Positions 1 through 55,144 of a DNA stretch of 55,144 nt are shown here, one piece after another (the first letter of the stretch is position 1; each line of letters begins with the position of its first letter). The stretch comes from Sandarakinorhabdus cyanobacteriorum (GTDB taxonomy: Bacteria > Pseudomonadota > Alphaproteobacteria > Sphingomonadales > Sphingomonadaceae), in NCBI RefSeq assembly GCF_002251755.1, contig NZ_NOXT01000122.1:449-55592 (forward strand), given 5' to 3'. The translations under genes were made by a program, and so were the position numbers. The notes under the pieces were generated by a model. It was not told where the DNA came from. It ran no database searches and saw only the letters and a program-made list of their open reading frames with translations.

Positions 1-1
1 A

Positions 2-109
2 ATCGCTGCTGGCACTCAGCCGAAGACGCTGACCCGCCGTGTGCTTATGTCGGCGCCGATTCCGCTCGCCTGGGACGAGCAAGAGCGGGAATTCGGTCTC
101 GCGGTCTAG
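2..109 (+). CDS. Probable site-specific recombinase, C-terminal end (partial)
   Basis: An open frame enters from the left edge and stops with TAG at 107-109. The visible tail reads LTRRVLMSAPIPLAWDEQE and then REFGLAV. An ending with 'P-L-x-W-x-x-Q-x-x-x-G' preceded by 'LT-R-x-L' is, from memory, typical of the C-terminus of serine-recombinase family proteins in alphaproteobacteria. Only 35 residues are visible, so no catalytic domain can be checked. Its position about 200 bases from the 3' end of a tRNA-Leu gene supports an integrase/recombinase identity. Alternatively it is an unrelated chromosomal gene. Confidence 0.45.
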   Translation: MAAGTQPKTLTRRVLMSAPIPLAWDEQEREFGLAV

Positions 110-310
110 CCGCTGCAAACCTGCCAAACTGACGTGAAGCCGGGAACTTTCGCAGAGAGATTCCGGCTCTTTCCTTGCCAATGTGTGGGGCTGAGAACCG
201 GGTCTCTGACCACAAGCCGGGCGCGGGCTCGCCGCAAACCCACGGAGAATGGGCAGTTTTTAGAGAGAGCGCAGCCCGGGCCCCGATAAACGGTCAACCC
301 TGAAACTGCG
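110..310. other. Non-coding spacer between recombinase tail and tRNA-Leu
   Basis: About 200 bases with no credible gene. It carries short GC-rich stretches and a run resembling TTTTTAGAGAGAGCGC near 257-272, but I see no clean rho-independent terminator for the tRNA. If an integrated element ends at the tRNA 3' end, this would be its terminal non-coding border. Confidence 0.4.
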
Positions 311-397
311 TGGTGCGGCCAAGAAGACTCGAACTTCCACGGCCTTTCGGCCACAACGACCTCAACGTTGCGCGTCTACCAATTCCGCCATGGCCGC
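311..397 (-). tRNA. tRNA-Leu (anticodon GAG)
   Basis: The minus strand folds as an 87-nt class II tRNA. It starts GCGGCCATGGCGG and has the leucine D-arm AATTGGTAGACGC. The anticodon stem CAACG/CGTTG encloses the loop TTGAGGT (anticodon GAG), the variable arm is TGGCCGAAAGGCCG, the T-loop is TTCGAGT, and CCA is encoded at the end (311-313). It decodes CTC/CTT. The 3' end faces the recombinase tail at the left edge, the usual geometry for tRNA-targeted integration. Confidence 0.95.
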
Positions 398-494
398 ACA
401 CCAGGGAAATGGGGCACGAGGCCCCTTCGGCATGAAGCGGCGGGTAGCAGGGGAGGGCTTGGCGTGCAAGCCCTTCCCCACTTCCAAAACCGAC

Positions 495-1715
495 TTAGTT
501 GTACTTCCTGAGCTCGTTCTTGGCGATGGCCTGGCGGTGCACTTCATCCGGGCCGTCGGCCAGGCGCAGGGTCCGCTGGCCGGCATAGCCCGAGGCGAGG
601 CCATAATCCTGGCAGACGCCGCCGCCGCCATGGGCCTGGATGGCCATGTCGTGGATCATGCAGCTCATGTTGGGGGCCACCACCTTGATCATGGCGATCT
701 CGTTGGCGGCGGCCTTGTTGCCCACCGTGTCCATCATGTAGGCGGCCTTCAGCGTGAGCAGGCGGGCCTGTTCGATGGCGATGCGGGCATCGGCGATGCG
801 TTCGTGCCACAGGCTGTGTTCCGAAATCGGCTTGCCGAAGGCGACACGCGATTTCAGGCGCTTCACCATCTTTTCCAGCGCGCGCTCGGCAGCGCCGATG
901 GAACGCATGCAGTGGTGGATGCGGCCCGGGCCAAGGCGGCCTTGCGCGATTTCAAAGCCGCGGCCTTCGCCCAGGATCATGTTGGAGACAGGCACGCGCA
1001 CATTGTCGAGGATCACCTCGAAATGGCCGTGCGGCGCGTCGTCGAACCCAAAGACGTTGAGCGGCCGCAGCTTGGTGATGCCCGGCGTGTCCAGCGGCAC
1101 CAGGATCTGGCTCTGCTGCTGGTGGCGCGGGGCGCTGGTGTCGGTCTTGCCCATCACGATGGCAATCTTGCAGCGCGGATCGCCCACGCCCGATGACCAC
1201 CATTTGCGGCCGTTGATCACATATTCGTCGCCGTCGCGGCGGATGGACGTTTCGATGTTGGTGGCATCCGACGAGGCGACCGCGGGCTCGGTCATCAGGA
1301 AGGCGGAGCGGATTTCGCCATCCATCAGCGGGCGCAGCCACTGGCGCTTCTGCTCTTCGCTGCCATAGGTGCGCAGCACCTCCATGTTGCCGGTATCGGG
1401 CGCCGAGCAGTTGAACACCTCCGACGACCAGCCGACGCGGCCCATTTCCTCGGCCAGGGTGGCATATTCAAGGTTGGTGAGGCCGGGGCCCTTCCATTCC
1501 CCCGTGTCATGATCGCAAATGTTCAGGAACAGGTTCCACAGGCCAGCGGCACGGGCCTTGGGCTTCAGCTCCTCGATCACCGGGATCACCTTCCAGCGCT
1601 CGCCTTCATGGGCTTCCTGCTGGTACCGCTCCTCGTTGGGATAGATATGCTCATCCATGAAGCCGCGCAGCTTTTCGATGAGGGCTTTCGTCTTGTCACT
1701 GTGATCAAAATGCAT
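495..1715 (-). CDS. Acyl-CoA dehydrogenase family protein (ACAD10/11-like)
   Basis: A flavoprotein of 406 residues that should oxidise an acyl-CoA to the 2,3-enoyl-CoA and pass electrons to ETF in the cytoplasm. It begins [20 protein letters not shown] and runs through the three canonical acyl-CoA dehydrogenase domains. These include the FAD-binding segment around '[16 protein letters not shown]', the 'GRKWWSSG' strand, and the C-terminal helical domain ending '[20 protein letters not shown]'. The length fits the family. 'EEMGR' and 'GPDEVH' are typical of the FadE/ACAD10-11 subgroup acting on longer or branched acyl-CoAs. It stands alone, with its ATG at 1715 and tRNA-Leu just beyond its 3' end. 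Substrate chain length cannot be inferred. Confidence 0.93.
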
Positions 1716-2086
1716 AGCGCGTCTTCCCGTTGGGTGGATTATCCGGAGCAGGCTGTCATGCCCAAGGCTGCTTCGCCACTGGCAAAATGAAAAGAGCGGG
1801 AAATTGCCTAACCGGCCGCCAAATGGACGTGGCTGGCGGGCAAATCGCGAAGCTGGGCTGGCGCATGTCCCTCATGATCGCGCACATCGCCGGCATGGCG
1901 CTGACCTGCCAGCACCGCGCCAGCCCATCCGTCGCGCGCCGATGCGACAGACAGCACGTCAAGCCCTGGCCCGCCAATGGCCATGCAGCCGGGGTGGTTG
2001 ATCCGCACGGGGAGACGGCCGGTCAGCGCCCCATTCGGCTCTCAACAATTGGGCAACGGCCTCGACACCGGCCCAATCTTGCCCCG
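1716..2086. other. Intergenic region of 371 bases with a possible gene remnant
   Basis: No intact gene. It contains the promoter region of the leftward acyl-CoA dehydrogenase (unassigned) and a minus-strand stretch resembling the C-terminal part of an SMP-30/gluconolactonase protein, described separately. Alternative frames across this region are short and show no family signature. Confidence 0.5.
1808..2008 (-). pseudogene. Possible SMP-30/gluconolactonase C-terminal remnant
   Basis: One minus-strand frame reads RINHPGCMAIGGPGLDVLSV followed by ASARDGWAGAVLAG. This resembles the C-terminal beta-propeller strand of SMP-30/gluconolactonase proteins (pattern 'P-x-x-x-AFGGPDLDTLYVTSAR-x-G'). 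There is no matching upstream sequence: the frame is only 66 codons and has no ribosome site. After the match the residues turn low-complexity. I read it as a decayed fragment. The resemblance rests on about 25 residues and could be chance. Confidence 0.28.
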
Positions 2087-2755
2087 TCAACGCGACAGGC
2101 CCCACGCCGCCAGGAACGTCGCCGCCGCCGCCCGCACTTCGCGCCGGCCTTCTGCCTTATCGCCGGCGCTCGTCATGCCCATCAGGTGCCGGTCCACCAC
2201 GCCGGCGCGGCACAGGCCGCTGAATTGCTGGGCGGCGAGGGTGGGGTCGCCTTGTTTCAGGGTGCCGGCGGCCATCTGGCGGGCGAGCCAGGCGGCGAAG
2301 CGGGCCATGCCGGGGCCGGGGCCGCGTTCGAACATGGCGCGGCCCAGTTCGGGCACGCGGGCGGCTTCGCCCATCACCAGTCGGTGGATGCCGGTGATCG
2401 GGTCAGACATGATGGTGTCCATGATGGCGTCGCCCATGCGGATCAGGGCGGATTCGATATCGGGCGCGCTGTCGAGATCGACGGTGAGAGCGGTGCCATA
2501 TTGCTGCACCACCATGTCCACCACCGCTTCGAACAGCGCGAGTTTGGAGGGGAAGAGGCTCCACAGCGTCGTCTTGCTGCCGCCCACGGCCGCGGCGATG
2601 GCGTTCATCGAGGTGGCGCCATAGCCATGGGCGAAGAACAGGCGCTGGGCGGCGGCGATATAGGCCTGGCGGCGCGGATCGGCGGCCGGCGGCGGGGCGG
2701 CGCCGCAATCTTCTGTACTGGTCGGTATCAATTCACTTGACGGCGCGCTGAGCAC
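2087..2755 (-). CDS. TetR/AcrR family repressor of the adjacent efflux operon
   Basis: A 222-residue regulator with an N-terminal TetR helix-turn-helix at about residues 28-75 (AYIAAAQRLFFAHGYGATSM, then IAAAVGGSKTTLWSLFPSK). The variable all-helical C-terminal ligand domain resembles the AefR-type group. It is divergent from the emrA/emrB/outer-membrane-factor operon with only 45 bases between starts. Two TACTG-type palindromes lie in and beside this gap, one of them inside its own first codons, suggesting it represses both itself and the pump. The ATG at 2755 is the only usable start in frame before the HTH; the first 27 residues are a disordered leader. The inducer is unknown. Confidence 0.9.
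   Translation of the reverse strand: MLSAPSSELIPTSTEDCGAAPPPAADPRRQAYIAAAQRLFFAHGYGATSMNAIAAAVGGSKTTLWSLFPSKLALFEAVVDMVVQQYGTALTVDLDSAPDIESALIRMGDAIMDTIMSDPITGIHRLVMGEAARVPELGRAMFERGPGPGMARFAAWLARQMAAGTLKQGDPTLAAQQFSGLCRAGVVDRHLMGMTSAGDKAEGRREVRAAAATFLAAWGLSR
2716..2727. promoter_or_regulatory. Operator-like palindrome 1 (TetR-type)
   Basis: TACTGGTCGGTA is an imperfect inverted repeat (TACTG/CGGTA). It lies inside the first codons of the TetR gene and matches the second site at 2774-2785 in 9 of 12 positions in the same orientation; the arms TACTG and (C/A)GTA/GGTA recur. It is a candidate binding site for the neighbouring TetR protein. Confidence 0.5.
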
Positions 2756-2773
2756 GGCTCAAACCCCTTTCTG

Positions 2774-2785
2774 TACTGACCAGTA
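2774..2785. promoter_or_regulatory. Operator-like palindrome 2 (TetR-type)
   Basis: TACTGACCAGTA is a perfect 5-bp inverted repeat (TACTG/CAGTA) around a 2-base centre. It stands 16 bases upstream of the GTG start of the outer-membrane efflux gene and 58 bases from the matching site at 2716. The two sites flank the divergent promoter area, the normal arrangement for TetR control. Confidence 0.6.
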
Positions 2786-2800
2786 TCGCCCGAGTCGCCC

Positions 2801-4222
2801 GTGCATCGCAAGCCTTTCCTGCTTCTTCCCCTGCTGCTGACGGTCGCCGCCTGCGCCATGCCGCCCCGGCTGGGCCCGGCGCCCGGCGTGCGCACCACCG
2901 CCAGTGTGGCCGCCGAACAAAGCCTGGCGGAAACGCCCGGCCGCGCCTGGCCGGCGGCGGACTGGTGGGCCGGCTGGGGCGATCCGCAGCTTGCTGGCCT
3001 GATTGAAGAGGCGCTCGCCGCCAATCCCGACCTGGCGCTGGCCAATGCACGGCTGGCGGCGGCCGATGCCGCCGCGCGGCAGAGCCGGGCCGGGCTGCTG
3101 CCGACGCTGAATGCCACCGGCACGCTGGGCGGGCAGCAATTGTCCAAGAATCTCGGCATCCCGCCGCAGTTCGTGCCGCCTGGCGTGCGCGAATTCGGCC
3201 AGGTCAATCTGCAGGCTGGCTGGAACCTTGATCTGTGGGGGCAGGGGCGTGCCGCGCTGCGCGCCGCCCGGCGGGAGGCCGATGCGCTGGCGGTGGAGCG
3301 GGATCAGGCCCGGCTGATGCTGTCGGCCAGTGTCGCCCAGGCCTATGCCGATCTCGCCGCCGCGCTCGATCGGCAGGCGGTGGCGGCCGATGCGCTGGCC
3401 ATCCGCCAGCAGACTCTGGATCTCACCGCCGGCCGGGTTGCCGCCGGGCTGGACAATGATGGCGCCCGCGCCCAGGCCGCCAGCCGGCTGGCGCTGGCCC
3501 GCGCCGATGCCAGTGCGGCCGGCCAGCAGGTGCTGGTCGCCCGCCACCGGCTGGGCCTGTTGCTGGGCGCCGGGCCGGATCGCGGGCTGAGCACTGCAGC
3601 GCCAAAGCTGATGCCGCTGCCGCCCGGCCTGCCGGAGGGCGCACGGATCAACCTGATCGCCCGCCGGCCCGATCTGGCCGCCGCCCGGCTGCGCGTGCTG
3701 GTGGCCGGGGAGCAGGAACGGGTGGCGCGGCGGGCGTTTCTGCCCAATCTCAGCCTGAATGCCACCATCGGGCAGCAGTCGCTGGGTTTTGACACCTTGT
3801 TGAACGGCAACAGTTTCTATGCCCAGTTCGGCCCGGCGCTGAACCTGCCGATCCTGGATGGCGGCCGCCGCGCCGCCGACTTGAAGGGCAGCCGCGCCAA
3901 CCGGCTGGCGGTGCTGGCCGCCCATGATGCGACGTTGCTGCGTGCCTTCAATGAAGTGGCCGATGCCGCCAGCGCCGTGGTGGCGCTGGGCGATCAGCAG
4001 GCGGCGGCACAGGCCGCCCTGCAGGAGGCTGAGGCCGCGCGGCGGGTGGCGGCGCTGCGCTATCAGGCCGGCCTGTCCAGCCAGCTCGCCGTGCTGATTG
4101 CTGATGATGCCGTGGTTGGCGCCCGCCGGGCGCTGGCCGATGTGACCGCATTCCGCCTTGCCGCCGATGTCGCGCTGGTGCGCGCGCTGGGCGGCGGCTT
4201 TCGTGAACAGGAGCGTGGCTGA
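2801..4222 (+). CDS. Outer-membrane efflux lipoprotein, NodT/OprM family
   Basis: A 473-residue outer-membrane channel of a tripartite pump. The GTG start at 2801 opens a lipoprotein signal MHRKPFLLLPLLLTVAAC with the lipobox VAAC (Cys18), so the mature protein is lipid-anchored. Two repeated OEP domains follow, rich in alternating Ala/Leu helices typical of the TolC-like periplasmic barrel. The length is normal for the NodT group. It is the first gene of a three-gene operon and its stop overlaps the next ATG by one base (TGATG). The pump should carry hydrophobic drugs, or phenolic or uncoupler-like compounds, across the outer membrane. The exact substrate is not inferable. Confidence 0.93.
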   Translation: MHRKPFLLLPLLLTVAACAMPPRLGPAPGVRTTASVAAEQSLAETPGRAWPAADWWAGWGDPQLAGLIEEALAANPDLALANARLAAADAAARQSRAGLLPTLNATGTLGGQQLSKNLGIPPQFVPPGVREFGQVNLQAGWNLDLWGQGRAALRAARREADALAVERDQARLMLSASVAQAYADLAAALDRQAVAADALAIRQQTLDLTAGRVAAGLDNDGARAQAASRLALARADASAAGQQVLVARHRLGLLLGAGPDRGLSTAAPKLMPLPPGLPEGARINLIARRPDLAAARLRVLVAGEQERVARRAFLPNLSLNATIGQQSLGFDTLLNGNSFYAQFGPALNLPILDGGRRAADLKGSRANRLAVLAAHDATLLRAFNEVADAASAVVALGDQQAAAQAALQEAEAARRVAALRYQAGLSSQLAVLIADDAVVGARRALADVTAFRLAADVALVRALGGGFREQERG

Positions 4223-5340
4223 TGGCCGAAACCGAAACCCTGGCGCCTGCCGCCAATCCGAAGCGCGCCCGCGCCCTGCGCATCCTGGCCGGCGTGGTGG
4301 TGATCGCCGGCCTGGGCTCTGGCCTGTGGTGGGCCGCCTCTGAACGCGGCCGGGTGGAGACGGACAATGCCTATGTGGGCGGCGACACCGCGCAGGTGAC
4401 GCCGCAATTGCCCGGCACGGTGGCCAGGGTGCTGGTGGGCGGCACCCAGGCGGTGAATGCCGGCGATGTGCTGGTGGTGCTGGATGATGCCGATGCCCGG
4501 ATTGCCGTGGCCCAGGCCGAAGCCGCGCTGGCCCAGGCGCAGCAGCGCTTCACCCAGGCCGCGGCCAATGCCGATGCGGCCGGGGCCCGCGCCGCCGGCC
4601 GGCAGGCGGATGTGGCCGCAGCCCGCGCCCGCCTGGCCGAAGCCGATGCCGTGCTGGCCCGCGCCCGCGGCGAGTTTGAACGGCGCCAGCAATTGGCCGG
4701 CAGCGGTGCGGTTTCGGCCGAGGAATTGGCGGCGGCGCGTGCCGCGCTCGCGGCAGCCACCGCTGCGCACAGTGCGGCCACCAATGCCGTGAACGCAGCC
4801 ACCGATGGCGCCCGTGCGGCCACCGGCGATGCCGCGGCGGCCACGGCTCTGGTCAGGAATGTCACCATCGCCACCGCGCCCGATGTGTGCGCCGCCCAGG
4901 CCATGCTGGATCGCGCCCGGCTGGATCTGGCCCGCACCGTGATCCGTGCGCCGATTGCCGGCATCGTCACCAACCGCAACGTGCAGGTTGGTCAGCGCGT
5001 GGCCGGCGGCGCCCCGTTGATGACGCTGGTGCCCACCGCCGGCCTGTTCGTTGATGCCAATTTCAAGGAAAGCCAACTGAAAGCCATCAAGACCGGCCAA
5101 GCCGTTGAATTGACGTCTGATCTTTATGGTGGCGATGTCGTCTATCACGGCCGGGTGACCGGCATGGCGGGCGGCACGGGGGCGGCCTTTGCCCTGATCC
5201 CGGCGCAGAATGCCACCGGCAACTGGGTGAAGGTGGTGCAGCGCCTGCCGGTGCGCATCACGCTGGATCCCGCCGAACTGAAGGCGCACCCGCTGCGCAT
5301 CGGCCTGTCGATGACGGCGGTGGTGGACACCCGCGAATGA
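4222..5340 (+). CDS. emrA: EmrA-type HlyD periplasmic adaptor
   Basis: A 372-residue membrane-fusion protein linking the EmrB-like inner-membrane pump to the outer-membrane channel. A single N-terminal membrane helix (about residues 13-36) precedes the biotinyl-lipoyl half motif 'VETDNAYVGGDTAQVTPQLPG' region. Next comes a long Ala-rich coiled-coil hairpin (about 85-230), then the second lipoyl half 'TVIRAPIAGIVTNRNVQVGQ' and the 'ANFKESQL' beta-barrel typical of EmrA. It is translationally coupled at both ends: TGATG with the upstream gene and ATGA with emrB. The hairpin is very alanine-rich even for this family, probably a GC effect. Confidence 0.93.
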   Translation: MAETETLAPAANPKRARALRILAGVVVIAGLGSGLWWAASERGRVETDNAYVGGDTAQVTPQLPGTVARVLVGGTQAVNAGDVLVVLDDADARIAVAQAEAALAQAQQRFTQAAANADAAGARAAGRQADVAAARARLAEADAVLARARGEFERRQQLAGSGAVSAEELAAARAALAAATAAHSAATNAVNAATDGARAATGDAAAATALVRNVTIATAPDVCAAQAMLDRARLDLARTVIRAPIAGIVTNRNVQVGQRVAGGAPLMTLVPTAGLFVDANFKESQLKAIKTGQAVELTSDLYGGDVVYHGRVTGMAGGTGAAFALIPAQNATGNWVKVVQRLPVRITLDPAELKAHPLRIGLSMTAVVDTRE

Positions 5341-6881
5341 CAACCGCCACGCCAGCCCAGCCGGCGACGCCCGTCCCCTTGACCGGCGCCAAGCTGTGGA
5401 TTGCGGCCATGTCGTTGGCATTGGCCAATTTTGTCGTGGTGCTGGATATCACCATCGCCAATGTTTCCATTCCCAGCATCGCCGGCAGCCTGGCGGTGGC
5501 GCCATCGCAGGGCACCTGGGCCGTCACCAGCTACTCGGTGGCCGAGGCGATTTCGGTGCCGCTGGCCGGCTGGCTGGCGGCGCGCTTTGGCGTGGTGCGC
5601 TGGTTTGGCGTGTCGCTGTTCGGCTTTGGCTTCTTTTCCCTGCTCTGCGGTCTCAGCCAGAGCCTGGAGGCGCTGGTGCTGTTCCGCATTGCCCAGGGCT
5701 TTGCCGGCGGGCCGATCATGCCGCTGTCGCAGGCCTTGCTGCAATCCATCTTCCCCCGCGAGAAACAGGGCGCAGCCATTGGCCTGTGGGCCGCCACCAC
5801 CACGGCAGCACCGATCTTCGGGCCGATCCTTGGCGGGCTGATTTCTGACAATGTGAGCTGGCACTGGATCTTCTTCATCAACCTGCCGGTGGTGGCGATC
5901 TGCCTGTTCGCGGTGGCGCGGCAGATGAAGCCGTTTGAAACCCCGCTGAAGCGCCAGCCGATCGACATCATCGGCTTCATCCTGCTGATCATCGGGGTGG
6001 GTGCCTTCCAGATCATGCTCGACACCGGGCGGGAGAAGGACTGGTTCGGTTCCACCGAAATCGTGATCCTCGCCATTGTCGCGGCGGTGGGCACCATCGC
6101 CTTCATCATCTTTGAATTGACCGACGATCACCCGATCGTTGACCTGAAGATCTTCCGCCATCGCGGCTTTGCAGCGGCGACAGCGGTGATCAGCATCGGC
6201 TTTGGCAGTTTTTTTGCGGTGGTCGTGCTCACGCCGCTGTGGCTGCAATCAGTGTTCGGCTACACGGCCACCCAGGCCGGTTACACGGTGGCCTGGATCG
6301 GCGTGTTTTCCGTGTTGATTGCGCCGGCGGCCGGGCTGTCGCTCACCAGGATTGATCCGCGCATCACCGTCACCTTTGGCGTGATCTGGCTGGGCCTGAT
6401 GGCGGCCTGGCGCACCACCTGGTCAACCGACAGCGATTATCTGCACCTCGTCTGGCCCCACCTGCTCACCGGCATCGGCATGCCCTTCTTCTTCATCGGC
6501 CTGTCCAGCCTGGCGATGGCCAGCGTGAAGCCGGAGGAAAGCGTGTCGGCCGCCGGCATCCAGAATTTCTGCCGCACCTTGTGCGGTGCGATCGGGGCCG
6601 CCATCGCCACCAGCCAGTGGGACAATGAATCGCGCCAGGTGCGGGCAGCCATGGCCGATGGCATGAACGGGGTGGACAGCAGCCTGGCCCGGCTGCAAGC
6701 CGGCGGCCTTTCCGCCGATCAGGCCCGCGCTGCGCTTGACCGGGTGCTGGACGTGCAGGCCGCCACGCTGGCCAATCTGCACATCTATGCCGGCACCGCG
6801 CTGTTGTTCTTTGCGGCGGCCGCGCTGGTGTGGCTGATCCCCAAGGTCAACATCAGCGGCCCGATGGGCGGCGGCCACTGA
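5337..6881 (+). CDS. emrB: EmrB-type DHA2 MFS drug exporter
   Basis: A 514-residue inner-membrane proton-driven exporter of the 14-helix DHA2 family. The first helix carries 'NFVVVLDITIANVSIPSIAG', the classical DHA2 motif D1. Motif C ('GPILGGLI', near residue 163) marks it as an antiporter. It is the last gene of the TetR-controlled operon and overlaps emrA by ATGA. With the adaptor and the outer-membrane lipoprotein it forms a complete three-part pump. The C-terminus 'NISGPMGGGH' is ordinary. The substrate range is unknown. It converges on the sigma-factor gene, with only six bases between stops. Confidence 0.94.
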   Translation: MTTATPAQPATPVPLTGAKLWIAAMSLALANFVVVLDITIANVSIPSIAGSLAVAPSQGTWAVTSYSVAEAISVPLAGWLAARFGVVRWFGVSLFGFGFFSLLCGLSQSLEALVLFRIAQGFAGGPIMPLSQALLQSIFPREKQGAAIGLWAATTTAAPIFGPILGGLISDNVSWHWIFFINLPVVAICLFAVARQMKPFETPLKRQPIDIIGFILLIIGVGAFQIMLDTGREKDWFGSTEIVILAIVAAVGTIAFIIFELTDDHPIVDLKIFRHRGFAAATAVISIGFGSFFAVVVLTPLWLQSVFGYTATQAGYTVAWIGVFSVLIAPAAGLSLTRIDPRITVTFGVIWLGLMAAWRTTWSTDSDYLHLVWPHLLTGIGMPFFFIGLSSLAMASVKPEESVSAAGIQNFCRTLCGAIGAAIATSQWDNESRQVRAAMADGMNGVDSSLARLQAGGLSADQARAALDRVLDVQAATLANLHIYAGTALLFFAAAALVWLIPKVNISGPMGGGH

Positions 6882-6887
6882 GGACGG

Positions 6888-7460
6888 TCAATCGGCCAGC
6901 GCCAGGCAGCCGGCCGCCATCCGCTTGAGGCCGCGGTGGATGTTGATCTTGATCAGCGATTGCGACTGCCCGGTGGCAGCTGATGCCTCCATGATCGACA
7001 GGCCGTCGATCTTCACCAGCCGGATGGCTTCGGCCTGGGCCGGGCGCAACTGGCCCAGCAGGCCAGACACGGCATGGCAGGACAGCACGTCGATCTCGTG
7101 GCTGGCGACATGGCTGTCACAGGGCACCGGGGTCTTTTCGCGCTCCATCAGGCGCAGCCGGTCCACCCACTTGAAGCGGGCGATGGCCGCCAGCCACGGC
7201 CGCAGCGGCTGGCTGCAATCGAAATCATGGCGGCGATGGTGCAGGGCGATCAGGGTTTCCTGCACGGCATCCTCGACATGGGCGGCCGGCAGCCGGCGCT
7301 GGAAATAGCGGCCTAGCCACACCGCGGTTTCGCCCAGCAGCGCATCATAGGCGCGGGCATCGCCGGCGCGCCCCCGCGCCATCAGCGCGGCCCAGTGCGC
7401 CGTCTTGTCGGTGGTCCCGGCTGATGCACGCCGCCGGGCCGGCTTTACCTTGCTGGTCAT
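6888..7460 (-). CDS. sigF: ECF sigma factor of the SigF (ECF16-like) type
   Basis: A 190-residue extracytoplasmic-function sigma factor. Region 2 is 'HVEDAVQETLIALHHRRHDF' followed by 'PLRPWLAAIARFKWVDRLR'. Region 4 is 'LRPAQAEAIRLVKIDGLSIM' followed by 'EASAATGQSQSLIKINIHRG'. The pairing resembles Caulobacter-type SigF, which is known to drive bufferin operons. I chose ATG 7460 because GGAGGG lies six bases upstream; the frame extends to a GTG at 7478 that would swallow this Shine-Dalgarno. Three GTAAC-N16-CGAA-like promoters nearby fit its expected targets, but none precedes this gene. No NrsF/DUF1109 anti-sigma partner is visible in the window. Confidence 0.85.
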   Translation of the reverse strand: MTSKVKPARRRASAGTTDKTAHWAALMARGRAGDARAYDALLGETAVWLGRYFQRRLPAAHVEDAVQETLIALHHRRHDFDCSQPLRPWLAAIARFKWVDRLRLMEREKTPVPCDSHVASHEIDVLSCHAVSGLLGQLRPAQAEAIRLVKIDGLSIMEASAATGQSQSLIKINIHRGLKRMAAGCLALAD

Positions 7461-7606
7461 GGACTGCCCTCCATTCACGCGGCCTAATGTCGTCGCGGGA
7501 TGGGGCCTCGCACAGGCATCGCGGGTGCATTGGTTTGATACCGGCCGGCTATGGCCAACGCCGGCCCCTTGTGGTGCAGCGCAGCAATGATAGGATGGGC
7601 AACGTC

Positions 7607-8485
7607 ATGGAAATGCACCAGATCCGCTATTTCCTCGCGGCGGCCCGGCTGCTCAATTTCACGCGCGCCGCAGAGGCCTGCAACGTGGCCCAGCCATCGC
7701 TGACCCGAGCCATCCAGAAGCTGGAGGAGGAGCTGGGTGGCGCGCTGTTCCGGCGCGAACGGGCGCGCACCCACCTGACCGAACTGGGCCGGCTGATGCT
7801 GCCCCATCTGGAACGCACCTATCGCGCTGCCGAGGATGCCAAGGCGCTGGCCAAGGGCTTTGGCAAGGGCCAGGTGGCGCCCCTGGTGCTGGGCGTGTGT
7901 TCGCTGGTGGAATCAGCAACGCTGGATGCGGTGCTGGCCGAACTGGCCGATGCGATGCCGGGGCTGCAGCTGAATGTGGTGGGCGGCACCAGTGCCGATC
8001 TGCTGGCGCAGGCGCTGGCCGGCCAGCTGGACCTGATGATCATCGAGGCGCCGGCCGACGCGCCGGAACGGTTCGAAGCGTGGCGGCTGTTCAGCCACGA
8101 TTATCGCATGGTGGTGCGCCGCGATCATCCCGCCGCCAACCAGCCGGCGGTGAGCCTGGCCGATCTGGCGCGCGAGCCGCTGGTGGACCATGGCTGCGAA
8201 GGCATGGCTGCGCTGCGCCGGCAGGCCGAGGTGGTGGGCATCACCCTGAACCTGCGCCATGCGGCCCGCGATGTCGGCCAGCTCAAGCGCCTGATCGCCG
8301 CCGGGCTGGGCACCGGCTTCATGCCCGATCCGCGCGATCTGGCCATGTGTGCGGTGCCGGTGGCCGGCACGGCGATCAGCGCCGATGTCGTGCTGGCCGG
8401 GATCCAGGGGCGGCGGCGCAGCCTGGCGGCGGAAAGCTTCCTGCGCGCCAGCCGCGCCCGCAACTGGGCCAATGGTTCAGCCTGA
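7607..8485 (+). CDS. LysR family transcriptional regulator
   Basis: A 292-residue LysR regulator. The N-terminal winged HTH reads MEMHQIRYFLAAARLLNFTR and continues 'AAEACNVAQPSLTRAIQKLE'. A periplasmic-binding-protein-like effector domain follows from about residue 92. The 'MEMHQIRYF...LNFTRAAE' N-terminus resembles OxyR-like/HexR-like LysR members of proteobacteria. The effector domain has single Cys residues (in 'LGVCSLVE', 'DHGCEGM' and 'LAMCAVP'), so redox sensing is possible but unproven. It is divergent from the sigma factor and converges on the first peroxiredoxin-like gene, overlapping its stop by nine bases. The ATG at 7607 has only a weak upstream AGGA; ATG 7595 is an alternative. 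Confidence 0.88.
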   Translation: MEMHQIRYFLAAARLLNFTRAAEACNVAQPSLTRAIQKLEEELGGALFRRERARTHLTELGRLMLPHLERTYRAAEDAKALAKGFGKGQVAPLVLGVCSLVESATLDAVLAELADAMPGLQLNVVGGTSADLLAQALAGQLDLMIIEAPADAPERFEAWRLFSHDYRMVVRRDHPAANQPAVSLADLAREPLVDHGCEGMAALRRQAEVVGITLNLRHAARDVGQLKRLIAAGLGTGFMPDPRDLAMCAVPVAGTAISADVVLAGIQGRRRSLAAESFLRASRARNWANGSA

Positions 8486-9106
8486 TCGCAAGGCTGCCAG
8501 CACGGCAGCCGGTTCGGCGCGGCGGCGGAAATCGGGATCGACAAAGGCAAAGCGCACGATGCCATCCGCATCGATCAGGAATGTGGCCGGAATCGGCAGC
8601 AGCCGGCCGCTGCCGCCCAACAACAGCGCCAGATCATCGCCGCCATCGCGATAGGCTGCGGTCATCTCGGCCGGCAGGCTGATCACCAGGCCCAACGCCA
8701 GGCACAGGCCCAGATCGACATCCACCAGCGCCAATGCGCCGGCCCGTTCGGCCAGGGCCGCCGCACTGCCATCCACTTCGGCCGAAATCGTCACCAGCCG
8801 GCCGCCGGCAGCGGCCAGCGCGGTGCCGGCATCACCCCAGCCGGCGCTTTCCACCCGGCACCAGGGGCACCACAGGCCGCGATGGATGCTGATCACCAGC
8901 GCATCGCCGCCGGCCAGCAACTGGGCCAGCGTGTGGAAACGCCCCTGCGCATCGGGCAGGGCAAAACCGGGGAAGCGCTGGCCCACGCGGGGCGCCCGGC
9001 GGCCGGCACCCCGCGCGGCCAGTTGGGCCACCAACGCATCATAGGCCTGGGCATAGGCGGCCAGTCGGCGGGTTTCGGCGTCCAGCGCCGGGGCGATGGG
9101 TGTCAT
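8477..9106 (-). CDS. Peroxiredoxin-like protein (AhpC/TSA, PRX_like2 type), copy 1
   Basis: A 209-residue thioredoxin-fold protein. The AhpC/TSA core shows 'PRVGQRFPGFALPDAQGRFH', the redox motif 'RGLWCPWCRVE' (W-C-x-x-C) at about residue 80, and the conserved C-terminal 'ATFLIDADGIVRFAFVDPDF'. In related families this motif reduces peroxides or other oxidants. No signal peptide is visible, so it should be cytoplasmic. The start at 9106 (MTPIAPALD) is preferred because an upstream extension would run through the divergent promoter at 9152-9179. A clear paralogue lies at 16691-17320, so the pair brackets the bufferin operons. Confidence 0.85.
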   Translation of the reverse strand: MTPIAPALDAETRRLAAYAQAYDALVAQLAARGAGRRAPRVGQRFPGFALPDAQGRFHTLAQLLAGGDALVISIHRGLWCPWCRVESAGWGDAGTALAAAGGRLVTISAEVDGSAAALAERAGALALVDVDLGLCLALGLVISLPAEMTAAYRDGGDDLALLLGGSGRLLPIPATFLIDADGIVRFAFVDPDFRRRAEPAAVLAALRSG

Positions 9107-9151
9107 GCCGTGGTGATAATCCGGGCAAGGCGGGCAGCGCCAGAGGCCACT

Positions 9152-9179
9152 GTAACGCGCCGCCGCTGCCATGCGAACA
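9152..9179 (+). promoter_or_regulatory. SigF-type ECF promoter of the NDH-2 operon
   Basis: The -35 GTAACG (9152-9157), exactly 16 bases, then the -10 CGAACA (9174-9179). It matches the promoter of the bufA1 operon (GTAACC-N16-CGAATG) in element sequence and spacing; both have CACT immediately before the GTAAC. The GTAACC-N16-CGAA form is the signature known for Caulobacter SigF. Transcription should begin about 9185-9187, on or next to the ATG. Confidence 0.75.
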
Positions 9180-9186
9180 GCCGTGC

Positions 9187-10467
9187 ATGGCAAACAGCGG
9201 CGCAACGGATCAGGATCCGGTGGTGATCATCGGGGCCGGCTTTGCCGGGCTGGCCGCCGCGCGCGTGCTGGGCGCGGCCGGTGTCGCCACGGTGGTGATT
9301 GATCGGCAGAACCACCATCTGTTCCAGCCGCTGCTGTATCAGGTGGCCACGGCCGGGCTTTCGGCTGCCGATATCGCCGCGCCCATCCGGGCCATCCTGC
9401 GCCAATGGCCCAGCGTGAGCGTGCTGATGGACACGGTGGTGGGCATCGACCGGGCAGCGCGCCAGCTGCAGCTGGCCAGCGGCGGCAGCCTGCGCTTTGG
9501 CGCGCTGATCATCGCCAGCGGCGCGCGCCATGCCTATTTCCGCAATCCCGAATGGGCAGCACATGCGCCGGGCATCAAGACCATCGACGATGCCATCCGG
9601 GTGCGCCGCGATCTGTTGCTGGCGCTGGAGCGCGCCGAAACCATGCGCGCCGAACAGCGCGAAACCCGGGCCGAGCACTTGACCTTCGTGGTGGTGGGCG
9701 GCGGGCCCACCGGGGTGGAACTGGCCGGTGCCATTGCCGAACTCGCCCGCCATGCCGCCGAACGGGATTTCCCGCACATCACCCGCAATTGCGTGCGCGT
9801 CGTGCTGGTGGACAGTGGTGACCGGCTGCTGAAGGCGCTGCCGCCCAGCCTGTCGGCCGCGGCGGCGCAGGCGCTGGCCGGGCTGGGGGTGGAGGTGCGG
9901 CTGAACAGCCGCGTCACCGCGCTGGAACCCGGCCGGATCATGCTGGGCGACGACAGCCTGCCCGCCTGCGTGACGCTGTGGGCAGCCGGGGTGGCGGCCT
10001 CGCCAGCGGCCAGCTGGCTGGGCGCAGCGGCCGATGGCAGCGGCCGGGTGATCGTGGGCAGCGATCTGGCGCTGCCCGATGATCCGGCGATCTTCGTGGT
10101 GGGCGACACGGCCGCCGCCACCAGCCGCGATGGCCAGCCCGTGCCCGGTGTGGCCACCGCCGCCAAGCAGATGGGCGCCCATGCCGCAAGGGCCATCCTG
10201 GCCCGCCGCGCCGGGCAGGCGGTGCCGGCCTTCCGCTATCGCCATCCCGGCAGCATGGCCACCATCGGCCGTTCGCATGCGGTTGCCGATCTGGGCTGGC
10301 TGAAGCTGGCGGGCGCGCCGGCCTGGCTGTTGTGGTGCACGGTGCATCTGTGGTTCCTCGCCGGGTTTCGCAACCGGCTGGTGGTGGGGGCGAACTGGCT
10401 GTGGCGCTATCTCACGTTTGAGTCCTCGGCCCGGCTGATCACCCAGCAGGAAAGCGACATGCGATGA
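9187..10467 (+). CDS. Type II NADH dehydrogenase-like FAD oxidoreductase (NDH-2)
   Basis: A 426-residue flavoprotein likely to transfer electrons from NAD(P)H to quinone without proton pumping. It has two dinucleotide folds: 'VVIIGAGFAGLAAARVLG' near the N-terminus (FAD) and 'FVVVGGGPTGVELAGAIAEL' mid-protein (NADH). It also has the NDH-2 motif 'HHLFQPLLYQVATAGLS', the 'FVVGDTA' FAD strand and a C-terminal amphipathic or membrane-associated segment ('WLLWCTVHLWFLAGFRNRL'). The ATG at 9187 is chosen because the SigF-type promoter ends at 9179; longer versions starting at 9100 would overlap it. It overlaps the YeeE-like gene by ATGA. It may keep the quinone pool reduced under copper or oxidant stress (inference). 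Confidence 0.87.
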   Translation: MANSGATDQDPVVIIGAGFAGLAAARVLGAAGVATVVIDRQNHHLFQPLLYQVATAGLSAADIAAPIRAILRQWPSVSVLMDTVVGIDRAARQLQLASGGSLRFGALIIASGARHAYFRNPEWAAHAPGIKTIDDAIRVRRDLLLALERAETMRAEQRETRAEHLTFVVVGGGPTGVELAGAIAELARHAAERDFPHITRNCVRVVLVDSGDRLLKALPPSLSAAAAQALAGLGVEVRLNSRVTALEPGRIMLGDDSLPACVTLWAAGVAASPAASWLGAAADGSGRVIVGSDLALPDDPAIFVVGDTAAATSRDGQPVPGVATAAKQMGAHAARAILARRAGQAVPAFRYRHPGSMATIGRSHAVADLGWLKLAGAPAWLLWCTVHLWFLAGFRNRLVVGANWLWRYLTFESSARLITQQESDMR

Positions 10468-11408
10468 TGCTGATGCTGGCATGCCTGCTGGCGGCGGCGG
10501 TGGTGGGCTTTGCCGCCCACCAGGGCGGCACCTGCGGGGTGGTGGCGGTGCGCCGCTGGCGGGTGGCGCGCGATGCCCGGCTGTTGATGGGCTTTGCCGT
10601 GGCGGGCGGGGCGGCCACCCTGGTCTGCCTGCCGGTGGCCTGGGCGCTGGGCCGCGGCGGCCAGCTGCCGGGCAATGCGCCGCTGGCCCTGCCGTTGCTG
10701 CTGGGCGCGGTGCTGCTGGGCACGGGCGCGCTGGTCAATGGCGCCTGCATGGTGGGATCGCTGTGGCGCATGGGCAATGGCGAGCTGCATCTGATCGGCC
10801 TGCCGCTGGGCATTGTGGCCGGCGATGCGCTGGGCCGCCTGCTGGGCTGGCGGGTGGAATTGCCACCCAGCCGCTTTGCCCAACCCGATGGCGCCGGTCT
10901 GATGCTGGTGCTGGCCGGGGCGGTGGTGCTGATGCTGGCCGGGCGCTGGCTGGCGCGGCAGGGGGCGGATGCGCGCCGGCTGGCGGTGACGATGGCGGCG
11001 ATGGGGGCGGCCGGCAGCCTGTTGTTCGTCGCGCTGCCGGGCTGGAGCTGGGCCGATGTGGTCAACGCCCGCGCGCGGGCCTGGGCCGGCGGCACAGCCG
11101 TGGCCGATACGGCCGGGCTGCGCGCCGCGCTCGCCACCCTGGCAGGCGCGCTGGCATCCGGCTGGATGACCGGGCAACTGCATCTGAAGTGGCGGGGCTG
11201 GCCGGCGCTTGGCCGCAGCCTGGCCGGCGGGGTGCTGATGATGCTGGGCATCGGCCTGATCCCCGGCGGCAATGATGCGCTGCTGCTGGGATCGGCGCCG
11301 GCCGGTGCGGCCACTGCCCTGCTGGCCTTTGCCCTGATGAACCTGACGATCCTGCTGCTGGGCGCGCTGCCGGCGATCAACCGCGCGGCACCAGCAGGCC
11401 GGCACTGA
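10464..11408 (+). CDS. YeeE/YedE-like membrane transporter (thiosulfate/sulfur-compound family)
   Basis: A polytopic membrane protein of 314 residues with about nine predicted helices. The central segment '[20 protein letters not shown]' then '[20 protein letters not shown]' matches the cysteine-centred Sulf_transp (YeeE/YedE) motif, in which conserved Cys residues relay thiosulfate. A second Cys lies in '[14 protein letters not shown]' near the N-terminus. In characterised relatives (TsuA) the family imports thiosulfate. It is coupled to the NDH-2 gene by ATGA and should share its SigF-type promoter. Its last 32 bases overlap the tail of bufC2 on the other strand. The role here could be supply of reduced sulfur during metal or oxidant stress; this is inference. 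Confidence 0.75.
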
Positions 11409-12093
11409 GCCAGATCTGCAGCCAGCCGCCGATCTGGCGCGCGCTGGCACCACTGGCATCGCAGGCCGCGCCAAAGGCCTGGCCGGCCGCCACCGCCGAC
11501 AGCAAGCCGCCCTCGCCCTCATCCAGCCGGCGAAAGCGCGGGTCAGGCCCGTCGCGCCACACCAGCACCCAGCCCGGGGCCGGCGCCGGGGCGATGGGGT
11601 GATCCGGAATGGCCGCCCAGATCGCATCGGCATTGGTGGCGAACGCCAGCAGGCACGCCCCCGGCACCAGCCGCAGCCGCAGCCCTTCCCAATCAAGCCC
11701 GCCAGCCTCGGCCCACAGCGCCGGGGCGGGATCGGCCGCGCCAAAGGCGGTGCGCAGCGCCCAATCCAGCGCGGCCAGTTCCGGCACCTCGCGATCATCG
11801 GGCAGGTGGCGGTGCAGGAAGGCCGGGAAATCCTCGCCATAATCGGCGAGGGTCCAGCTGCTGGATGGGCTGATGGCGGCATAATCGAGGGCCAGCATGG
11901 TGAAGGCATCGCCGCCCAGCCAGTGCAACGTCTTGGCGAAATTGTCGGCCAGCCCTTCCACCAGCATGGCGCGGGCGGCATGGGTGTGGACGGCCAGGCC
12001 CGCCGGTCGCACCACCGCATCGGCCAGGCCTGCCAGATTGCCGGCCATCAGGCCGGCCTGGAACTGGCGTTGCAACGCGGCAAGGCCGGTCAT
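11377..12093 (-). CDS. bufC2: BufC-type DUF2063 partner protein of bufferin operon 2
   Basis: A 238-residue protein with an N-terminal DUF2063 helical domain ('[20 protein letters not shown]' and '[20 protein letters not shown]', then a C-terminal domain of mixed strands). Proteins of this type (RRE-like/partner function) work with DUF692 MNIO enzymes to recognise and present the precursor peptide. It overlaps bufB2 by ATGA, so the two are translationally coupled. It shares the DUF2063 plan with BufC1 at 14662-15372 but differs strongly in sequence, suggesting old duplication or separate acquisition. Its 3' end overlaps the convergent YeeE-like gene by 32 bases. Confidence 0.85.
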
Positions 12094-12923
12094 GGTCGTG
12101 CCGCCTCGGCCTCGCCCAGCCGGGCGCGGTCAAGCTCGGCCAGCAGATCGGCCAGCGGCGGGATGTCATCATCCCGCTCGATCATCACCGCCACCGGCCC
12201 GGTGCGGCGCCGCACCTCTTCATACAGGGCCCACACCCGGCCCGGCACCGGCGTGTCGTGCGTGTCGATCAACAGGCCATCCTGGCCCTGGCTGGGGCCG
12301 GCCAGATGCAGCTGGCGCACCGCGTGCCACGGCAGGCCATCCAGCCAGTCCAGCGGATCGCGGCCATGGTTGTGCGCCGAAACATGGATATTGTTCACAT
12401 CCAGCAGCAGGCCGCAGCCGGTGCGCTGCACCAGGGCGGTCAGAAATTCCCATTCGGCCAGGGTGCTGCTGTGAAATTCCAGATAGGTGGACGGATTTTC
12501 CACCAGGATCGGCCGGCCCAGCGCCGCCTGGGCCTGATCGATGTTGCGCGCCACGACGGCCAGCGCTTCCTCGCTGTAGGGGATGGGCAGCAGATCATGG
12601 CTGTTGACCCCGTCGATGCCGGTCCAGGCCAGATGGTCCGACACCCAGAGCGGCTGGACCGTGTCAGCCAACTGGCGCAGCCGGGCCAGATAGGCGGTGT
12701 CCAGCCCGGTGGCGGTGCCAAGGCTCATCGACACGCCGTGCAGGATCACGTCATGATGCTGGCGCACCCCTGCCAGCACGGCGGCTGGGCGGCCGCCATC
12801 CACCATGAAATTTTCCGAAATCACCTCCACGAAATCCACCGGCACATCACCGGCCAGAAAATCCGCATGGTGGGGGCGCCTGAGGCCAAGGCCATACAGG
12901 CTGCGCTGTGGGGGCGGGATCAT
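12090..12923 (-). CDS. bufB2: BufB-type MNIO (DUF692) bufferin-modifying enzyme, operon 2
   Basis: A 277-residue multinuclear non-heme iron oxidase of the DUF692 TIM-barrel family. Likely metal ligands and family motifs are in place: 'FVEVISENF', H62 in 'LHGVSMSLG', D96-H97 in 'VSDHLAW', E142-N143 in 'LVENPST', D175 and H180 in '[16 protein letters not shown]', H206 in 'QLHLAG', D220/H222 in 'IDTHD', and E249. MNIOs of this kind convert cysteines of the BufA precursor to heterocycles (thiooxazoles in copper bufferins). The ATG at 12923 has GGAG five bases upstream; a GTG lies one codon before. A 7-bp GC hairpin separates it from bufA2. It is coupled to bufC2 by ATGA. Confidence 0.93.
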
Positions 12924-12948
12924 CACCGCTCCGTTTCCAGGCCGCTTG

Positions 12949-12972
12949 GGGCCGGCCGGGGGGAACCGGCCC
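12949..12972 (-). other. GC-rich hairpin between bufA2 and bufB2
   Basis: Arms GGGCCGG (12949-12955) and CCGGCCC (12966-12972) pair perfectly around a 10-base loop in the 60-base gap between precursor and enzyme genes. There is no T-tract, so it is not a standard terminator. It could protect the bufA2 message from 3' decay or lower read-through, giving more precursor than enzyme. Confidence 0.4.
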
Positions 12973-12983
12973 TGGCGCGGGGC

Positions 12984-13241
12984 TTACTTTTCGGTCAGAC
13001 GGCCACCGGCAGCCTTGCAGGCCTTCACGGTCAGCGCCTTGAAGCCCTGGCCCTTGCAGGCATTCTGGCCCTTGCAGGCGCTGCTGGCGGTCGCACAGTC
13101 AGAGGTGCCTTTGCAGCTGTTGATGCCATAACAGTGGACCACCTTGTCGTCGGCAGCCTTGGTCTGGGCCTGAACGGCGATCCCGCCGGTGACCGCGATG
13201 GCGGCGGCGGCAGTGGCAAGCGAGATACGGGTAGCGAGCAT
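12984..13241 (-). CDS. bufA2: BufA2-type bufferin precursor peptide
   Basis: An 85-residue exported peptide. A signal sequence (MLATRISLATAAAAIAVTGG, cleavage probably after VQAQ or nearby) precedes a core with six cysteines at about 37, 43, 49, 56, 62 and 75. These sit in 'HCYGINSCKGTSDC' and the repeated 'ACKGQ' units ('SACKGQNACKGQGF'). This repeat is characteristic of BufA2-family periplasmic metallophores, whose cysteines are modified by the MNIO encoded next door. I chose ATG 13241 because GGAG lies six bases upstream; in-frame ATGs at 13247 and 13253 are alternatives. It is preceded by a GTAACC-N16-CGGATT promoter and starts a bufA2-bufB2-bufC2 operon. Confidence 0.88.
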   Translation of the reverse strand: MLATRISLATAAAAIAVTGGIAVQAQTKAADDKVVHCYGINSCKGTSDCATASSACKGQNACKGQGFKALTVKACKAAGGRLTEK

Positions 13242-13317
13242 GTTCATCTCCATGGCTGGGCGGCCCGAACGCGCCGGGCCCCCTGGGGTGCCGCCTCCCC
13301 TTGGTGGCGACACTGGC

Positions 13318-13345
13318 AATCCGGGCCGGCCACACCAAAGGTTAC
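13318..13345 (-). promoter_or_regulatory. SigF-type ECF promoter of the bufA2 operon
   Basis: On the minus strand: -35 GTAACC (13345-13340), 16 bases, -10 CGGATT (13323-13318). The -35 and spacing are identical to the bufA1 promoter; the -10 differs by one base (CGGA for CGAA), which might weaken it. It is preceded by GGCT, so GGCTGTAACC mirrors CACTGTAACC of the opposing promoter. The predicted leader to the bufA2 ATG is about 70 nt. Confidence 0.72.
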
Positions 13346-13364
13346 AGCCACCGGCACTGTAACC
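13340..13364. repeat. Inverted repeat formed by back-to-back -35 elements
   Basis: GGTTACAG (13340-13347) and CTGTAACC (13357-13364) form a perfect 8-bp inverted repeat around nine bases. Each arm includes the -35 of one of the two divergent promoters. The symmetry goes one base pair beyond the needed GTAACC plus T on each side, so it may also be a dimeric regulator site or a consequence of promoter sharing. Confidence 0.6.
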
Positions 13365-13386
13365 CATGATGCCGCCGCTGCGAATG
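13359..13386 (+). promoter_or_regulatory. SigF-type ECF promoter of the bufA1 operon
   Basis: The -35 GTAACC (13359-13364), 16 bases, -10 CGAATG (13381-13386). This equals the GTAACC-N16-CGAA form known for Caulobacter SigF. The start of transcription should be near 13393, giving a leader of roughly 125 nt that contains a perfect 14-bp hairpin before the bufA1 ribosome site. Confidence 0.78.
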
Positions 13387-13435
13387 ACCATCCAGATGCC
13401 GGCGTCCCTTTTGGTCCGCCTCCCCCGCTGGCATC

Positions 13436-13479
13436 GGCGCGGCTGCCCCCTCTCACCCCGAACCCGGGGCAGCCGCGCC
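13436..13479 (+). other. Strong hairpin in the bufA1 mRNA leader
   Basis: GGCGCGGCTGCCCC (13436-13449) and GGGGCAGCCGCGCC (13466-13479) are perfectly complementary over 14 bp, with a 16-base C-rich loop. There is no following U-run, so it is unlikely to be a plain terminator. It ends about 28 bases before the AGGAGG ribosome site. It may stabilise the message or regulate it. Confidence 0.65.
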
Positions 13480-13519
13480 CCGTATGGAATGCACAAGGGC
13501 AGGCGGCAGGAGGCAGACC

Positions 13520-13780
13520 ATGACAGCCAAGACGATGTTGGGCGCCGCCGTGCTGGCCGCGCTGGCCGCCAGCGCCGCCACTGCGGCCGAAAAGCCCAAG
13601 ATGGAAAAATGCTTTGGCGTGGCCAAGGCCGGGCAGAATGATTGCGCCGCCGGAGCGGGCACCAGCTGTGCCGGCACGTCGAAGGTGGATTATCAGAAGA
13701 ACGCCTGGAAACTGGTGCCGGCCGGCACCTGCACCAAGATCAAGACCCCCAAGGGCAGCGGCTCGCTGACCCCGGCCTGA
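13520..13780 (+). CDS. bufA1: BufA1-type bufferin precursor peptide (DUF2282)
   Basis: An 86-residue exported precursor of the DUF2282/BufA1 family. The signal peptide is [20 protein letters not shown] (then TAA before the cut). The mature part has four cysteines at about 31, 42, 50 and 71, within '[20 protein letters not shown]' and '[10 protein letters not shown]'. The C-terminus '[20 protein letters not shown]' is the family hallmark. Known members are modified on cysteine by MNIO enzymes and bind copper in the periplasm. A perfect AGGAGG lies six bases before the ATG at 13520, implying heavy translation as expected for a metal buffer. It leads the operon bufA1-bufB1-bufC1-bufD-MBL under a SigF-type promoter. 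Confidence 0.93.
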
Positions 13781-13790
13781 TCCCTTCGGC

Positions 13791-14672
13791 ATGCACGGCA
13801 GCTTGCGCGCCGGGTTGCGCCCGGGACGGCCGTTGGGCGCGGGCATCGGCCTGCGCATGGCCCATCTGGCCGAACTGGCATCGGGCAGCGTCACGCTGCC
13901 CGATGGCCTGTGGCTGGAGGTGCATGCCGAAAACTTCATGGTGGCCGGCGGCCCGCGGCGTGCGGCCTTGCTGGCCCTTGCCGAACGCCACCCCATCTCG
14001 CTGCACGGCGTGGGGCTGGCGCTGGCCGGCACCCGCATGGCCCCGGCCCGCCATCTGAAGGCCCTGCGCCAGCTGTGCGATGCCGTGCAGCCGGCGCTGC
14101 TGTCTGACCATCTGGCCTGGCAGCTTGTGGGGCAGCCGGTGGGAAGCTGGCATGTGCCGGATTTCCTGCCCTTTCCGCGCACGGCCAAGGCGCTGGCGTT
14201 GATCATCGGCAACGTCAACCGGGCCCAGGATGCGTTGGGGCGGCGGCTGCTGATCGAGAACCCGTCGCATTATGGCGATGTGGGCGGCCATGCCATGGCC
14301 GAGCATGAATTTCTGGCCGAACTGGCGCTGGCCACCGGCTGTGGCCTGCTGGTTGATTGCAACAATATCCATGTTTCGGCCCACAATCTGGGGCTGGATT
14401 CGGGCTGGCTGGTGGATCAGCTGCCGGCCGAGGCGGTGGGCGAAATCCATGTTGCCGGGCATCGCCCCGACGCCATGGGCCAATTGCTGATCGACAGCCA
14501 TGATGCGCCGGTGGCAGCGCCGGTGTGGGCGCTGGCCGCCCGCCTGCTGGCCCGCACCGGCCCGCGACCCATGCTGGTCGAACGCGATGCCGAACTGCCG
14601 CCGCTGGCCGATCTCTTGGCCGAAGCTGCCCAGGCCAGCGCCCTGATTGCTTGTGTGCATCATGGCGGTTGA
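13791..14672 (+). CDS. bufB1: BufB-type MNIO (DUF692) bufferin-modifying enzyme, operon 1
   Basis: A 293-residue DUF692 multinuclear iron oxidase. Family residues are present: 'WLEVHAENFMVAGG', H72 ('LHGVGLALAG'), D106-H107 ('LSDHLAW'), E156-N157 ('IENPSH'), D189 and H194 ('[13 protein letters not shown]'), H220 ('IHVAGH'), D235/H237 ('IDSHDAP') and E264 ('VERDAE'). It should install cysteine-derived heterocycles on BufA1. Only ten bases separate it from bufA1 and no clear ribosome site precedes its ATG, so coupling to bufA1 translation is likely. The last 11 bases overlap the bufC1 start. It is clearly diverged from BufB2, so each enzyme is probably dedicated to its own precursor. Confidence 0.93.
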   Translation: MHGSLRAGLRPGRPLGAGIGLRMAHLAELASGSVTLPDGLWLEVHAENFMVAGGPRRAALLALAERHPISLHGVGLALAGTRMAPARHLKALRQLCDAVQPALLSDHLAWQLVGQPVGSWHVPDFLPFPRTAKALALIIGNVNRAQDALGRRLLIENPSHYGDVGGHAMAEHEFLAELALATGCGLLVDCNNIHVSAHNLGLDSGWLVDQLPAEAVGEIHVAGHRPDAMGQLLIDSHDAPVAAPVWALAARLLARTGPRPMLVERDAELPPLADLLAEAAQASALIACVHHGG

Positions 14673-15372
14673 AGGCCTGTCATCCCCGGCCCGGTTCGAA
14701 GCCTGGTTCGCCCGGCTGCTGGCGGGCGATGCCGTGCCACTGGCCCCGGGCCTGGCGCGGGCGGTGGCCGTGCATGCCAACAATGCCATGGCGGCCGCCA
14801 CCGCCGCGCTGGCCAGCAATTTTCCGGTGCTGCTGGCCCTGATGGGCGAAGCGGCCTTTGCCGATCTGGCCCAGCGCCATGCCCGCCGCTGCCCCCCGGC
14901 CGATCCGCGCCTGTGCCTGTATGGCCGGGGGCTCGATGAAACGCTGGTCCAGGCGCTGCCGGCTGGCGACTGGCCCTGGCTGCCCGACATGGCGCGGCTG
15001 GAACAGGCGGTGGTGGGGGCGCTGTTTGCCGCCGATCCGCCGCGCCGGCCGCGCCGGCTTGATCCGGCACGCTGCTGGCCGCTGGCACCGGCGACCAGGT
15101 GGGTATGGTCTGCCGCGCCGATTGCCAGCCTGTGGCAGGCGCACCAGCCGGGCGCGGCCTGGCCCGATGAATTTCCAGCCGCTGGCGAGCTGGCGCTGAT
15201 CAGCCGCCGCGATGGCCAGTGCCTGATCACCGCCCTGCCGGCCGCGGCACTGCCGCTGCTGGAGGCCTTGAAACGCCGCACGCCGCTGGCGCAGCTGCCC
15301 GCCGATGGGCTGCCGCATCTGCCGGCCATCGCTGCGGCCGGTGCCCTTGTTCCTGCTGTTGGAGACGGATGA
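14662..15372 (+). CDS. bufC1: BufC-type DUF2063 partner protein of bufferin operon 1
   Basis: A 236-residue protein starting [20 protein letters not shown]. The N-terminal DUF2063 domain (about residues 8-95) includes '[20 protein letters not shown]', and the C-terminal domain of about 130 residues resembles the second half of BufC2 ('[20 protein letters not shown]'). Partner proteins of this family bind the leader of the precursor for the MNIO. The ATG at 14662 is inside the end of bufB1 (11-base overlap); an upstream TTG start is less likely. The stop overlaps the DoxX start by one base, so the operon is tightly coupled. Confidence 0.88.
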
Positions 15373-15812
15373 TGAAGCCCTATGCCGCTGTTGCTGCCCT
15401 GTTGTCGCGCCTGCCGGAATCGCTGTGGCTGCTGCTATGCCGGCTGGGCATTGGCGCCATCTTCTTCCTGTCGGGGCGCACCAAGGTGGATGGCCTTATC
15501 ACCCTGAAGGACAGCACCTACACCCTGTTCGAATATGAATATGCCCTGCCGCTGGTGCCGCCCGATATTGCCGCCCATGCCGCCACCTATGCCGAACATG
15601 CCTTTCCCATCCTGCTGGCGCTGGGCCTGTTCACCCGGGCCAGCGCGCTCGGCCTGCTGGGCATGACAGCCACCATCCAGATCTTTGTCTATCCCGATGC
15701 CTGGCCCACGCATCTCAGCTGGGCGGCGATCCTGTTGCCGATCATCGCGCGTGGGCCCGGCGCCCTGTCGCTGGATCATCTGCTGGGGCTGGATCGCCGG
15801 GCCGCGCCATGA
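15372..15812 (+). CDS. bufD: DoxX family membrane protein (BufD-like)
   Basis: A 146-residue inner-membrane protein with four predicted helices. It matches DoxX proteins: '[20 protein letters not shown]' in helix 1, '[20 protein letters not shown]' in the middle, and '[20 protein letters not shown]' near the end. DoxX proteins are regular fourth members of bufferin operons; redox coupling to the quinone pool or a copper-linked role has been suggested, not settled. Start 15372 is chosen because GGAGACGG lies suitably upstream and the ATG overlaps the bufC1 stop (TGATG). Its stop overlaps the next gene by ATGA. Confidence 0.88.
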
Positions 15813-16705
15813 TGCTGGCGGTGCTGATGGCCGGCGCGCTGGCCTGCCCGGCCAGCGGCCTGGCGGTGGCGGTGCTGGGTTCGGGCGGGCCCATTGCCGA
15901 AGGCCGCGCCGGGCCTGCCTATCTCGTCCACATTGCCGGCCGGCCGCGCCTGTTGATCGATGCCGGGCCGGGCGCGCTGCTGCGGCTGGGTGAAGCCGGC
16001 GTGGCGCCCGAACGCTTGGACGCGATTGCGCTGTCGCATCTGCATGTCGATCATGCCGGCGATCTGCCGGCCATCCTGAAATCGGCCAATTTTGCCGATC
16101 CGCCGGCAAGGCTGGCCCTGTTCGGGCCGGATGGCCGCGGGCTGTTCCCCGGCACCCGTCAGCATGTGATGGCCCTGTTGGGCGAACAATCGGGTGCCTA
16201 TCGCTATCTGGCTGATTGGCTGGCTGGGCCACAGCCCCGGCTGGCCATCACCGACGTGCCCAGCGGCGATCCCGACCGGCCGCACGAAACCCTGCTGGTC
16301 GACTGGCCGGATTATCGCCTGTCGGCCATTGCCGTGCACCATGGCGTGGTGCCAGCGCTGGCCTTTGTGGTGCGCAGCGGCGGCGCCACCGCCGTTCTGG
16401 CCGGCGATCAGAGCGAATTTTCCGCCGGCTTCGATGCCGCGCTGGCCGCCAGCCGGCCCGGCCTGTTGATCATGCACCACGCCATCCCGGAAGGCCCCGG
16501 CCAGCCGCGTGGCCTGCACCGCCCACCGGCCCGGATCGGCGCCGCGGCGGCCGTACTCCAGGCTGGCCAGCTGGTGCTGTCCCACAACATGAAACGCGCG
16601 CTCGACCGGCAGGATGAAGGCCTTGCCGCGCTGCGCCAATCCTATGCCGGCCCGGTCAGCATTGCTGTCGATGGCGCCTGCTATGCCGCCTCACCACCGC
16701 AATGA
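15809..16705 (+). CDS. Exported metallo-beta-lactamase-fold hydrolase in the bufferin operon
   Basis: A 298-residue protein. It opens with a hydrophobic signal-like segment ([20 protein letters not shown], leaving 'VLGSGGP' at the fold start). The MBL signature '[12 protein letters not shown]' (H-x-H-x-D-H) follows, with later ligands probably in 'AGDQSEF' and 'LSHNMKRAL'. The layout 'VLGSGGP...YLVH...[17 protein letters not shown]' is that of RNase Z/ArsA-like MBL proteins exported to the periplasm. It overlaps bufD by ATGA and is therefore the fifth cistron of the bufferin operon. The substrate is unknown; one idea is processing or deglutathionylation-like chemistry on exported thiols. Its end overlaps the second peroxiredoxin-like gene by 15 bases. 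Confidence 0.85.
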
Positions 16706-17320
16706 GGCCAGCACATCGGCCGGATCGGCCCGGCGACGAAAGTCGATGTCGACATGGGCAAAGCGCACCCTGAGACCAACTTCGATCACATAGGTGGCCG
16801 GGATCGGCAGGATGCCACTGGCCGCGCCATAATGGGCCGCCAGATCCAGGCCAGCATCGCGATAGGCCGCAAGCAGCTCATCGCCCATGAAGAAGGCCAG
16901 GCCCAACGCCGTGCTGGCGCCGAAATCGACATCGCACAGCACATGGGCATCCGGGCCAACCCGTTCGGCCATGGCCTGGGCCCTTCCGCCGGTTTCGGGC
17001 GTCACCAGCACCAGCCGGCAGCCGGTATCGCGCAACTGGGGCCGCGCGGCCTGCCAGCTTTCCACCTCGGCCCGGCACCACGGGCACCACAGGCCGCGAT
17101 GGAAGCTCAACACGATCGGCCCATCGTGGCACAGGCCAGCCAGGGTGGTGAGCCGGCCATCGGCAGCCGGCAGGGCCAGATTGGGAAAGCGCTGGCCGGC
17201 CGCCGGGGCCAGCCGGCCGGTCCCCAGCCGCGCCAGCCGTGCCACCAGGCGATCGGCCCGCGCGTGCCAGACCGGATCGACCACCGGGCCGCGCAGCGGC
17301 TGGGGTTGGGCAACCATCAT
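16691..17320 (-). CDS. Peroxiredoxin-like protein (AhpC/TSA, PRX_like2 type), copy 2
   Basis: A 209-residue paralogue of the protein at 8477-9106. It shares 'GQRFPNLALPAADGRLTTLA', the redox motif 'SFHRGLWCPWCRAE' (W-C-x-x-C), 'LLAAYRDAGLDLAAHYGAAS', 'LPIPATYVI' and the ending '[20 protein letters not shown]'. It is cytoplasmic by lack of a signal peptide. ATGs at 17320 and 17317 are equally possible. It is convergent with the bufferin operon and lies at the far side of the island from copy 1. No SigF-type promoter is seen upstream. It likely detoxifies organic peroxides or reduces an oxidised thiol; no substrate is inferable. Confidence 0.85.
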   Translation of the reverse strand: MMVAQPQPLRGPVVDPVWHARADRLVARLARLGTGRLAPAAGQRFPNLALPAADGRLTTLAGLCHDGPIVLSFHRGLWCPWCRAEVESWQAARPQLRDTGCRLVLVTPETGGRAQAMAERVGPDAHVLCDVDFGASTALGLAFFMGDELLAAYRDAGLDLAAHYGAASGILPIPATYVIEVGLRVRFAHVDIDFRRRADPADVLASLRW

Positions 17321-17400
17321 TGCGATTCCCTAAACCCCGCCGCCAGCAGCGCCCAGCCACGGCGCAACATGGAGTGCATAGCCAGTCGCTATCGCCCGCA

Positions 17401-17787
17401 TCATTGCACGGGCGGGATGCCCGGCGGGTAGTACGAAACCTCGATGCGCAGGCCATCGGGATCGGGCAGGAACAGCGCCACCGTGCCGTCGTCAAACCGC
17501 TGCAGCCGCGCCACGTGGCCAGCGGCCGCCAAGCGCGCGGCCAGCGCCTCGACAAAGGCGATATCGGGCGCGGCAAAACCGATATGGTTGGTGCCGGCGC
17601 CATAGCGTTCATAGGGGGCGGTGTCCGGCCGGGCGGCGCCAAATTGCAGATTCAGGCCATCCGCATTGCGCCAGATGTGCGGCTTCACCCGTTCAAAGCC
17701 CAGATGCGGCAGCAACAGGCCATACCAGGCGGCGCTGGCCGCGGGATCGCGCGACAGGATGGTCAGATGGTCAAGCCGCAGCGCCAT
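17401..17787 (-). CDS. VOC (glyoxalase/bleomycin-resistance) family protein
   Basis: A 128-residue single-domain vicinal-oxygen-chelate protein: 'ALRLDHLTILSRDPAASAAW' (first beta-alpha module with metal His), 'THNHIGFAAPD'-like 'TNHIGFAAPDIAFVEALAAR', and the C-terminal 'ALFLPDPDGLRIEVSYYPPG' with the usual Glu ligand. Such proteins act as glyoxalases, dioxygenases or binding proteins. The start at 17787 is set by GGAGGGG overlapping the stop of the upstream membrane-protein gene, two bases away. The two are therefore an operon. Longer frames to 17985 are shadows of that gene. Confidence 0.88.
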   Translation of the reverse strand: MALRLDHLTILSRDPAASAAWYGLLLPHLGFERVKPHIWRNADGLNLQFGAARPDTAPYERYGAGTNHIGFAAPDIAFVEALAARLAAAGHVARLQRFDDGTVALFLPDPDGLRIEVSYYPPGIPPVQ

Positions 17788-17789
17788 TC

Positions 17790-18212
17790 TCACCCCTCCC
17801 GCGCCGGCCACCACAGCGGGCCGACCAGGATCAGCAGCACGATGATGTTGAACCCGGCGTTGGCGGCGTGGCCGGATGCGATCGATCCGGCGCTGTCCAG
17901 CATGAACCAGGCCAGCAGCCCGGCCAGAATGATGCGCCGCACCGGCTCGGGCGCCAGCGGATGCAGCCGGGTGGCCAGCCCCCACACCATCACACCCCAG
18001 CCCAGCAGGAAGCCCCCGGTGATGGCCGTGAGGAACCGGGTGGTATCGGCCGCATAATCCTGTGCCCCGTCCAGCGGCCAGGCGAGCAGATCAAGCGACC
18101 AGCGCGCCGGCTCGGCCAGCGCCGGCACGGTGCCCAGCGAGAACAAGGGCCCAAACAGGCCGATGCCCAGCGCCGTGAATTTCATCCAGCCCCGCTGCTG
18201 CGCCGCGTTCAT
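17790..18212 (-). CDS. Small four-helix membrane protein of unknown function
   Basis: A 140-residue protein with four probable membrane helices (residues about 10-32, 62-82, 92-110 and 115-135) and short loops. Readable landmarks are 'GWMKFTALGIGLFGPLFSLG', 'ITGGFLLGWGVMVWGLATRL' and 'ILAGLLAWFMLDSAGSIASG'. I do not recognise a named family with confidence. It is followed directly by the VOC gene. A TGTAGC/GCTACA palindrome lies 39 bases upstream of its ATG and may control the pair. It is too short and too poor in conserved cysteines to be an NrsF-type anti-sigma factor. Confidence 0.75.
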   Translation of the reverse strand: MNAAQQRGWMKFTALGIGLFGPLFSLGTVPALAEPARWSLDLLAWPLDGAQDYAADTTRFLTAITGGFLLGWGVMVWGLATRLHPLAPEPVRRIILAGLLAWFMLDSAGSIASGHAANAGFNIIVLLILVGPLWWPAREG

Positions 18213-18250
18213 GTTCCCACTCCGCTTGATGGGCCATCATGGCGCAGAAT

Positions 18251-18266
18251 TGTAGCGTATGCTACA
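18251..18266. promoter_or_regulatory. Palindromic operator-like site TGTAGC-N4-GCTACA
   Basis: TGTAGCGTATGCTACA has perfect 6-bp arms around GTAT. It sits upstream of the leftward membrane-protein/VOC pair in AT-richer sequence (TTGTAGC...CATATTTT), which would suit a promoter. It also covers the stop codon of the LysR remnant. The regulator is unknown. Confidence 0.5.
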
Positions 18267-18600
18267 TATTTTGCAGCGCTCGGCCAACCTCGTCCACGAA
18301 CAGCCGCAACCTTGCCGAAGCCTCCGCTCGACAGCCAGACGCTGCGGATCGGCATCAACCACTTCGCAACCGGGCCAGCAGGTCGATGCCGGCGGCCTCG
18401 AAGCGGGCCATTGCCCGATCAGAATCCAGGCTGACCTTGCCGCTTTCCAGGTCCAAACAAGGCGCCGGCCGATGCGCCCAGATCAGCATCGGTGCGGACC
18501 GGGCCCGGTGGCGGCCGGTGCATGGGAACAACCGCACCCAGAGGATCAATCAGCGCGCCAACCGGCTGCTCAGGGGGTCCGCGCTGCATCCCTCCCCCAA
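18262..18600 (-). pseudogene. Degenerate LysR-type regulator remnant
   Basis: This region of about 490 bases has no intact gene. Two minus-strand frames carry pieces of a LysR effector domain. At about 18355-18549, 'RLFPCTGRHRA' and 'LESGKVSLDSDRAMARFEAA' then 'GIDLLARL' match the 'R-F-P-S-T-G-R ... L-x-x-DSD-x-A ... G-I-x-L-L' pattern. At 18262-18340, 'ARLRLFVDEVGRALQNM' matches the C-terminal 'K-V-R-x-F-V-D' helix. The frames do not join, and no DNA-binding domain is visible. I infer a frame-shifted, truncated LysR gene. Confidence 0.45.
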
Positions 18601-18646
18601 AACACAAACGGCCCCTCGCTCCTGAGTGGGGGTAGAGCGAGGGGCC
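18601..18646 (-). terminator. Rho-independent terminator of the TonB receptor gene
   Basis: GGCCCCTCGCTC (18610-18621) and GAGCGAGGGGCC (18635-18646) form a perfect 12-bp stem with a 13-base loop. Read on the minus strand, the stem is followed by GTTTGTGTTTT. It lies about 60 bases beyond the TonB-dependent receptor stop at 18707. Confidence 0.8.
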
Positions 18647-18706
18647 GGGCGGGCCCTCCCCGCCAGAGTGGCTGCCCCGGGGGGAGGCAGCACACTGGAG
18701 ACAATA

Positions 18707-21265
18707 TCAGAACCTGAAGCCGATTTCAGCCCCGATCACGCGGCGCTGGCCCGGCGAGATGAACGAGCCGCCAAATTCGATGGCGGGGATGACTTCGTTC
18801 AGCCACTGCTTGTCGAGCAGGTTGTTGGCGAACACCGAAGCGGTCCAGTTCTTGCCTTCGATGCCGGCGCGCAGGTTGACGATGCCGAAGGCGTTGCGGC
18901 GCGTCACGTCATAGCGGGCGTTGCCCACCACGGCGGGCAGCGCCAGCGCGGAGATCGGCAGCAGGCCGCTGAACAGGGTCGGCTTTTCCTGGTTCTGCAC
19001 GCTGTGGAACCAGGTCGGGCCGGTCAGGCGATAATCGGCGCGGAAATTGGCCTTCAGCCCATCGGTCACCGGCAGGCTGACCTGGGTGCCGACATTCAGC
19101 GTGTAATCGGCGGTATAGGGGCTCTTGTTGCCCACCGTGTCGGGCCGGCTGCTGTTCTTCTTGATCTCGCTGCCATTGAGGTTGCCCGAGGCGAACAGCG
19201 TCCAGCCATCGACCACCTTGGCCGAAACATTGGCTTCGGCGCCCCACACATCAACCCGGTCGATATTGGAGACGACGCGCAGCAGGCCAAAGCCGCCGAC
19301 GAAGAATTCGAAGAACTGCATGTCGCGCACCTGGGTGTAATAGGCGGCGAGGTCATAGCTGATGCGGTTGTCGAACAGGCTGCCCTTGATGCCGGCTTCA
19401 AACGCCGACGAGCGTTCCAGGCGATATTGATCGTTGATGCGCACGCCGGCGTTGATGGTGCCTACGGTCACGCCGTTGTTGAAATTCTGCGCGACGATGG
19501 CGGCCGAACCCTGGTTGTTGAAGCCGCCCGATTTGAAGCCCACGCCCCAGTTGGCGAACAAATTGGTGTCGTCGTTCAGCTTGTACCCCAGGGTGATCTT
19601 GGGCTGCAGCTGCTTGAACGTGTTGGCGGCCGGCGGGATGGCGGCGCCATTCTGGCCGGGGTTGATCGGCCCGCCGGTGATCGGATCATTCACCAGCGGC
19701 ACCAGATTGGTGGCGCGGCGGCGTTCAATGTCATAGCGCATGGCCAGGCCCACGGTGAAGGCATCGGTGGCCTTCCAGTCCACGGTGCCGAACGCGGCAT
19801 AGACATCGGTGTTGAACCGGTCGTTGAACAGCTGGCTGGTCGGGTTTGACGAACCCGGCGCGTTGTAGAGCGTGGGCGACACGCCCTGGCCCAGATCGGC
19901 GCCCAGGCTGACGCCGGTTTCGCGACGGATGTTCAGATAATAAAGGCCAACCGACCAGTTGAGCGGGCCATCCAGCGTGCTGGCATAGCGGATTTCGGCC
20001 GAGACATCCTTCTGCTTGCGGGTCTGCAGCTGGGTGCCGTCGCAGGTGGTCGGGCTGTAGGCGCCAAAGGTGGAGCCGTTGGCCGGCGCGAAGATGAACG
20101 GCACTGGGATCTGGCCGATGAAGGTGGGGGCGGCCAGGCCAAAGCCGGTGAGCTGCGCCGTGGTGGCGAAGCAGCGGTTGTTCACCGCCTGGCTGGTGGG
20201 GTTGTTGATGTTGCTGATATAGCGGGCAAAATCGGCCGACGTCCCATCAGCGGTCAGCGACTGGTCGACATCGGAAAACAGCGTCCACGCCGTCAGCTTG
20301 CCCTTTTCGAACTCATGCTCGATGCGGGCGCTGGCTTCCCAGGTGGTCTGTTCGTTGGTCGGCCGGATGTTGCCGTAATAACGGAACTGCCGGTTGTTGA
20401 CATTTTCATAGAAGGCCGGGTTCACCGCTGCGAAATTCGGCAGATGGAAGCTGGCGTTGAAGTTGATCGACGCGCCCGACAGGCGGGCGTGGCGGGCCTT
20501 CACATCAAGCGTGGTGGCATCACCCAGCTTGGCGACGACACGGCCATCGATGCCATAATTTTCCTGATCGTCGACGACCTTGCGGTTGCCGAGGAATTCG
20601 TTGCGCCAGAAGCCATCGGTCGTCTGGTAGTTGGCGGACAGCACAAAGCCAACGCCATCGGCAATCGGCCCCGCCACATGGCCAAAGGCCTGGCCGGTGG
20701 CGAGCTCGCCATAATTGGCGCGGAACGCGCCCTCGATCACGTCACCGGGCTTCACCGTGGTCATCACGATGGCGCCGGCGGCGGCGTTGCGGCCATAGAT
20801 GGCGCCCTGCGGCCCCTTCAGCACTTCGACCTGGCGCAGCGTGCCCTGCACCTGGTTCAGCTGGGCGGTGTTGGTCTTCAAGATGCCATCCACCACCAGC
20901 GCCACGCTCGATTCGGCGTCGCGGGCGCCGTTGAGGCCGCGGATGTTGATCTGGGTGTCACCGGCCTCGGCCGAACCCGACACGATGGTGACGCCGGGGG
21001 TGAGCTGCACCATTTCCTGGGTGCGGAAGGTGCCGGTGGCGGCCAGCGTCTCTGCGGTGATCACCGAAACGGTGGCCGGCACGTCCACCAGCCGCTCGCT
21101 GTTGCGGCGGGCGGTCACGATGATCTCGTCACCGGCATCCTCGGTGGCGGCGGCCTGCTGGGCGGCAGCTGGCGATGCAACGGCGGCCGCCGATAGCAGC
21201 AGCGCGGTCACCAGTGCGCGGCGCGCGGTCACCTGATTGCCCGTTTCGGCCACGAAATCCTGCAT
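18707..21265 (-). CDS. TonB-dependent outer-membrane receptor of the catabolic cluster
   Basis: An 852-residue ligand-gated outer-membrane transporter. A signal peptide (ALVTALLLSAAAVASPAAAQ) is followed by the plug: 'DEIIVTARRNSERLVDVPAT', 'INIRGLNGARDAESSVALVV' and 'GPQGAIYGRNAAAGAIVM'. A 22-strand barrel follows, ending in the aromatic terminus 'GAEIGFRF'. Start 21265 (MQDFVAETG) has GGGAG upstream. A TTGTATACAA palindrome 56 bases upstream marks it as a probable target of the divergent GntR regulator, so it likely imports the substrate or a chemically related compound of the hydantoinase cluster. A strong terminator follows. Siderophore uptake is the alternative, but no iron genes are near. 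Confidence 0.93.
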   Translation of the reverse strand: MQDFVAETGNQVTARRALVTALLLSAAAVASPAAAQQAAATEDAGDEIIVTARRNSERLVDVPATVSVITAETLAATGTFRTQEMVQLTPGVTIVSGSAEAGDTQINIRGLNGARDAESSVALVVDGILKTNTAQLNQVQGTLRQVEVLKGPQGAIYGRNAAAGAIVMTTVKPGDVIEGAFRANYGELATGQAFGHVAGPIADGVGFVLSANYQTTDGFWRNEFLGNRKVVDDQENYGIDGRVVAKLGDATTLDVKARHARLSGASINFNASFHLPNFAAVNPAFYENVNNRQFRYYGNIRPTNEQTTWEASARIEHEFEKGKLTAWTLFSDVDQSLTADGTSADFARYISNINNPTSQAVNNRCFATTAQLTGFGLAAPTFIGQIPVPFIFAPANGSTFGAYSPTTCDGTQLQTRKQKDVSAEIRYASTLDGPLNWSVGLYYLNIRRETGVSLGADLGQGVSPTLYNAPGSSNPTSQLFNDRFNTDVYAAFGTVDWKATDAFTVGLAMRYDIERRRATNLVPLVNDPITGGPINPGQNGAAIPPAANTFKQLQPKITLGYKLNDDTNLFANWGVGFKSGGFNNQGSAAIVAQNFNNGVTVGTINAGVRINDQYRLERSSAFEAGIKGSLFDNRISYDLAAYYTQVRDMQFFEFFVGGFGLLRVVSNIDRVDVWGAEANVSAKVVDGWTLFASGNLNGSEIKKNSSRPDTVGNKSPYTADYTLNVGTQVSLPVTDGLKANFRADYRLTGPTWFHSVQNQEKPTLFSGLLPISALALPAVVGNARYDVTRRNAFGIVNLRAGIEGKNWTASVFANNLLDKQWLNEVIPAIEFGGSFISPGQRRVIGAEIGFRF

Positions 21266-21320
21266 CTTGCCCACTCCCGGTTGGTGCGCGGCCACTCCCT
21301 GCCGCGCGATTCAGCCGCTC

Positions 21321-21330
21321 TTGTATACAA
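21321..21330. promoter_or_regulatory. GntR-type operator TTGTATACAA (TonB receptor/gntR promoter region)
   Basis: A perfect 10-bp palindrome in the 164-base gap between the divergent TonB receptor and GntR genes. The same core recurs as TTTGTATACAAA at 22738-22749. Both share the 3' extension AAAA or AAAG. AT-rich symmetric sites of this kind are typical for FCD-class GntR regulators. Confidence 0.65.
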
Positions 21331-21429
21331 AAGCGTCCGCTGGCAAGCTGCCAATGCGCCACATCCATGCAAACGGCGGCGGGCGTCACCGCTTTGCAAC
21401 AGTTTTCCATCCAGTCCGGACCAACAGCC

Positions 21430-22086
21430 ATGACCACCGCGTCCGACAAAGCATCCGAACGGGCCTATGCCGAAATCCGCGGCCTGATCCTGGCCGGCGA
21501 TGCCAGCCCCGGCACCCCGCTGCGCGAAGAGGCGCTGGCCGATATCGTTGGCGTGTCGCGCACGCCGGTGCGTGAGGCACTGAAACGGCTGGAGGCGGAA
21601 CATTATGCCATCCGCACCCCCGGCGGCCGGCTGGTGGTGGCGGCCTGGGATGTGGACGATGTGGCTGAAATCTTTGCCCTGCGCGCCATGCTGGAAGGCC
21701 ATGCCGCCGCCCGCGCCGCGCGCCGGCTCAGCCCCGATGGCCTCTCCGCGCTGAAGGCCTGCAACCAGGCCCTGCACGATGCGTTGGCCGCCGATGAACC
21801 CGATGTGGCGCGCTTCCTTGCCGAAAACCGCCGCTTTCACGATCTCGTCATCGGGGCCTCGGCCTCGGCCCGGCTGGCCACCATGCTGGCCAGCCTGGTG
21901 GAACAGCCGATCGTGCGGCGCACCGCCACCCGCTATGCCCGCGATGATCTGATGCGCTCAGCCAACGAACATGATCAATTGATTCAAGCCTTTGCGGCGC
22001 GTGATGCCGATTGGGCGCGCGCCGTGATGGCCGCCCACATCCACCGCGCGCTTCACGCCTTCCGCGCTGCAAGCCCTTCGAAATAG
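21430..22086 (+). CDS. GntR family regulator, FCD (FadR-like) class
   Basis: A 218-residue regulator. The N-terminal winged HTH reads 'RAYAEIRGLILAGDASPGTP' then 'LREEALADIVGVSRTPVREA', the classic GntR motif. The C-terminal all-helical FCD ligand domain (about 85-210) contains 'EIFALRAMLEGHAAARAARR' and the metal-binding His positions in 'NRRFHDLV', 'NEHDQLI' and 'MAAHIHRAL'. It is divergent from the TonB receptor and followed by the catabolic genes. TTGTATACAA palindromes in both promoter gaps are the likely binding sites. Its 3' end overlaps the convergent hydrolase gene by 34 bases. The effector is probably a pathway intermediate, often a carboxylate in this class. Confidence 0.9.
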   Translation: MTTASDKASERAYAEIRGLILAGDASPGTPLREEALADIVGVSRTPVREALKRLEAEHYAIRTPGGRLVVAAWDVDDVAEIFALRAMLEGHAAARAARRLSPDGLSALKACNQALHDALAADEPDVARFLAENRRFHDLVIGASASARLATMLASLVEQPIVRRTATRYARDDLMRSANEHDQLIQAFAARDADWARAVMAAHIHRALHAFRAASPSK

Positions 22087-22691
22087 GCAATGATTTCGGC
22101 GGCCGGCATGATTTCGGCGGTCTTGGCCTTCAGATCGAACAGATTGGCTGCGTGCACGCTGTCCAACCGGTCCCCCACGCCATCTTCCACCACCAGCGGC
22201 ACATAGCCGCAGCAGATGGCATCCACCGCGCTGGCCCGCACACAGCCGGAGGTGGACAGGCCGCAGATCACCAGCGTGTCGATGCCCAGCGCCCGCAGCC
22301 GCGCATCCAGATCGGTACCGAAAAACGCCGATGGATATTGCTTGGTGATCACCGCCTCGCCAGGCACGGGGTGCAGCGGCGGCTCGAAATCGCCGAGCGG
22401 GCTGCCACGGTCGAACACCCGGAGCGCGGCAATCTTGCGGTAGAAGACGCCACCATTGGCGCCGCCCGGTTCATATTCCACCCGCGTGTGCAGCACCGGA
22501 ACGGCCAGCGCCCGCGCCGCCGCCAGCACGGCCGCCGCCTCGTCGCGTACCGCCTCCACCCCCGCATAGAGCGGCGATCCGGCGGCAAAATATGCGCGGG
22601 CAAAATCGATCATCAACAGCGCCGGCCGCGCTCCCGGCGCCAGCCCCTGGCCAAAGCCCGCGCTGCGATAATCCGCGCCTGCGTCAACCAT
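22053..22691 (-). CDS. Isochorismatase-fold hydrolase resembling N-carbamoylsarcosine amidase
   Basis: A 212-residue cysteine hydrolase. The catalytic triad is D29 ('LLMIDFARAY'), K117 ('AVITKQYPSAFFGT') and C150 ('GLSTSGCVRASAVDA'). The surrounding pattern 'GSPLY...GGVFYRKIAALRVFDRG...TKQYPSAFFGT...HAANLFDLKAK' is much closer to N-carbamoylsarcosine amidohydrolase and maleamate amidohydrolase than to true isochorismatases. These enzymes hydrolyse a carbamoyl or amide group, releasing ammonia and sometimes CO2. Start 22691 has GGGAGAGG upstream. It is divergent from the HMG-CoA-lyase-like gene with the GntR operator between. Paired with HyuA/HyuB it fits opening of a hydantoin-like ring followed by decarbamoylation. 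Confidence 0.88.
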   Translation of the reverse strand: MVDAGADYRSAGFGQGLAPGARPALLMIDFARAYFAAGSPLYAGVEAVRDEAAAVLAAARALAVPVLHTRVEYEPGGANGGVFYRKIAALRVFDRGSPLGDFEPPLHPVPGEAVITKQYPSAFFGTDLDARLRALGIDTLVICGLSTSGCVRASAVDAICCGYVPLVVEDGVGDRLDSVHAANLFDLKAKTAEIMPAAEIIAYFEGLAARKA

Positions 22692-22737
22692 CTCAACCTC
22701 TCCCGCTGTCAAGCCGTCTATACAGAGGCACAGCAGC

Positions 22738-22749
22738 TTTGTATACAAA
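22738..22749. promoter_or_regulatory. GntR-type operator TTTGTATACAAA (hydrolase/lyase promoter region)
   Basis: A perfect 12-bp palindrome four bases before the ATG of the HMG-CoA-lyase-like gene and about 47 bases from the start of the divergent hydrolase. A degenerate copy (GTCTATACAGAG, 22716-22727) lies 22 bases away, about two helical turns. The site overlaps the ribosome-binding region of the lyase gene, so binding would block transcription or translation start. Confidence 0.7.
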
Positions 22750-22753
22750 ACCC

Positions 22754-23698
22754 ATGTCTGCCACCCCCGCCATCACCATAGTCGAGGTTTCCCCCCGCGA
22801 CGGCCTCCAGAACGAGGCCAATCTGGTGGAAACCGCCAACAAGATCGCCCTGATCGAGCGGTTGGTGGCCATGGGCGCCCGCCGCATCGAGGTGGCCAGC
22901 TTCGTCAATCCGCGCCGCGTGCCGCAGATGGCGGATGGCGAAGCGGTGATCGCCGGCCTGCCGGATGCGCCGGGCGTGCGCTACATCGGCCTGTGCCTCA
23001 ACGAACGCGGCGTTGATCGCGCCATCGCCACATTGGATGGCCGCCGCCCGCTGGATGAAGCCGGTTGCGTGCTGGTGGCGAGCGACACGTTTGGCATCGT
23101 CAACCAGGGCCAGAGCATCGCCGATGGCATCACCGCCAACAGCGCCATGCTGGCCAAGGCCAAGGCCGCCGGCCTGTTTGCCCAGGTCACCGTCAGCGCC
23201 GCTTTCGGTTGCCCCTATGAAGGCCCGGTGCCCGCAGACCGCGTCATCGATCTGGCCCGCCGCATGGCCGATGCCGGCGCCCAGGAAATCGCGCTGGCCG
23301 ATACGATTGGCGTCGGCGTGCCATCCCAGGTCGGCGAATTGACCGAGCGGGTGATCGAAGCCATCGCCCCCATCCCGATCCGCCTGCACCTGCACGACAC
23401 CCGGGGCCTGGCACCGGCCAATGCCTGGGCCGGTTATCAGGCGGGCTGCCGAACCTTTGACTCGGCGCTTGGCGGCCTCGGCGGCTGTCCGTTCGCGCCG
23501 GGTGCCGCCGGCAATGTCGGCACCGAAGAGCTGCTCTATCTGTTTGGCCGGTCGGGCATCGACCATGGCCTTGATCTTGAAACCACCCTCGCCGCCAACG
23601 CCTGGTTTGCCACCATCATGGGCCGGGCCCTGCCCAGCCGGGCGGGCAAGGCCGGTGATTTCGTTGCGCGCCCCATTCCCACCGGAGCAACATCGTGA
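22754..23698 (+). CDS. HMG-CoA lyase family protein
   Basis: A 314-residue TIM-barrel lyase of the HMG-CoA lyase/DRE-TIM group. It has 'EVSPRDGLQNE' (R15, D16), 'EVASFVNPRRVPQMAD', 'FGCPYEGPV', 'ALADTIGVGVP', the metal histidines H212 and H214 in 'RLHLHDTRG', and the catalytic loop 'GGLGGCPFAPGAAGNVGTEE' with C245. These match bacterial HMG-CoA lyases, which split 3-hydroxy-3-methylglutaryl-CoA or related tertiary 3-hydroxyacyl-CoAs to acetyl-CoA. The gene has almost no 5' leader beyond the GntR operator. It overlaps hyuA by GTGA. With a CaiB-type CoA-transferase in the same operon, it probably cleaves a CoA ester made in the pathway. Confidence 0.9.
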   Translation: MSATPAITIVEVSPRDGLQNEANLVETANKIALIERLVAMGARRIEVASFVNPRRVPQMADGEAVIAGLPDAPGVRYIGLCLNERGVDRAIATLDGRRPLDEAGCVLVASDTFGIVNQGQSIADGITANSAMLAKAKAAGLFAQVTVSAAFGCPYEGPVPADRVIDLARRMADAGAQEIALADTIGVGVPSQVGELTERVIEAIAPIPIRLHLHDTRGLAPANAWAGYQAGCRTFDSALGGLGGCPFAPGAAGNVGTEELLYLFGRSGIDHGLDLETTLAANAWFATIMGRALPSRAGKAGDFVARPIPTGATS

Positions 23699-25731
23699 GC
23701 TATCGTCTTGGAGTCGACGTCGGCGGCACCTTCACCGACCTGATCGTGATCGACGAGGAAACCGGCCGCGCCGTGCGCGACAAGGTGCCCTCTACCCCGC
23801 ATGATCCCTCCGAGGCGGTGATCGCCGGCGCCCGTCAGTTGGCCGCCAAGGCCGGCATTTCGGCGGCCGATCTGTCGATGTTCCTGCATGGCACCACGGT
23901 CGCCACCAACGCCGTGCTGGAACACAAGATCGCCCGCGTCGGCCTGATCGTCACCGAAGGCTATCGCCACATCTTGCAGATCGCCCGCAGCCTCGTGCCC
24001 GGTGGCCTGGCCGCCTGGATTGTGTGGCCCAAGCCGACGCCGATGGCGCCGCTGGAAGCCACGATCGAAGCCCATGAGCGGATCGGTGCCGATGGTGCCA
24101 TCGTCCGCCCGCTCGACGAAGCGGCGCTGCGCCAGAGCCTGAAACGGCTGGCCGCGGAAAGGGTGGAAGCCATCACTGTCTGCCTGATGAACTCCTATCT
24201 CAACGATGCGCACGAGCGCCGCATCGCCGAAATCTGCGCCGAGGAGCTGCCTGGCCTGCCGATCTCGCTGTCGGCCGATATCCTGCCCGAAATGCAGGAA
24301 TATGAACGCGCCCTCACCACCGTGGCCAACAGCGCGGTGCGCCCCACCGTGTCGCGCTATGTCGGCAATCTCGAAAACGCGCTCAAGGATTGGGGCACCA
24401 CCGCCAAGCTGAACCTGCTGCGGTCGGATGGCGGCCTGATGTCGGCAGAGAAGAGCCGGACGGCCCCGGTGAACCTGCTGATGTCTGGCCCGGCCGGCGG
24501 TGTGGCCGGTGCGGTGTGGATCGCCAAGAACGCCGGTTTCCCCAACGTGCTGACGCTCGACATGGGCGGCACCTCCACCGATGTCGCCCTGATCGAGGAT
24601 TATCAGCCGCGCCTGCGCCGCGAAACCAGCGTGGGCCACCTCACCGTCCGCGCCTCCAGCCTTGATGTGAAGACGGTCGGTGCAGGCGGCGGCTCCATCG
24701 CCACCGTGCCCGAACTCACCAAGGCGCTGCGCGTCGGCCCGCAATCGGCGGGCGCGGTGCCCGGCCCGGCCGCCTATGGCCGTGGCGGCGAACTGCCCAC
24801 CGTCACCGATGCCAATGTCGTCCTCGGCTATCTGCCGGAAAATCTCCTCGGCGGCGCCTTCAAGCTTGACCGCGAAGCCTCCCGCCGTGCGGTGCAGACG
24901 GTGGCCGACGCGCTTGGCCTGTCCCTGTTCGAGGCCGCGGCCGGCATCATCGCCATCGTCAACGAGACGATGTTTGGCGCGCTGCGGCTCGTGTCCGTGC
25001 AGCAGGGCTATGACCCGCGCGATTTCGCCCTGATGGCCTTTGGCGGTGCCGGCCCGCTGCACGGCAATGCTATGGGCATGCTGATGGGGTCCTGGCCCGT
25101 CATCATCCCGCCCTCGCCCGGCGTGCTCTGCGCCTATGGCGATGCCACCACCCGCCTGCGGGTCGATGCGCAACGCAGCTTCAACCGCCTGGTCACCCAG
25201 ACCAGCGATCCCGAAGTCGGCGCGGTGATTGAAGAGCTGATCGCCCAGACCAGCGGCGAGCTGGCCGCCGAAGGCGTGGCCGCGAGTGAAGTGGAAATCC
25301 GCGTCGAGATTGATGTGCGCTATGCCGGCCAGGCCTTTGAAGTGCCACTCTACTCGCCGCCCGGTTCCACTATCGCCAGCCTGGCCGAACGCTTTGATGC
25401 CGAACACAAACGCCTGTTCACCTTCAATCTTTCGGTGCCGCAGGAACTGGTCAACATCCGCGTCGTGGCGCTGGGCAAGGCGGCCAACGTCTCGGCCGAA
25501 CGCATCGCCAAGGGTGACGGCAATCCCACCGCCGCCCGGGTGCGCGATCACGAGGTGTGGATGGATGGCAAGGCCCGCGCTGCCGCCATTTTCGACCGCA
25601 GCCGACTGCGCGCCGGCGATATCGTGCCGGGCCCGGCGGTGATCACCGAAATGGACTCCACGACGCTGGTCCACAATGGCCACATCGCCACCGTCGATGA
25701 TTTCGGCAATCTGCTGATCACCCCGGCGTGA
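23695..25731 (+). CDS. hyuA: Hydantoinase/oxoprolinase subunit A (HyuA family)
   Basis: A 678-residue ATP-dependent amidohydrolase subunit of the ASKHA fold. The start is 'SYRLGVDVGGTFTDLIVIDE' (phosphate 1 loop), with 'FLHGTTVATNAVLEHK' and 'NVLTLDMGGTSTDVALIED', then 'FGGAGPLHG' near the C-terminus. The family includes N-methylhydantoinase, 5-oxoprolinase, caprolactamase and the acetone/acetophenone carboxylases. The GTG start overlaps the lyase stop. Unusually, subunit B is not adjacent but two genes downstream, behind a microprotein and an SRPBCC protein. The neighbouring carbamoylsarcosine-amidase-like hydrolase argues for a hydantoin or other cyclic amide substrate. Confidence 0.92.
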   Translation: MSYRLGVDVGGTFTDLIVIDEETGRAVRDKVPSTPHDPSEAVIAGARQLAAKAGISAADLSMFLHGTTVATNAVLEHKIARVGLIVTEGYRHILQIARSLVPGGLAAWIVWPKPTPMAPLEATIEAHERIGADGAIVRPLDEAALRQSLKRLAAERVEAITVCLMNSYLNDAHERRIAEICAEELPGLPISLSADILPEMQEYERALTTVANSAVRPTVSRYVGNLENALKDWGTTAKLNLLRSDGGLMSAEKSRTAPVNLLMSGPAGGVAGAVWIAKNAGFPNVLTLDMGGTSTDVALIEDYQPRLRRETSVGHLTVRASSLDVKTVGAGGGSIATVPELTKALRVGPQSAGAVPGPAAYGRGGELPTVTDANVVLGYLPENLLGGAFKLDREASRRAVQTVADALGLSLFEAAAGIIAIVNETMFGALRLVSVQQGYDPRDFALMAFGGAGPLHGNAMGMLMGSWPVIIPPSPGVLCAYGDATTRLRVDAQRSFNRLVTQTSDPEVGAVIEELIAQTSGELAAEGVAASEVEIRVEIDVRYAGQAFEVPLYSPPGSTIASLAERFDAEHKRLFTFNLSVPQELVNIRVVALGKAANVSAERIAKGDGNPTAARVRDHEVWMDGKARAAAIFDRSRLRAGDIVPGPAVITEMDSTTLVHNGHIATVDDFGNLLITPA

Positions 25732-25744
25732 GGATGCTGGCCTG

Positions 25745-25891
25745 ATGCCCGACCGTCATCCCCGCGCGCGGCGCCCGGCCGCCAGGGCCCTGAACCGCTC
25801 CTCCAGCCGGTGGGAACGCGGCATGGTCCTGCTTGCGGGCTGGTTGCTGTTGGCGGATGCTTTCCTCTCCACCATCTGGGGAGGACGCTGA
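25745..25891 (+). CDS. Unannotated 48-residue single-helix membrane microprotein
   Basis: A short frame beginning MPDRHPRARRPAARALNRSS and ending in one hydrophobic helix, 'GMVLLAGWLLLADAFLSTIW', then GGR. The Arg-rich N-terminus (nine Arg in 25 residues) followed by a helix predicts a membrane protein with its N-terminus inside. It starts 13 bases after hyuA. Its stop overlaps the ATG of the SRPBCC gene (TGATGA), the same coupling used across the operon, which favours a real gene. It could instead be just a spacer reading frame. No family is recognised. It may anchor or assist the hydantoinase or the exported SRPBCC protein. Confidence 0.5.
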   Translation: MPDRHPRARRPAARALNRSSSRWERGMVLLAGWLLLADAFLSTIWGGR

Positions 25892-26418
25892 TGAAGACAA
25901 TGATGATCGCCGCCATGGCCGCTGCCCTGTCGGCCGCGCCGACCGCTGCCCGGCTGGAATCCAGCGGTGCGGACGGCTTTGTCTCGGTGAACGAAGCGCT
26001 GGTACCATTGCCGGCCGACAGACTATGGGCTGCCGTGACCAGCTGGAGCAGCTGGTGGGATCCGGCCCACAGCTACAGCGGCAGGCCGGGCGCCATCATC
26101 CTTGAACCCCAGGCCGGTGGCGCGCTGGTGGAACGCTGGCCCGGTGGCAGCACCACCCACGCGACCGTGCTCACGGTGATGCCGCCGGGGCTGTTGCGGC
26201 TGTCGGACGGCTTTGGCCCGCTGCAATCGCTGCCGGTGGGCGCCATCCTTGATATCGCGCTGAAGCCCGAAGCCGGCGGAACCCGCCTGAAGATGACCTA
26301 TCGCACCGGCGGCAGCCCGGCCCAGAAGCTGGATGCGCTGGCCGGTCCGGTGGATTTCGTGATGAGCGCCGGTTTCAGCGGGCTCGTGAACTTTGCCACC
26401 ACCGGCAAACCCAAATAG
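25891..26418 (+). CDS. Exported SRPBCC (polyketide cyclase-like) protein
   Basis: A 175-residue protein with a signal peptide (MKTMMIAAMAAALSAAPTAA) and a START/SRPBCC helix-grip fold: 'VSVNEALVPLPADRLWAAVT', 'SWSSWWDPAHSYSG', 'EPQAGGALVERWPGG' and a long C-terminal helix 'AGPVDFVMSAGFSGLVNFAT'. SRPBCC domains bind hydrophobic ligands in an internal cavity. Export suggests a periplasmic carrier for the substrate entering through the TonB receptor. It sits between hyuA and hyuB, an odd place for a periplasmic protein. The start at 25891 overlaps the microprotein stop and is in frame after a longer shadow start. Confidence 0.82.
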   Translation: MKTMMIAAMAAALSAAPTAARLESSGADGFVSVNEALVPLPADRLWAAVTSWSSWWDPAHSYSGRPGAIILEPQAGGALVERWPGGSTTHATVLTVMPPGLLRLSDGFGPLQSLPVGAILDIALKPEAGGTRLKMTYRTGGSPAQKLDALAGPVDFVMSAGFSGLVNFATTGKPK

Positions 26419-26439
26419 CCCTGGTTGAAGGACTGTCCC

Positions 26440-28329
26440 ATGCCCGCCCGCATCATCGAAACCAATCCGCAGCCGTTCGCGGCCAAGGCGATCGACCCGG
26501 TCACGCTCGACATCATCGAGAATGCGCTGCGCAACGCCCGCATCGAGATGGACGCGACGCTGGTGCGCACCGCCATGTCGCCCGGCATCCGCGAACAGGG
26601 CGATGCCTTCCCGATGATCGCCAACCCGGCGGGCAAGATGATCGTCGGCCAGTTCGGCAGCTTCATCGATGGCTTCCTGAAGGGCTGGGACGGCATCATC
26701 GAGGAGGGGGACATGATCTTCCTCTCCGATCCCTATTCCTGCGAAGGCGCGATTTCGCACAGCAACGACTGGCTGGTGCTGCTGCCGGTCTATCGTTCCG
26801 GTCGGCTGGTGGCGTGGACGGCGATGTTCGGCCACCAGAGCGACATTGGCGGCAAGGTCGCCGGCTCCATGCCGATCGACGCGCGCTCGATCTTTGAAGA
26901 AGGCGTGCGCATCCCGCCGGTGAAGATCTGGAAGAAGGGCGAGTATAACGAGGATCTGATCAAGCTGATCATGCACCAGACCCGCAAGCCGGACTGGTGC
27001 GCGGCCGATCTGAACGCGCTCATCGCCTCCTGCCGGGTGGCCGCCCGCCGCATCGATGAAATGTGCGCCCGCTTTGGCGAGGACGAGGTGGTCGCCGCCA
27101 TGGACGCGCTGCTCGCCCGCAACCACCGCGCCATGAAGGCGCTGATCGCCTCGTCCGTCTCCACCGATAAGGTGAGCTTCGAGGACTTCGTCTGCGATGA
27201 TGGCGTGGGCTATGGCCCCTACAAGATCAAGTGCACCATGCAGCGCGTGGGCGACAAGGTGGTGCTGGATTTCGACGGCACTGATCCACAGTCGGACGCG
27301 GCGATCAATTTCTACCTCAACGAGAACATGTTCAAGATGTTCTTCGGCATCTACATGATCATGGTCTTTGATCCGCAGATCATGTTCAACGATGGCTTCT
27401 ATGACCTGATCGAGGTGAGGATCCCCGAAGGTTCGCTGCTGAAGCCACGTTACCCGGCCGCCCTGTCGGGCCGCACCCATGCGCTCGGCCGCATCTTCGA
27501 CCTCCTGGGCGCGCTGCTTGGCCAGCGCACCCCGGAATTCCTGTGCGCCGCCGGCTTCTCCTCCTCGCCCCACCTCATGTATTCCGGCCGCGACCAGCGC
27601 GCGGGCAAAAATGGTGAATGGTTCCAGCTGTTCCAGATCGGCTTTGGCGGCATTCCCGGCAAGCCGTTTGGCGATGGCCCCGATGGCCATTCGCTCTGGC
27701 CGGGCTTCACCAACGTGCCCAACGAGTTTCTGGAGCGTTATTTCCCGCTGCGCATCGAACGCTATGAGGCGCTGGCCGATACCGGCGGCGCCGGCAAGTT
27801 CCGTGGCGGCAATGGCATATTGATGTCCTACCGCTTCCTGTCGGCCGGCACCGTGTCGATCCATGATGATCGCTGGTTCACCTATCCCTGGGGCGTCAAC
27901 GGCGGCGCGCCGGGCAGCCGCGCCCGCAAGATCCTCGAAAAGGCCGATGGCACCCAGACGATCGTCGCCAACAAGCTCGACAGCCTGGATGTGGAGGCCG
28001 GCGACCAGCTGCATTTCATCACCTGGGGCGGCGGCGGCTGGGGCAACCCGCTGGAGCGTGATCCGGCGCTGGTCGGCCTCGAAATCCGCCAGGGTCTGGT
28101 CAGTGTGGCCGGGGCCCGGGCCTATGGCGTGATCGCCGATGCCGAGGGCAAGATTGATGAGGCGGCCACCGCTGCCCTGCGCGCCGAACTGGCGGCGGCC
28201 CAGCCGGCCGAGCCGGCGATCTTCAACCGTGGCGGCACCGTGGAGCAGCTGCGCGCCACCTGCGAAGCCGAAACCGGCCTGCCGGCGCCCAAGCCGCCGG
28301 TCTGGCATTTTGCCGAGGCCGCGGAATGA
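26440..28329 (+). CDS. hyuB: Hydantoinase/oxoprolinase subunit B (HyuB family)
   Basis: A 629-residue partner of HyuA. The family start is 'IDPVTLDIIENALRNARIEM' followed by 'DATLVRTAMSPGIREQGDAF'. It continues with 'DMIFLSDPYSCEGAISHSND' and 'AMFGHQSDIGGKVAGSMPID', and later 'YEALADTGGAGKFRGGNGIL' and 'HFITWGGGGWGNPLERD', all typical of HyuB. In known complexes HyuA binds ATP and HyuB completes the hydrolytic site. AGGA lies seven bases before the ATG at 26440; a TTG five codons upstream is less likely. It is coupled to the CoA-transferase gene by ATGA. The length is a little above the usual 520-580 of HyuB, the extra being at the C-terminus. Confidence 0.92.
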   Translation: MPARIIETNPQPFAAKAIDPVTLDIIENALRNARIEMDATLVRTAMSPGIREQGDAFPMIANPAGKMIVGQFGSFIDGFLKGWDGIIEEGDMIFLSDPYSCEGAISHSNDWLVLLPVYRSGRLVAWTAMFGHQSDIGGKVAGSMPIDARSIFEEGVRIPPVKIWKKGEYNEDLIKLIMHQTRKPDWCAADLNALIASCRVAARRIDEMCARFGEDEVVAAMDALLARNHRAMKALIASSVSTDKVSFEDFVCDDGVGYGPYKIKCTMQRVGDKVVLDFDGTDPQSDAAINFYLNENMFKMFFGIYMIMVFDPQIMFNDGFYDLIEVRIPEGSLLKPRYPAALSGRTHALGRIFDLLGALLGQRTPEFLCAAGFSSSPHLMYSGRDQRAGKNGEWFQLFQIGFGGIPGKPFGDGPDGHSLWPGFTNVPNEFLERYFPLRIERYEALADTGGAGKFRGGNGILMSYRFLSAGTVSIHDDRWFTYPWGVNGGAPGSRARKILEKADGTQTIVANKLDSLDVEAGDQLHFITWGGGGWGNPLERDPALVGLEIRQGLVSVAGARAYGVIADAEGKIDEAATAALRAELAAAQPAEPAIFNRGGTVEQLRATCEAETGLPAPKPPVWHFAEAAE

Positions 28330-29522
28330 GCAGCACCGCCACCGGCCCACTGGCTGGAATCAAGGTCGTCGAAATGGGCCAGCTGATCGCCGGCCCCTTC
28401 TGCGGGCAATTGTTGGGCGACATGGGCGCCGATGTCATCAAGCTGGAACCGCCCGGCCAGGGTGATCCGATGCGCGTCTGGGGCCGCGGCGATTATCCGC
28501 TGTGGTGGGAAGTCGTCGCCCGCAACAAGCGCGCCGTGTCGTGCAACCTGCGCTTGCCCGAAGGCCAGCAACTGGCGCGCGATCTCATCGCCAAGGCCGA
28601 TATCCTTATCGAGAATTTCCGCCCCGGCACGCTGGAAAAATGGGGCCTTGCCCCGGAAACCCTGCACGCGCTGAACCCTGGCCTGATCATCGTGCGCGTC
28701 TCCGGCTATGGCCAGTCCGGCCCCTATTCGTCGCGCGCCGGCTTTGGCGGCATTGGCGAGGCGATGGGCGGCTGGCGCGCCATCGTCGGCGATCCCGACC
28801 GGCCGCCCAGCCGCATGGGCGTCTCCATCGGGGACAGTCTGGCCGCCACCTATGGCGCGCTGGGCGCGCTCGCCGCGCTCAACCACCGCCACGCCACCGG
28901 CAAGGGCCAGATCGTCGACTCCGCCCTTTATGAGGCGGTGCTGCAGGTGATGGAATCGCTGGTGCCGGAATATGTCGCCTCCGGCTATGTCCGAGAACGC
29001 TCCGGCTCGGTGCTGCCCGGCATCGCGCCCAGCAATGTCTATCCCTGCAAGGACGGCGAATATCTGATCGGCGCCAATCAGGACACGGTGTTCGGCCGCC
29101 TGTGCGAGGCCATGGGCCGTCCCGAGCTGGCCAGCGATCCGCGCTATGTGAACCATGTCGCCCGTGGCCGGCACCAGGAAGAGCTGGATGCGCTGATCGG
29201 CGAATGGACGAAAACGCTGACGGTCGAGGAACTGGAAGACAAGATGGTTGCCGCCGGCGTTCCGGCAGGCCGCCTCTATCGCCCGCAGGACATGCTGGAT
29301 GATCCGCATTTCCAGGCCCGCGATGCCATCATCGGCGTGCCGCACCCGCGCTGGGGCGAGGTGAAAATGCAGAATGTCTTCCCCAAATTGTCGGCAACGC
29401 CCGGCAATGTCCGCCGCCGCGCACCCGAATCCATCGGGCAGGACAATGACGATGTCTATGGCGAGCTGCTCGGCCTCGATGCCGCCGCGCTGTCCGATCT
29501 GAAGGCGCGCGGCATCATCTGA
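28326..29522 (+). CDS. CaiB/BaiF-type (family III) CoA-transferase
   Basis: A 398-residue CoA-transferase with 'LAGIKVVEMGQLIAGPFCGQ', 'LLGDMGADVIKLEPPGQGDP', 'NKRAVSCNLRLPEGQ' and 'SGYGQSGPYSSRAGFG'. The probable catalytic Asp is in 'RMGVSIGDSLAATYGALGAL'. It transfers CoA between organic acids (for example from succinyl-CoA) in the cytoplasm. It is the last gene of the GntR-controlled operon and overlaps hyuB by ATGA. It should activate the acid formed after ring opening and deamidation, giving a substrate for the HMG-CoA-lyase-like enzyme. Its end overlaps the convergent GDT1 gene by eight bases. Confidence 0.92.
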   Translation: MSSTATGPLAGIKVVEMGQLIAGPFCGQLLGDMGADVIKLEPPGQGDPMRVWGRGDYPLWWEVVARNKRAVSCNLRLPEGQQLARDLIAKADILIENFRPGTLEKWGLAPETLHALNPGLIIVRVSGYGQSGPYSSRAGFGGIGEAMGGWRAIVGDPDRPPSRMGVSIGDSLAATYGALGALAALNHRHATGKGQIVDSALYEAVLQVMESLVPEYVASGYVRERSGSVLPGIAPSNVYPCKDGEYLIGANQDTVFGRLCEAMGRPELASDPRYVNHVARGRHQEELDALIGEWTKTLTVEELEDKMVAAGVPAGRLYRPQDMLDDPHFQARDAIIGVPHPRWGEVKMQNVFPKLSATPGNVRRRAPESIGQDNDDVYGELLGLDAAALSDLKARGII

Positions 29523-30111
29523 TCAGCTGGGGCCACAGCTGCCACAGCAGCCACAGCCCCAGCCCGGCAAAGATGGCCGCCGCCAGCCGCCGCACCAGGC
29601 CCAGCGGCACCAGCGTGAGCGCGCGTTCGCCCAGCAGCACGGCCGGCACATTGGCCAGCATCATGCCGGCGGTGGTGCCGATGGTGACCGACATGATGTC
29701 ATGAAAGCGCGCGCCCAGCGCCACCGTCGCCACCTGGGTCTTGTCGCCGATCTCCACCAGGAAAAAGGCGATGCTGGTGGCGGCGAAGGCCTGCGCCCGG
29801 TTCACCAGTTGCGGCGCATCATCCATGGCATCGGGCACCAGCGTCCACGCCGCCATGGCCAGGAATCCGATGGCGACCGCCAGCTGGAACCACGGCCCCG
29901 CCAGCCAGGCCGCCAGCGCCGCGCCGGCCCAGGCCGCCAGGCCATGGTTGGCCAATGTTGCCACCAGGATGCCGGCGATCACCGCGCCGGGCTGGCGATA
30001 GCGCGCCGCCAGCAGCACGGCGAGCAGCATGGTCTTGTCACCAATCTCGGCCAGCGCCACCACGCCAGCTGAGGTTGCGATGACCGGAAGGCTGGCGGCG
30101 ATGACTGTCAT
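29515..30111 (-). CDS. TMEM165/GDT1 family cation exporter
   Basis: A 198-residue membrane protein of the UPF0016/GDT1 family, with six predicted helices and the duplicated signature E-x-G-D-(K/R)-(T/S): 'ALAEIGDKTMLLAVLLAARY' in the first half and 'FLVEIGDKTQVATVALGARF' in the second. Family members export Mn2+ or transport Ca2+ in exchange for protons. The two motifs line the transport path. It is not obviously linked to the upstream catabolic genes, with which it converges. The start at 30111 directly follows a hydrophobic leader. Substrate Mn2+ is the best guess from bacterial homologues. Confidence 0.9.
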   Translation of the reverse strand: MTVIAASLPVIATSAGVVALAEIGDKTMLLAVLLAARYRQPGAVIAGILVATLANHGLAAWAGAALAAWLAGPWFQLAVAIGFLAMAAWTLVPDAMDDAPQLVNRAQAFAATSIAFFLVEIGDKTQVATVALGARFHDIMSVTIGTTAGMMLANVPAVLLGERALTLVPLGLVRRLAAAIFAGLGLWLLWQLWPQLIR

Positions 30112-30138
30112 GCTGGCCTGCTACACCCTCTTGCCTTC

Positions 30139-31107
30139 ATGCGCCAACAGGCAGACAATGGCGCCATGATTGTCCTTGCCCTGCTGCTGGCCAATGCCAC
30201 CGTTACCACCCCTGTCCCGGTGATTGCCCCTGCCGTGATCGACAACAGCCTGGAAGTGGCTGGCGACGCGCTGGCCGCCGAACAGCTGAAAAAGCGCATG
30301 TTCATCGATGTGAAGGTCAATGACAGTGGCCCGCATCGTTTTCTGGTCGATTCCGGTGCCGACCGTTCGGTGGTGAGCGACGGTCTGGCCGCCCGCCTCA
30401 GCCTGCCCGCCGGCGATCCGGTGCGGGTGCAGGGCATGGCCGGCATGCGCGAGGTGGGCACGGTGGAGGTGACCGCCCTCACCCTTGGCACGTCGGAAGT
30501 CGGCCCGATCATGGCGCCCGCCCTGTCGGCCAAGCATCTGGGCGCTGATGGCCTGATCGGCATTGATGCGCTCGCCGATCAACGGCTGATGCTGGATTTC
30601 GACAAGCGCACCGTCACCGTGCAGGATTCGCGCACCCCCTATGTGGCCAGCGGCAATGAAATCCTGGTCACCGCCCGGCGCCGCAAGGGCCAGTTGATCA
30701 TCACCCAGGCCGCCATCGACCGGCGCGACGTTTCCGCCGTGATCGACACCGGCAGCGAGATCACACTGGGCAACAGCGCCCTGCGCCAGCGATTGTTCGG
30801 CACCAGCCGGCCCAAGGGCATGGAAGATGTCGAGCTCATTTCCGTCACCGGACAGACGCTGAAGGCCGAAGCGGTGCGGCTCGACAATGTGCGCATCGGC
30901 GGCCTCACCCTCAACAATGTGGTGATCGCCTTTGCCGATGCGCCGCCCTTTGCCCTGTTCGGCCTCACCGATCGGCCGGCCATCTTCCTGGGCTCGGATC
31001 TCCTGTCCAGCTTCCGCCGGGTCAGCCTGGATTTCCGCAACCGCAAGGTGCGCTTCACCCTGCGCCCCGACGCCCGTCAGAGCAGCTTCATTTCCCAGCG
31101 TTACTGA
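30139..31107 (+). CDS. Exported retropepsin-like aspartic protease family protein
   Basis: A 322-residue protein with two retropepsin-type halves. Active-site-like triads are 'FLVDSGADRSVVS' (D71) and 'AVIDTGSEITLGN' (D203), each followed by the hydrophobic flap-Gly strand ('ADGLIGIDAL' and 'IFLGSDLLSSF'). A hydrophobic N-terminus (MIVLALLLANATVTTPVPVI from residue 10) suggests export. Both halves carrying a D-S/T-G motif suggests an internal two-domain enzyme rather than a homodimer. The substrate is unknown. An alternative ATG at 30166 gives a cleaner signal peptide but lacks positive charge. It is divergent from the GDT1 gene. Confidence 0.85.
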   Translation: MRQQADNGAMIVLALLLANATVTTPVPVIAPAVIDNSLEVAGDALAAEQLKKRMFIDVKVNDSGPHRFLVDSGADRSVVSDGLAARLSLPAGDPVRVQGMAGMREVGTVEVTALTLGTSEVGPIMAPALSAKHLGADGLIGIDALADQRLMLDFDKRTVTVQDSRTPYVASGNEILVTARRRKGQLIITQAAIDRRDVSAVIDTGSEITLGNSALRQRLFGTSRPKGMEDVELISVTGQTLKAEAVRLDNVRIGGLTLNNVVIAFADAPPFALFGLTDRPAIFLGSDLLSSFRRVSLDFRNRKVRFTLRPDARQSSFISQRY

Positions 31108-31116
31108 AGCCCCCGA

Positions 31117-31815
31117 TCAGTTCTGCAGCGTGTTGGTCGCCAACCGCTGGAACTGGCTCTGGCACCCCGCCTCGATCAGGGCGACGCCCAGCGCCTCCAC
31201 GTCGGCCGCCGCAGCGATCTGCTTCACGGTCAGCGTCACCGGTGCCTTGCCACCAGCGATGGTCAGCGCCCCGGCCTTGCCGGCCACGGCGGGCGGCAGC
31301 GTGGCCAGGGCCTGGCCGGCGCCAAACATCACGCTGGCCGATGCGCCGTCATCGCGGGTCACCGTCACCGTCTGCGCCGCTGTGGTATCGGCGCGCCACA
31401 GGGCGATATTGGCCGGATCGATGGCGCACACCGTGTCGCTGGCGCGGGTATCCAATGCCCACACGCCGGGCGGGGTGGGCGGGCCCTGATCCTGGCCACC
31501 GGCGCGCACCGCCCCGATGCGGGCGCGGCGGGCGGGCTTTTGCACCAAGAGGTCGCTGAACGCCACCTCCTGCGCCACCGCGCTGGGCGCCGCCAGGCTG
31601 AAGCTGCCGGGGCCGGAAAAGCTGCGGGTGCCCTTGGCATCCAGCACCACGATCGAATCGCCGGCCTTCAGGGTGATCGGGCCATCGGCGAGGCGCTGGC
31701 CCGGCTTGAAACTTGCAGCCGACGGGCCGGCGGCGCGCACCACCAGCGGGCCCGCCATGGCGGCCGATGCCATCAGGGCCACTGCCACTGCAAGCGCCGG
31801 TTTAATCGAGATCAT
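31117..31815 (-). CDS. Exported FecR-like domain protein, partner of the CHASE2 cyclase
   Basis: A 232-residue exported protein: signal MISIKPALAVAVALMASAAM, then 'FKPGQRLADGPITLKAGDSI' and 'VVLDAKGTRSFSGPGSFSLA', a pattern seen in FecR-like/ligand-sensing beta domains. A Pro-Gln-rich linker and 'ALDTRASDTVCAIDPANIAL' follow. Two cysteines (in 'VCAIDP' and 'AGCQSQF') may form a disulfide. GGAGGGG precedes the ATG at 31815. The gene overlaps the cyclase gene by 14 bases, so the two are coupled. It is inferred to be a periplasmic ligand- or envelope-sensing accessory for the CHASE2 domain. No named function is known to me. Confidence 0.75.
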   Translation of the reverse strand: MISIKPALAVAVALMASAAMAGPLVVRAAGPSAASFKPGQRLADGPITLKAGDSIVVLDAKGTRSFSGPGSFSLAAPSAVAQEVAFSDLLVQKPARRARIGAVRAGGQDQGPPTPPGVWALDTRASDTVCAIDPANIALWRADTTAAQTVTVTRDDGASASVMFGAGQALATLPPAVAGKAGALTIAGGKAPVTLTVKQIAAAADVEALGVALIEAGCQSQFQRLATNTLQN

Positions 31816-33778
31816 ACACCCCTCCAGGTCCAACTTGTTCCATTCGCTGTACCAGATACGCAAGCGCCTTGTCTTGCGGCGCAGCGGCTGAACGCTGCCT
31901 GAGCGCCTGCAGCGCCGCGGCATCGCCACGCTCAAAGGCGGCGTAAAGCCCGGCAAACACCTTGTCGGCCACCGCATCCCCGGCGCCAAGCGGTTCATAC
32001 ACCTCGATCGGCTTCTGCCGGCCGCGCACCCGCACCCGGCCCATCGGCCGGAAATGCTCCAGCCCCATCTGGGTTGCGGCCTCGCCACTGATCAGGGCGG
32101 CGGTCTTCAACGATTTGTTGGCGCCTTCCAGCCGAGCCGCCACGTTCATTGAATCGCCCAGAGCGGTGTACTGGATGCGGCCTTCGCCGCCGAAATTGCC
32201 CACAACGACATCGCCCCAATGCAGGCCCACACGGGTGCGCCCCATCGCCGGGCGGCCATCGCGCGGCTGCTTGAAGCGTTCGCCCACCTGCGCCATCTCC
32301 ACCGCACAGGCGAGTGCCCGGTTGGCATCATCCGGCCGGGCAATCGGCGCGCCCCAGAAGGCGACCACGGCATCGGCGACAAATTTGTCGATGGTGCCGC
32401 CATGCTTCAGCACCACGTCGCTCATCGTGTCGAGATATTCGTTCAGCGTCGCCGCCACCACCTCTGGCGGCTGGCTCTGGCACATCGATGTGAAGCCTTC
32501 GATATCGCTGAACAGCGCAAAGATCGGCCGGCGCTCCCCGCTCAACTGCAGGCGCTCCGGCTCGGCCAGGATCTGCTGGGCCACGTCACGCGGCAGATAT
32601 TTGCCCAGCGCCCCTTGCGCGAACTTGCGCTGTTCGGCGCCCACGATGCGCGCCGTGGTGCTGGCCGCCATCAACGCCAGCAGCCAGCCCACGCCCAGCC
32701 CGGCGCAGGGCAGGCCATAAGTGTCAAAGCCCGCCCCCTGCAGGCCATAGGGCAGCCAGCCCAAGAGGCCAATTTCGGCCAGCACGAACGGCCCCAGCAA
32801 GCGCGCGCCCAGGTCAAAACCGCCGGTCACCGCGCCCAGCGCCACCGCCAATATCGCCAGCGCCCAGATCACCCAGCCCGGCAGGCGTTTGAAATCGCTG
32901 CCATCCAGCGCCTGGGCGATCAGCACGGCGTGCAGTTCCACCCCCGGCGTCGTCTTGCCCGAAAGCCGGGTGAACGGCGTGATGAACCGGTCCGCCTCTG
33001 GCAGATCGGCCCCGATCAGCACGATCTTGCCGGCGATGGCATCCTTCAACGCGGCCGCCGTATCGGCATTGCCGAACAAGTCCACCGGCAGGGAGGCAAA
33101 CACCGGCCGGTCGGCATATTGGGCTTTGCGGAAGATGGCCGAACCCTGATGCCGCTCATAGCCTTTCACGCCGGTGATGGCATTGACCAGCAGCGCCGGC
33201 GGCCGCCCGGCCGGATTGGGCCACTGCCGCCAGGCATTGTCATTGTCCACATCCAGCCGGATATTGGCGGTGCGGACCGGGGCCGATGCCACGCTGCCAA
33301 AGAAATTGCGCATATGCGCTTCCTGCCAGGGCATGACGAACTCGCCATTCTCAGCATTGCTGGAAAAGCCGAAGAAGGTCGGCGTCTTCATGTCCAACAA
33401 TGCGGCCTTCAGCACCGGGTCTTCCGGCTGCGGCTGGTCAATCAGGATGTCGACGCCGATGGCGCGTGGCCCCAGCGCATCCAGATTGGTGAGTGCCCGG
33501 GCCAGCATGGTGCGATCGAGCGGCGACCGCTTGCCAGTGGCCGTCAACGTCTCCTCGGTGAACACCACCAGCACCACACGCGGATCCTGGTCCACCCGTG
33601 GGGCGGTCAGGTCCACGCGCACATCATAGAGGCCGCGCTCGGCCGAGAGGGCCAGTGGCAGATTCCAGCTGAAGCGCGCGATGAACAGCGCCAGCAGCAA
33701 CACCAGCAGCGTCACCGACAGGCGCAGCGGCCCGGCCGTGGTGATCGCGCGGCGCATCGTGGCAATCCGGCTGGCCAT
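31802..33778 (-). CDS. CHASE2-domain class III adenylate/guanylate cyclase
   Basis: A 658-residue membrane receptor cyclase. An N-terminal membrane helix (about 17-36) leads to an extracytoplasmic CHASE2 domain (about 40-295; 'DPRVVLVVFTEETLTATGKR', 'DAIAGKIVLIGADLPEADRF'). Three C-terminal membrane helices follow (about 300-390), then the catalytic domain (about 415-610). The latter shows 'FALFSDIEGFTSMCQSQPPE', 'GGTIDKFVADAVVAFWGAP' and 'YTALGDSMNVAARLEG'. Usual KFxGD is KFVAD here; both metal Asp residues remain. It makes cAMP or cGMP from an external cue. The downstream FecR-like exported protein overlaps it and is a probable partner. Confidence 0.92.
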   Translation of the reverse strand: MASRIATMRRAITTAGPLRLSVTLLVLLLALFIARFSWNLPLALSAERGLYDVRVDLTAPRVDQDPRVVLVVFTEETLTATGKRSPLDRTMLARALTNLDALGPRAIGVDILIDQPQPEDPVLKAALLDMKTPTFFGFSSNAENGEFVMPWQEAHMRNFFGSVASAPVRTANIRLDVDNDNAWRQWPNPAGRPPALLVNAITGVKGYERHQGSAIFRKAQYADRPVFASLPVDLFGNADTAAALKDAIAGKIVLIGADLPEADRFITPFTRLSGKTTPGVELHAVLIAQALDGSDFKRLPGWVIWALAILAVALGAVTGGFDLGARLLGPFVLAEIGLLGWLPYGLQGAGFDTYGLPCAGLGVGWLLALMAASTTARIVGAEQRKFAQGALGKYLPRDVAQQILAEPERLQLSGERRPIFALFSDIEGFTSMCQSQPPEVVAATLNEYLDTMSDVVLKHGGTIDKFVADAVVAFWGAPIARPDDANRALACAVEMAQVGERFKQPRDGRPAMGRTRVGLHWGDVVVGNFGGEGRIQYTALGDSMNVAARLEGANKSLKTAALISGEAATQMGLEHFRPMGRVRVRGRQKPIEVYEPLGAGDAVADKVFAGLYAAFERGDAAALQALRQRSAAAPQDKALAYLVQRMEQVGPGGVYDLD

Positions 33779-33908
33779 GCTTCCCCTGTTGATGGCTCGA
33801 TGGCCGCATCATAAGACCGTTCCGGCCGCTGGCGCCAGCCCTCCTGCATGATTGCAGCCCAGCAGCACAGCGCCTAGCATCCCGCTTGGGGGGAGGCAGC
33901 GGATCAGC

Positions 33909-35372
33909 ATGGGCAGGATCAACCGGCGGCAGGCTTTGCAAGGCATTGGTGCCAGTCTTGGCCTGGCTGCGGCCAGCCGGGCCGCCACCGGCAAGCGGCC
34001 AAACATCGTCATGATCGTCGTCGACGACATGCGATTCGATGAATTTGGCGCAGCCGGCCACCCCTGGCTGGAAACCCCGAACATCGATCGACTGGCCCGG
34101 GAGGGCGCGATGTTCACTGAAGCCATCCACGCCATCCCCTTGTGCTCGCCCAACCGCGCCTCGATCCTCACCGGCCAATATCCGTCGCGCCATGGCGTGG
34201 CCGGCAACGAGGCGCGCAGCGAATTGAGCCATCGGCTGCAGACCTTCCCGCGCGCCCTGCAGCGCAGCGGCTATCGCACCGGCTTTGTCGGCAAGTGGCA
34301 CATGGGCAATGATGCCACGCCGCGCCCCGGCTTTGATTATTGGGTCAGCTTCCCCGGCCAGGGCGCCATCATCGATCCGCAGCTGCATGAAAACGGCCGA
34401 CTGACCACGGTGCCCGGCTATATCACCGATCTGCTCACCGATCGGTCTTTGGCCTTCCTGCACGCCGCCGCCGCCGGGTCGCAGCCATTTTTTCTGTATC
34501 TCGGCCACAAGGCCATCCACCCTGATGCGGTGCAGCACAATGATGGATCGATCGATCCCAACGTGCCCAGCCGCTTCATCCCGGCCCCGCGCCACGATGG
34601 GCGTTATGCCGGCAAGGCGGTGCCACGGCGGCCCAATTTCGTGCCGCCCGATCAATTGCCCGACAACAATGCCCAGGTGGCGGCGCTGTTGGCACGCAAA
34701 TATGCGGCCGGAACCCGCGCCCGCTATAAGGCCGAGATTGATGCCAGTTCATCGGATGCAACCGTGCGTGGGCGGGCGGAAATGCTGCTGTCCATCGATG
34801 AAGGCCTGGGGCGCATCCTGCGGCAACTCGAAGCCGATGGCGTGCTCGAAAACACGGTGATCCTGTTCACCAGCGACAACGGCTATTTCCATGGCGAGCA
34901 TGGCCTGAGCGTGGAGCGCCGCCTGCCATTCGAGGAGGCGGTGAAGGCCCCCTTGCTGGTGCGGGCGCCCGGTCTTGCCCGGCCGGGCAGCCGCATCGAC
35001 GCGCTGGTGTCCAGCGTCGATCTGGCGCCCACCGTCCTCGAACTGGCCGGCGCACCCATCGGGCCGCACATCCAGGGCCGCAGCTTTGCCGCCACCCTGT
35101 CCGGAGCGGCGCGAGGGCGTGACCAAGTCTATATCGAATATGGCGGTGACGCGGTGTTCGACTGGCTGGACGATGCCGGCTATCGCGCCATCCGCACCAG
35201 GCAGCACAAATATGTCCACTGGATCCAGCACCCGGAGCGCGATGCGCTCTATGATCTGGCCAGCGACCCGTTCGAACAGCGCAACCGCATTGGCGATCCC
35301 GCCCTGGCGCCGCTGCTCGCCGATCTCAAGGCCCGGCTGCGGGCTGCGGTGGCCGATGCCGTCGGGCTCTAG
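33909..35372 (+). CDS. Tat-exported Cys-type sulfatase
   Basis: A 487-residue arylsulfatase-family hydrolase. The twin-arginine signal '[20 protein letters not shown]' sends it folded to the periplasm. The formylglycine site is '[13 protein letters not shown]' with C79 (C-x-P-x-R). Metal residues are D39-D40 in '[15 protein letters not shown]' and the DN pair in '[16 protein letters not shown]'. A Cys-type site needs a formylglycine-generating enzyme or anSME elsewhere; none is in the window. Choline sulfatase and N-sulfoglucosamine sulfohydrolase-like enzymes share this layout, so the substrate stays open. The ATG at 33909 follows GGGGGGAGG at a rather long 12-base distance. Its TAG stop shares the CTAG with the convergent cobT stop. 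Confidence 0.9.
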
Positions 35373-37243
35373 CGCCGGCGGCCGCGGCCACCGCCGCGAC
35401 CGGCGCCCTTGCCACCATCCACATCAAACAGCCCGGCCAGGCTTTCGATGATGGTGCCGCCCAGCTGCTCGGCATCCATGATGGTGACAGCGCGGGCATA
35501 ATAGCGCGTCACATCATGGCCGATGCCGATGGCGATCAGCTCGACCGGGCTGCGCGTCTCGATTTGCTTGATCACGGCGCGCAGGTGCCGCTCCAGATAA
35601 TTGCCGCTGTTCACCGACAGGGTGGAATCATCCACCGGCGCGCCATCGGAAATCACCATCAGGATGCGCCGGTCTTCGGGCCGCGCCAGCAGCCGCTCGT
35701 GCGCCCACAGCAGCGCCTCGCCATCGATATTCTCTTTCAGCAGGCCCTCGCGCATCATCAGGCCCAGATTCTTGCGCGCTCGCCGCCATGGCGCATCGGC
35801 CTGCTTGTAAACGATGTGGCGCAAATCATTGAGCCGCCCCGGCTTGGCCGGCCGGCCGGCCGCGAGCCAGGCCTCGCGGCTCTGGCCGCCCTTCCAGGCG
35901 CGGGTCGTGAAGCCCAGAATCTCGGTCTTCACCGCGCAGCGTTCCAGCGTGCGGGCCAGGATATCGGCGCAGATGGCGGCAATGGAAATCGGCCGGCCGC
36001 GCATCGAACCCGAATTGTCGATGAGCAGCGTCACCACCGTATCGCGGAAATCCGTGTCGCGTTCGATCTTGTAACTGAGGGCATGGGCCGGGTTGGTGAC
36101 GATGCGCACCAGCCGGGCGGCATCCAGCAGGCCCTCCTCCTGGTCGAAATCCCAGCTGCGGTTCTGCTGCGCCATCAGCCGGCGCTGCAGCCGGTTGGCC
36201 AGCTTGGTCACCGCCGATTGCAGCGGGATCAGCTGCTGGTCCAGATAGGCGCGCAGCCGGGTCAACTCCTCGTCGTCACACAGGTCGGCAGCACCCACCA
36301 CCTCGTCAAACTTGGTCAGATAGGGCTTGTAGTCAAAATCCGGCGGCAGGTCGCTCAATGGCATGTTCGGCCGCCATGGCATCATGCCCTCATGGCCCTC
36401 GTCGCCCATCTCGGCGTCAGACACCTCGTCGGTGTCCATCTCCACCTCGCGCTGCTCGGCATCCTCGGGCGCATCGCTGGACTCTTCGGCGCGGGTCTCG
36501 GTCGATTGCTCGTTGCCGCCGCCGTCGTCCTCCTGGTTCTCCTCATTGTCCTCGCCGGGCTGTTCCTCCTCGGCGCCATCGTCCGATTGCTCGGTCTCGT
36601 CACTGGACTCTTCGGGATCGGCGGCCAGGCCCAGATCGGCCAGCACATGGCGCATCATCTGGCCGAACTGCGCCTGATCGCCCATCGATGCCGCCAGCGC
36701 GTCCAGATGGCTGCCGGCCTGCGCCTCGATAGCCCCTCGCACCATATCCACCGCCTGCTGGGCCACCCGCGGCACCGCGGCACCGGTCAGCCGCTCACGC
36801 ACCATCAGGCTGATCGCGGTGGCCAGCGGCACTTCATCGGCGGTGCGGGCGCGCACGATCGGATCGGTGCGCAGCCGCTGCTCGGTCATCCGGTCAAGGT
36901 TGCGGGCGACGCCGGCCATTTCGTTGGCGCCCAGCGCCTCGAACCGCGCCTGCTCAACCGCGTTCCAGATATCGCGCGCCAGCCCCGCATCGGGCTGATC
37001 GGCGGCATGCACCTTGGGATCATGATGCAGCCGCTTCAGCGCGAAACTGTCGGCCCAGCCGCGCACTTCGGCCACCTGCTCGGCCGGCAGCGCGCGCGCC
37101 GGCTGCGGCACCCGCGCCTGATCGCCGAAACAGCCCGGCTTGTCGGCGGTATAGGCCAATTCCATGTCGGGCGCATGGCCCATCGCCCGCATGGTCGCGG
37201 CCACCGCCTGGCGGAAATCCTCGATGGGGCTCTGTTCAGCCAT
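35369..37243 (-). CDS. cobT: Cobaltochelatase-type subunit CobT
   Basis: A 624-residue protein. It has an N-terminal CobT domain (about 1-200), a highly acidic Glu/Asp linker (about 215-295; '[20 protein letters not shown]'), and a C-terminal von Willebrand A domain whose MIDAS motif is '[20 protein letters not shown]' with '[12 protein letters not shown]'. A Gly/Arg-rich tail ends the protein. With CobS it forms the AAA+ chaperone of aerobic cobaltochelatase. In many alphaproteobacteria CobS/CobT occur without cobN and may serve another chelatase or MoxR-like role. It starts exactly at the TAA of the PIN-toxin gene (TAATG). A VapBC pair separates it from cobS. Confidence 0.92.
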
Positions 37244-37638
37244 TACCACAGCACCTTGCAGCCAAATTCAGAGAACGCGCTATCGCACGTCACCACCGTC
37301 ATCCCTTCTGCCAGTGCCTGCGCCGCGATCAACCTGTCAAATGGATCGCGGTGGACGCCTGGCAACAGTCCCGCAGCCAGCGCATGGGCATCGGTGATCG
37401 GTAACGGCTCGAACCGGTTTTCGGCCATCAGGCGGGGAAAATCGGCGGCCGGGTCAGGAAACAATCCCAGCTTGCCGATTCGGAACTTGATCGCGATTTC
37501 AAGGGCCACAACCGGGCTGACAAACACCGGATGACGCGCGGCCGTCAGCGCTTCAGTCGCCGCTGGCCCCAGCAACGCCGGCGCGGCCCACCACCAAATG
37601 GCGGCATGGGTATCAAGCAGCAGCCTCACACCCGTCAC
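37243..37638 (-). CDS. vapC: PIN-domain toxin (VapC-type)
   Basis: A 131-residue PIN nuclease: '[20 protein letters not shown]' (first Asp), '[20 protein letters not shown]' (Glu), '[20 protein letters not shown]' and 'TCDSAF' (last Asps). The complete acidic quartet suggests an active RNase, presumably cutting tRNA or rRNA. The GTG start at 37638 overlaps the antitoxin stop (GTGA), the usual coupling of toxin to antitoxin. The longer frame to 37662 would overlap the antitoxin by about 28 bases. It is placed between cobS and cobT, ending one base before the cobT ATG begins. Confidence 0.88.
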
Positions 37639-37898
37639 ATTGCGCTGATCTTGGCTTCCCACGCATCAATGTCAGCATCGGTCATCGCGGAGCTCATCGC
37701 ATCGTCGACCAGTGCCGCAAGTGCCGGCCAGCCGCCCGGCTTGCGTTCGAAGGGAATGTCATCGGCAGCATCCAGCTTCACCAGCTTTGCATAAGGCTTG
37801 CCGGCCTTGGCGATCACGATTTCCTCTCCGGCATGGGCGCGGTCGAGCAGGCGCGAAAGATGCGTCTTTGCGTCGTGAACATTGACAGTTGCCGGCAT
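37635..37898 (-). CDS. Phd/YefM-type antitoxin of the PIN toxin
   Basis: An 87-residue antitoxin: 'MPATVNVHDAKTHLSRLLDR' then 'AHAGEEIVIAKAGKPYAKLV', the standard Phd/YefM N-terminal DNA-binding fold. A C-terminal toxin-wrapping segment is rich in acidic and aromatic residues ('ALVDDAMSSAMTDADIDAWE'). It should neutralise the PIN toxin and autoregulate the pair. The upstream 48 bases contain AT-rich repeats (CTAACTTGGCTAAG on the minus strand), a likely promoter/operator. It and the toxin are the only genes separating cobS and cobT. Confidence 0.88.
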   Translation of the reverse strand: MPATVNVHDAKTHLSRLLDRAHAGEEIVIAKAGKPYAKLVKLDAADDIPFERKPGGWPALAALVDDAMSSAMTDADIDAWEAKISAM

Positions 37899-37946
37899 CA
37901 CCACACCTCACTTAGCCAAGTTAGTCCAGTTTGTGCCGGATGGCAA

Positions 37947-38942
37947 TCAACGCTTCGCCTTGGCCGCCACGCTTTCCGGCAATTCCTCGCCGAACACGCG
38001 CTGATAATATTCGGCGACGATGCTGCGCTCCGCCTCGTCGCACTTGTTCAGGAACGACAGGCGGAAGGCAAAGCCCACGGAGCCAAAGATCACCGCATTC
38101 TGCGCCCAGGTGATCACCGTGCGCGGGCTCATCACCGTGGAAATGTCGCCGCCGATGAAGCCCGACCGTGTCATGTCGGCCACGCGCACCATGTTGGCCA
38201 CGGTCTTGCGGCCGGCATCGCTGTCAAACTGCTTCACCTTGGCCACCACGATGGCGGTTTCGGTGTGGTGGGGCAGATAATTCAGCGTGGTGACGATGCT
38301 CCACCGGTCCATCTGGCCCTGGTTGATCTGCTGCGTGCCGTGATACAGCCCACTGGTGTCACCCAGGCCCACGGTGTTGGCGGTGGCAAACAGCCGGAAC
38401 CACGGGTTGGGCCGGATCACCCGGTTCTGGTCAAGCAGGGTCAGCTTGCCTTCCACTTCCAGCACGCGCTGGATCACGAACATCACGTCGGGGCGGCCGG
38501 CATCATATTCGTCGAACACCAGCGCCGTCGGCGTCTGCAGCGCCCAGGGCAGCAGGCCTTCGCGGAACTCGGTCACCTGCGTGCCGTTCCGGAGCACGAT
38601 GGCATCCTTGCCGATCAGATCGATGCGGCTGATATGGCTGTCGAGGTTGATGCGGATGCACGGCCAGTTCAGCCGCGCCGCCACCTGCTCGATATGGGTG
38701 GATTTGCCGGTGCCGTGATAGCCCTGCACCATCACCCGGCGGTTGTGGGCAAAGCCGGCCAGGATGGCGAGCGTGGTGTCGGGATCGAACACGTACGACG
38801 GGTCCAGATCCGGCACGCGTTCATCGGCAATGGAAAAGGCCGGCACCGCCATGTCGATATCGACCCCGAACACCTCGCGGGCGTCCACCGTGGTGTCGGG
38901 CGCGGAAAGGGCCACCGGGCGGGTTTCGTGCATCTCGCTCAC
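37947..38942 (-). CDS. cobS: Cobaltochelatase-type AAA+ ATPase CobS
   Basis: A 331-residue MoxR-like AAA+ ATPase. Walker A is '[20 protein letters not shown]', Walker B '[20 protein letters not shown]', sensor 1 '[15 protein letters not shown]', and the family tail is '[20 protein letters not shown]'. The N-terminal '[20 protein letters not shown]' is characteristic of CobS. It forms hexamers that work with CobT on metal insertion. The start is GTG at 38942, overlapping the J-domain gene stop (GTGA); ATG 38933 is possible. Downstream, in place of an adjacent cobT, lies the PIN/Phd toxin-antitoxin pair. Confidence 0.93.
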
Positions 38943-39520
38943 GTCTTGTTCGACTCCATCTTGTATCCGGCAGCGGATTTCAGGTGCGTAAAGGCGTTGA
39001 CCACCGCCTGCAACTTTCCTTCGTGTGACCGGTCCCCCCCATTGCTGTCAGGGTGGTATCGGCGCACCAGCGCGCGATAGGCGCGGCGGATATCGGCGGG
39101 GCTGGCATTGCGGTCCAGCCCCAGCGCGCCCAGTGCCTTGGCATCACCGGGCGCCGCCCATTTGCCGGGTGGCGGTTTCGGCCGCGCCGGGCCCTTGCCG
39201 CTGAACAGCTCGTGCGGATCGCCGATGGTGAAGGCCGGCTTGCCCCGCACCATGTCCTGCACCCAGCCGGCCATCGGTGATTGCGCGGCGTGGATCTCGT
39301 CAACGCTCATCCCGTCGAAATAATTATAGCCGGCGTTGAAGGCACGCACATGTTCAAGGCACAGAAACTGCCATCCGCCCACATCGCCGGGCACCTTGTT
39401 CGATCGCGGCGCGCGAAATTCCCCGGCCTCGCCACAGCCCGGCCAGGCACAGGCCTGCGGCTGGGCCTGTTCAACCCGCCCGTGCCACCGGTTGGGGCGT
39501 CTGGCATTTGGCTCGGAAAT
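38939..39520 (-). CDS. J-domain (DnaJ-like) protein with unusual start
   Basis: About 193 residues. The first part resembles proteobacterial J-proteins with a Cys-His N-terminus ('[20 protein letters not shown]', '[11 protein letters not shown]', '[20 protein letters not shown]'). The C-terminal J-domain '[20 protein letters not shown]' carries the HPD motif in '[15 protein letters not shown]'. It should stimulate a DnaK-type Hsp70. There is no ATG, GTG or TTG in a plausible position: the frame extends upstream through the bolA promoter. An ATT codon at 39518-39520 with AGGGA seven bases upstream fits the family N-terminus, so I propose it as the start with caution. Divergent from bolA. Confidence 0.75.
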
Positions 39521-39572
39521 GACGGTGTCCCTTTGTTTCAGCCGGTCTATAACGGCCGGCAAAGGAGTGCAT

Positions 39573-39851
39573 ATGGGCAAGGTTGCCGCAGAAATCCACG
39601 CGCGTCTCACCGCCGCGCTGTCACCGTCCATCCTCGAAGTGATTGACGACAGCCACCAGCACCACGGCCACGCCGGCCACCGCGGCGACGATGCCGAATC
39701 GCACTTCACCGTGAAGCTCGTCGCTGCCAGCTTTGCCGGCCAGTCGCGCATCGCCCGCCAACGCGCCGTCTATGCCGCGCTGGGCGATCTTGTCGCCCCC
39801 GATCGCATCCACGCGCTGCGCATCATCGCTGCGGCACCGGGGGAAGGCTGA
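39573..39851 (+). CDS. bolA: BolA family protein
   Basis: A 92-residue BolA-like protein: 'KVAAEIHARLTAALSPSILE', 'VIDDSHQHHGHAGHR' (Fe-S/glutaredoxin-binding His-rich loop), 'ESHFTVKLVAASFAGQSRIA' and 'RQRAVYAALGDLVAPDRIHA' (class II KH fold with helix-turn-helix). BolA proteins pair with monothiol glutaredoxins and affect iron-sulfur trafficking and morphology. GGAG lies eight bases before the ATG at 39573. The stop overlaps the next gene (TGATG), and the gene is divergent from the J-domain protein, a common arrangement in related bacteria. Confidence 0.93.
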   Translation: MGKVAAEIHARLTAALSPSILEVIDDSHQHHGHAGHRGDDAESHFTVKLVAASFAGQSRIARQRAVYAALGDLVAPDRIHALRIIAAAPGEG

Positions 39852-40936
39852 TGCGCGCGGCGGCCGCCACCATCGCCACCATGCTTGCCCTGCTGTTGGC
39901 TGCCCCGGCGCTGGCTGCCACCGAAAGCATAGGCAGCCTCGATGCCGTGCCCATCATCGATCGCCTCGATGTCGCCGATCTGCCCGCCGGGCAGCTGCAG
40001 CGCTTCTGGTTCCGCGCCGGCGCCAGCCCGGTGGGCCAGCCCTGGCTGGTGCCGGTGGTGGTGGTGAAGGGCGCCACACCCGGCCCGCGCCTGCTGCTCA
40101 CCGCCGGCATCCATGGCGATGAACTCAATGGCATCGCCGTGCTGCACCGCCTGGCCGGCACGGTCGATCCCGCCAAACTCGCCGGCACGCTGGTCATGGT
40201 CCCAGGCCTCAACCCGCCGGGCCTGATGCAGTCGGCCCGCCAGTTCACGCCCGATTGGGGCCGCAGCGCCCCCAATCTCAACCGCGAAATGCCCGGCAAG
40301 GAAGGCGGCAACACAGTGGCCGATTTCGCCGGCCGGCTGTGGAACCGCCTGGTTCGGCCCAATGCCGATACCGCCGTTGATCTCCACACCCAGTCGCGCG
40401 GCACCGCTTATATGATGTATGTCTTTGCCTCCAACGCCCGCACGCGGCGCATGGCCGAACTGGTCGGGCCCGACATCATCAAGATGGACAAGGGGGACAA
40501 GGGCACGGTGGAAAACACCCTCACCGATGATGGCGTGCCGGCGATCACGCTGGAACTGGGCCGGCCCGAGATGTTCGACGATGCGATGATCGCCCGCGCC
40601 GAAGCCGGCCTCACCAACCTGATGCGCGAGCTGAAGATGCTGCCCGGCAAGGTGACCCCACCGCCGGCCAGCCTGTTTGTCGCCAATGATCTGATGCCCG
40701 CCCGCGCCACGAAGGCCGGCTGGGCCCGGCTGCTGCTGCCGCTGGGCGCTGCGGTCAAGAAAGACCAGCCGCTGGCCGAAATCCGCGACAGCTTCGGCCG
40801 CCTGGTCGAAACCGTGCTCAGCCCGGTGGATGGCCGCATCAGCATGATCGCCACCGATCCCCGCACCGATCAGGGCGCCAGCATCGCCCGCATCACCTGG
40901 TGGTCCCCCGACCCCGCCTGCGCAAACGGCTGTTGA
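39851..40936 (+). CDS. Exported succinylglutamate desuccinylase/aspartoacylase-like M14 hydrolase
   Basis: A 361-residue protein with a signal peptide (MRAAAATIATMLALLLAAPA) and the AstE/AspA zinc-hydrolase fold. Zinc ligands are H88 and E91 in 'AGIHGDELNG' and the His of 'AVDLHTQ'; 'LNREMPG' carries the substrate Asn-Arg pair. The C-terminal beta domain ('SPVDGRISMIATDPRTDQG') is that of the family. The signal peptide indicates a periplasmic deacylase or carboxypeptidase rather than the cytosolic AstE. It is coupled to bolA by a one-base stop/start overlap. The natural substrate is not inferable. Confidence 0.88.
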   Translation: MRAAAATIATMLALLLAAPALAATESIGSLDAVPIIDRLDVADLPAGQLQRFWFRAGASPVGQPWLVPVVVVKGATPGPRLLLTAGIHGDELNGIAVLHRLAGTVDPAKLAGTLVMVPGLNPPGLMQSARQFTPDWGRSAPNLNREMPGKEGGNTVADFAGRLWNRLVRPNADTAVDLHTQSRGTAYMMYVFASNARTRRMAELVGPDIIKMDKGDKGTVENTLTDDGVPAITLELGRPEMFDDAMIARAEAGLTNLMRELKMLPGKVTPPPASLFVANDLMPARATKAGWARLLLPLGAAVKKDQPLAEIRDSFGRLVETVLSPVDGRISMIATDPRTDQGASIARITWWSPDPACANGC

Positions 40937-40970
40937 ACCCATCGCCCCAAGCCGCTAATCCCGCAACCGG

Positions 40971-41045
<75 letters not shown>

Positions 41046-41216
41046 TGCTCGCAGATGAATCGGTCTGCTCCAGTTTGACAAGCAGTGGCGGCGCGGGTGC
41101 AGGGCGGGCCTGTCAAAGGCACTGCTGGTCGAATGGCGGTCGCCAGCCCAAAATCCGAATCTGCGCGTTTCGGCCGGTCGCCCTTTGCCCGCATCAACCA
41201 AGGGGCAGAAAATCGG

Positions 41217-42272
41217 CTACAGGGTCCGCGCCAGCAGCGCCTTCAGCTCGCCCTCCCAGAAGACCGACCAGGTGTGGGTGCTGTGGCCGCGGGTTTCGGC
41301 GGTTTCGGGGATCAGCACGAAGCGGCCCTGTGGCATGGCCTTCACGTGGGCGGTAGCATCGCCGACACCAGGTGGGTTGATGAAATCATCGGCGCTGTTC
41401 ACCCAGGTGATGGGCATGGTGATGCGGGCGAGATTGGGGGCCGGGTTGTAATTGCGGCTGGCCTCCAGCTGATAGATGCGGTCGTTGGCGTCGGCGCTGC
41501 CGGCTAGGCCCTGCGCCATGGCGCGTTCGGCGGCGGCATCGGCGAGGTCACGCGTCGGCCAATCGGCCTGCATCCTCACCGGGGCCGAACTCGCCATCGC
41601 CTGCAACGCCACACCAACCCTCAGGCCGTTCAGCGGCTGTTTGCTGTAATTGCCGCCGTTCCAATCCGGATCGGCCTTGATCGCCTGGATCGCCATCGCC
41701 CGCCACATGCGGTTGCGCCCGGCCAGCGGGATGACATTGCAGGCCAGCGGCATGATCGCGGCGGCGCGGCCGGGCAGATCGGTGCCGAACTGGAAGCCCA
41801 TCATGCAGCCCATCGATGTGCCCATCAGCAGCCGCAGCCGCTTCACCTTGAGATTATCGAGCAGCAGGCCCTGCGCGCGCACCATGTCGGCATAGTCATA
41901 GGCCGGGAAGGCCATCCTCAGCCCGTCGCTGGGTTTGGACGAGCCGCCATGGCCGATGGCGTCGGGCAGGATGATGAAGTGGGTGGCGAGATCAAGCGGC
42001 GCGCCGGGCGCGAACAGGCGGGTGAACTGGGGTGTGAGGAACTGGGCGCCGGTGCCGCCGGTGCCATGGCCGATCATGACCGCGTTGGTGATATTGCCTG
42101 CCGCATCGCGCTGCGGCGTGCCCAGGGTGCGATAATGCTGCTTCAGCTCGGGCAGCAGCTGGCCATCGCCGAAGCGGAAATCGCGGGTGACAAAATCCGC
42201 CTCGGCCACCGGCAGGGTTTGCGCGGCGGCGGGGGCGGCGATCAGGGCGGCGAGCAGGAGCGTGCGGATCAT
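41217..42272 (-). CDS. Exported MetX-like alpha/beta hydrolase
   Basis: A 351-residue alpha/beta-fold protein with a signal peptide (MIRTLLLAALIAAPAAAQTL). The nucleophile elbow is 'LLMGTSMGCMMGFQFGTDLP' (S153), with 'GHGTGGTGAQFLTPQF', 'ILPDAIGHGGSSKP', an acid in 'VNSADDFINPP' and H in 'RGHSTHTWSVFW'. The fold and spacing are those of homoserine O-acetyltransferase relatives, but export rules out methionine biosynthesis. An esterase or acyl hydrolase in the periplasm is more likely. The start at 42272 excludes an upstream shadow that runs through tRNA-Leu. It lies downstream of the tRNA terminator, so it needs its own promoter. Confidence 0.87.
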   Translation of the reverse strand: MIRTLLLAALIAAPAAAQTLPVAEADFVTRDFRFGDGQLLPELKQHYRTLGTPQRDAAGNITNAVMIGHGTGGTGAQFLTPQFTRLFAPGAPLDLATHFIILPDAIGHGGSSKPSDGLRMAFPAYDYADMVRAQGLLLDNLKVKRLRLLMGTSMGCMMGFQFGTDLPGRAAAIMPLACNVIPLAGRNRMWRAMAIQAIKADPDWNGGNYSKQPLNGLRVGVALQAMASSAPVRMQADWPTRDLADAAAERAMAQGLAGSADANDRIYQLEASRNYNPAPNLARITMPITWVNSADDFINPPGVGDATAHVKAMPQGRFVLIPETAETRGHSTHTWSVFWEGELKALLARTL

Positions 42273-42310
42273 GGCGGCGATTTGGCCCGGCGCATGGGCC
42301 CGGCGCAACG

Positions 42311-42340
42311 AAAAAAGGCCGCCCCGAAGAGCGGCCTTTT
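42311..42340 (-). terminator. Terminator of tRNA-Leu(CAG)
   Basis: GGCCGC and GCGGCC pair around the loop CCCGAAGA, with A-run AAAAAA on the left and TTTT on the right. On the minus strand the hairpin AAAAGGCCGC...GCGGCC ends in TTTTTT, a classic rho-independent terminator eight bases beyond the tRNA 3' end. Confidence 0.88.
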
Positions 42341-42347
42341 CGAAAGA

Positions 42348-42434
42348 TGGTGCCCAGAAGAGGACTCGAACCTCCACGCCCTTGCGAGCGCCAGCACCTG
42401 AAGCTGGTGCGTCTACCAATTCCGCCATCTGGGC
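42348..42434 (-). tRNA. tRNA-Leu (anticodon CAG)
   Basis: An 87-nt class II tRNA on the minus strand starting GCCCAGATGGCGGAATTGGT. The anticodon stem CCAGC/GCTGG encloses TTCAGGT (CAG). The variable arm is CGCTCGCAAGGGCG, the T-loop TTCGAGT, and CCA is encoded at 42350-42348. It decodes the abundant CTG codon of this GC-rich genome. Confidence 0.95.
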
Positions 42435-42595
42435 ACGGCGCCGCTTTCGCAGCGCGGTAGTTGGCGGCTGTTATGGGCAGGCGGCGGGCTTGTCAACCGC
42501 TGCCAGCCGATTTTCTGTCGATTTTTCCGGGGGCACTGCGCCGGGGGCAAGATGGCCCAAGACAGGGCGGGCAACTGCCGCTAAACCCTGCCGCC

Positions 42596-43573
42596 ATGAT
42601 GGCAAACAGCGTGAACGGGGTGCCCCCCCTGGCCCAGGGCGAACTGGTGACGGTGGTGGGTGGAGCCGGCTTCATCGGCCGCTATGTGGTGCAGGCGCTG
42701 GCGCGGGCCGGCTGCCGGGTGCGCGCCGTGTCGCGCCATGCCGACAGCGCGCTGTTCCTGAAGCCGCTGGGCGATCTGGGCCAGATCCAGGTGGTTTCGG
42801 GCAACATCACCAGCGATGCCGACATGGCGGCGGCCTTTGCCGGCGCGGCGGCCGGGGTGAATCTCGTCGGCATCCTGGCCGAATCCGGCAGCCAGCGGTT
42901 TGATTCGCTGCAGGCCGAAGGCGCCGGCCGGGCCGCCCGGGCGGCAGCGGCGGCGGGCGCGCGCAGTTTCGTGCAGGTGTCCGCCATCGGGGCCGATGCC
43001 GGCAGCCCCATCGCCTATGCCCGCAGCAAGGGCGAAGGCGAGCAGGCGGTGCTGGCCGCCTTCCCCGGCGCCACCATCCTGCGCCCCAGCCTGGTGGCGG
43101 GGCCGGAAGACCAGTTTTTCAACCGTTTTGCCGGGATGGCGCGCATCGCGCCCTTCCTGCCGGCGATTTCGGGCAGCAGCCTGTTCCAGCCAGTCTATGT
43201 CCATGATGTCGCTGATGCGGTGCTGGCGGCGCTGAACAATCCGGCGGCGCGCGGCCAGACCTATGAACTGGGCGGGCCGGATGTGCTCAGCTTCACCGCC
43301 ATTCTGCAGATGATTTCGGACCTGACCGGGCTCGACCGGCCGGTGGTGCCCTTGTCGGACTTCACGTCGGGACTGTTGGCCAAGCTGGGTGACGTGCTGC
43401 CCTTCATGCCGATGAACAGCGATCAGCTCGCGATGCTGAAAAAGGGCAATATCGTCGGCCCCGGCAGGCCGGGCCTTGCCGATCTGGGCGTCACCCCCAC
43501 GCCGCTGGCCGCCTTCGTGCCGGCCATGCTGGAACGCTTCCGCCGCGGCGGTCGCTTTGCCAAGGCCGCCTGA
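42596..43573 (+). CDS. NDUFA9-like extended SDR (complex I subunit-like NAD-binding protein)
   Basis: A 325-residue atypical short-chain dehydrogenase. The nucleotide-binding motif is 'LVTVVGGAGFIGRYVVQALA', followed by 'RAVSRHADSALFLKPLGDLG', 'GVNLVGILAESGSQRFDSLQ', 'AYARSKGEGEQAVLAAFPGA' and 'QPVYVHDVADAVLAAL'. This is the profile of NDUFA9-type proteins in alphaproteobacteria, where they associate with NADH:quinone oxidoreductase or act in hopanoid/quinone metabolism. ATGs at 42596 and 42599 are both possible. It is coupled to uppP by a one-base overlap. Confidence 0.88.
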   Translation: MMANSVNGVPPLAQGELVTVVGGAGFIGRYVVQALARAGCRVRAVSRHADSALFLKPLGDLGQIQVVSGNITSDADMAAAFAGAAAGVNLVGILAESGSQRFDSLQAEGAGRAARAAAAAGARSFVQVSAIGADAGSPIAYARSKGEGEQAVLAAFPGATILRPSLVAGPEDQFFNRFAGMARIAPFLPAISGSSLFQPVYVHDVADAVLAALNNPAARGQTYELGGPDVLSFTAILQMISDLTGLDRPVVPLSDFTSGLLAKLGDVLPFMPMNSDQLAMLKKGNIVGPGRPGLADLGVTPTPLAAFVPAMLERFRRGGRFAKAA

Positions 43574-44379
43574 TGAACCAGCCCGATCTTCTCACCATCA
43601 TCCTGCTCGGCATTGTCGAGGGGCTGACCGAATATCTGCCGGTGTCCTCCACCGGCCACCTGATCCTCGCTGGCGAGCTGCTGGGCTTTTCGGGGGAGGC
43701 CGGCGCCACCTTTGACATCGCCATCCAGTCCGGCGCCATCCTGGCCGTGCTGGTCGCCTATTGGGGCCGCTTCATGGGCGTGGCGCAGGGGCTGCTGCGG
43801 CGCGATGCCGGGGCCTTTGCCTTCCTGGGCAACGTGGTGCTGGGCTTCCTGCCGGCCGCGGTGATGGGCGTGTTGTTCATCAAGGCGGTGGAGGCGCTGC
43901 TGGAAAGCCCGACCACGGTGGCGGTGTCGCTGATCCTGGGCGGCATCGCGATCCTGTGGATCGAACGGCGCATGGTCGAGGCCCGGGTTTCGGGGGTGGA
44001 AGCGCTGTCGGCCGGCCAGTCGCTGAAGATCGGCCTCGGCCAATGTCTCGCCATGATCCCCGGCGTGTCGCGATCGGGCGCCACCATCATGGCCGCCCTG
44101 ATGCTGGGGGTAGACCGCAAGACCGCGGCCGAATTCAGCTTCTTTCTCGCGGTGCCGACCATTTCGGGCGCCACCGTGCTGATGCTGTGGAAGAACCGGG
44201 ACGCGCTCGATGCCTCCAACCTCAGCGCCATCGGCATCGGCTTTGCCGTCAGCTTCGTGGTGGCGCTGGTGGTGGTGAAGGGCTTTGTCGCGCTGGTCAG
44301 CCGTTATGGCTTTGCACCCTTTGCCTGGTATCGAATCATCGCCGGCGGCGCGGCTCTGGCCTGGCTCTGGGCGCGATAG
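43573..44379 (+). CDS. uppP: Undecaprenyl-diphosphatase UppP (BacA)
   Basis: A 268-residue inner-membrane phosphatase that recycles undecaprenyl diphosphate for peptidoglycan and other envelope polymers. Family motifs: 'LGIVEGLTEYLPVSSTGHLI' (E-rich box) near the N-terminus and 'MIPGVSRSGATIMAALMLGV' (PGxSRSGAT) mid-protein, with 8-9 predicted helices. The length is standard. The ATG overlaps the stop of the SDR gene (TGATG). It confers bacitracin tolerance in other bacteria. Confidence 0.96.
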   Translation: MNQPDLLTIILLGIVEGLTEYLPVSSTGHLILAGELLGFSGEAGATFDIAIQSGAILAVLVAYWGRFMGVAQGLLRRDAGAFAFLGNVVLGFLPAAVMGVLFIKAVEALLESPTTVAVSLILGGIAILWIERRMVEARVSGVEALSAGQSLKIGLGQCLAMIPGVSRSGATIMAALMLGVDRKTAAEFSFFLAVPTISGATVLMLWKNRDALDASNLSAIGIGFAVSFVVALVVVKGFVALVSRYGFAPFAWYRIIAGGAALAWLWAR

Positions 44380-44530
44380 GGCCGGATCGGCCATGAATTT
44401 TTGGGCATAATCGGCAGAAATCGCCGCTTTCGTTCCAAAAAGGGCAGTATTGTTGCCCAATCTCCCGCTTTTTGCGTGACAAGCGCGTCGCGATATGGTT
44501 TCGCGCATCCCATCGAAAGGGATGGCAGCC

Positions 44531-45958
44531 ATGGGCGCAACAAAATTGCTGAAGTTCATCGAGCGGGACCAGGCCTATCCGGCCAAGCGCACCGCCGACG
44601 AACGCGCGCAGGATTTCCTGGAGATCAGCCGCCCCTATATCCTGGCCAAGGCCGAGGAGCAGGCTGGCCGCTGCAGCCAGTGCGGCGTGCCCTTCTGCCA
44701 GGTGCATTGCCCGCTGCAGAACAATATCCCCGACTGGTTGAAGCTGACGGCGGAAGGCCGGCTGGAAGAGGCTTATGAAGTCTCGTCCGCCACCAACGCC
44801 ATGCCGGAAATCTGCGGCCGCATCTGCCCGCAGGACCGGCTGTGCGAAGGCAATTGCGTGATCGAGGAAGGCTTTGGCAGCGTCACCATCGGATCGGTTG
44901 AAAAATTCATCACCGACACCGCCTGGGAAAATGGCTGGGTGAAGCCGCTGAAGCCGGTGGCTGACCGCAGCGGCCAGAGCGTGGCGATCATCGGCGCCGG
45001 CCCGGCCGGGCTGACCGCGGCGGAAGCGCTGCGGGTGAAGGGCTATGACGTGCATGTCTATGACCGGCATGACCGGGCGGGTGGCCTGCTGACCTATGGC
45101 ATCCCCGGCTTCAAGCTGGAAAAGCCGGTGGTGATGCGGCGCGTGGAGCGGCTGGCGGCCGGCGGCGTGCACTTCCATCTGAATTTTGCCGTGGGCCGCG
45201 ATGCCAGCCTGGCGGAGCTGCGCGAACGCCATGATGCCGTGCTGATCGCCACCGGTGTCTACAAGGCCCGCCAGGTCGAGGTGCCGGGCGCCGATGGCCC
45301 GACGACGATGGCAGCGCTGGATTATCTGATCGCCGCCAACAAGACCGGCTTTGGCGATGTGCTGCCCGATGCGGGGCAATTTGATGCCGCCGGCAAGCAT
45401 GTGGTGGTGATCGGCGGTGGTGACACCGCGATGGACTGTGTGCGCACCGCCATCCGCCAGGGCGCGGCCAGCGTGAAATGCCTTTATCGCCGTGACCGGG
45501 AGAATATGCCGGGTTCCGCCCGCGAAGTCGCCAATGCCGAGGAAGAGGGCGTGGACTTCGTGTGGCTGGCTGCTCCCGCCGAAATCACCGCCACCGGCGT
45601 GGTGGCGCAGGGCATGCGGCTGGGCCAGCCCGGCCCCGATGGCCGCCGCGCCCCCGAACCGGATGCCGACAACCGCTTCACCCTGCCCGCCGATCTGGTG
45701 ATCAAGGCGCTGGGCTTTGATGCGGAGGATCTGCCCACCCTGTTCGGCGCGCCGGATCTGCCGGTGACGCGCTGGGGCACATGCCGCGTTGACCACAAGA
45801 CGATGATGACCGGGCTGGATGGCGTGTTCGCCGCCGGAGACATCGTGCGCGGCGCCAGCCTGGTGGTGTGGGCGGTGCGCGACGGGCGTGACGTGGCGGC
45901 GCAGATGCACCAATATCTGCGCGCCCGGGCCAGCACGGCCGCCATGGTGGCGGCCTGA
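44531..45958 (+). CDS. gltD: Glutamate synthase (NADPH) small subunit GltD
   Basis: A 475-residue NADPH-binding Fe-S flavoprotein that feeds electrons to GltB. N-terminal cysteine clusters are 'AGRCSQCGVPFCQVHCPLQN' and 'EICGRICPQDRLCEGNC'. The FAD motif is 'VAIIGAGPAGLTAAEALRVK', the NADPH motif 'VVVIGGGDTAMDCVRTAIRQ', and the final FAD strand 'GVFAAGDIVRGASLVVWAVR'. ATG 44531 is chosen because GAAAGGG lies nine bases upstream; 44522 would start on top of it. Upstream 44380-44530 is a 151-base AT-richer promoter region. The gene order is gltD, DUF2059 gene, gltB. Confidence 0.95.
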   Translation: MGATKLLKFIERDQAYPAKRTADERAQDFLEISRPYILAKAEEQAGRCSQCGVPFCQVHCPLQNNIPDWLKLTAEGRLEEAYEVSSATNAMPEICGRICPQDRLCEGNCVIEEGFGSVTIGSVEKFITDTAWENGWVKPLKPVADRSGQSVAIIGAGPAGLTAAEALRVKGYDVHVYDRHDRAGGLLTYGIPGFKLEKPVVMRRVERLAAGGVHFHLNFAVGRDASLAELRERHDAVLIATGVYKARQVEVPGADGPTTMAALDYLIAANKTGFGDVLPDAGQFDAAGKHVVVIGGGDTAMDCVRTAIRQGAASVKCLYRRDRENMPGSAREVANAEEEGVDFVWLAAPAEITATGVVAQGMRLGQPGPDGRRAPEPDADNRFTLPADLVIKALGFDAEDLPTLFGAPDLPVTRWGTCRVDHKTMMTGLDGVFAAGDIVRGASLVVWAVRDGRDVAAQMHQYLRARASTAAMVAA

Positions 45959-45983
45959 TCGCGCCCGCGACTGGGGAATTTCA

Positions 45984-46601
45984 ATGTCGTCTGCAGCCAC
46001 CATCCTGATCGCCGCCGTCGCCTCGTTGGGCAGCGCCACGGCCCAGCCGCCGGCCCGCCCGGCCGGCCCGCCGGCACCGCCGCCGGTGAAGGCCGATGCC
46101 GCCACCATGCAGGCCGCCAACGCGCTGGTGGCGCAATTGGGCCTGAAGGCGCAACTGCAGCGCCAGATGGCTGGCACCGTTGCCCAGATGAAGCGCGGCA
46201 ATGTGATCGGCGCCATGCTGGCCCAGCAGCCGGGCTTCATTCCGGCCTATCAGGCCAACAAGGCGAAATTTGATCCGGTGCTGCAGAAGGCGGGCGCCAT
46301 TCAGGCCGAAATCGCGCAAGGCGTGATCAACCAGAATGTTAACGCCGTGGTGGCCGCCGCCGCCCAGGCCTATGCCCGGCAATATAGCGCGGCAGAGCTG
46401 AATGGCCTGATTGCCTTTTACAAGAGCCCTCTGGGCGTGAAGCTGCAGGCCAAGCAGGCACTGGTGGGCCAGGAGATCGCGGTGCAGACCGCCCGGCTGA
46501 TCGGCGCCAAGATTGATGCCGCCATGACCGCCAACGCGCCGCGCCTGCGCGCCGCGCTGGCCCCGCTGAACAGCATCGCGCCGCCACCTGCACAGAAATA
46601 A
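45984..46601 (+). CDS. Exported DUF2059 protein between gltD and gltB
   Basis: A 205-residue protein with a signal peptide (MSSAATILIAAVASLGSATA) and a Pro/Ala-rich linker. A helical DUF2059 domain follows: 'YARQYSAAELNGLIAFYKSP' then 'LGVKLQAKQALVGQEIAVQT'. The domain is common in exported proteins with no assigned activity. It starts 25 bases after gltD and ends 22 before gltB in the same direction, so it should be cotranscribed with the glutamate synthase genes. A periplasmic protein in this operon has no obvious link to ammonia assimilation and may be a recent insertion or a lineage trait. Confidence 0.85.
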   Translation: MSSAATILIAAVASLGSATAQPPARPAGPPAPPPVKADAATMQAANALVAQLGLKAQLQRQMAGTVAQMKRGNVIGAMLAQQPGFIPAYQANKAKFDPVLQKAGAIQAEIAQGVINQNVNAVVAAAAQAYARQYSAAELNGLIAFYKSPLGVKLQAKQALVGQEIAVQTARLIGAKIDAAMTANAPRLRAALAPLNSIAPPPAQK

Positions 46602-46623
46602 GCCCGTTTCGGGAGCCCGACCG

Positions 46624-49600
46624 ATGACCACCCTGCCCGTCTTCACCGCCAGCGCCGAAGAGCGCGCCCGCATCGCCGAGATCGGCATGTATCGCCCCGA
46701 GCTGGAGGGCGATGCCTGCGGCGTGGGCCTGGTGGCCGCCACCGATGGCCGGCCACAGCGGCGGGTGGTGACGGCAGCGATCGATGCGCTGAAGGCGGTG
46801 TGGCACCGCGGCGCCGTCGATGCCGATGGCAAGACCGGGGATGGCGCCGGCATATTGGTCGAAATCCCGGTCGATTTCTTTCACGAGCATATCGAACGCC
46901 ACGGGCAGAAGCCGGTCGCCGGCCTGCTCGCGGTGGGCCAGGTCTTCCTGCCGCGCACCGATCTGGGCGCGCAGGAGGCCTGCCGCACCATCGTCGAATC
47001 GGAAATCATCGGCTTTGGCTACAAGGTCTATGGCTGGCGGCAGGTGCCGGTGGACATCAGCTGCATCGGCGACAAGGCGATGCAGAGCCGGCCGGAGATC
47101 GAGCAGATCATGATCGCCGGGCCCAGGCCGAACGGCGACGATGCCAAGGAGCAGTTCGAGAAGGATCTGTTCCTGATCCGCCGCCGCATCGAGAAGAAGG
47201 TGATCGAGGCGCAGATCCAGGGCTTCTACTTCTGCTCGCTGTCGTGCCGCACCCTCATCTACAAGGGTCTGTTCCTGGCTGAATCGCTGAGCGTCTTCTA
47301 TCCCGACCTCAACGACGAGCGCTTCGTGTCGCGCTTTGCCATCTATCACCAGCGCTATTCCACCAACACCTTCCCGCAATGGTGGCTGGCGCAGCCGTTC
47401 CGCTGCCTTGCCCACAATGGCGAGATCAACACGATCCGCGGCAACACCAACTGGATGAAGAGCCACGAGATCAAGATGGCGGCTTCGGCCTTTGGCGAGC
47501 ATTCGGAGGATATCAAGCCGCTGATCCCGGCCGGCGCGTCGGACACGGCGGCGCTGGACGCGGTGTTCGAAGCCTTTGTGCGCTCCGGCCGCGATGCGCC
47601 GACCGCCAAGCTGATGCTGATCCCGCAGGCCTGGCAGCAGGACCCGACGCTCGATCCCGCCACCCGCGCCATGTATGCCTTTTTCGCTTCGCTGATGGAG
47701 CCGTGGGATGGGCCGGCGGCGCTGGCCATGACCGATGGCCGCTGGGTGGTGGCGGGGCTGGACCGCAACGCGCTGCGACCCATGCGCTATTGCCTCACCC
47801 GCGATGGCCTGCTGATCACCGGGTCCGAAGCCGGCATGGTGGTGGTGCCGGAAGCCGATGTGGCCAAGAAGGGCGCGCTCGGCCCCGGCGAGATGATCGC
47901 GGTTGATCTCGATGCCGCGCCGTCGCGTTTTTACAGCGATGCCGAGATCAAGGCCAAGGTCGCCGGCGCGCAGGATTATGCCGCGCTGGTCGCCGGCTTC
48001 ACCAATTTCGAGGATCTGCCCGGTAGGGCCAGCCCGGAACCCGGCCCGGCCTTTGCCCGCGATGAACTGCGCCGCCGCCAGATCGCCGCCGGCCAGACGC
48101 TGGAAGACATGGAGCTGATCCTGGCGCCGATGGTGGAAGACGCCAAGGAGGCCGTGGGCAGCATGGGCGATGATGCCCCGCTGGCGGTGATTTCCGAAAA
48201 CGCCCGCAACCTCAGCCATTTCTTCCGGCAGAATTTCAGCCAGGTCACCAACCCGCCGATCGATTCCCTGCGCGAAACCCGGGTGATGAGCCTGAAGACG
48301 CGCTTTTCCAACCTGACCAACATCCTGGACGACGAAGCCACCCAGGCCGGCGTGATGGTGATGGATTCGCCGGTGCTGACCAACCGCGACTGGGATGTGC
48401 TGAAAGGCCATTTCGGCCGGCAGGTCGCCGAGATTGACTGCACGTTCGACATCAACGGCGGCCCCGCCGCGCTGCGCGCCGCCATCGCCCGCATCCGGGC
48501 CGAGGCGGAAACCGCCGTGCGCCAGGGCAAGACGCAATTGTTCCTGACCGACGAGCATCAATCGGCACAAAAGGCCGGCATCGCCATGATCCTGGCGACG
48601 GCGGGCGTGCACACCCACCTGGTGCGCAAGGGCCTGCGCACCTATGTCTCGATCAACGTCCGCTCGGCCGAGGCGCTCGACACCCATTATTTCGCCGTGC
48701 TGATCGGCGTGGGTGCCACCACGGTGAATGCCTATCTGGCGCAGGAGGCGATTGCCGATCGCCACGCCCGCGGCCTGTTCGGCAGCATGTCGCTAAGCGA
48801 TTGCGTCGCCCGCTACAAGAAGGCGGTGGACGATGGCCTGCTGAAGATCATGGCCAAGATGGGGATCGCGGTGATCTCCTCCTATCGCGGCGGCTACAAC
48901 TTCGAAGCCGTTGGCCTGTCCCGCGCGCTGGTGAATGATTTCTTCCCCGGCATGCCGGCCAAGATTTCCGGCGAAGGCTTTGAATCGCTGTTCATCAACG
49001 CCCAGCTGCGCCACGACAAGGCGTGGGACGAGGATGTGATCGCCCTGCCGGTGGGCGGCCTTTATCGCTGGCGCGCCGGTGGTGAGGCGCACGCCTGGAG
49101 CGCCCAGCTCATCCACCTGCTGCAAACCGCCGTCAGCCGCGACAGCTACAGCGATTATCAGAAGTTCAGCCGCGGCGTGCAGGCGCTGCCGCCGATCTCC
49201 CTGCGTGACCTTTTGGATTTCGTGCCGGGCACCAAGCCGGTGCCGATCGAATCGGTCGAATCGGTCACCGAAATCCGCAAGCGCTTCGTGACCCCGGGCA
49301 TGAGCCTGGGCGCCCTGTCCCCCGAAGCGCATGAGACGCTGGCGATTGCCATGAACCGCATCGGCGCCAAGGCGGTGTCGGGCGAAGGCGGCGAGGATCG
49401 CAGCCGCTTCACCCCCTATGCCAATGGCGACAACGCCAATTCGGTCATCAAGCAGATCGCCTCGGGCCGCTTTGGCGTGACGGCGGAATATTTGAACGCC
49501 TGCGAGGAGATCGAAATCAAGGTCGCGCAGGGCGCCAAGCCCGGCGAGGGCGGCCAGCTGCCCGGCTTCAAGGTGACCGAGCTGATCGCCAGGCTGCGCC

Positions 49601-51174
49601 ACTCCACCCCCGGTGTGACGCTGATCAGCCCGCCGCCGCACCACGATATCTATTCGATCGAGGATCTGGCCCAGCTCATCTATGATCTGAAGCAGATCAA
49701 CACCCGCGCCCGGGTGTGCGTGAAGCTGGTTAGCAGCGCCGGCATCGGCACGGTTGCGGCCGGCGTTGCCAAGGCCCATGCCGATACCATCCTCATCTCC
49801 GGCAATGTCGGCGGCACCGGCGCCTCCCCGCAGACCAGCATCAAATATGCCGGCACGCCGTGGGAAATGGGCCTGTCCGAAGTCAACCAGGTGCTCACGC
49901 TCAATGGCCTCAGGCACCGGGTGAAGCTGCGCGCTGATGGCGGCCTGAAGACTGGCCGCGACGTGGTGATCGCCGCCATTCTGGGTGCCGAGGAATATGG
50001 CATCGGCACCATGAGCCTGGTGGCCATGGGCTGCATCATGGTGCGCCAGTGCCATTCGAACACCTGCCCGGTGGGCGTCTGCACGCAGGACGATGCCCTG
50101 CGCCAGAAGTTCGGCGGCTCGCCGGAAAAGGTCATCAACCTGATGAGCTTCATCGCCGAAGAGGTGCGCGAGATTCTCGCCCGCCTCGGCTGCCGCAGCC
50201 TCGACGATGTGATCGGCCGCACCGAACTGCTGCGCCAGATCAACCGTGGGGCCGAGCATCTCGACGATCTCGACTTGAACCCGATCCTCGCCAAGGTCGA
50301 TGCGCCCGATGCCATGCGGCGCTGGGGCCTGGGCAACGGCCGCAACCCGGTGCCCGACAGTCTGGACGCCGAAATGATCCGCGACGCCGCCCATCTGTTC
50401 GAACGCGGCGAGAAGATGCAGTTGGCCTATACCGTGCGCAACACCCACCGCGCCGTCGGCACCCGGCTGTCGGGCGAGATCACCCGCCGGTTCGGCATGA
50501 CGGCGCTCAGCCCCGGTCACGTCCATATCCGCCTGCGCGGCTCGGCCGGCCAGTCGCTCGGCGCCTTTGCCGTGCAGGGCGTCAAGCTGGAGGTGTTCGG
50601 CGAAGCCAACGACTATGTTGGCAAGGGCCTGTCGGGCGCCACCATCGTGGTGCGGCCGATGGTGTCGAGCACGCTCGCCAGCCAGGACAATGCGATTGTC
50701 GGCAACACCGTGCTCTATGGTGCCACCTCCGGCCAGCTGTTTGCCGCCGGCCGCGCGGGCGAGCGCTTTGCCGTGCGCAATTCCGGCGCGACCGTGGTGG
50801 TGGAAGGCTGCGGCGCCAACGGCTGTGAATATATGACCGGCGGCACCGCCGTGATCCTGGGCACCACCGGGGACAATTTCGCCGCTGGCATGTCGGGCGG
50901 GATGGCCTTCGTGTTCGATGCCGATGGCGGTTTCGAACGCCGGGTGAACCGCGAATCGGTGGTGGTGCAACGGCTGGCCAGCGCCCATTGGGAAGGCGTG
51001 CTCCACGGTCTGATCGAAGCGCATGTGGCGGAAACCGGTTCGAAATGGGCCGCCGGCCTGCTCGCCGAGTGGGACCGCACTCGCGAGCGCTTCTGGCAGG
51101 TGTGCCCGAAGGAGATGATCAGCCGCCTCGCCCACCCGCTCAGCGACGAGAGCAGCGCCATCGCGGCGGAGTGA
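46624..51174 (+). CDS. gltB: Glutamate synthase large subunit GltB
   Basis: A 1516-residue enzyme converting 2-oxoglutarate and glutamine to two glutamates. The class II amidotransferase domain begins at Cys32 ('ELEGDACGVGLVAATDGRPQ'), so a 31-residue propeptide must be removed. Next come the central domain and the FMN/2-oxoglutarate synthase domain with 'GEGGEDRSRF', 'AKPGEGGQLPG' and 'LISPPPHHDIYSIEDLAQLI'. The 3Fe-4S loop is 'MGCIMVRQCHSNTCPVGVCT'. The C-terminal GXGXG beta-helix shows 'GKGLSGATIVV' and 'GCGANGCEYMTGG'. Full length. It is preceded by GGGAGC ten bases upstream and followed by a hairpin-bearing gap. Confidence 0.96.
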   Translation: MTTLPVFTASAEERARIAEIGMYRPELEGDACGVGLVAATDGRPQRRVVTAAIDALKAVWHRGAVDADGKTGDGAGILVEIPVDFFHEHIERHGQKPVAGLLAVGQVFLPRTDLGAQEACRTIVESEIIGFGYKVYGWRQVPVDISCIGDKAMQSRPEIEQIMIAGPRPNGDDAKEQFEKDLFLIRRRIEKKVIEAQIQGFYFCSLSCRTLIYKGLFLAESLSVFYPDLNDERFVSRFAIYHQRYSTNTFPQWWLAQPFRCLAHNGEINTIRGNTNWMKSHEIKMAASAFGEHSEDIKPLIPAGASDTAALDAVFEAFVRSGRDAPTAKLMLIPQAWQQDPTLDPATRAMYAFFASLMEPWDGPAALAMTDGRWVVAGLDRNALRPMRYCLTRDGLLITGSEAGMVVVPEADVAKKGALGPGEMIAVDLDAAPSRFYSDAEIKAKVAGAQDYAALVAGFTNFEDLPGRASPEPGPAFARDELRRRQIAAGQTLEDMELILAPMVEDAKEAVGSMGDDAPLAVISENARNLSHFFRQNFSQVTNPPIDSLRETRVMSLKTRFSNLTNILDDEATQAGVMVMDSPVLTNRDWDVLKGHFGRQVAEIDCTFDINGGPAALRAAIARIRAEAETAVRQGKTQLFLTDEHQSAQKAGIAMILATAGVHTHLVRKGLRTYVSINVRSAEALDTHYFAVLIGVGATTVNAYLAQEAIADRHARGLFGSMSLSDCVARYKKAVDDGLLKIMAKMGIAVISSYRGGYNFEAVGLSRALVNDFFPGMPAKISGEGFESLFINAQLRHDKAWDEDVIALPVGGLYRWRAGGEAHAWSAQLIHLLQTAVSRDSYSDYQKFSRGVQALPPISLRDLLDFVPGTKPVPIESVESVTEIRKRFVTPGMSLGALSPEAHETLAIAMNRIGAKAVSGEGGEDRSRFTPYANGDNANSVIKQIASGRFGVTAEYLNACEEIEIKVAQGAKPGEGGQLPGFKVTELIARLRHSTPGVTLISPPPHHDIYSIEDLAQLIYDLKQINTRARVCVKLVSSAGIGTVAAGVAKAHADTILISGNVGGTGASPQTSIKYAGTPWEMGLSEVNQVLTLNGLRHRVKLRADGGLKTGRDVVIAAILGAEEYGIGTMSLVAMGCIMVRQCHSNTCPVGVCTQDDALRQKFGGSPEKVINLMSFIAEEVREILARLGCRSLDDVIGRTELLRQINRGAEHLDDLDLNPILAKVDAPDAMRRWGLGNGRNPVPDSLDAEMIRDAAHLFERGEKMQLAYTVRNTHRAVGTRLSGEITRRFGMTALSPGHVHIRLRGSAGQSLGAFAVQGVKLEVFGEANDYVGKGLSGATIVVRPMVSSTLASQDNAIVGNTVLYGATSGQLFAAGRAGERFAVRNSGATVVVEGCGANGCEYMTGGTAVILGTTGDNFAAGMSGGMAFVFDADGGFERRVNRESVVVQRLASAHWEGVLHGLIEAHVAETGSKWAAGLLAEWDRTRERFWQVCPKEMISRLAHPLSDESSAIAAE

Positions 51175-51190
51175 GGCCGGCTCTTGAAAT

Positions 51191-51235
51191 CGGGTCCTTC
51201 ACTGCCATATATTTGTAAGACAGTTGAAGGACCCG
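51191..51235 (+). promoter_or_regulatory. Hairpin masking the ribosome site of the small Pro/Ala-rich gene
   Basis: CGGGTCCTTC (51191-51200) and GAAGGACCCG (51226-51235) are perfectly complementary over 10 bp. Three further pairs CTG/CAG continue inward after a bulge. The downstream arm contains GAAGGA, the Shine-Dalgarno for the ATG at 51239. The loop holds CATATATTTG, which could also be a -10 element. It may be a translational switch or thermosensor, or a terminator-like stem for gltB. Confidence 0.55.
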
Positions 51236-51238
51236 ACG

Positions 51239-51598
51239 ATGGCCAAGAGCAATGATCCGCTGATCGAGAGCCTGATGCAGCTGGCGGTGACCGCCGCCCC
51301 GCTGATCCGAAAGGCGCGCGAAAGCGGCATTTTCCGCACCGAAACGGTGGTGGAAGCCGAAGTGGTGAAGCCCGAGGCCCCAAAGCCGCCGGAACCGCCG
51401 AAAGCCGAAGCCGCGCCGGTGGCCCCAGAGCCGCCGCCCGCCTCGGCCGCGCCCGATCCTTCGGTTGCGGCGATGCAGGACATCATCGTGCGCCAGGCCC
51501 TGCGCATCAACGAGCTGGAAGCCGAAGTGGCCGCGCTGAAGGCCAAGGCGGCCAAACCGGCGAAGCCCAAGGCCAAACCGCGCGCCGCCAAGGCCTGA
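51239..51598 (+). CDS. Small Pro/Ala/Lys-rich protein with coiled-coil segment, unknown function
   Basis: A 119-residue protein in three parts. A helical N-terminus 'DPLIESLMQLAVTAAPLIRK' is followed by a Pro/Glu/Ala-rich spacer (about 42-78, 'PEAPKPPEPPKAEAAPVAPE'). A heptad-like helix 'AMQDIIVRQALRINELEAEV' 'AALKAKA' comes next, with a Lys/Ala/Pro tail. No family is recognised. The basic tail could bind nucleic acid or membrane lipids. GAAGGA precedes the ATG but lies in a perfect hairpin arm, so expression is likely controlled at translation. It is followed directly by a large palindromic intergenic repeat. Confidence 0.7.
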   Translation: MAKSNDPLIESLMQLAVTAAPLIRKARESGIFRTETVVEAEVVKPEAPKPPEPPKAEAAPVAPEPPPASAAPDPSVAAMQDIIVRQALRINELEAEVAALKAKAAKPAKPKAKPRAAKA

Positions 51599-51600
51599 AC

Positions 51601-51712
51601 ATCCTCCCCCTGTGGGGGAGGTGGCAGCCGCAGGCTGACGGAGGGGGCCGCCAAACGCGGTCGCGCCAGTCCCCTCCGCCCTGCGGGCACCTCCCCCAGC
51701 GGGGGGAGGATC
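51601..51712. repeat. Large palindromic intergenic repeat (REP-like)
   Basis: The left part (ATCCTCCCCCTGTGGGGGAG then GTGGCAGCCGCAGGCTGACG and GAGGGG) is matched by the complement of the right part (CCCCTCCGCCCTGCGGGCAC then CTCCCCCAGCGGGGGGAGGA). It forms an imperfect hairpin over about 112 bases with nested short stems. Such 'CCTCCCCC...GGGGGAGG' palindromes recur between genes in sphingomonad-type genomes. It lies between convergent genes and may act as a bidirectional terminator. Confidence 0.75.
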
Positions 51713-51716
51713 TACG

Positions 51717-52016
51717 TCACCCCTTCTTGAACAGCACCTTGCCGCGCTGCTCGACATAGAGCTTCTCGAACGTCGCCGGATCGAAATAGGCCTCAACCCG
51801 GCCCGTCTCCGGCATCACGCCATAGACTTCATAGCAGCCGCCATCGACCTTGGCCTTCGCCACCGTCCAGCCCTGCTTGGTCAGCTCGGCCTTCAGCGCC
51901 TCGATCGGCTTCATGTCGGCCGGCTTGACGTTGCATTTCAGCTTGCCGGTGGCGAGCGCCGGGCCCGCCATCACCGCAGCCGCCACGGCCGCCATCATCA
52001 TCACGCGCATGTTCAT
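51717..52016 (-). CDS. Exported PepSY-domain protein
   Basis: A 99-residue protein with a signal peptide (MNMRVMMMAAVAAAVMAGPA) and one PepSY-like domain: 'ALKAELTKQGWTVAKAKVDG' then 'GCYEVYGVMPETGRVEAYFD' and 'PATFEKLY'. PepSY domains act as inhibitors or sensors outside the cytoplasmic membrane. It overlaps the upstream MsrQ-like gene by ATGA, so it is probably an accessory of that haem membrane protein. Two cysteines (in 'LKCNVK' and 'GGCYEVYG') could form a disulfide. Confidence 0.85.
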   Translation of the reverse strand: MNMRVMMMAAVAAAVMAGPALATGKLKCNVKPADMKPIEALKAELTKQGWTVAKAKVDGGCYEVYGVMPETGRVEAYFDPATFEKLYVEQRGKVLFKKG

Positions 52017-52594
52017 GCCTTTCTGCTTGCAGGAAAAAATCGCACCAGTTGCAGCCCGCCAACCACGCCGGCCACGGCCATCGCCAGGCTGAACGCATCG
52101 TGCACCACCGCCATATGGGCCAGCGCCAGCACCGCCGCCGGCAGGGCCAGGCGCTGCACCGGCTTCCACGCCCGTTTCAGCACCCGCATCGCCGCATCAC
52201 TGCTGGCCAGCGCCGGCAACAGCATCAGCGCCAGCGCCGCCCAGCCGGTGAGGATACCGGGCGTGAAGGCTTCATCGGCAATCAATGCCCATTCGCCGCC
52301 CGCTTCGGCAAAGCCGCGCATCGCCAGCACATAAAGCCACAGATGCACGCCGCTGGCGCCAAAGGCCGCCAGACCGATGCCGCGCCGCAGCCACAACAGT
52401 CGCGCCAGTGGCCGCCACATCCGGGCCAGCGGCGTCATCACCACGGCAATCGCCAGCCAGGCCATCGCCCAGTTGCCGCTGGCCGCCACCAGCGCATCCA
52501 CATCGGCATCCGGTGCCGCCGCCTGCCACCACAAGCCAGCCAGCGGCGCCATCAGCACCGCCCACAGGGCCAACAAGGCAAGTCGCCGGGTCAT
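52013..52594 (-). CDS. MsrQ/ferric-reductase-like haem membrane protein
   Basis: A 193-residue membrane protein with six predicted helices, matching the YedZ/MsrQ ferric-reductase-like domain. 'SGNWAMAWLAIAVVMTPLAR', 'RRGIGLAAFGASGVHLWLYV' and 'LALAHMAVVHDAFSLAMAVA' carry likely haem-ligand histidines. MsrQ passes electrons from quinols to the periplasmic methionine sulfoxide reductase MsrP; msrP is not in the window. The partner encoded here is instead a PepSY protein, a pairing also seen for cytochrome-type PepSY reductases. Start 52594 (MTRRLALL) is preferred; the longer frame lacks a ribosome site. Confidence 0.8.
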   Translation of the reverse strand: MTRRLALLALWAVLMAPLAGLWWQAAAPDADVDALVAASGNWAMAWLAIAVVMTPLARMWRPLARLLWLRRGIGLAAFGASGVHLWLYVLAMRGFAEAGGEWALIADEAFTPGILTGWAALALMLLPALASSDAAMRVLKRAWKPVQRLALPAAVLALAHMAVVHDAFSLAMAVAGVVGGLQLVRFFPASRKA

Positions 52595-52690
52595 CGCCCA
52601 AGGCCTAGAGTTGTTGCGAACGATTTGCAACAGGCGCGTGGATGCACCCGCCTCTTTCCAAGCCGGCAAACATGATTATGACAGGATGAA

Positions 52691-53371
52691 ATGTGGCGAC
52701 TTTACCATTTCACCCTCTGTCCGTTCAGCCGCAAGGTGCGCTTTGCCCTGGCGGTGAAGGGCGTCACCCACGAGCTGGTGCAGGAACGTCCGTGGGAAAA
52801 ACGCCCTGAATTCACCGCGATGAACCCGGCCGGGCAAACCCCGGTGATGCGGCGCAGCGATCTGGGCGGCACCGATCTGATCCTGTGCGATTCGGTCGCC
52901 ATCACCGAACATTTCGAAGAAGCGCTGGAACGCACCCCGCTGCTTGGCGCCACACCCGAAGCCCGCGCCGAAACCCGCCGGCTGGTCGCCTGGTTTGATC
53001 AGAAATTCTATGCCGAAGTGAACGCGCCGCTGCTGGCCGAACGCATGTACAAGCGCGCCGTGCTGAAGGGCGCGCCGGATGGCGGCATGATCCGTCAGGC
53101 CGGGCGGATGGCCGACATGCACCTGGATTATATCGATTTCCTGCTGGAACGCCGCGCCTGGATCAGCGGCGGCCAGTTCGGCCTCGCCGATATCGCCGCC
53201 GCCGCGCATCTTTCGGTCGCCGATTATCTCGCCGGCCTGGAATGGGATGGCCATGAACCGGCCAAAACCTGGTACAGCGCCATCAAATCCCGCCCCACCT
53301 TCCGGCCGCTGCTGGCCGAACGGCTGGAAGGCCTGCCCCCGCCCCCGCATTACGACAAGCTCGACTTCTGA
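52691..53371 (+). CDS. Glutathione S-transferase family protein
   Basis: A 226-residue GST. The N-terminal thioredoxin-like domain has 'YHFTLCPFSRKVRFALAVKG' (Cys10/Ser13 active-site region), 'MNPAGQTPVMRRSD' (cis-Pro) and 'CDSVAITEHFEE' (Ser for glutathione gamma-Glu). The C-terminal helical domain has 'GGQFGLADIAAAAHLSVADY'. It likely conjugates or reduces small electrophiles in the cytoplasm. Starts at 52691, 96 bases from the divergent MsrQ-like gene. A dispersed palindrome follows its stop. Confidence 0.92.
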   Translation: MWRLYHFTLCPFSRKVRFALAVKGVTHELVQERPWEKRPEFTAMNPAGQTPVMRRSDLGGTDLILCDSVAITEHFEEALERTPLLGATPEARAETRRLVAWFDQKFYAEVNAPLLAERMYKRAVLKGAPDGGMIRQAGRMADMHLDYIDFLLERRAWISGGQFGLADIAAAAHLSVADYLAGLEWDGHEPAKTWYSAIKSRPTFRPLLAERLEGLPPPPHYDKLDF

Positions 53372-53378
53372 TCTGTTG

Positions 53379-53436
53379 ATGCCGGGCCTGTCGAGGCACG
53401 CTCCAGGCGCGGTGCGTGCCTCGACAGGCTCGGCAT
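53379..53436. repeat. Dispersed palindrome with CCTCGACAGGC arms
   Basis: The left arm (53379-53400, ATGCCGGGCCTGTCGAGGCA then CG) pairs with the right arm (53415-53436, CGTGCCTCGACAGGCTCGGC then AT) at 21 of 22 positions around a 14-base loop. It is followed by GAGCGG. This 'TCGACAGGCTCxGCATGAGCGG' type is a well-known dispersed intergenic repeat of sphingomonads. Function unknown; may end transcription. Confidence 0.8.
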
Positions 53437-53532
53437 GAGCGGTTGGGGTTTGCCCGGCAAAAGCCGGTGATTGGTTGACGGCCGGGCCCACAACCGCCAA
53501 GTCTCAAAAAAACGCCTTTGGGGAGAGGCCCT

Positions 53533-54753
53533 TTGCCCGTCGATGCCGAAGCCCGCGCCCGCCGGCTGCTGATCGCGTTGCTGTTCGTCGGCACTGCGCT
53601 GAACTATGTCGACCGGCAGGTGCTGGCGCTGCTGAAGCCCACGCTGGAAGCCGAATTCGGCTGGAGCGATCAGGAATTCGCCCACCTCGGCAGCGTGTTC
53701 CAGCTCTCCGCTGCCTTCGCCCTGCTCGCCGTCGGCTGGTTTGTTGACCGTTTTGGCGTGCGCCTTGCCTATGGCATCGCCGTCGCGGTGTGGAGCGCGG
53801 CCGGCATGGCCCACGCCGCCGCCGCGAACGTGAGCCAGTTTGTCGTCGCCCGCTCCGTGCTGGCGGTGGCGGAAAGCGTCAACACCCCCGCCGCGGTTAA
53901 GGCCGCCGCCACCTATCTGCCGCTCACCCAGCGCAGCTTCGGCCTTGGCATGGTCAACACCGCGCCCAACATCGGCGCCATCCTCACCCCGCTGCTGATC
54001 CCGCCACTCGCCCTCGCCTTCGGCTGGAAGGCCGCCTTCCTCGTCACCGGCGCCCTCGGCTTCGTCTGGCTCGCGCTGTGGATCGGCGGCACCCGCCGCC
54101 TCGCCCCCGTCGGCGTCGCCAAAAAGGCCGCACTCGACGGCAATTGGGCGCAGCTTCTGTCCGACCGGCGCACCTGGACGGTGGTCGGCGCCAAGGCGCT
54201 CACCGATTGTGTCTGGTGGTTCGTCCTCTTCTGGTCCACCGATTTCCTGGTGAAAACCTTCGGCCTCACCCAAGCCGAAGTCGGCCTGCCCAGCGCCCTC
54301 ATCTTCGCCCTCGCCGCCGTCGGCGCCTTCAGCTGCGGGCTGCTGTTCCCCGCCCTCCTGAAACGCGGCATGAGCATCAACAAGGCCCGCAAAACCAGCA
54401 TGGCCCTCTATGCCGTGCTCATCCTGCCCATCCCGCTCGCCCTCCAGGCCCCCAGCGCCATGGCCGCCGCCCTCATCATCGGCCTCGCCCTGCTCGCGCA
54501 CCAGGGCTTTTCCACCAACATCTTCGGGCTGGCCGCCGACACCGTCCCCCCCGCCCGCGTCGCCAGCGTGATGGCCCTGGGCGGCGTCGCCGGCAACCTC
54601 ACCGGCACCGGCATCATCGAACTCACCGGCTGGTGCCTGACGAACGGGGTGGGTTACTGGCCGATGTTTGCTATTGCAGCAGGCGCGTATCTGACGGCGC
54701 TGGCGTTCATCCATGTGATGCAACCGGTCATCCGCGCGGCGGACGAGGGGTAA
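53533..54753 (+). CDS. MFS transporter (ACS/ExuT-like anion symporter family)
   Basis: A 406-residue transporter with 12 predicted helices. The start region 'LLIALLFVGTALNYVDRQVL' and 'VGWFVDRFGVRLAYGIAVAV' (MFS motif A, 'G-x-x-x-DRFG') fit the anion:cation symporter group that imports hexuronates and other organic acids. 'RSVLAVAESVNTPAAVKAAA' and 'FSTNIFGLAADTVPPARVAS' are also typical. The start is TTG at 53533 with GGAGAGG upstream; no ATG is available before helix 1. No catabolic gene is next to it. The substrate is therefore unknown. Confidence 0.88.
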   Translation: MPVDAEARARRLLIALLFVGTALNYVDRQVLALLKPTLEAEFGWSDQEFAHLGSVFQLSAAFALLAVGWFVDRFGVRLAYGIAVAVWSAAGMAHAAAANVSQFVVARSVLAVAESVNTPAAVKAAATYLPLTQRSFGLGMVNTAPNIGAILTPLLIPPLALAFGWKAAFLVTGALGFVWLALWIGGTRRLAPVGVAKKAALDGNWAQLLSDRRTWTVVGAKALTDCVWWFVLFWSTDFLVKTFGLTQAEVGLPSALIFALAAVGAFSCGLLFPALLKRGMSINKARKTSMALYAVLILPIPLALQAPSAMAAALIIGLALLAHQGFSTNIFGLAADTVPPARVASVMALGGVAGNLTGTGIIELTGWCLTNGVGYWPMFAIAAGAYLTALAFIHVMQPVIRAADEG

Positions 54754-54760
54754 GGCAAGA

Positions 54761-54799
54761 GGGCCTCCGGCGGGCAGGGTCGCAGACCCTGCACCCGTC
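54761..54799. repeat. Short palindromic element after the MFS gene
   Basis: GCAGGGT (54774-54780) and ACCCTGC (54786-54792) form a 7-bp stem with a 5-base loop, within GGGCCTCCGGCGGGCAGGGT...ACCCTGCACCC. It lies eight bases beyond the transporter stop and may serve as terminator. 'CCTCCGGCGGGCAGGG' elements recur between genes in related genomes. Confidence 0.5.
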
Positions 54800-54920
54800 A
54801 GTCTTTACGCCGCCCTTCCTGCACACGTCGCTCCGGACTCGATCCGGGTCCCGCCTCCCAATCGCTACCTCCCTGCCTTCGAATAGAGGAATTGTTAACG
54901 CTTTCCCGGATTTTGAGATG

Positions 54921-55144
54921 TCAGTTTTTCCTCGCGGCTTTCAACTGTGCCAAGATCGCAAGGGCTTGGGGAGGAATGGTCGTGTCTCCAATTGCGCGCT
55001 TGATAAGAACGATTTGATGTTCGGATTCGGCGCCAACGTTAAGCAGAGCATCATAGGCCTTGCAACCAAGCGCTACGATTCTTGAGGGTGCCAAAGCACG
55101 GACCTGACCCGCCTTATTCATGAGCCTTCCTGTCAGGGCGTTGC
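54921..55144 (-). CDS. Hypothetical protein, partial at the right edge
   Basis: A minus-strand frame enters from beyond the window and ends at 54921. The visible 74 residues include 'GQVRALAPSRIVALGCKAYD' and 'ALLNVGAESEHQIVLIKRAI', then 'LAILAQLKAARKN'. 'P-x-R-I-V-A-L-G-x-x-A-Y-D-A-L' is reminiscent of the strand-helix seen in uracil-DNA-glycosylase-fold proteins, but that is not secure. Codon use is less GC-biased than in neighbours (AAT, ATA, AAA), which may point to foreign origin. An internal ATG at 55121 could be the start. Confidence 0.5.
   Translation of the reverse strand, partial: NALTGRLMNKAGQVRALAPSRIVALGCKAYDALLNVGAESEHQIVLIKRAIGDTTIPPQALAILAQLKAARKN

Follow-up and report, generated by a model that had tools for sequence, protein, structure and literature searches.

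A divergent two-class bufferin locus in Sandarakinorhabdus cyanobacteriorum, with putative sigma-F-type promoters whose spacing follows a 10.5-bp rhythm across relatives

Gene content of the locus

We analysed a window of 55,144 nucleotides of Sandarakinorhabdus cyanobacteriorum DNA (contig NZ_NOXT01000122.1), and identified two divergent operons, bufA2-bufB2-bufC2 on the minus strand and bufA1-bufB1-bufC1-doxX-MBL on the plus strand (Table 1). The initial annotation had proposed this layout, and every gene that it named was recovered in place; its spacing of 279 bp between the operon starts was reproduced when counted from the start codon of bufA2 (13241) to that of bufA1 (13520), with alternative in-frame bufA2 ATGs at 13247 and 13253. 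At E <= 0.001, the buf locus accounted for both PF05114 genes and the single DUF2282 gene of the genome.

Table 1. Features of the divergent bufferin locus, in window coordinates.
Feature	Position	Strand	Evidence
bufC2, DUF2063 partner protein	11377..12093	-	PF09836 55.9 bits
bufB2, MNIO (DUF692)	12090..12926	-	PF05114 348.6 bits, NF050167 361.5 bits; clusters with Buf2-type MNIOs
bufA2, six-Cys precursor, Sec-type N-terminus (by eye)	12984..13241	-	NF050166 104 bits
bufA2 putative sigma-F-type promoter, GTAACC-N16-CGGA (one base off)	13320..13345	-	motif match
Gap between the two -35 elements, 13 bp, without A/T tract	13346..13358		motif positions
bufA1 putative sigma-F-type promoter, GTAACC-N16-CGAA (exact consensus)	13359..13384	+	motif match
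Leader stem P1, loop holds CCGCCTCCCC	13395..13435 (13395-13404 with 13426-13435)	+	consensus fold of six relatives
Long-range pairing over Shine-Dalgarno GGAGG	13412..13520 (13412-13423 with 13509-13520)	+	in minimum-energy fold
Leader stem P2, perfect 14 bp	13436..13479 (13436-13449 with 13466-13479)	+	fold z -3.95; compensatory changes
bufA1, DUF2282 four-Cys precursor	13520..13780	+	PF10048 95 bits
bufB1, MNIO (DUF692)	13791..14672	+	PF05114 284 bits; clusters with Buf1-type MNIOs, support 0.88
bufC1, DUF2063 partner protein	14647..15372	+	PF09836 49.1 bits; start 14647 or 14671, uncertain
bufD, DoxX family membrane protein	15369..15812	+	PF07681 64.7 bits
MBL-fold hydrolase, signal-peptide-like N-terminus (by eye)	15809..16705	+	PF00753 45.3 bits

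The two precursors had been assigned to different bufferin classes, with an HMM search of DUF692, DUF2063, DUF2282 and BufA2 models suggested as a check; in this search both precursors, both MNIOs and both partners were matched. BufA2, with six cysteines and two ACKGQ repeats, exceeded the cut-off of NF050166 (60 bits), and its N-terminus is hydrophobic in translation, the Sec signal peptide being judged by eye. BufA1, with four cysteines, exceeded that of PF10048 (DUF2282, 22.4 bits); we found no match for it among NCBIfam models, nor among PDB sequences up to E 1.

The presence of two DUF692 MNIOs with intact family residues was confirmed, as the motifs EN, HG, SDHLAW, ENPS, D-NN-H, DSHD/DTHD and ERD, which we take to be metal ligands, are legible in both BufB1 and BufB2. 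BufB2 scored above the cut-off of the BufB model NF050167 (310 bits), and BufB1 scored far above that of PF05114 and slightly below that of NF050167 (301.6 bits). Each operon carries its own DUF2063 partner, as annotated, BufC2 and BufC1 both exceeding the cut-off for DUF2063, one of the two domains (DUF2063 and RRE) that define a PME-type 1 partner; NF050145 gave 17 bits against a cut-off of 142. The DoxX match of BufD exceeded the Pfam cut-off, but NF050144 (HvfX) gave only 45.2 bits against a cut-off of 80. The MBL protein showed only weak resemblance to several MBL-fold hydrolases; its gene occupies the same position in L178 (G244), L252 and L254/L245 (G569), and is absent in L243.

Putative promoters and the bufA1 leader

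Within the shared region we identified two head-to-head sites, 13 bp apart, that resemble the Caulobacter sigma-F promoter GTAACC-N16-CGAA, the consensus being taken from the covered parts of PMC3511200. The chance mean of this pattern was 0.07 per window, none of 100 shuffles contained two sites, and a sigma-70-type scan of the shared region returned no site. Across the genome the exact motif was not enriched, with seven matches (two of them in the shared buf region) against 17 for the reversed pattern, so that the weight of the motif evidence comes only from its position in the shared region and from its conservation.

Two candidate sigma factors were found. Elsewhere in the genome (G000:C95), a sigF-nrsF pair comprises adjacent genes for an ECF sigma factor (PF04542, PF08281, PF07638), whose tree placement is weakly supported, and for NrsF (PF06532, 134 bits, cut-off 26.8). 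A second ECF gene lies inside the window at 6888-7478 and groups with the sigma genes of G065, G202, G155 and G499 (support 0.944), some of which adjoin bufferin genes. Judged from sequence, either could act on the buf promoters. The initial annotation had placed both operons under one promoter region and proposed that their products are made together: the former is supported, the region being describable as a head-to-head pair of sigma-F-type promoters, and the latter is plausible, given that one sigma factor would suit both of them. Two -35 elements 13 bp apart probably cannot both hold polymerase at once, which would make alternation as likely as co-firing.

Downstream of its promoter, bufA1 has a leader that may be a cis-regulatory RNA and for which Rfam gave no counterpart over the stretches searched. 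At gathering thresholds, Rfam returned three tRNAs from the window and one tRNA alone from six relatives, with no leader match in either; by E-value, positions 13250-13560 gave two weak minus-strand matches and none for the leader. Stem P1 is not part of the minimum-energy fold of the window's own leader. The bufA1 leaders of 17 relatives have a common covarying fold, in which 12 of 18 pairs changed on both sides and 97.5% of cells were paired, a covariation reached by none of 500 shuffles, the model-fitted alignment being biased towards its own structure. The window leader did not match the covariance model of these relatives (R1) up to E 0.5, and has in common with them a similar P1-P2 layout and a GCCTCC/GGAGGC pairing, and nothing more. 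Among the 83 bufA1 leaders folded, z fell below -2 in only 24; structured leaders preceding bufA1 were seen in some of the relatives and in the genus of the window. Plain alignments failed, that of 12 leaders (chosen by eye out of 19 for visible common layout) misplacing the second stem and that of all 19 giving almost no consensus fold; stems were therefore counted by motif and by covariance model, the motif count excluding G000, G161, G212, G244, G569, G589 and G611.

Distribution and promoter spacing in relatives

The annotation had suggested comparative genomics of how often the two classes diverge. We searched 396 genomes, and identified a divergent bufA2/bufA1 arrangement in 59 of the 79 that bear BufA2. 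These comprise 42 direct loci and 17 with sigF-nrsF directly upstream of bufA2 and on its strand, G217, G227, G307 and G366 being included (the initial classifier gave 38 and 17). In 53 of the 59 divergent loci of this first sample, the best promoter sites on both sides had at most one mismatch and lay head to head, and both were mismatch-free in 21 of the 42 direct and eight of the 17 sigF-containing loci; a reversed-pattern control gave no matches in 18,204 intergenic bases.

The gap between the two promoters was 13-14, 22-25, 32-35, 43-46, 55 or 57 bp in 65 of 72 loci, a 10.5-bp rhythm that is a new finding; both the motifs and their near-helical spacing are conserved in Sphingomonadaceae. 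Two loci were left out of the 72, G506 (split MNIO and sigF frames; gap 24 bp) and G313 (MNIO on another contig), while G470, with no BufA1 match above threshold, entered via its doxX gene and was excluded from the 64 loci in which strength was compared. In these 64 loci R(10.5) was 0.83, with period and offset fitted after the data were seen and many loci related, compared with R of 0.03, 0.26 and 0.04 when other distances within these loci were taken. With loci collapsed into 17 tree blocks, which were delimited manually on a tree containing several poorly supported nodes and take in six loci where one site has two or three mismatches, R was 0.88, and uniform draws reached this value in 0 of 100,000 cases at 10.5 bp and 0 of 5,000 with the period free. 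The 24-bp class alone accounts for 31 loci within one block, and gap shifts of about one turn occurred in several separate clades.

All 14 later-fetched loci counted lay within 2.3 bp of phase, a window spanning slightly below half of a turn, and 13 of them were found with a pattern that allowed only perfect half-sites and a gap of 5-35 bp. The gaps of five named Sphingobium/Sphingomonas loci were at most 0.7 bp from phase. Caulobacter sp. S45, with a complete double operon, has a gap of 51 bp that is out of phase, and phasing thus has exceptions; in the 12 bufA2-less loci, counted apart, it was only weak (R 0.45). Sigma-F-like pairs outside the bufferin pair, used for contrast only (L238, L239, L240, L247, L249), had gaps of 17, 31, 10 and 19 bp and were 3.3-4.8 bp off phase, these cases being few. 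The pattern search also turned up G315 and G585 (17 bp) and G105 (7 bp), which were not among the fetched regions.

The divergent bufA1 lacked a neighbouring MNIO in 57 of the 59 loci, and 50 of these 57 genomes hold a single MNIO. The two-MNIO form of the window is thus a minority among divergent loci. We additionally identified 12 genomes, fetched from 17 in the genome lists, that contain no BufA2 match and yet retain a BufB2-clade MNIO pair beside bufA1; such a pair would need some other substrate, and DUF2282 is the class present. In all 83 loci counted, BufA1 kept its four cysteines. The initial annotation had put forward the side-by-side pair as a natural test of MNIO/precursor specificity, an idea weakened by the single-MNIO genomes, the four-cysteine BufA1 and the bufA2-less genomes, and partially fitted by one residue: after ERD, BufB2 has Asp, whereas the BufB1 of the window, like those of G589, G611 and G569, has Ala. 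The BufB1 of G244, from the same genus, and of G499 have Asp at this position. Strict reciprocal orphaning was considered for six genomes (L255, L258, L263, L270, L273 and G499) in which bufA2 diverges from a full bufA1B1C1 with no adjoining B2C2, and was rejected as evidence because all six have one or more additional high-scoring MNIOs outside the locus, in the BufB2-type range of 357-368 bits (by score, without a tree).

Interpretation and comparison with known systems

We favour, with somewhat better than even confidence, a two-class bufferin locus controlled by one stress switch, a sigma-F-type ECF factor acting on back-to-back promoters. This factor would fire both promoters, so that bufA2B2C2 and bufA1B1C1-doxX-MBL are transcribed in opposite directions. 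Phasing might couple the promoters by keeping two sigma-F RNA polymerases on a constant side of the helix; alternatively, it could do so by keeping their alpha C-terminal domains on a constant side, on the A/T tract that occurs in the gap of most longer-gap relatives and is missing from that of the window. In this genus the 13-bp gap, one turn below the commonest class, would favour competition or alternation. The leader would restrain BufA1 translation until unfolded, since the Shine-Dalgarno can pair inside the structure. The MNIO/partner pairs, of which the dedicated B1C1 pair sits in the window between bufA1 and doxX, would put thiooxazoles on precursor cysteines prior to Sec export, and the mature bufferins would bind periplasmic copper. 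A broader reading, which we advance tentatively and consider less probable, is a novel kind of divergent ECF promoter, in which sigma-F promoters whole turns apart are coupled and set the ratio of the two classes, a pseudoknotted leader forms a second gate, and one MNIO/partner pair matures both precursors. Helical phasing, if functional, would be a sequence-only sign of physical coupling between divergent promoters.

The inverted repeat GGTTACA...TGTAACC might instead be the operator of a dimeric or looping regulator, from which the phasing would stem rather than from paired polymerases. Cooperative binding characteristically shows helical phasing, which suits such an operator, and the repeat reaches one to two bases past the -35 hexamer in many loci. 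Even so, 29 of 59 loci carry the full motif, CGRA lying 16-17 bases downstream, free of mismatches on each side, and 55 carry it on one side or both; the hexamer is identical to the Caulobacter sigma-F consensus (PMC3511200, covered parts), and we consider an operator unlikely. It is less likely still that the rhythm reflects common ancestry plus chance: a few genera supply most loci, the large 24-bp class falls in one block, and Caulobacter sp. S45 and the bufA2-less loci fit poorly, but the one-turn shifts in separate clades, the tree-block test, the lack of rhythm in other lengths of the same loci and the off-phase non-bufferin pairs, though few, all argue against this. We likewise give a low probability to ordinary bufferin clusters lying side by side by chance and uncoupled; the operons of Caulobacter vibrioides are apart and both under sigma-F (PMC3511200, covered parts), but most genomes with BufA2 retain the divergent pair, and the promoters are in phase in the majority of these.

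For maturation, the orphan bufA1 of single-MNIO genomes and the MNIO pairs of bufA2-less genomes indicate that one pair may serve both classes, and the relatives make it probable that BufB2C2 also acts on BufA1. Rather doubtful, if somewhat more credible than an operator, is the converse, that MNIO pairs are strictly specific and the orphan BufA1 of relatives is an unmodified protein with a different job. The differing post-ERD residues of BufB1 and BufB2 in the window and the family-specific substrate selectivity of MNIOs described in the covered parts of PMC13097082 favour strict specificity, while the conserved cysteines, the 12 bufA2-less genomes and the Asp in the BufB1 of G244 and G499 speak against it. 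In the same parts of PMC13097082, FonBC left a NACKG-type substrate unprocessed, which cautions against assuming cross-processing. Precursors without their own MNIO were noted in PMC12452194, which, in the parts covered, leaves open whether one MNIO serves several precursors. This becomes directly testable because three types of locus occur naturally: some have two pairs, some a single pair alongside two precursors, and some a single pair whose usual precursor is missing.

The captophorin account of 5-thiooxazole MNIOs (PMC13097082) describes, in the parts covered, no locus with two classes side by side, unlike the window; the Asp that it reports in Cys-Lys MNIOs, beside the proposed catalytic Asp, is present in BufB2 and not in the BufB1 of the window, positions being mapped onto ERD-D in our analysis. 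The bufferin landscape described by Antoine et al. 2025 (PMC12452194, covered parts) has, like the window, Buf1 and Buf2 precursors, MNIO and DoxX, as well as the PME-type 1 partner, for which BufC1 and BufC2 are candidates here. It places sigma/NrsF genes in Buf1 and not Buf2 clusters, whereas we found sigF-nrsF upstream of bufA2 in 17 of 59 loci, and its covered text, figures and supplements aside, contains 'divergent' once, in the reference list, and neither 'promoter' nor 'sphingo'. The arrangement of the window, bufA2B2C2 divergent from bufA1B1C1-doxX, recurs in Caulobacter sp. S45, Asticcacaulis sp. AC466 and a Caulobacteraceae MAG (L257, L272, L295), with a promoter gap of 75 bp in the MAG against 13 bp in the window, and with weak promoter matches (one and two mismatches) 96 bp apart in Asticcacaulis. 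Finally, the covered parts of PMC3511200 show that both Caulobacter buf operons depend on sigma-F, with promoters mapped by 5'RACE. Caulobacter vibrioides buf1 (CC3254-CC3257) and buf2 (CC2907-CC2905) thus resemble the window in their sigma-F promoter consensus and in the presence of sigF-nrsF in the genome, but lie at separate loci, whereas the operons of the window are divergent, with their -35 elements head to head.

Gene content and distribution of the divergent bufferin operons

We identified in the window all of the bufferin genes named in the initial annotation, arranged as two divergent operons. The family assignments made there held in searches against curated models: BufA2 matches NF050166 and BufA1 matches DUF2282, both MNIOs (BufB) match PF05114 and both partner proteins (BufC) match DUF2063, all above the curated cut-offs. 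BufB1 scores 301.6 against the NCBIfam BufB model, just under the cut-off of 310, and neither DUF2063 partner reaches the cut-off of the HvfC model. Searches at E ≤ 0.001 gave no further MNIO or DUF2282 match in this genome outside the locus.

Features of the bufferin region and its surroundings (window positions)
Feature	Position	Strand
bufA2, bufB2, bufC2	leftward from 13241	minus
bufA1, bufB1, bufC1, DoxX gene, MBL-fold gene	rightward from 13520	plus
Sigma-F-type site, exact GTAACC-N16-CGAA	13359-13384	plus
Sigma-F-type site, CGGA instead of CGAA	13345-13320	minus
CCGCCTCCCC then a TGGC-like half, either side of promoter pair	13291-13300, 13416-13425	
MBL-fold gene	15809-16705	
ARAGORN tRNA-Gln call, inside MBL-fold gene	16360-16451	
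NDH-2-like oxidoreductase and YeeE/YedE-type sulphur transport genes	9187-11408	
ECF sigma gene	6888-7478	
LysR regulator adjoining the ECF sigma gene; two peroxiredoxin-like genes flanking the bufferin region	7424-8485, 8477-9205, 16691-17320	

Within a sample of 396 genomes of the order, MNIOs occur in 190, DUF2282 proteins in 180 and BufA2 above the cut-off in 79. We examined the surroundings of bufA2 in the window and in the other 78 of these 79 genomes, some of whose loci end at contig ends, and found bufA1 divergent from bufA2 in 59 of the 79, either directly (42 loci) or with sigF-nrsF directly upstream of bufA2, on the bufA2 strand and divergent from bufA1 (17 loci, e.g. L080, L087 and L110). 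In the window, and by inference in genome G244, bufA1 is separated from doxX by an MNIO and its partner, an arrangement confined in this sample to these two; in G244 one contig stops after bufA1 and another begins with bufB1-C1-doxX-MBL. In the other 57 divergent loci bufA1 has no neighbouring MNIO or partner and is followed by doxX, in many cases by doxX-sigF-nrsF; 50 of these genomes contain a single MNIO and 7 contain two. Four cysteines are present in each of the 83 BufA1 proteins counted, and a fixed motif fits 82 of them, the sole misfit having Arg rather than Lys before the first Cys. The BufA1 of G313, outside the 83 and from a locus truncated on its bufA2 side by the end of a contig, likewise has four.

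We sought the full double operon in named genomes, using an alignment of four BufB1 proteins as query. Among the best 80 of 560 loci, bufA2 is divergent from bufA1-B1 in 13, with both MNIOs nearby in eight: Sandarakinorhabdus rubra, S. oryzae, the MAGs L252 and L254, Caulobacter sp. S45, Asticcacaulis sp. AC466, a Caulobacteraceae MAG, and a Sphingomonas MAG with 1.2 kb between. The remaining five, from Sphingobium/Sphingomonas, have bufA2 without adjoining B2C2. Another high-scoring MNIO is present elsewhere in all five of these genomes and in G499, so that reciprocal loss is not demonstrated by these six loci.

The neighbouring genes recur in part. The MBL-fold gene, with a signal-like N-terminus, follows doxX in the window and in some relatives (loci considered: the window, L178, L252, L254, L120, L132, L180 and L181); in G065 and G202 its place is between nrsF and sigF, and G327 and G212 have a weaker relative adjoining MNIO genes. 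The tRNA-Gln called within it by ARAGORN is not called by Rfam, and is probably false. The NDH-2-like and YeeE/YedE-type genes converge on bufC2, the latter sharing 32 bases with the 3' end of bufC2. Both genes are found again in L114, L252 and L254, and YeeE also in L243-L245.

Sigma-F-type promoters and the spacing between them

In PMC3511200, both bufferin operons of Caulobacter are described as sigma-F dependent, with promoters mapped by 5'RACE and the consensus GTAACC-N16-CGAA. We identified one such site for each operon in the window; when the window was shuffled 100 times, no shuffle contained two matches, under a CGRA relaxation chosen after the sequence had been seen. Genome-wide the pattern matches seven times, two of them in the shared bufferin region. 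A different contig of the same genome carries an ECF sigma gene next to nrsF, and this sigma gene falls in the sigma tree, with weak support (0.42), among the large set beside bufferin genes; the further ECF sigma gene within the window groups with sigma genes of G065, G202, G155 and G499 (support 0.944). Of the CCGCCTCCCC copies flanking the promoter pair, the one in the bufA1 leader is in sense orientation and the one in the bufA2 leader is in antisense; they also occur in L114 and L243.

In the first sample, both best sites have at most one mismatch and stand head to head in 53 of 59 divergent loci; in G161 the best pair is not head to head, and a pattern search still finds a pair 34 bp apart. 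Measured from the 5' end of one -35 element to that of the other, the promoter gap of the window and of G244 is 13 bp; the other first-sample loci have gaps of 22-25, 32-35, 43-46, 55 or 57 bp. A pattern search of 397 family genomes, 60 with a match, yielded 15 more divergent bufferin loci, of which 14 were counted, and 65 of 72 loci pass in the combined set. Gaps lie within 2 bp of 13.3+10.5k in 58 of the 65, with a period and offset fitted to the data themselves; the seven exceptions are all 32 bp, and the maximum deviation is 2.3 bp. The 14 later loci are within 2.3 bp of phase, 13 of them having come from a pattern limited to gaps of 5-35 bp.

Over 64 loci the resultant length R is 0.83 at 10.5 bp, higher than at any other period from 7 to 15, and in the same loci it is 0.03, 0.26 and 0.04 for the promoter-to-gene distances and intergenic length. 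When related loci were collapsed into 17 blocks on the BufB2 tree, hand-drawn and including six loci in which one site has two or three mismatches, R was 0.88 at 10.5 (best 0.89 at 10.8). No value as high arose in 100,000 uniform draws, or in 5,000 draws in which the period could vary; for the other distances the block means gave 0.18-0.33. An A/T run of at least six lies inside the gap in 50 of the 59 loci with gaps of at least 22 bp, and elsewhere in the intergenic region in 13 of the 59; the five short-gap loci have no such run in the gap.

Fourteen named loci were also measured. Four, from the window's genus group or a similar one, have gaps of 13-14 bp, three of these being G611, G589 and G569 again, and five from Sphingobium/Sphingomonas have gaps of 34-35 bp. 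The gap is 51 bp and out of phase in Caulobacter sp. S45, 75 bp in the Caulobacteraceae MAG and 991 bp in L262; the sites of Asticcacaulis sp. AC466 are weak and 96 bp apart, and L282 has no pair. Loci without bufA2 phase poorly (R 0.45). Promoter pairs other than the bufferin one are spaced 17, 17, 10 and 19 bp apart, with a further one at 31 bp beside sigF-nrsF-like genes; these are 3.3-4.8 bp off phase, and the 10- and 19-bp pairs share contigs with bufferin genes. In L237 (G506) the MNIO and sigF frames are both split in two, through either assembly error or decay.

Predicted structure of the bufA1 leader RNA

The bufA1 leader of the window has a fold z of -3.95, with the Shine-Dalgarno sequence paired in the predicted fold. 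Strong structure is not general, since 83 leaders have a mean z of -1.24, and only 24 fall below -2. Six Sandarakinorhabdus-type leaders share a consensus fold of two stems, with both-sided changes in 6 of 26 pairs. In 12 long leaders from other genera, chosen by eye, the first stem carries a loop with GCCTCC or similar and the second stem is long and GC; 10 of the 12 have a downstream complement of at least five bases, a pseudoknot layout. A covariance model built from seven of these 12 was searched against 93 sources (920,640 bases) and identified 17 bufA1 leaders at E ≤ 0.034, followed by four weaker matches, two of which are those same hairpins read on the opposite strand. The search did not match the leader of the window. 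Across the 17 leaders (16 distinct, seven of which built the model to which the alignment was fitted), both partners had changed in 12 of 18 pairs, and 97.5% of cells were paired, more than in all 500 shuffles.

MNIO specificity and proposed working of the locus

Seventeen genomes of the genus g3 have no listed BufA2 match at E ≤ 0.001. In the 12 fetched (L188-L199), an MNIO and partner are divergent from bufA1-doxX-sigF-nrsF, and no Cys-rich signal-peptide frame of at least 40 codons was seen by eye ahead of the MNIO in the six loci examined. Other g3 members keep bufA2, and the g3 enzymes are nested in the BufB2 clade (enclosing-node support 0.42 to 0.98, most above 0.8). The simplest reading of these sequences is that bufA2 was lost and BufB2C2 retained for BufA1. 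Each of the 12 genomes has one MNIO and two DUF2282 genes, and the MNIO substrate could therefore be either DUF2282 protein.

PMC13097082 links Cys-Lys substrates to an Asp next to the residue proposed as the catalytic Asp, and states that FonBC did not process a NACKG substrate, which points to some MNIO specificity. Asp follows ERD in 20 of 20 enzymes from loci where bufA2 lacks a divergent bufA1, in 50 of 56 from loci with both, and in 7 of 12 from g3 loci without bufA2. It is also present in the BufB2 of the window; in BufB1 the residue is Ala in the window, G589, G611 and G569, and Asp in G244 and G499 (G244, G589 and G611 being of the same genus as the window).

From observations confined to anatomy, motif conservation, spacing and RNA covariation, we propose that a single sigma-F-type signal would open both divergent promoters, that their rotational spacing suggests physical coupling, and that the bufA1 leader may add translational control of BufA1. 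By analogy with the function reported for bufferins in PMC12452194, namely cysteine modification and copper binding by exported peptides, the MNIO/partner pairs would modify the cysteines and the exported peptides would bind copper. Among the titles and abstract openings covered, in which the founding bufferin paper was not recognised, we found no report of a divergent Buf1/Buf2 pair, of phased sigma-F promoters or of a bufA1 leader RNA. According to PMC12452194, Buf1 but not Buf2 clusters have sigma and NrsF genes. In this respect the 17 loci that have sigF-nrsF ahead of bufA2, 14 of them with an extra sigma-F site immediately before bufA2, differ from the Buf2 clusters as described there.
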